DNA from: JACPSX01 sp035288405 [NCBI: bacterium]
GTDB lineage: Bacteria; JACPSX01
Length of the DNA: 12,598 bases
NCBI GenBank assembly: GCA_035288405.1
Contig: DATEAK010000139.1
Coordinates: 1 to 12,598, forward strand
Reading direction: 5' to 3'
The notes under the pieces were generated by a model. The model was not told where the DNA came from. It ran no database searches and worked only from the letters and a program-made list of their open reading frames with translations. Numbering within the stretch: position 1 is the first letter of the stretch; each line of letters opens with the position of its first letter. The position numbers were made by a program, and so were the translations under genes. Shown here piece by piece: positions 1-12,598 of the stretch.

Positions 1-1115
1 CCTTCTCGCGACTCAACGGCAATAACCATCCCCGGCTCGAACGTCTGCGGGTGGTCCAGGGAGAAGACACGGCTGATGACCGGCTCTTCATAGGTGAAGC
101 CAACGCCGTGCCCGACCTCGGCCACCAGCAATCTCTGCTCCGCTTCGTAGCCCCAGGTGCTGGCAGGCAGGAAATGCTTAGCCGCCTGCGCCGTGGTGGC
201 ACCGGGCTTGATTTCCGAGATCACCGAATAGACGCGGTCTCGGCATTTCTTGTACCAGTCCTTCTCTCTTGCGTTCGGCTTTCTCCCGCAGATGAAGCTT
301 CGGTAAATGCACACCCGGTAGCCCGCGAAGGTGGTGGAGCACGTATTCATGTAGAGGAGGTCTCCCACTTCGATGATCCGGTCCGAATTGCCGGAATGGT
401 AGACCTCGAAGGTGTTGGGTCCCGAACGGACTCCGCCGGAGGCCATTTCCGCCCCCGCCCTCCATATGGCGGCCAGCGCCTCGGCTCCCACATCCCGCTC
501 GCGCATGCCCGGTCTCAGAGTTTCCCAGAGGCTGGCATAACCCGTCTCGGCGATAGAAATCGCCAAGCGCATGCATTTCACCTCATCGGGAGTTTTTGTG
601 CGCCGGGCCTCCGACAGGGCCGGCATCACGCCGACGGTCTCGATGCCGAGTTCCGCCAGCGCTTGCTTGCCCGCTTCATCTATACTGTCGACCCCGATCT
701 TCTCCTTGTGAACACCCTTCTCCTTCAAGTCCCGGTAAATCGCCTCGGCAAACCTCTTGGCCTCAACCTTGGTGGCCTCCGATCCCCCGATCCCGTTCAA
801 CCAGCAGTAGGCGAATCGCCAGTTCTCCGGCGGGATCCAGGTGCAGTGGACCCGGTTGTGCTCCAGCATGTCGCCGAGCTCGTACATGATCGGACCATGC
901 TCTGCAAAGCCCAATGCGTAGCGGAGCTGGTTGGCGAAAAACGGTCCTTTCACGCTGGTCACATAGCGAATGTTGTCCGTGCGGGTCAGAAGACACGCGG
1001 CAATCCCTCTTTTCTTCATGGCCGCCTGCGCCTTTGCCAGCCTCTCCTGCCTCATGCGGGGATAATCAATGCGCTCTTGCCAGTCCACAGCACCGATTCC
1101 GTACGCCAATTTCAT
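1..1115 (-). CDS. M24-family (creatinase/prolidase fold) protein, 3' end outside window
   Basis: The first 371 codons are visible and the C-terminus lies beyond the left edge. Residues about 1-165 look like a creatinase N-terminal domain, and from about 170 the pita-bread M24 domain follows. Two hallmarks of the catalytic domain are present: GHGVG with H336, and FEPGMVIAVE with E368. The two aspartates that normally bind metal are missing. In the GDLLYMN segment N257 stands where Asp is expected, and in GYRVCIYRSF C269 stands where the second Asp (GYxxDxTR) is expected, with one extra residue between them. A dinuclear-metal aminopeptidase is therefore unlikely. A metal-free creatinase-like hydrolase or another non-peptidase is more plausible (inference). 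The start at 1115 has GGAGGCGG just upstream. It lies 33 bases after the sulfite-oxidase-like gene and is the last visible gene of the UbiD operon. Confidence 0.88.
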   Translation of the reverse strand, partial: MKLAYGIGAVDWQERIDYPRMRQERLAKAQAAMKKRGIAACLLTRTDNIRYVTSVKGPFFANQLRYALGFAEHGPIMYELGDMLEHNRVHCTWIPPENWRFAYCWLNGIGGSEATKVEAKRFAEAIYRDLKEKGVHKEKIGVDSIDEAGKQALAELGIETVGVMPALSEARRTKTPDEVKCMRLAISIAETGYASLWETLRPGMRERDVGAEALAAIWRAGAEMASGGVRSGPNTFEVYHSGNSDRIIEVGDLLYMNTCSTTFAGYRVCIYRSFICGRKPNAREKDWYKKCRDRVYSVISEIKPGATTAQAAKHFLPASTWGYEAEQRLLVAEVGHGVGFTYEEPVISRVFSLDHPQTFEPGMVIAVESRE

Positions 1116-1148
1116 ATGAAACCGCCTCCTATTCTTTGGATCTCAGTC

Positions 1149-1811
1149 TTACCGTCGGTTCCGAAGCTTGCGGGCCGCCTCCGTCCGCATTTGCTGCATG
1201 GCCCGGGTCTCCTGGCTGGAGTAGCGTTCCTCCTGCCATGGCTCGCCACGCATGTGATAGCCGTTGACCTCCCAGAACCCCGGAGCGTTCACGTCCATAA
1301 ACTCGAAACCCCGTGCCCACTTGGCGCTTTTCCAGAAGTAGAGCCGGGGGATCACCAGGCGGCAAGGCCCGCCGTGTTCGGGCTCTAAGTCCTTCCCGTT
1401 GTGCTTGAGCGCCAGGAGCACATCGTCCTGGACCAGCTCTTCCAGAGTCACATTCGTTGTGTAGTCCGGGTCCGCGTGAACCATGACCGCCTTTACCTCC
1501 GGTTTGAGGCGCACGCGGCTCATGATCTCCCGGATATGGATTCCCTCCCAGCGGGTGTCGAACATGCTCCAGGTCGTCACACAGTGAATGTCGGAGACCA
1601 CCTCCGCATGGGGCAGCGCCAGAAACTCCTCCCAACTCCACACCACTTCTTCTTCCACAAGGCCGAAGCAGCGGAACCTCCACGTTTTCGGATCAAAGCA
1701 CGGAGTCGCCCCGTAGGTCAGAACCGGCCACTTGACCGTCAGTGTCTGCCCCGGAGGAAGCCGCTTCTTCAAGTCCGGATCCATCTCCTTCTCAAAGAAT
1801 CCCCACTTCAT
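1149..1811 (-). CDS. Sulfite-oxidase-like molybdopterin oxidoreductase
   Basis: A 220-residue protein that resembles the short, soluble YuiH-type members of the sulfite oxidase superfamily. These carry only the molybdopterin-binding domain, without heme or dimerisation domains. Visible signatures are LPPGQTLTVKWPVLTYG near residues 18-34, CFGLVEEEVVWSWEEFLALP, and DIHCVTTWS, where C77 is the expected cysteine ligand of molybdenum. FWEVNGYHMRGEPW closes the fold. No signal peptide or twin-arginine motif is seen, so it is probably cytoplasmic. The open frame extends 19 codons further upstream into the aldolase gene. I chose the ATG at 1811 because GGAG sits 6 bases before it and it falls 1 base after the aldolase stop, which implies translational coupling. 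The substrate is unknown for this family. No molybdenum cofactor synthesis genes are in view. Confidence 0.88.
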   Translation of the reverse strand: MKWGFFEKEMDPDLKKRLPPGQTLTVKWPVLTYGATPCFDPKTWRFRCFGLVEEEVVWSWEEFLALPHAEVVSDIHCVTTWSMFDTRWEGIHIREIMSRVRLKPEVKAVMVHADPDYTTNVTLEELVQDDVLLALKHNGKDLEPEHGGPCRLVIPRLYFWKSAKWARGFEFMDVNAPGFWEVNGYHMRGEPWQEERYSSQETRAMQQMRTEAARKLRNRR

Positions 1812-1812
1812 T

Positions 1813-2556
1813 TCAATCTCCGCTGTCCTTCGCCAGCGATTCCAGATATTCGAAGGCATGAGGGGCACGATTTCTCATGTTCTGTGCGAAGATCTGACAG
1901 AAGTTTACGGGCAAGGATTCCGGCTCGCCGATCATGGAAGCGATGAGCTGCATCTGGGCCGCTCGTTCCAGGTACACGGCGTTGAAGACCGCCTCCTCCA
2001 CGCTCCCGCCCACGACCACGACGCCGTGATTCTTCAACAACAGCGCGTTTCGATCCCCCAGAGTGTCGGCCACCTCCCGCCCGTCCTCCGCTGAAACGAT
2101 CAGATCCGCCTTGTGGAGGATGGGAGTGCCGTTGCCGAAAGCGGCGGCCGTGATGTGCACCGGCAGGATCTCCTTGCCCGCCACACTGAAGGCGGTGGCG
2201 AAAAGCTGGTGCGTGTGGATCACGCTGTGCACGTCGGGCCGAGCCTCGAGCACCGCGGCATGGATGATCGTCTCCCGAGGCGGTAGAGCCGCTTCGTGGA
2301 TCGCCTTGTTGATGCCGGCAATCTTGCGGGCGTTGTCCGCAATTTGCGCTTTGTACTCATCGATGTTGACTCGCAGGATATCCCCGGCCGTAATTTCCCT
2401 CAGCGAGATCAGGACCGGCTTGATCAACAAATCCCGGGTCCCGGGGATGCGGGCGCTCAGGTGGCCATGATAATCCGCCAGCCCCGTCTGAAAGAGAATT
2501 CTTGTTCCCCGGGCTACCTTATCTTTTAGAACCTCGACCTCATGCTCCGTTGCCAT
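1813..2556 (-). CDS. Class II aldolase/adducin-family protein
   Basis: A 247-residue cytoplasmic enzyme of the fuculose-phosphate aldolase family, which uses a divalent metal to stabilise an enediolate during aldol cleavage or decarboxylation. The catalytic acid is E95 in PPRETIIH. The metal ligands are H114 and H116 in VIHTHQ, and H177 in LKNHGVV. The spacings 95-114 and 116-177 match those of E. coli fuculose aldolase (E73, H92, H94, H155), so the active site looks intact. GLADYHGHLSARIP near residues 25-38 is the usual N-terminal substrate loop. AGGAGG lies 4 bases before the chosen ATG. Its stop is almost joined to the sulfite-oxidase-like start. In similar clusters such proteins act on hydroxy or keto acids after decarboxylation steps, but the actual substrate is not readable here. 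Confidence 0.92.
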   Translation of the reverse strand: MATEHEVEVLKDKVARGTRILFQTGLADYHGHLSARIPGTRDLLIKPVLISLREITAGDILRVNIDEYKAQIADNARKIAGINKAIHEAALPPRETIIHAAVLEARPDVHSVIHTHQLFATAFSVAGKEILPVHITAAAFGNGTPILHKADLIVSAEDGREVADTLGDRNALLLKNHGVVVVGGSVEEAVFNAVYLERAAQMQLIASMIGEPESLPVNFCQIFAQNMRNRAPHAFEYLESLAKDSGD

Positions 2557-2599
2557 TCATCCTCCTACTGCGAGCTCAATCAAAAGAACCCTCTCTCTA

Positions 2600-2624
2600 C
2601 CTCTCCCCCTAGAAGGGGGAGAGG
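2600..2624. repeat. Perfect 11-bp inverted repeat with 3-base loop between two operon genes
   Basis: CCTCTCCCCCT at 2600-2610 is followed by a 3-base loop (AGA) and the exact reverse complement at 2614-2624. It sits in the 92-base gap between the first binding protein and the aldolase gene. On the transcribed strand no U-run follows the hairpin, so it is a poor rho-independent terminator. It resembles dispersed CT/GA-rich palindromes common in many bacterial genomes. In mRNA it could protect the upstream binding-protein message or limit readthrough. Confidence 0.7.
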
Positions 2625-2648
2625 ATGGAGGTGAGGAGGTGTGCAGCA

Positions 2649-3668
2649 TCACTTGATCCCGGCAAAGACCTGAGCAATGAATCCACTCTCCTCCAGTTCC
2701 TTGAGCAAGCTGTTGTCGTAAAATTGCTCCGGCTTGGCCTCTTTGGCTTTGGGGATGTTCCGCGCGATCAGATCATCCAGAACCACCTGCACTCCTTCCC
2801 GGCTCGTGTAGGGAATCCGGGGAAAGTAACGGGCCTGGTAATTATACGTTTCCTCCAGGATCTCGGGGTCCGTGGTGCGGGTGTACTTGGCGATGACTTT
2901 CTTGGCGTATTCTTTATCCTTGAAGTAGACGGCCGTGCCGGCAATGATCCCTTTCAGGAAATTCTTGGTCTCTTCCCGATTGGCCTTGAGGAATGCTCCT
3001 CGCACAGCGGCTCCGGCATGGGGGTAAGCGAATCCCAGGCTACCGAGGTCCACGAGTTCTATGAAACCCGCTTTCTTCAGTTTGAGGGAAGTCGGCATGG
3101 AAGTGACTCCGCCTGCGACCGCCCCGTTCACCATTCCCGCCAGCACCTCGGGCATACCTCCCAATTGGAGAATATTCACATCCTTACCGGGAACCAGATT
3201 GAAGCGCTTCAGTATGTAGCGGGCGGACAGATCCGTGGAAGAGCCGAAACGCGAGATGCCGACGGCCAGCCCTTTGAGATCCTGGACCGCTTTAATGTCC
3301 TTGCGCACGAAGAGAGACATGGTTACCGTAGCCACCGGGGTGGCGATCAAGATGTCGTTGGAGCCCGCCAGATCCGCCGGCACCAAGCTTGATCCCGCCA
3401 CCAGCCCGAAGGGGACGTCCCCGGAAGCCATGGCTTGACTCACCATGCTTCCACCCCCGAGGTAGATCAGCTCCACGTTCTTGAGACCATACTTGTCAAA
3501 GAGGCCGGCCTCCTTGGCGATGAAGGTCTGGGCAAAGTTGGCGGCGATGGAAGCATAGGCGACGCGGATGTGTCCACCGGCCCCTTGGGCCATGACAGCC
3601 GAACTCCCGGCCGTGATCCCAAAAGCCAAAAGCGCGGCAACGATCAGCAAAACTCTTAGACGTCTCAT
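2649..3668 (-). CDS. ABC transporter substrate-binding protein, NMT1/SsuA-like (copy 1)
   Basis: A 339-residue periplasmic protein. It starts with a Sec signal (MRRLR followed by a hydrophobic stretch to about residue 22) and a likely cleavage after A27 in SSAVMAQ. The mature part has the NMT1/THI5/SsuA binding-protein pattern: FIAKEAGLFDKYGL, ELIYLGGGS, a mid-chain VQDLKGLAVGISRFGSSTDLSA hinge segment, and LQLGGMPEVLAGMVNGAV. The C-terminus (KYTRTTDPEILEETY ... ELEESGFI) is shared with the two other binding proteins in this window, so all three are paralogues. Related proteins bind sulfonates, nitrate, pyrimidines or organic acids; the ligand here cannot be told. A purine-rich stretch GGGGGGAAGGGG precedes the start. 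It lies 64 bases after copy 2, and no permease or ATPase is nearby. Confidence 0.92.
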   Translation of the reverse strand: MRRLRVLLIVAALLAFGITAGSSAVMAQGAGGHIRVAYASIAANFAQTFIAKEAGLFDKYGLKNVELIYLGGGSMVSQAMASGDVPFGLVAGSSLVPADLAGSNDILIATPVATVTMSLFVRKDIKAVQDLKGLAVGISRFGSSTDLSARYILKRFNLVPGKDVNILQLGGMPEVLAGMVNGAVAGGVTSMPTSLKLKKAGFIELVDLGSLGFAYPHAGAAVRGAFLKANREETKNFLKGIIAGTAVYFKDKEYAKKVIAKYTRTTDPEILEETYNYQARYFPRIPYTSREGVQVVLDDLIARNIPKAKEAKPEQFYDNSLLKELEESGFIAQVFAGIK

Positions 3669-3732
3669 AACGTACCCCTTCCCCCCACATGTTAGAGACT
3701 TGCCAAACCGCTCAAAGGCACAAGATTCCTCC

Positions 3733-4734
3733 TCACTGCAGGTTTTTTATGAATCCGCTTTCCACCAATTCATTGACGTACGTCGGGTTGATGAACTCGC
3801 GGGGATCCGCTTCCCTGGCCTTGGGATTTTTGGCGGCTTCCTGATCGAGGACGGCCTTGACCTCGTCGACACCCGGAATCGGAGGAAACTGGAAGTAGCG
3901 CTTGGCATACACATCGTAGGTATCCGTCAGAACCTCGGGGTCATCCATCCGGGTGTACTTCTTCAGCACTCTGAGACTGTAGTCTTTTTGTGTCTTCACC
4001 CGGTGAATGCTGTCGACGACGGCCCGCAGGAAACGGCGGATAACTTCCTCGTGGGAGCGCATGTACGATTCTCGGGCGATGTAGTTGGTAGACGGGTAGC
4101 GGTATTTCAGCTTGGAAAGATCCGCCAGCTCCACAAAGCCGAGCTTCTTGGCCACGCTGAGATCCGGCGCCGTCAAGGCGGTCCCCTGGATTGCTCCTTG
4201 CCGCAAGGCCGCCAGAGATTCCGGAACGCCGCCCATCTGAATGATCTTCACATCCCGGTTCGGATCCATTCCCCAGGCTTGCAGCTGGCTGCGGGTCCCG
4301 AAGTCGGTCAACGACCCGTAACGGGTCACTCCCAGAATTTTCCCTTGCAGGTCTTTAGGCTCGTGTATGCCCGGATGGACCATCAAGCTCACGCTGATCA
4401 CGTTCACCAGGGTCGCGAAGATCATCGTGTCCGAGCCGGACAGGCGCGCCAGAATGCTGCCCGTTCCGGCACTCTGGGTGATGGGGGTATCTCCGGAAAT
4501 CACGGCCGTGACCGCTTTGGTGGCACCGCCGAGATAGATCAGCTCCACATCGAGACCGTACTTCTCGAAAAGTCCGGAGTCTTTTCCCAACCAGAGGGGA
4601 AGGGTCGTACCGCTAATCACCGAGTAGCCCATCTTGAGCTTGGACGCCTGCTGTGCTTCTCCCGGCCCCACTCTCAAAAGACACGCCAGGACCGCCACAA
4701 ACAGAGCCACACACAGGGTCCGCCGCGACATCAT
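3733..4734 (-). CDS. ABC transporter substrate-binding protein, NMT1/SsuA-like (copy 2)
   Basis: A 333-residue periplasmic binding protein. The signal peptide runs from MMSRRTLC through a hydrophobic core, with probable cleavage near A27 (PGEAQQ). The mature domain shows LPLWLGKDSGLFEKYGLDVE, IYLGGATKAV, GKILGVTRYGSLTDFGTRSQ and IIQMGGVPESLAALRQGAI, all typical of the NMT1-like family, and it ends in NELVESGFIKNLQ. The frame is open for 21 codons upstream, but I chose the ATG at 4734 because AAGGAGG lies about 8 bases before it and a lysine/arginine-rich signal peptide begins there. It is the first of two tandem paralogues and lies downstream of the UbiD gene, so it most likely brings in the substrate of that operon. 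The ligand is unknown. Confidence 0.92.
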   Translation of the reverse strand: MMSRRTLCVALFVAVLACLLRVGPGEAQQASKLKMGYSVISGTTLPLWLGKDSGLFEKYGLDVELIYLGGATKAVTAVISGDTPITQSAGTGSILARLSGSDTMIFATLVNVISVSLMVHPGIHEPKDLQGKILGVTRYGSLTDFGTRSQLQAWGMDPNRDVKIIQMGGVPESLAALRQGAIQGTALTAPDLSVAKKLGFVELADLSKLKYRYPSTNYIARESYMRSHEEVIRRFLRAVVDSIHRVKTQKDYSLRVLKKYTRMDDPEVLTDTYDVYAKRYFQFPPIPGVDEVKAVLDQEAAKNPKAREADPREFINPTYVNELVESGFIKNLQ

Positions 4735-4815
4735 CAGGATTTCCTCCTTGCCCCTCCGGATGAATTCCCATGATCGGTCCGGGATCGCAGCGGTCAAGTC
4801 AATCGGCAGGTTGCG

Positions 4816-4914
4816 TCAGCTCCCGTGCTCTCTGAGCCAATCCCGGGCAAGGGGGGAGCCGGGCTGCGCCGACAACAGGAAAAGCGCAACGATCGCCGGG
4901 ATCAACGCCTTCAT
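4816..4914 (-). CDS. Possible 32-residue secreted or signal-peptide-like small ORF
   Basis: In the 208-base gap between the UbiD gene and binding-protein copy 2, an ATG 28 bases after the UbiD stop opens a 32-codon frame. It begins MKALIPAIVALFLLSAQ and ends RDWLREHGS before TGA. The first 16 residues look like a Sec signal core with a lysine start, and an Ala-Gln-Pro-Gly stretch follows. A G-rich GGGAACGGGGGC precedes the ATG and is a weak ribosome binding site. It could be a short exported peptide, a leader, or the remnant of a lost binding-protein gene whose signal peptide survives. I do not recognise a family, and chance cannot be excluded at this length. Confidence 0.35.
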   Translation of the reverse strand: MKALIPAIVALFLLSAQPGSPLARDWLREHGS

Positions 4915-4942
4915 GCCCCCGTTCCCTGTCGTCAACAATGAT

Positions 4943-6403
4943 CTACTCGAACAACTTCCCCCACTTCTTGTCGACCATCGCGTGGAGTTCGGGACTCACT
5001 TCCGCCACGTGCGGGAACTGTTCCTTCCACTCCCAGGGCCGGGTGGCATCAAAGATCGCCCGGGAATTAAATCCTTTTTCGCCGACGGGGATAATCGGAT
5101 CCAAGGGCCCGCTCCAGGTGCGGCGCAGGATGTCGATGTCCTTTACCGGATCGACCCGCGTGCACATGGCCCACATGACGTCGTTGAGGCTGGTGACGTC
5201 AATGTCGTCGTCCACCACCACGACGTAGCGCCCGAGGTAAGCCCCGGCCCGGCACTGGGAAGCCACCAGAGCCGCCTGCTTCGCGTGCCCCGGGTAGCGC
5301 TGCTTGATCCCTACGACCACCAGCAGCCGTGAGCCGCCCGCCTCGTGGCACCACACTTTGGTGACATCGGGGATTCCGGCTTTTTCCAGCTCTTCTTGAA
5401 TGAGCCCTGCTCGCATGAAGGTGCGGTAAAAGAGGGGCTCCGCCGGCGGCTTGGTCACCAGGGTGCCGAGGATGATGGGGTCATTGCGGTGGTAGACGGC
5501 CTCCACTTTGATCAGCGGCTCGAGGCGATGGGAGCTGGCGTAATATCCGGTCCACTCCCCGAAAGGCCCTTCCTCGCCGACATAGTCTTCGGTGGCGAAG
5601 CCTTCGATAACGATCTCGGCATTGGCCGGAATCGGCAGTCCCGTCACGGGTCCCCGGATCACATCGACCGGCTCTCCCTTCAAGCCGCCGATGTAGTCGT
5701 ACTCGCAGACACCATTGGGCACCTCGAGCCCGCCGACCATGTAGACCAGGGGGTCGTGCCCGAAGGAGACGGCCACCGGGCAGGGCTTCTTCCGGTCGAA
5801 GTATTTCTGGCGATGGATGCGCCCGTTCTTACCCGGGGAAATATAGAAGCAGATGTGCTTCTCGTCTTTCACCATACAGCGATAGACGCCGAGATTTACC
5901 CAGTCGCTGTCGGGGTCCCGGGTGATGTCCACGCTCCCGGTGCCTATGTAGCGCCCGCCGTCTTCCTCGTGCCAGCGCGGCGTCGGGAACATAAGCATGT
6001 TCACCTTGTCTCCCGTAAGCACGTTCTCCATGACCGGGCCGTCTTTAACGAAGCGGGGCGGGATCATCTGGAGGTTCGCGGTGCGCTGCCGCCAGGTCGG
6101 CACCGAACTTTGCAGGGTCATGTCCATAGGGAGGCCCGTCGTGATCGCTACGCGCTTCAAAGACCCCAGGGGGTTACTGAGAACACGAAATCCCGGTGGG
6201 TAGTCTTTGATTTTGTCGAACAGCACCGAGTAATTGACGGGCTGCTTTCTGTGGGCGTAATCGGTAATGGCGCCGATTTCCACGTCCCAGTGAGCGCCAT
6301 TCACTCGCTTGAGCTCTCCGATTTGCTCCGCCTTCTCGATCCAGTCCCTCAAATCCTTGATCGCCGCGGTTTCTTCCATCAACTCCTTCAGAGCCAGTTC
6401 CAT
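4943..6403 (-). CDS. UbiD-family prenylated-FMN-dependent decarboxylase
   Basis: A 486-residue cytoplasmic enzyme of the UbiD/Fdc family, which (de)carboxylates aromatic or alpha,beta-unsaturated acids using prenylated FMN made by a UbiX-type partner (not in view). Cofactor and metal residues are present: N170 and R175 in WVNLGVYR, H197 in GRIHRQKY, and E234 in CEYDYIGGL. The catalytic segment EEGPFGEWTGYY supplies E278 and E283, with the 5-residue spacing of fungal Fdc1 E277/E282 next to the R173 counterpart R175. The enzyme therefore looks active. The length is normal for the family. AAGGAGGT lies 5 bases before the ATG. It is the first gene of the minus-strand operon, behind the promoter at 6501-6529 with a leader of about 90 bases. 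The neighbouring binding proteins and aldolase suggest catabolism of an imported carboxylic acid (inference). The substrate is not predictable from these motifs. Confidence 0.95.
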   Translation of the reverse strand: MELALKELMEETAAIKDLRDWIEKAEQIGELKRVNGAHWDVEIGAITDYAHRKQPVNYSVLFDKIKDYPPGFRVLSNPLGSLKRVAITTGLPMDMTLQSSVPTWRQRTANLQMIPPRFVKDGPVMENVLTGDKVNMLMFPTPRWHEEDGGRYIGTGSVDITRDPDSDWVNLGVYRCMVKDEKHICFYISPGKNGRIHRQKYFDRKKPCPVAVSFGHDPLVYMVGGLEVPNGVCEYDYIGGLKGEPVDVIRGPVTGLPIPANAEIVIEGFATEDYVGEEGPFGEWTGYYASSHRLEPLIKVEAVYHRNDPIILGTLVTKPPAEPLFYRTFMRAGLIQEELEKAGIPDVTKVWCHEAGGSRLLVVVGIKQRYPGHAKQAALVASQCRAGAYLGRYVVVVDDDIDVTSLNDVMWAMCTRVDPVKDIDILRRTWSGPLDPIIPVGEKGFNSRAIFDATRPWEWKEQFPHVAEVSPELHAMVDKKWGKLFE

Positions 6404-6500
6404 GATCTACCTCCTTGTGAATACCAGATATCCCGCTCGGTTCGGGAGGGGGACACCTTCCTCTATGTTTTGGAGAAATCAGGGGAAAAAGATTATTTGT

Positions 6501-6529
6501 ATTTTAACACAGACCTCGGGCGGAGTAAA
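6501..6529 (-). promoter_or_regulatory. Predicted sigma70 extended -10 promoter of the UbiD operon
   Basis: On the minus strand, TTTACT (6524-6529) is followed by a 17-base spacer and TAAAAT (6501-6506). TGT stands directly before the -10 box, giving the extended -10 pattern TGnTAAAAT. The predicted transcription start is near 6494, leaving a leader of about 90 bases before the UbiD ATG. Within the leader a small inverted repeat, TCCCG with CGGGA (6431-6447), could form a weak hairpin. Upstream of the -35 lies a GGGGTCCCC dyad (6554-6562), a possible operator. No terminator separates this from the regulator gene ending at 6605, so readthrough is possible. Confidence 0.6.
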
Positions 6530-6604
6530 GAACAGGATCTCACGATGGGGATAGGGGTCCCCAGAGCGGACGGAGGATTTGCAGCGGAAACCACTGAAGC
6601 CGGA

Positions 6605-7927
6605 TCAGCCGGCTGAGCCATCCAAGACCTTTCCCCAATCTCCCATAAGCTTCTCTACTTGGTCTCTTAGGATGGGGATTTTCTCTGAATCCAGCTTCAG
6701 AAACTGCCAAGATCTGGTGTTTTCCAGCTTTGTATCCTCTGGCAGCGCTTGTCCGTATCCCATGGACTTGGCCAACACATTTGCGAAATGCACAACCATG
6801 AGCGATTTGGGTACAGGGTCAACGGCTTCCAACTTGCTATGGTACATGGTGATTGGGAGATACTCCTCCGGAAATTGCCAACTCTTCAGGAGGGTGGTCC
6901 CAAATTCGCAATGATTCGCATCCAGCATGTTTTGCAAGTCCGTGCGCTCCGCTTTGCGAGCCATTTTGCCGCTCGCTTCCAATTCGCAAATGATCTTTAA
7001 AAGACCCAATTTGCCGATATCGTGCAGCAACCCCATGGTGAAAGCCTCTTCGGAATCCTTCGAGCCGGCGATTTCCGTTACCAACTTGCAAGCATAGGCG
7101 CAGGCCAGAGAATGGTTCCACAGACTCTTGGCGACCTGCTCATGTTCCTGACCCATATTCGTGTAAAGAGACTTGTTCGCGATCAGATCCACCTGCATCT
7201 TTGCCTCGTTGGTCCCTAAACGGGTGATGGCCTGCTCCAAAGTGGAGTTTTTTGACACGCCTCGATAATAGGGAGAGTTCGATATCCGAATCAGGGAGGC
7301 GGAAATCGCGGCATCATGCTTCAGAAGATTCGTCAGCTCTTGGACACTGGCGCCTTTTTTCACCATCTCTCTGAACTTCACGCTGATCTGAGGGATGGAG
7401 GGGAGACCGATTTCCCCGTTTTTCAGGCGGGAGGCGATTTCCTCATAGATGCTCTTTGGTTTTTTCTGAGGCGGGGCTTGTACGACGTTCTTTTGAGAGA
7501 TGCCAAGACGTTTTTCCAATTCAGTCACCTGTGTTCTCAAGGCGACAATGGCATGTTTCATGTCTTTCAGTTTCTGAATTCTTTCCAGAGCTCTCTTTAC
7601 CGAGAGATTGAGTAAGTGATAGTAGTTCGCAGTCTTCACAAGATAGCTATAGTCGCCCAATTTCAGGGTCTCAAGAACGCACGTGTCATCATCCGGCGGG
7701 GCAAGCATGAGAACGGGGAGATTGTGTTTCTCTAATATTTGCTTGAGAAAATCGATTCCAGAATGCTCTGTGAAGGTATGATCCAGTAGAATAAGATCCG
7801 GTTTCTCGGCCAGACCGGCGAGTTCCTCAGGTGAGCGAATCGTATGGGCGTTAAACTCTTTGCTTATTTCTTCTCGAATTTTTTCGACTTCAGCTTCGTT
7901 TTTGCCGGCAATGAGGACGGATTTCAT
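6605..7927 (-). CDS. Receiver-like/HDOD two-domain signalling protein
   Basis: A 440-residue cytoplasmic protein. Residues 1-115 are a response-regulator receiver-like domain with phospho-acceptor candidate D49 (LILLDH) and K98 (YLVKTAN). The usual N-terminal acidic pair is missing: G8-K9-N10-E11 stand where DD is expected, so Mg-dependent phosphorylation may be impaired. Residues about 112-142 form a probable coiled-coil linker. From about 162 an HDOD domain follows (LKNGEIGLPSIPQI, WNHSLA with H272, LLHDIGKL with H302-D303). HDOD proteins usually act as signalling scaffolds without phosphodiesterase activity. I start it at the ATG at 7927 because a receiver domain typically begins like MKSVLIAG; the frame remains open to an ATG at 7993, which would add 22 residues. 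The chosen ATG overlaps the TGA of an upstream small ORF. The gene is poorer in G+C than its neighbours. What it regulates is unknown. Confidence 0.85.
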   Translation of the reverse strand: MKSVLIAGKNEAEVEKIREEISKEFNAHTIRSPEELAGLAEKPDLILLDHTFTEHSGIDFLKQILEKHNLPVLMLAPPDDDTCVLETLKLGDYSYLVKTANYYHLLNLSVKRALERIQKLKDMKHAIVALRTQVTELEKRLGISQKNVVQAPPQKKPKSIYEEIASRLKNGEIGLPSIPQISVKFREMVKKGASVQELTNLLKHDAAISASLIRISNSPYYRGVSKNSTLEQAITRLGTNEAKMQVDLIANKSLYTNMGQEHEQVAKSLWNHSLACAYACKLVTEIAGSKDSEEAFTMGLLHDIGKLGLLKIICELEASGKMARKAERTDLQNMLDANHCEFGTTLLKSWQFPEEYLPITMYHSKLEAVDPVPKSLMVVHFANVLAKSMGYGQALPEDTKLENTRSWQFLKLDSEKIPILRDQVEKLMGDWGKVLDGSAG

Positions 7928-8151
7928 TGGACTGATCCAAACCACCCTCTTGGTGATGACGGTTTCCCGGTCTCCAGAGTTGTTTCCGGCCATTCACCAT
8001 AAATCACCGGAAGACTCTGGACGACTGGATCGCCGTAGAATCTTCGCAAAATGATCCCACACTTCACGACTTCTTGTCGGAATATTGATTCTATAGCTTG
8101 AGCTGGATTTAGCGGCAGATCAGCGGACATCCCGGCAGCGGCAGTCGGCAC
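7924..8151 (-). CDS. Possible small hypothetical protein overlapping the HDOD gene (ATGA)
   Basis: An open frame of 75 codons from a GTG at 8151, or 68 from an ATG at 8130. Its TGA (7924-7926) overlaps the HDOD-gene ATG (7925-7927) as ATGA, the classic arrangement for translational coupling. That would explain why the HDOD start lacks a good ribosome binding site. Codon third positions are moderate in G+C, like the HDOD gene. The predicted protein has no membrane segment or motif I recognise; SIFRQEVVKCGIILRRFYGD is its central part. No strong ribosome binding site precedes either start. If the HDOD gene instead starts at 7993, this ORF would be a chance overlap. Confidence 0.35.
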   Translation of the reverse strand: MPTAAAGMSADLPLNPAQAIESIFRQEVVKCGIILRRFYGDPVVQSLPVIYGEWPETTLETGKPSSPRGWFGSVQ

Positions 8152-8194
8152 TCAGCCTGCCGCTCTCAGCCAAGATCCGGAAGGAGACAGTTCA

Positions 8195-8274
8195 TGTAGG
8201 AGCACCTGCCTACCGCCCCAGCGGGGCAGGCAGGCGCAGACAGGTGGGTGCCCAATTACAATTGGGGCTTTACA
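8195..8274. repeat. Cluster of nested and adjacent inverted repeats
   Basis: Several dyads are packed in 80 bases. CCTGCC (8205-8210) pairs with GGCAGG (8229-8234), enclosing GCCCC/GGGGC (8215-8219 with 8223-8227). An alternative outer pairing is CACCTG (8203-8208) with CAGGTG (8241-8246). Next, CCCAATT (8251-8257) and AATTGGG (8260-8266) form a near-perfect 7-bp hairpin. TGTA at 8195 and TACA at 8271 bracket the cluster. It looks like a palindromic intergenic repeat of the REP or miniature-element type, but only one copy is in the window. Confidence 0.55.
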
Positions 8275-8297
8275 GCGGCCGCCGCTTATGTTCAAAT
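8269..8297 (+). promoter_or_regulatory. Predicted sigma70 promoter of the third binding-protein operon
   Basis: TTTACA (8269-8274) is followed by a 17-base spacer and TCAAAT (8292-8297), with TGT just before the -10 box. The -35 matches consensus at 5 of 6 bases and the -10 at 4 of 6. The predicted start would be near 8304, giving a leader of about 120 bases. The -35 box overlaps the right end of the inverted-repeat cluster, so that structure could affect expression. Weaker evidence than for the 6501-6529 promoter. Confidence 0.4.
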
Positions 8298-8427
8298 TTT
8301 ACTTACTTAATCTTTTCCGATTTTTTGGACAGATTCCCGACGATGTGGCTCAACTCACGTTTGAGGTCGCCGAACCTGGAGGGGTGATTCAGGAGAACTC
8401 CCTACCCATCGTGAATTGGAGGAAGAA

Positions 8428-9429
8428 ATGAAAAAGAACGGCATTATGATCTGGATTCTATTGATCCTGGGAGTGATGTCTTTCGCCATCGCACCCGCCC
8501 AAGGAAAGGAAGCCGACAACATCCGGGTGGCCCGATCCTCGGACTCGGCCACTGAGTCCGCCGTCTGGTTCGGAAAAGAGGCCGGCCTTTATGAGAAGTA
8601 CGGCCTTTCCGTCGAATTGATCCGCATCCGCGGAAGCTCCGCCGTGGTGCAGACCATGCTGTCGGGTGACATCGCGGTCAGTCAGATCGGAGGCTCCGCG
8701 GTGGTGGATGCCAATCTGGCCGGGGCGGATTTGACCACGGTGGCGACGATCATCCGAAGTTTCGTTTTCTATCTTTTCAGCCGGCCGGAAATCCAACGGG
8801 TCGAGGATTTACGTGGAAAGGCCATCGGCACCAGCCGTTTCGGCGCGATCTCCGATTTTGCGGGTCGTTTCGCCCTGGAAAAGTACGGCCTCCAGGCGGA
8901 GAAAGATGTGACCATCCTGCAAACCGGCGGGCCTGCGGAAAGCGTGGCCGCTCTCAACGGGAACCGGATTCAGGCAGTCGCCTTAACGGCGCCGGCCACA
9001 ATTCAGGCAAGAAAACTAGGACTCCGGCCCCTTCTGGATATCTCGAAGCTCGAAGCGAATTTCCCTTTCAACGGCGTGGTGGTCACCCGCACATACCTCA
9101 AGAACAACGAAGATATCGTGAAGCGTTTCATGAAAGGCTACATTGAAGGGGTCGTGCTGGCCAAAAAGGACCCGGTGTTCGCCAAGAGGGTAATGGCAAA
9201 GTACTTCCGTAGTGATGACAAAGAGGTTTTGGAAGAGAGTTATGAATGGATTGTGAAACAGAACACCTCCATTCCTCCGTATCCAGCCACCCGAGGATTT
9301 GCAACCATTTTGCAGGGGATTGAAAAGCGAAATCCGAAAGCCAAGCTGGCCAAACCGGAGGATTTTGTCGACAGCCGCATCGTCCGCGAGCTGGATGAAA
9401 GCGGATTCATCAAGAGTCTCTCGCAGTAA
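8428..9429 (+). CDS. ABC transporter substrate-binding protein, NMT1/SsuA-like (copy 3)
   Basis: A 333-residue periplasmic binding protein. The signal peptide is MKKNGIM plus a hydrophobic core to about residue 21, with cleavage likely after A24 (IAPAQG). The mature domain has WFGKEAGLYEKYGLSVE, VEDLRGKAIGTSRFGAISDF, ILQTGGPAESVAALNGNRI, KYFRSDDKEVLEESY and the shared C-terminus RELDESGFIKSL. It is a paralogue of the two minus-strand binding proteins. A frame from a TTG at 8416 exists, but GGAGG lies 5 bases before the ATG at 8428, which I chose. It is the first gene of the plus-strand operon. It lacks a nearby permease or ATPase, so it must work with a distant transporter or have another receptor role. 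The ligand is unknown; the downstream genes hint at an amino-acid-like or imine-forming or hydroxy-acid compound (inference). Confidence 0.92.
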   Translation: MKKNGIMIWILLILGVMSFAIAPAQGKEADNIRVARSSDSATESAVWFGKEAGLYEKYGLSVELIRIRGSSAVVQTMLSGDIAVSQIGGSAVVDANLAGADLTTVATIIRSFVFYLFSRPEIQRVEDLRGKAIGTSRFGAISDFAGRFALEKYGLQAEKDVTILQTGGPAESVAALNGNRIQAVALTAPATIQARKLGLRPLLDISKLEANFPFNGVVVTRTYLKNNEDIVKRFMKGYIEGVVLAKKDPVFAKRVMAKYFRSDDKEVLEESYEWIVKQNTSIPPYPATRGFATILQGIEKRNPKAKLAKPEDFVDSRIVRELDESGFIKSLSQ

Positions 9430-9478
9430 AAACTTCGGCCTTCTTCCAAGGCAAGTTTAAGAAAGGAGAATGGATCCG

Positions 9479-10576
9479 ATGTTGTTCTTGCACAACGACG
9501 ACGTGAAGCAGGTGCTGGACATGCGCACCTGTATTGACACGCTGGAAGAAGCCTACCGCGAGCTGGCCGCCGGTACCGCAGGACATCGTCCCCGCATTGA
9601 CTTCTACGTGCCGGGAGAACCACATTACTACCGGTGGGGCACCATGGAAGGCGTCTCCCGGAAGCTTGGAATCTTCGCCATCCGCATGAAGTCCGACATG
9701 CTCGTGTGGAATCGCACGGGGGAATTTCAAACCGAGGATAAATACTGTATTCAACCGGGGACTTACTGCGGATTGATCTTCCTGCTGAGCGTTCGAAACG
9801 GCGAGCCTCTGGCATTGATCAACGACGGCACCCTGCAGCACATGCGGGTGGGCGCCTGCGCGGGACTCGGGGCCAAGTACCTCGCCCGCCCGAACTCGCA
9901 GGTGCTGGGGATGCTGGGCGCGGGGGGTATGGCCCGGTCGTACGCGACGGCCATCCGGGAGGTCCGTCCGATCCGGCGGATCCAGGTCTTCAGCCCTACC
10001 CAGGCCAACCGGGAAAGTTACGCGGACGAAATGAAAGAGCAACTTGGCGTGGAGGTGGAACCGGTTGATTCCCCCGAGAAGGCAGTTCGAGGAGCGGATA
10101 TTGTGGCGCTTGCCACCGATTCGCTCGTGCCCGTCGTCAAGGCCGCCTGGCTGGAGCCCGGCATGCACGTCACAAACGTGCGCCCGAACGAAACGGGTCC
10201 CGACGTGCCGGCCCGGGCCGATGTGATCGCCCGTCTGGGCAGCGCCACGCTTCGCATGGATAATCCACCTCCGGGCACGATCGGGGGAAGCGATGGAATG
10301 TTCGCCTACTTCGTCGGCACTCCAGAAGAGAAGCAGCGCTTGCCGTATTCTCCCTCTGCGGAGCTCGCCGATCCCAAGGCCGGCACACTTCCCGACATCA
10401 TTGCAGCCCGGCAAGCCGGGCGCACAAGCGATCAGCAAATCACCTTCTTCAGCAATATCGGCACGCAAGGACTGCAATTCGCGGCAGCGGGTGCCAAAGT
10501 CTACGAATTGGCCAAGGCGAAGGGTCTGGGTCACGTGTTGCCGACCGAATGGTTCGTGCAAAACATCCGCGACTGA
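9479..10576 (+). CDS. Ornithine cyclodeaminase/mu-crystallin-family oxidoreductase
   Basis: A 365-residue NAD(P)-dependent protein. Family features in order are an N-terminal substrate part with K71 (AIRMK) and R123 (QHMRVGACAG), the Rossmann motif GMLGAGGMARSYA (residues 144-156), and the C-terminal GRTSDQQITFFSNIG ... VYELAKAKGLG. The family includes ornithine cyclodeaminase, alanine dehydrogenase and imine or ketimine reductases. The segment that normally carries the catalytic Asp (GAD in ornithine cyclodeaminase) reads NVRPNETGPDVP, so true ornithine cyclodeamination is doubtful. The protein is about 40 residues longer than typical members, with extra sequence near residues 72-98 and 255-290. 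I start at the ATG at 9479 because AGGAG lies 10 bases upstream; the ATG at 9470 is too close to that site. It follows binding-protein copy 3 by 49 bases and precedes the next dehydrogenase by 28. Confidence 0.9.
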   Translation: MLFLHNDDVKQVLDMRTCIDTLEEAYRELAAGTAGHRPRIDFYVPGEPHYYRWGTMEGVSRKLGIFAIRMKSDMLVWNRTGEFQTEDKYCIQPGTYCGLIFLLSVRNGEPLALINDGTLQHMRVGACAGLGAKYLARPNSQVLGMLGAGGMARSYATAIREVRPIRRIQVFSPTQANRESYADEMKEQLGVEVEPVDSPEKAVRGADIVALATDSLVPVVKAAWLEPGMHVTNVRPNETGPDVPARADVIARLGSATLRMDNPPPGTIGGSDGMFAYFVGTPEEKQRLPYSPSAELADPKAGTLPDIIAARQAGRTSDQQITFFSNIGTQGLQFAAAGAKVYELAKAKGLGHVLPTEWFVQNIRD

Positions 10577-10604
10577 GAGGTTCGAATCAGGAGGAGTATT
10601 GGAT

Positions 10605-11489
10605 ATGGAAAGACTGGGATTCATCGGCACGGGCGGCATGGGCGGCCCCATGGCGGCCAATTTGATGAAAGCAGGCTACAAGCTCACGGTCCTTGATTTG
10701 AGGCGGGAGGCAACCAAGAGCCTGGAGGAAAAAGGCGCAGCGTACGCCTCCTCTCCGAGAGCGGTTGCCGAGGCGTCCGAAGTCGTGCTCTCGATGCTTC
10801 CGTTTGGCGAAGCGGTTCGGGAAGTGGGACTGGGAAAAAACGGACTCGTGGAGGCCGGCTCCGGAGCCAGGATCTGGATCGATTTGAGCAGCGTCGAGGA
10901 GCAGGCCATCGTCGAGGCGGAAAAAATCCTGAAGCCCAAGGGCTGGACCGTGATTGACGCCACCGTGGGAGGGGTAGAGGAATATGCTGCGGCCGGCGAG
11001 CTCTCCATCAAAGTCGCCGGAGACAAAGCCGCGGTGGACCGGATCCAGCCTCTTCTGGAGCCCATGGGCAAGAAAATCACCTACTGCGGCGCCTTGGGCA
11101 ACGCCAAGCTGGTGAAGACGGCGACCGCCATGCATGCGGCCGTGCAGACCATGGCGACCGTGGAAATCTTCAACTGGCTCAAGTCGTGCGGGGTCAGCGA
11201 GGAGGTCACGCACGAAGCGTTCAAGGACTCCCAGTCCTGGTCTGTCTCCATCCAGCGCAACTGCGAGGCAATCCTGGCCAAGAAGTTCAAGCCCCGCAAG
11301 TCCTGGATGCCCAAAGACATCGGCTTCGGCCTGGATAACGCTCAGGAAAGAGGGGTACCTCTGCCCTTCACCGCACTGGCAAGACAACTCTTCAACGTGG
11401 CCCGCTCCAACGGCATGGACGGCTACGAGGCCATAGGAATCGCTTACAAAGTCTACGAACTGCTGGGGATGGGAGAGAAACCCGAATAG
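10605..11489 (+). CDS. 3-hydroxyisobutyrate-dehydrogenase-family (beta-hydroxyacid) oxidoreductase
   Basis: A 294-residue NAD(P)-dependent enzyme of the beta-hydroxyacid dehydrogenase family. The N-terminal cofactor motif GFIGTGGMGGPMAANL (residues 5-20) is textbook, the interdomain helix follows at about 165, and the C-terminal domain is all-alpha. K168 (GNAKLVKT) aligns with the catalytic lysine. Two other family marks are altered: the substrate loop DAPVSGG reads DATVGGV (118-124), and the asparagines after the catalytic lysine (KxxNN) are replaced by K171 and T172. The substrate may thus differ from hydroxyisobutyrate or tartronate semialdehyde; imine reductases of this fold are one alternative. 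AGGAGG lies 10 bases before the chosen ATG. It is the last gene of the operon and ends 11 bases from the convergent membrane-anchor gene. Confidence 0.92.
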   Translation: MERLGFIGTGGMGGPMAANLMKAGYKLTVLDLRREATKSLEEKGAAYASSPRAVAEASEVVLSMLPFGEAVREVGLGKNGLVEAGSGARIWIDLSSVEEQAIVEAEKILKPKGWTVIDATVGGVEEYAAAGELSIKVAGDKAAVDRIQPLLEPMGKKITYCGALGNAKLVKTATAMHAAVQTMATVEIFNWLKSCGVSEEVTHEAFKDSQSWSVSIQRNCEAILAKKFKPRKSWMPKDIGFGLDNAQERGVPLPFTALARQLFNVARSNGMDGYEAIGIAYKVYELLGMGEKPE

Positions 11490-11500
11490 CTCCTACCTGA

Positions 11501-12415
11501 CTATTTATTCACTTCCGCCACGGGAACGAGGGGCATATAGACGCCCGCTTTGGCAATTGTGTACTTGGCGAAGAAATCTCCCACTAGAGAGAAGAGCCCC
11601 ACAGCAGCCAGAATGTCCTGGGAAAGAGGCGAGAGATACCCAAGGCCACCCAAGAGGATAGGAATCACCAGCCCGATCAATACCGTGCCCAGGTAGAAAC
11701 TTCCCGATACCCGGCCTCGGGTCAGATCCCGCACCGATTGGCGAGTCGCTACGTTCGAGTTGGCCATGACTCCCAGATAAAACAAAATAAACACCCCGGC
11801 TGACACCGCAATCCACAGTTCGATGACCGCCGCTTGCTCCGGGCGGACCGTGCTCCCTGTAAACGGCAGCGAGAGAAGAATCAGAGCAACTCCCCCGCGC
11901 AGCGCATAGGCAATGTAGAGCACCGGCAGAAGCGGAGAATTCCAGAAGGGGATGCCCTTGGAGGCTGCGTACACATTCCCCTTATAGGCAAACAGAATCG
12001 CCATGCCCAGAAGCGAGAGCACTAAGAAGATCCGCCCCAGAACCCCACTCTCATCCCAGGGCAATCCAGGAACGTAGGACGGCAACAAGTAGAGAAACGA
12101 GAAGGGGATAAACAAGCTCATTCCCATGAAACCCCGGCCAATCCAGGAATGGCGCACCTTCACCATGCGCCAGAAGCGTTCCGGATGACCCAGGAACAGG
12201 AAATGAGCCACCCCTCCCAGAGCCACGGCGAGAAAGCTGAGGAAGAGGCCTAGCCGGTAATGAAACAGCAAAGAGAAAAGCCAGGTGCCGGATCCAACTC
12301 CCGTCAGGAAATGCCCGCTGATGAGCAAGACCCCTCGTCTGTCCACCCACTCTCTCTGGGGCCGGAAGGCGCTCCCCAGATCCACTAAAAGCTGTTCGTA
12401 AGAATTTGCTGCCAT
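11501..12415 (-). CDS. NrfD/PsrC-type membrane anchor subunit
   Basis: A 304-residue integral membrane protein with about eight predicted transmembrane segments (near residues 28-50, 53-73, 93-111, 127-150, 164-187, 196-218, 238-260 and 266-292). FLGHPERFWRM after the second segment is the conserved quinone-site-adjacent motif of NrfD/PsrC/DmsC anchors, followed by SWIGRGFMG. Such anchors exchange electrons between membrane quinones and a 4Fe-4S subunit that serves a molybdopterin catalytic subunit (polysulfide, DMSO, thiosulfate, arsenate or similar). AGGAG lies 7 bases before the ATG. It follows the 4Fe-4S subunit gene by 59 bases and appears to be the last gene of that operon. The respiratory substrate cannot be told because the catalytic subunit is outside the window. 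Confidence 0.9.
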   Translation of the reverse strand: MAANSYEQLLVDLGSAFRPQREWVDRRGVLLISGHFLTGVGSGTWLFSLLFHYRLGLFLSFLAVALGGVAHFLFLGHPERFWRMVKVRHSWIGRGFMGMSLFIPFSFLYLLPSYVPGLPWDESGVLGRIFLVLSLLGMAILFAYKGNVYAASKGIPFWNSPLLPVLYIAYALRGGVALILLSLPFTGSTVRPEQAAVIELWIAVSAGVFILFYLGVMANSNVATRQSVRDLTRGRVSGSFYLGTVLIGLVIPILLGGLGYLSPLSQDILAAVGLFSLVGDFFAKYTIAKAGVYMPLVPVAEVNK

Positions 12416-12474
12416 AAGCCGTCTCCTTATTATTTTGTAAAGCCCGCTCTGTGTTTAAGACGTTCCTTTTTTTG

Positions 12475-12598
12475 CTATGGGGGCAAGTAGTACACTGAGG
12501 GGTTGGTGCCCAGCTCGGGATGCAAGGGCGTTCCCCCGCGCTCCCGGATCAGACGTGCCACCTCGCTGTCGGGATCATCGAGATCCCCAAAGGTGCGG
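12475..12598 (-). CDS. 4Fe-4S ferredoxin-type electron-transfer subunit, C-terminus only
   Basis: Only the last 40 codons are in the window; the start lies beyond the right edge. The visible end reads [16 protein letters not shown], then about ten residues, then [15 protein letters not shown] and TAG. This is the typical C-terminus of DmsB/PsrB/NrfC-type subunits (GDLxDPxSEV ... LGTxPxVYY), just after the last cysteine cluster. These subunits carry four 4Fe-4S clusters and pass electrons between the membrane anchor and a molybdopterin catalytic subunit. The adjacent NrfD/PsrC gene supports the call. Confidence 0.82.

What the first reader, a model, noticed from the sequence alone, without database searches (positions are those of the whole stretch)
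1..6529. A UbiD decarboxylase operon that packages two binding proteins with an aldolase, a Mo-enzyme and an M24-fold protein
Six same-strand genes with short gaps, good ribosome binding sites and one strong promoter upstream. The combination of prFMN decarboxylase, tandem periplasmic binding proteins, class II aldolase, sulfite-oxidase-like protein and a metal-ligand-less M24 protein does not match a textbook pathway I can name. It could be an uptake and degradation route for an aromatic or unsaturated acid, possibly one bearing a sulfur or nitrogen group.
Basis: partly seen in the sequence, partly recalled or inferred. Interest (0 to 1): 0.6.

Follow-up and report, generated by a model that had tools for sequence, protein, structure and literature searches.

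The report
UbiD operon with two binding proteins
A run of six bacterial genes probably takes up and breaks down some unsaturated or aromatic acid; the enzymes belong to known families, the exact combination was not seen elsewhere, and two of its pairings (decarboxylase with an aldolase-type enzyme, peptidase-like enzyme with binding proteins) recur in other bacteria.

Summary
The six-gene same-strand cluster is real (UbiD, two NMT1-type binding proteins, class II aldolase fold, short sulfite-oxidase-like Mo protein, M24-fold protein cut by the window edge). I read it as an uptake-coupled catabolic operon for an anionic unsaturated or (hetero)aromatic acid; the substrate is unknown. The UbiD's nearest solved relative is phenazine-1-carboxylate decarboxylase (40% identity). 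The whole six-gene set was found nowhere else in the genomes reached. Pairwise links recur: 40 of 76 UbiD loci have a binding protein within 2.5 kb (not so in a second set of 20); 17 of 25 M24 genes likewise; the aldolase's orthologue lies directly upstream of a UbiD in 30 of 30 Binatia-class genomes, in a core block near ileS and glnB. That UbiD is only about 38% identical to the window's, and the core setting also allows an anabolic role. The Mo gene shows no link to UbiD. 'Metal-ligand-less' is half right: two Asp ligands are replaced (Asn, and Cys with a second Cys nearby), His and Glu stay. The 'strong promoter' is not above chance in number, and a hairpin lies between the second binding protein and the aldolase. 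Verdict: a new arrangement of known parts.

The parts
4943..6403 (-). UbiD-family prFMN decarboxylase, 486 aa; first gene of the cluster
   Evidence: PF01977 216.8 bits plus UbiD_N and UbiD_C; TIGR00148 297.3 bits over its cut-off 244.85; R175, E278, E283 invariant in a 40-sequence alignment; model pLDDT 90.6, best match 7pda Z 45.5
3733..4734 (-). NMT1/SsuA-fold periplasmic binding protein SBP1 with signal peptide (start ATG 4734 after AAGGAGG; the longer TTG 4797 start is less likely)
   Evidence: PF09084 70.5 bits, scanned with the longer start; upstream sequence; signal peptide read from the sequence by eye
2649..3668 (-). NMT1/SsuA-fold periplasmic binding protein SBP2, 36% identical to SBP1
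   Evidence: PF09084 62.4 bits; alignment A2; model pLDDT 93.8, best match 3qsl Z 31.9
1813..2556 (-). class II aldolase/adducin-fold enzyme, 247 aa; relative of a Binatia-class core gene that is followed by a UbiD in the 30 genomes looked at
   Evidence: PF00596 135.5 bits; orthologues, UbiD adjacency in 30 of 30
1149..1811 (-). short sulfite-oxidase-like molybdopterin protein, 220 aa, no signal peptide seen, starts 1 nt after the aldolase stop
   Evidence: PF00174 136.9 bits and no further Pfam family; relatives at up to 67%, in 20 of 20 fetched regions without UbiD, binding-protein, aldolase or M24 hits
3..1115 (-). M24 (pita-bread fold) protein of a two-Cys type, last part beyond the window
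   Evidence: PF00557 84.8 bits; Asn257, Cys259, Cys269, His336, Glu368 in alignment
6501..6529 (-). sigma-70-like promoter match TTTACT-17-TAAAAT with TG, candidate promoter of the cluster
   Evidence: 9 of 12; the number of such sites in the window is not above shuffles
2560..2650 (-). SBP2-aldolase intergenic stretch with a perfect 11-bp G+C-rich hairpin, no T run directly after it; possible attenuation or processing point
   Evidence: -41.2 kcal/mol for the 91 nt, z -2.46, 5 of 200 shuffles as stable
4816..4914 (-). 32-codon signal-peptide-like ORF in the UbiD-SBP1 gap, perhaps a remnant
   Evidence: translation

Best explanation
An uptake-coupled catabolic operon for one (or a few related) anionic unsaturated or (hetero)aromatic carboxylic acids. 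SBP1 and SBP2 would catch the acid in the periplasm and hand it to an ABC permease encoded elsewhere (none is in the window). In the cytosol the UbiD, with prFMN made by a UbiX encoded elsewhere, would remove a carboxylate next to a double bond or ring carbon. The class II aldolase-fold enzyme would carry out a metal-dependent C-C step coupled to the UbiD step (decarboxylation as in PhtC, or retro-aldol). The two-Cys M24-fold enzyme would cleave a C-N or other bond of the substrate or product, and the Mo protein would do an oxidation or reduction. Shown: gene content, families, key residues, the recurrent pairings. Inferred: direction, order of steps, ligand class. Unknown: the substrate.
For: Family assignments. 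UbiD R175/E278/E283 invariant in a 40-sequence alignment. Nearest solved relative by sequence is 7pda, phenazine-1-carboxylate decarboxylase (373 bits, next 213; 40% identity, Z 45.5, rmsd 2.8 over 463). Binding protein of one of four families within 2.5 kb of UbiD in 40 of 76 loci (41 of 77 if L059 is restored), density 0.159 per kb at 0-2.5 kb falling to 0.055 at 7.5-10 kb; 30 of these 40 loci hold no ATPase or permease hit in the held stretch. M24 of the window's kind: 17 of 25 genes in 20 regions within 2.5 kb of a binding protein, 0.227 falling to 0.067 per kb (26 hits, one gene being cut into two by a region border). Aldolase orthologue directly upstream of a UbiD in 30 of 30 Binatia-class genomes, found with the aldolase alone as query. 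A cluster with aldolase fold, UbiD, M24 and a binding protein within 6 kb (L295), UbiD and aldolase fold adjacent (L296), UbiD with aldolase fold and three NMT1 hits within 15 kb (L297) (these regions were picked because partners had been seen, and their aldolases are 33-38% identical). M24 relatives beside 2-oxoacid dehydrogenase and semialdehyde dehydrogenase genes in Haloferax and Phaeobacter.
Against: No locus with the six-gene set was found in the loci searched. The Mo gene is within 10 kb of the anchor UbiD in 0 of 76 loci and 0 of 20. In the 76 loci the aldolase and M24 families are within 2.5 kb of the anchor UbiD in 0 and 0 (in L010 an aldolase lies beside another UbiD). In 20 loci of the phylum of G015 neither binding proteins (4 of 20 within 5 kb) nor aldolase (2 of 20) cluster near UbiD, although five of the 20 were chosen because a partner was seen. 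The Binatia aldolase's UbiD is only about 38% identical to the window's and that pair lies in a core block with ileS, a lipid A acyltransferase, glnB and glnA, which suits a biosynthetic role as well. No permease, UbiX or ring-opening gene in the window.
Confidence: 0.5

Rival explanations
1. The aldolase-UbiD pair serves a core biosynthetic step (for instance a quinone or other cofactor precursor), and in the window this pair has been placed beside binding proteins and other genes without a shared pathway.
For: Aldolase-UbiD adjacency in 30 of 30 Binatia-class genomes, one copy at 50% identity or more in each, in a conserved core block: ileS at 68% or more in 23 (two more at 27-28% may be other synthetases), lipid A acyltransferase in 18, P-II in 14, glnA in 10 of 30 regions, many being cut by contig ends. 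UbiD and SCO4490-type enzymes are known quinone-pathway enzymes (family knowledge).
Against: The window's UbiD is a different paralogue (about 38% identity to the core one, up to 62% to others) and is followed by two exported binding proteins, which a cytosolic biosynthetic step does not need. It scores below the quinone-pathway equivalogs (216.7 of 495.9; 193.8 of 788).
Confidence: 0.2
2. The binding proteins are sensors or orphan receptors for many ligands, as in Bug/TctC-rich bacteria, and the operon is a loose gene neighbourhood rather than one pathway.
For: No ATPase or permease in the window; 30 of 40 UbiD-SBP loci lack them (limited by HMMs seeded from one operon); large binding-protein numbers in the class of G001 (29-441 first-look candidates for SBP2 in the 25 of 145 genomes that match); precedent of 434 TTT binding proteins in Rhodoplanes (PMC5994714, abstract); no linkage in the second set.
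Against: Distance decay of binding-protein density around UbiD and M24; Mo gene 1 nt and M24 33 nt after their upstream genes.
Confidence: 0.2
3. The UbiD works as a carboxylase that activates an unfunctionalised aromatic compound, as phenylphosphate carboxylase does.
For: Best NCBIfam model by score is phenylphosphate carboxylase beta, 313.6 bits; UbiD reactions are reversible (PMC8379154, abstract in listing).
Against: 313.6 is under that model's cut-off of 468.95; no second UbiD, phosphatase or synthase gene beside it in the window; exported binding proteins suggest an incoming charged solute.
Confidence: 0.08

Closest known systems
phdA-phdB-phdC operon of Mycolicibacterium fortuitum (PhdA, phenazine-1-carboxylate decarboxylase, PDB 7pda)
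   Same: Nearest solved UbiD (40% identity over 463 residues, Z 45.5); UbiD of about 480 aa at the head of an operon
   Different: phd is a three-gene operon with a UbiX (phdB) and the maturase phdC (PMC13040415, passages); the window shows neither and has binding proteins, aldolase fold, Mo and M24 genes
Aromatoleum aromaticum EbN1 plasmid 2, EBN1_RS22195-RS22170
   Same: UbiD 50% identical to the window's, beside an ABC substrate-binding protein gene
   Different: There the binding protein comes with its ATPase and permease, a second UbiD and a UbiX; no aldolase, Mo or M24 gene among the 29 listed features, the record's gene table being incomplete
Binatia-class core pair class II aldolase-UbiD (ileS/glnB block)
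   Same: Aldolase 49-55% identical, UbiD directly downstream in 30 of 30
   Different: UbiD only about 38% identical; no binding-protein hit next to the pair; core chromosomal position.
Orphan TTT binding proteins (Bug, TctC, TphC)
   Same: Expanded binding-protein families near catabolic genes; TphC binds terephthalate for uptake (PMC8556258, passages; PMC5994714, abstract)
   Different: Another binding-protein family (NMT1/SsuA fold, PF09084, not TctC)
Phthalate uptake system PatDABC and the pad genes of Rhodococcus jostii RHA1
   Same: ABC-type uptake of phthalate with PatD as predicted binding protein (PMC10973024, passages); a class II aldolase-fold decarboxylase (PhtC/PadC type) in that pathway is recalled
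   Different: No UbiD (recalled); the window aldolase is under the PhtC cut-off (82.3 of 200)

Membership tests
UbiD family (prFMN-dependent decarboxylases) | three UbiD Pfam domains and subfamily model TIGR00148 above cut-off | tested here: met
   (297.3 of 244.85)
UbiD family (prFMN-dependent decarboxylases) | Glu-Arg-Glu network at prFMN | tested here: met
   R175, E278, E283 invariant in 40 sequences; which residues form the network is placed by recall of Fdc1 numbering and the abstract of PMC5818171 seen in a listing
PhdA, phenazine-1-carboxylate decarboxylase | closest to PhdA among solved UbiDs, same substrate | tested here: inconclusive
   373 bits against 213 for the next, 40% identity; in the structure comparison 7pda (Z 45.5) is tied within Z 1 with 7ae4 and 6h6v; substrate not testable
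PhdA, phenazine-1-carboxylate decarboxylase | operon with UbiX (phdB) and maturase (phdC) | tested here: inconclusive
   no such family among the window proteins scanned, but the cluster may go on past the window's edge
Phenylphosphate carboxylase beta (TIGR02724) | score over curated cut-off | tested here: not met
   313.6 of 468.95
3,4-dihydroxyphthalate decarboxylase PhtC (NF053537) | score over curated cut-off | tested here: not met
   82.3 of 200
Class II aldolase/adducin superfamily | PF00596 above cut-off, metal-binding His residues | tested here: met
   135.5 of 22.2; HTH and NHG motifs read in the sequence, their role recalled
Aliphatic sulfonate binding protein SsuA (TIGR01728) | score over curated cut-off | tested here: not met
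   67.2 and 55.4 of 163.5; fold shared
Complete ABC importer | ATPase and permease genes in the cluster | tested here: inconclusive
   none among window genes; the cluster's 3' end lies beyond the window
M24 metallopeptidases | five metal ligands Asp, Asp, His, Glu, Glu | tested here: not met
   Asn257 and Cys269 replace the Asp ligands; His336 and Glu368 kept; last Glu beyond the window (a Glu is there in full-length relatives); the ligand list is recalled
DMSP lyase DddP (NF043017) | score over curated cut-off | tested here: not met
   62.5 of 600, on a protein cut short by the window; an annotated DddP keeps Asp-Asp
Sulfite oxidase / MsrP | PF00174 plus equivalog cut-offs (MsrP, SoxC, SorA, SorT) | tested here: not met
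   PF00174 met, but 51 of 207, 49.2 of 420, 40.2 of 600, 24.1 of 570

The most novel reading that the evidence does not exclude
In several uncultured lineages UbiD enzymes work with a dedicated class II aldolase-fold partner, as an undescribed two-enzyme C-C cleavage unit (a core version beside ileS/glnB in Binatia, and a version in the window coupled to binding proteins and to an M24-fold enzyme whose catalytic Asp pair has given way to a Cys-bearing site with new chemistry).
Probability: 0.2. Interest if true: 0.75.

Novelty: new variant of a known kind. Interest (0 to 1): 0.45.

Why it matters
UbiD enzymes have few known substrates, and binding proteins beside them give a direct experimental handle (ligand screens) on substrates in uncultured bacteria that carry up to 121 UbiD matches. 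The aldolase-UbiD pair and the two-Cys M24 group are compact, testable enzyme problems. If the aldolase works on the UbiD substrate or product, a new coupled C-C cleavage unit would follow.

Tried and rejected
Search for the window's own genome: none held. UbiD scan of genome contigs: 77 loci, best 59%, none with the six genes by tblastn. UbiD scan of viral contigs: no relative. UbiD in 145 genomes of the class of G001: best 62%; in 297 genomes of the phylum of G012 and 301 of the phylum of G015: best 60% and 59%. SBP2 in the class of G011: nothing at E 1e-40 in 155 genomes; in 145 genomes of the class of G001: best 43%; 44% in L298. M24 in 20 genomes: best 65% in G015, then 48%; in 245 genomes of the class of G016: best 48%. 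The surroundings of the 65% relative are not used: my ORF caller failed there (six ORFs, no Pfam hit). Rfam and tRNA scans: nothing. Inverted repeat shared by the two divergent 5' regions (6540-6565 and 8389-8414): one of 17 such pairs, taken as chance. Papers: no listed row of the searches with both words (5 of 6, 20 of 152 and 15 of 63 rows listed) held UbiD together with Binatota; 7PDA with UbiD gave no paper; M24 ligand replacement gave one unrelated paper. Dropped rows and weak tools: L059 lost its UbiD to a hit of my UbiX HMM, hence 76 of 77; that UbiX HMM is therefore unreliable and its hits (L295, L297 and others) are not used as evidence. ATPase and permease counts rest on HMMs seeded from one EbN1 operon. 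The SBP_bac_8 and TctC seeds came from M24 neighbourhoods. In one search M24 rows under 330 residues and aldolase rows under 200 residues were left out; L088, partial, was left without a label although it has both Cys.


Full report
Observation. Six minus-strand genes lie at 3-6403 as described: UbiD, SBP1, SBP2, class II aldolase fold, short sulfite-oxidase-like Mo protein, M24. Gaps are 208, 64, 92, 1 and 33 nt. The aldolase stop and the Mo start are 1 nt apart, so these two are probably co-translated. The promoter at 6529-6501 is plausible in place (extended -10) but matches of this quality occur about as often in shuffled sequence (6 against 4.2 +/- 1.9). The SBP2-aldolase gap holds a perfect 11-bp hairpin that lacks a T run directly after it; it may be a repeat element or an attenuator. 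The HDOD response-regulator gene (6605-7993) lies upstream on the same strand at 201 nt, so the transcript might begin before UbiD.

The UbiD. All three UbiD domains are present and the subfamily model passes its cut-off while each equivalog model listed fails. R175, E278 and E283 are invariant in a 40-sequence alignment. The model (pLDDT 90.6) aligns best with 7pda, phenazine-1-carboxylate decarboxylase (Z 45.5, 40% identity), though 7ae4 and 6h6v are tied within 1 Z unit; by sequence 7pda leads clearly (373 bits against 213). This favours a (hetero)aromatic carboxylate as substrate, without showing it. The window shows neither the UbiX nor the PhdC gene that accompany PhdA (PMC13040415, passages).

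The binding proteins. SBP1 and the divergent SBP3 are 36% and 38% identical to SBP2, all of the NMT1/SsuA fold. The SBP2 model (pLDDT 93.8) matches a Bordetella protein of unknown ligand best (3qsl, Z 31.9, rmsd 2.9 over 299) and then bicarbonate, nitrate, taurine, sulfonate and thiamine-precursor binders, so fold does not tell the ligand. No permease or ATPase is in the window.

Linkage outside. Of 76 UbiD loci from genome contigs (77 less L059), 40 have a binding protein (NMT1 15, SBP_bac_8 type 12, TctC 12, TAXI 5, overlapping) within 2.5 kb, with density falling from 0.159 to 0.055 per kb by 7.5-10 kb; L059, restored, would make 41 of 77. In 20 loci of the phylum of G015 this decay is absent (4 of 20 within 5 kb), so the linkage depends on lineage. 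Twenty M24 regions were picked from the hits (many from one genome, G016): 26 hits, 25 genes, of which 17 have a binding protein within 2.5 kb, 0.227 falling to 0.067 per kb. The SBP_bac_8 and TctC seeds were taken from such neighbourhoods, which affects detection but not the decay with distance. Genomes that give several loci, and related genomes, are not independent.

The aldolase. Searching 145 genomes of the class of G001 (which includes a MAG titled Candidatus Binatia, L014/G010) with the aldolase alone gave 31 genomes at E 1e-30 or better, 30 of them with one copy at 50-55% identity. In all 30 fetched regions a UbiD lies directly downstream on the same strand, ORF ends within about 210 nt (in L269 and L278 the UbiD is in two pieces); the 31st (G044, 40-43%) has none in its 16-kb region. 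The pair sits near ileS (23 of 30 at 68% or more, two more at 27-28%), a lipid A acyltransferase (18), P-II (14) and glnA (10), many regions being cut by contig ends. In the tree the window protein joins this group on a supported branch (100/95) and stands outside its 29 Binatia rows with weak support (65/93); its own branch is long, so its place is unsure. The paired UbiD is about 38% identical to the window's. Further cases: G176 (L296, aldolase fold adjacent to UbiD), G538 (L295, aldolase fold, UbiD, an M24 relative at 40% of undetermined type and an SBP_bac_8 within 6 kb), G741 (L297); these were picked because partners had been seen. In the 76 UbiD loci, by contrast, the aldolase is within 2.5 kb of the anchor UbiD in none.

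The M24 protein. Aligned with E. coli, DddP, Rhizobium and Sinorhizobium relatives that keep Asp-Asp, the window protein has Asn257 and Cys269, and a second Cys259; His336 is kept in 39 of 39 rows and Glu368 in 38 (one row is cut short). Twenty-four of the 39 rows, the window included, carry both Cys; ten others (Haloferax, Halorussus, Phaeobacter, Paenarthrobacter, Rhodococcus and five unnamed) keep the first Asp but have the Cys at the second; five keep both Asp. With 23 and 10 rows labelled, the two kinds separate with one change on the tree, at weak support (64/74), the window and its G015 relative branching apart from the other two-Cys rows at an unresolved fork. So the site is changed rather than lost: it may hold a different metal set, or work through a thiol. 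G016 has eight such places on one contig, alternating with binding proteins. 'Two-Cys M24' is my own label; no such name comes from a call.

The Mo protein. It is a short single-domain relative of sulfite oxidases, common in the class of G001 (103 of 148 genomes at E 1e-3). In 20 of 20 fetched regions it had no UbiD, binding-protein, aldolase or M24 hit beside it, and none lay near the UbiDs examined. It is the least connected member.

Synthesis. The most likely reading is uptake-coupled degradation of an unsaturated or (hetero)aromatic acid (0.5). The main rivals are that the aldolase-UbiD link reflects a core biosynthetic step (0.2) and that the binding proteins are loose neighbours (0.2). 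The exact combination is new among what was searched, but its kinds are known; hence 'new variant of a known kind'.

Noticed in passing
genomes G001, G007, G182: Very large UbiD numbers: 121 (8.3 Mb), 64 (4.2 Mb) and 34 (4.4 Mb) PF01977 matches at E 1e-20; in the class of G001, 42 of 145 genomes have a match and 33 of the 42 reach the 19-per-genome scoring cap. G001 may be a mixed MAG.
   Followed up: partly
regions L264-L293: A class II aldolase-UbiD pair in a core block near ileS, lipid A acyltransferase, glnB and glnA in 30 Binatia-class genomes; function unknown.
   Followed up: partly
G016:C38 (L101, L102): Eight two-Cys-type M24 places on one contig, alternating with SBP_bac_8-type binding proteins.
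   Followed up: partly
window 8416-11489: Divergent cluster: third NMT1 binding protein, ornithine cyclodeaminase/mu-crystallin protein (73% identical over 278 aa to one at the end of L007, from G001) and a 3-hydroxyisobutyrate dehydrogenase-like protein; a second binding-protein-enzyme cluster.
   Followed up: no
window 6605-7993: Receiver plus HDOD protein on the same strand 201 nt upstream of UbiD; possible co-transcription.
   Followed up: no
window 8200-8260: G+C-rich palindromic stretch (CCTGCC...GGCAGG) in the divergent intergenic region, perhaps a repeat element.
   Followed up: no
L037 1-13000: Seven TctC-type hits around a UbiD, six of them downstream in a row (some perhaps split genes).
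   Followed up: no
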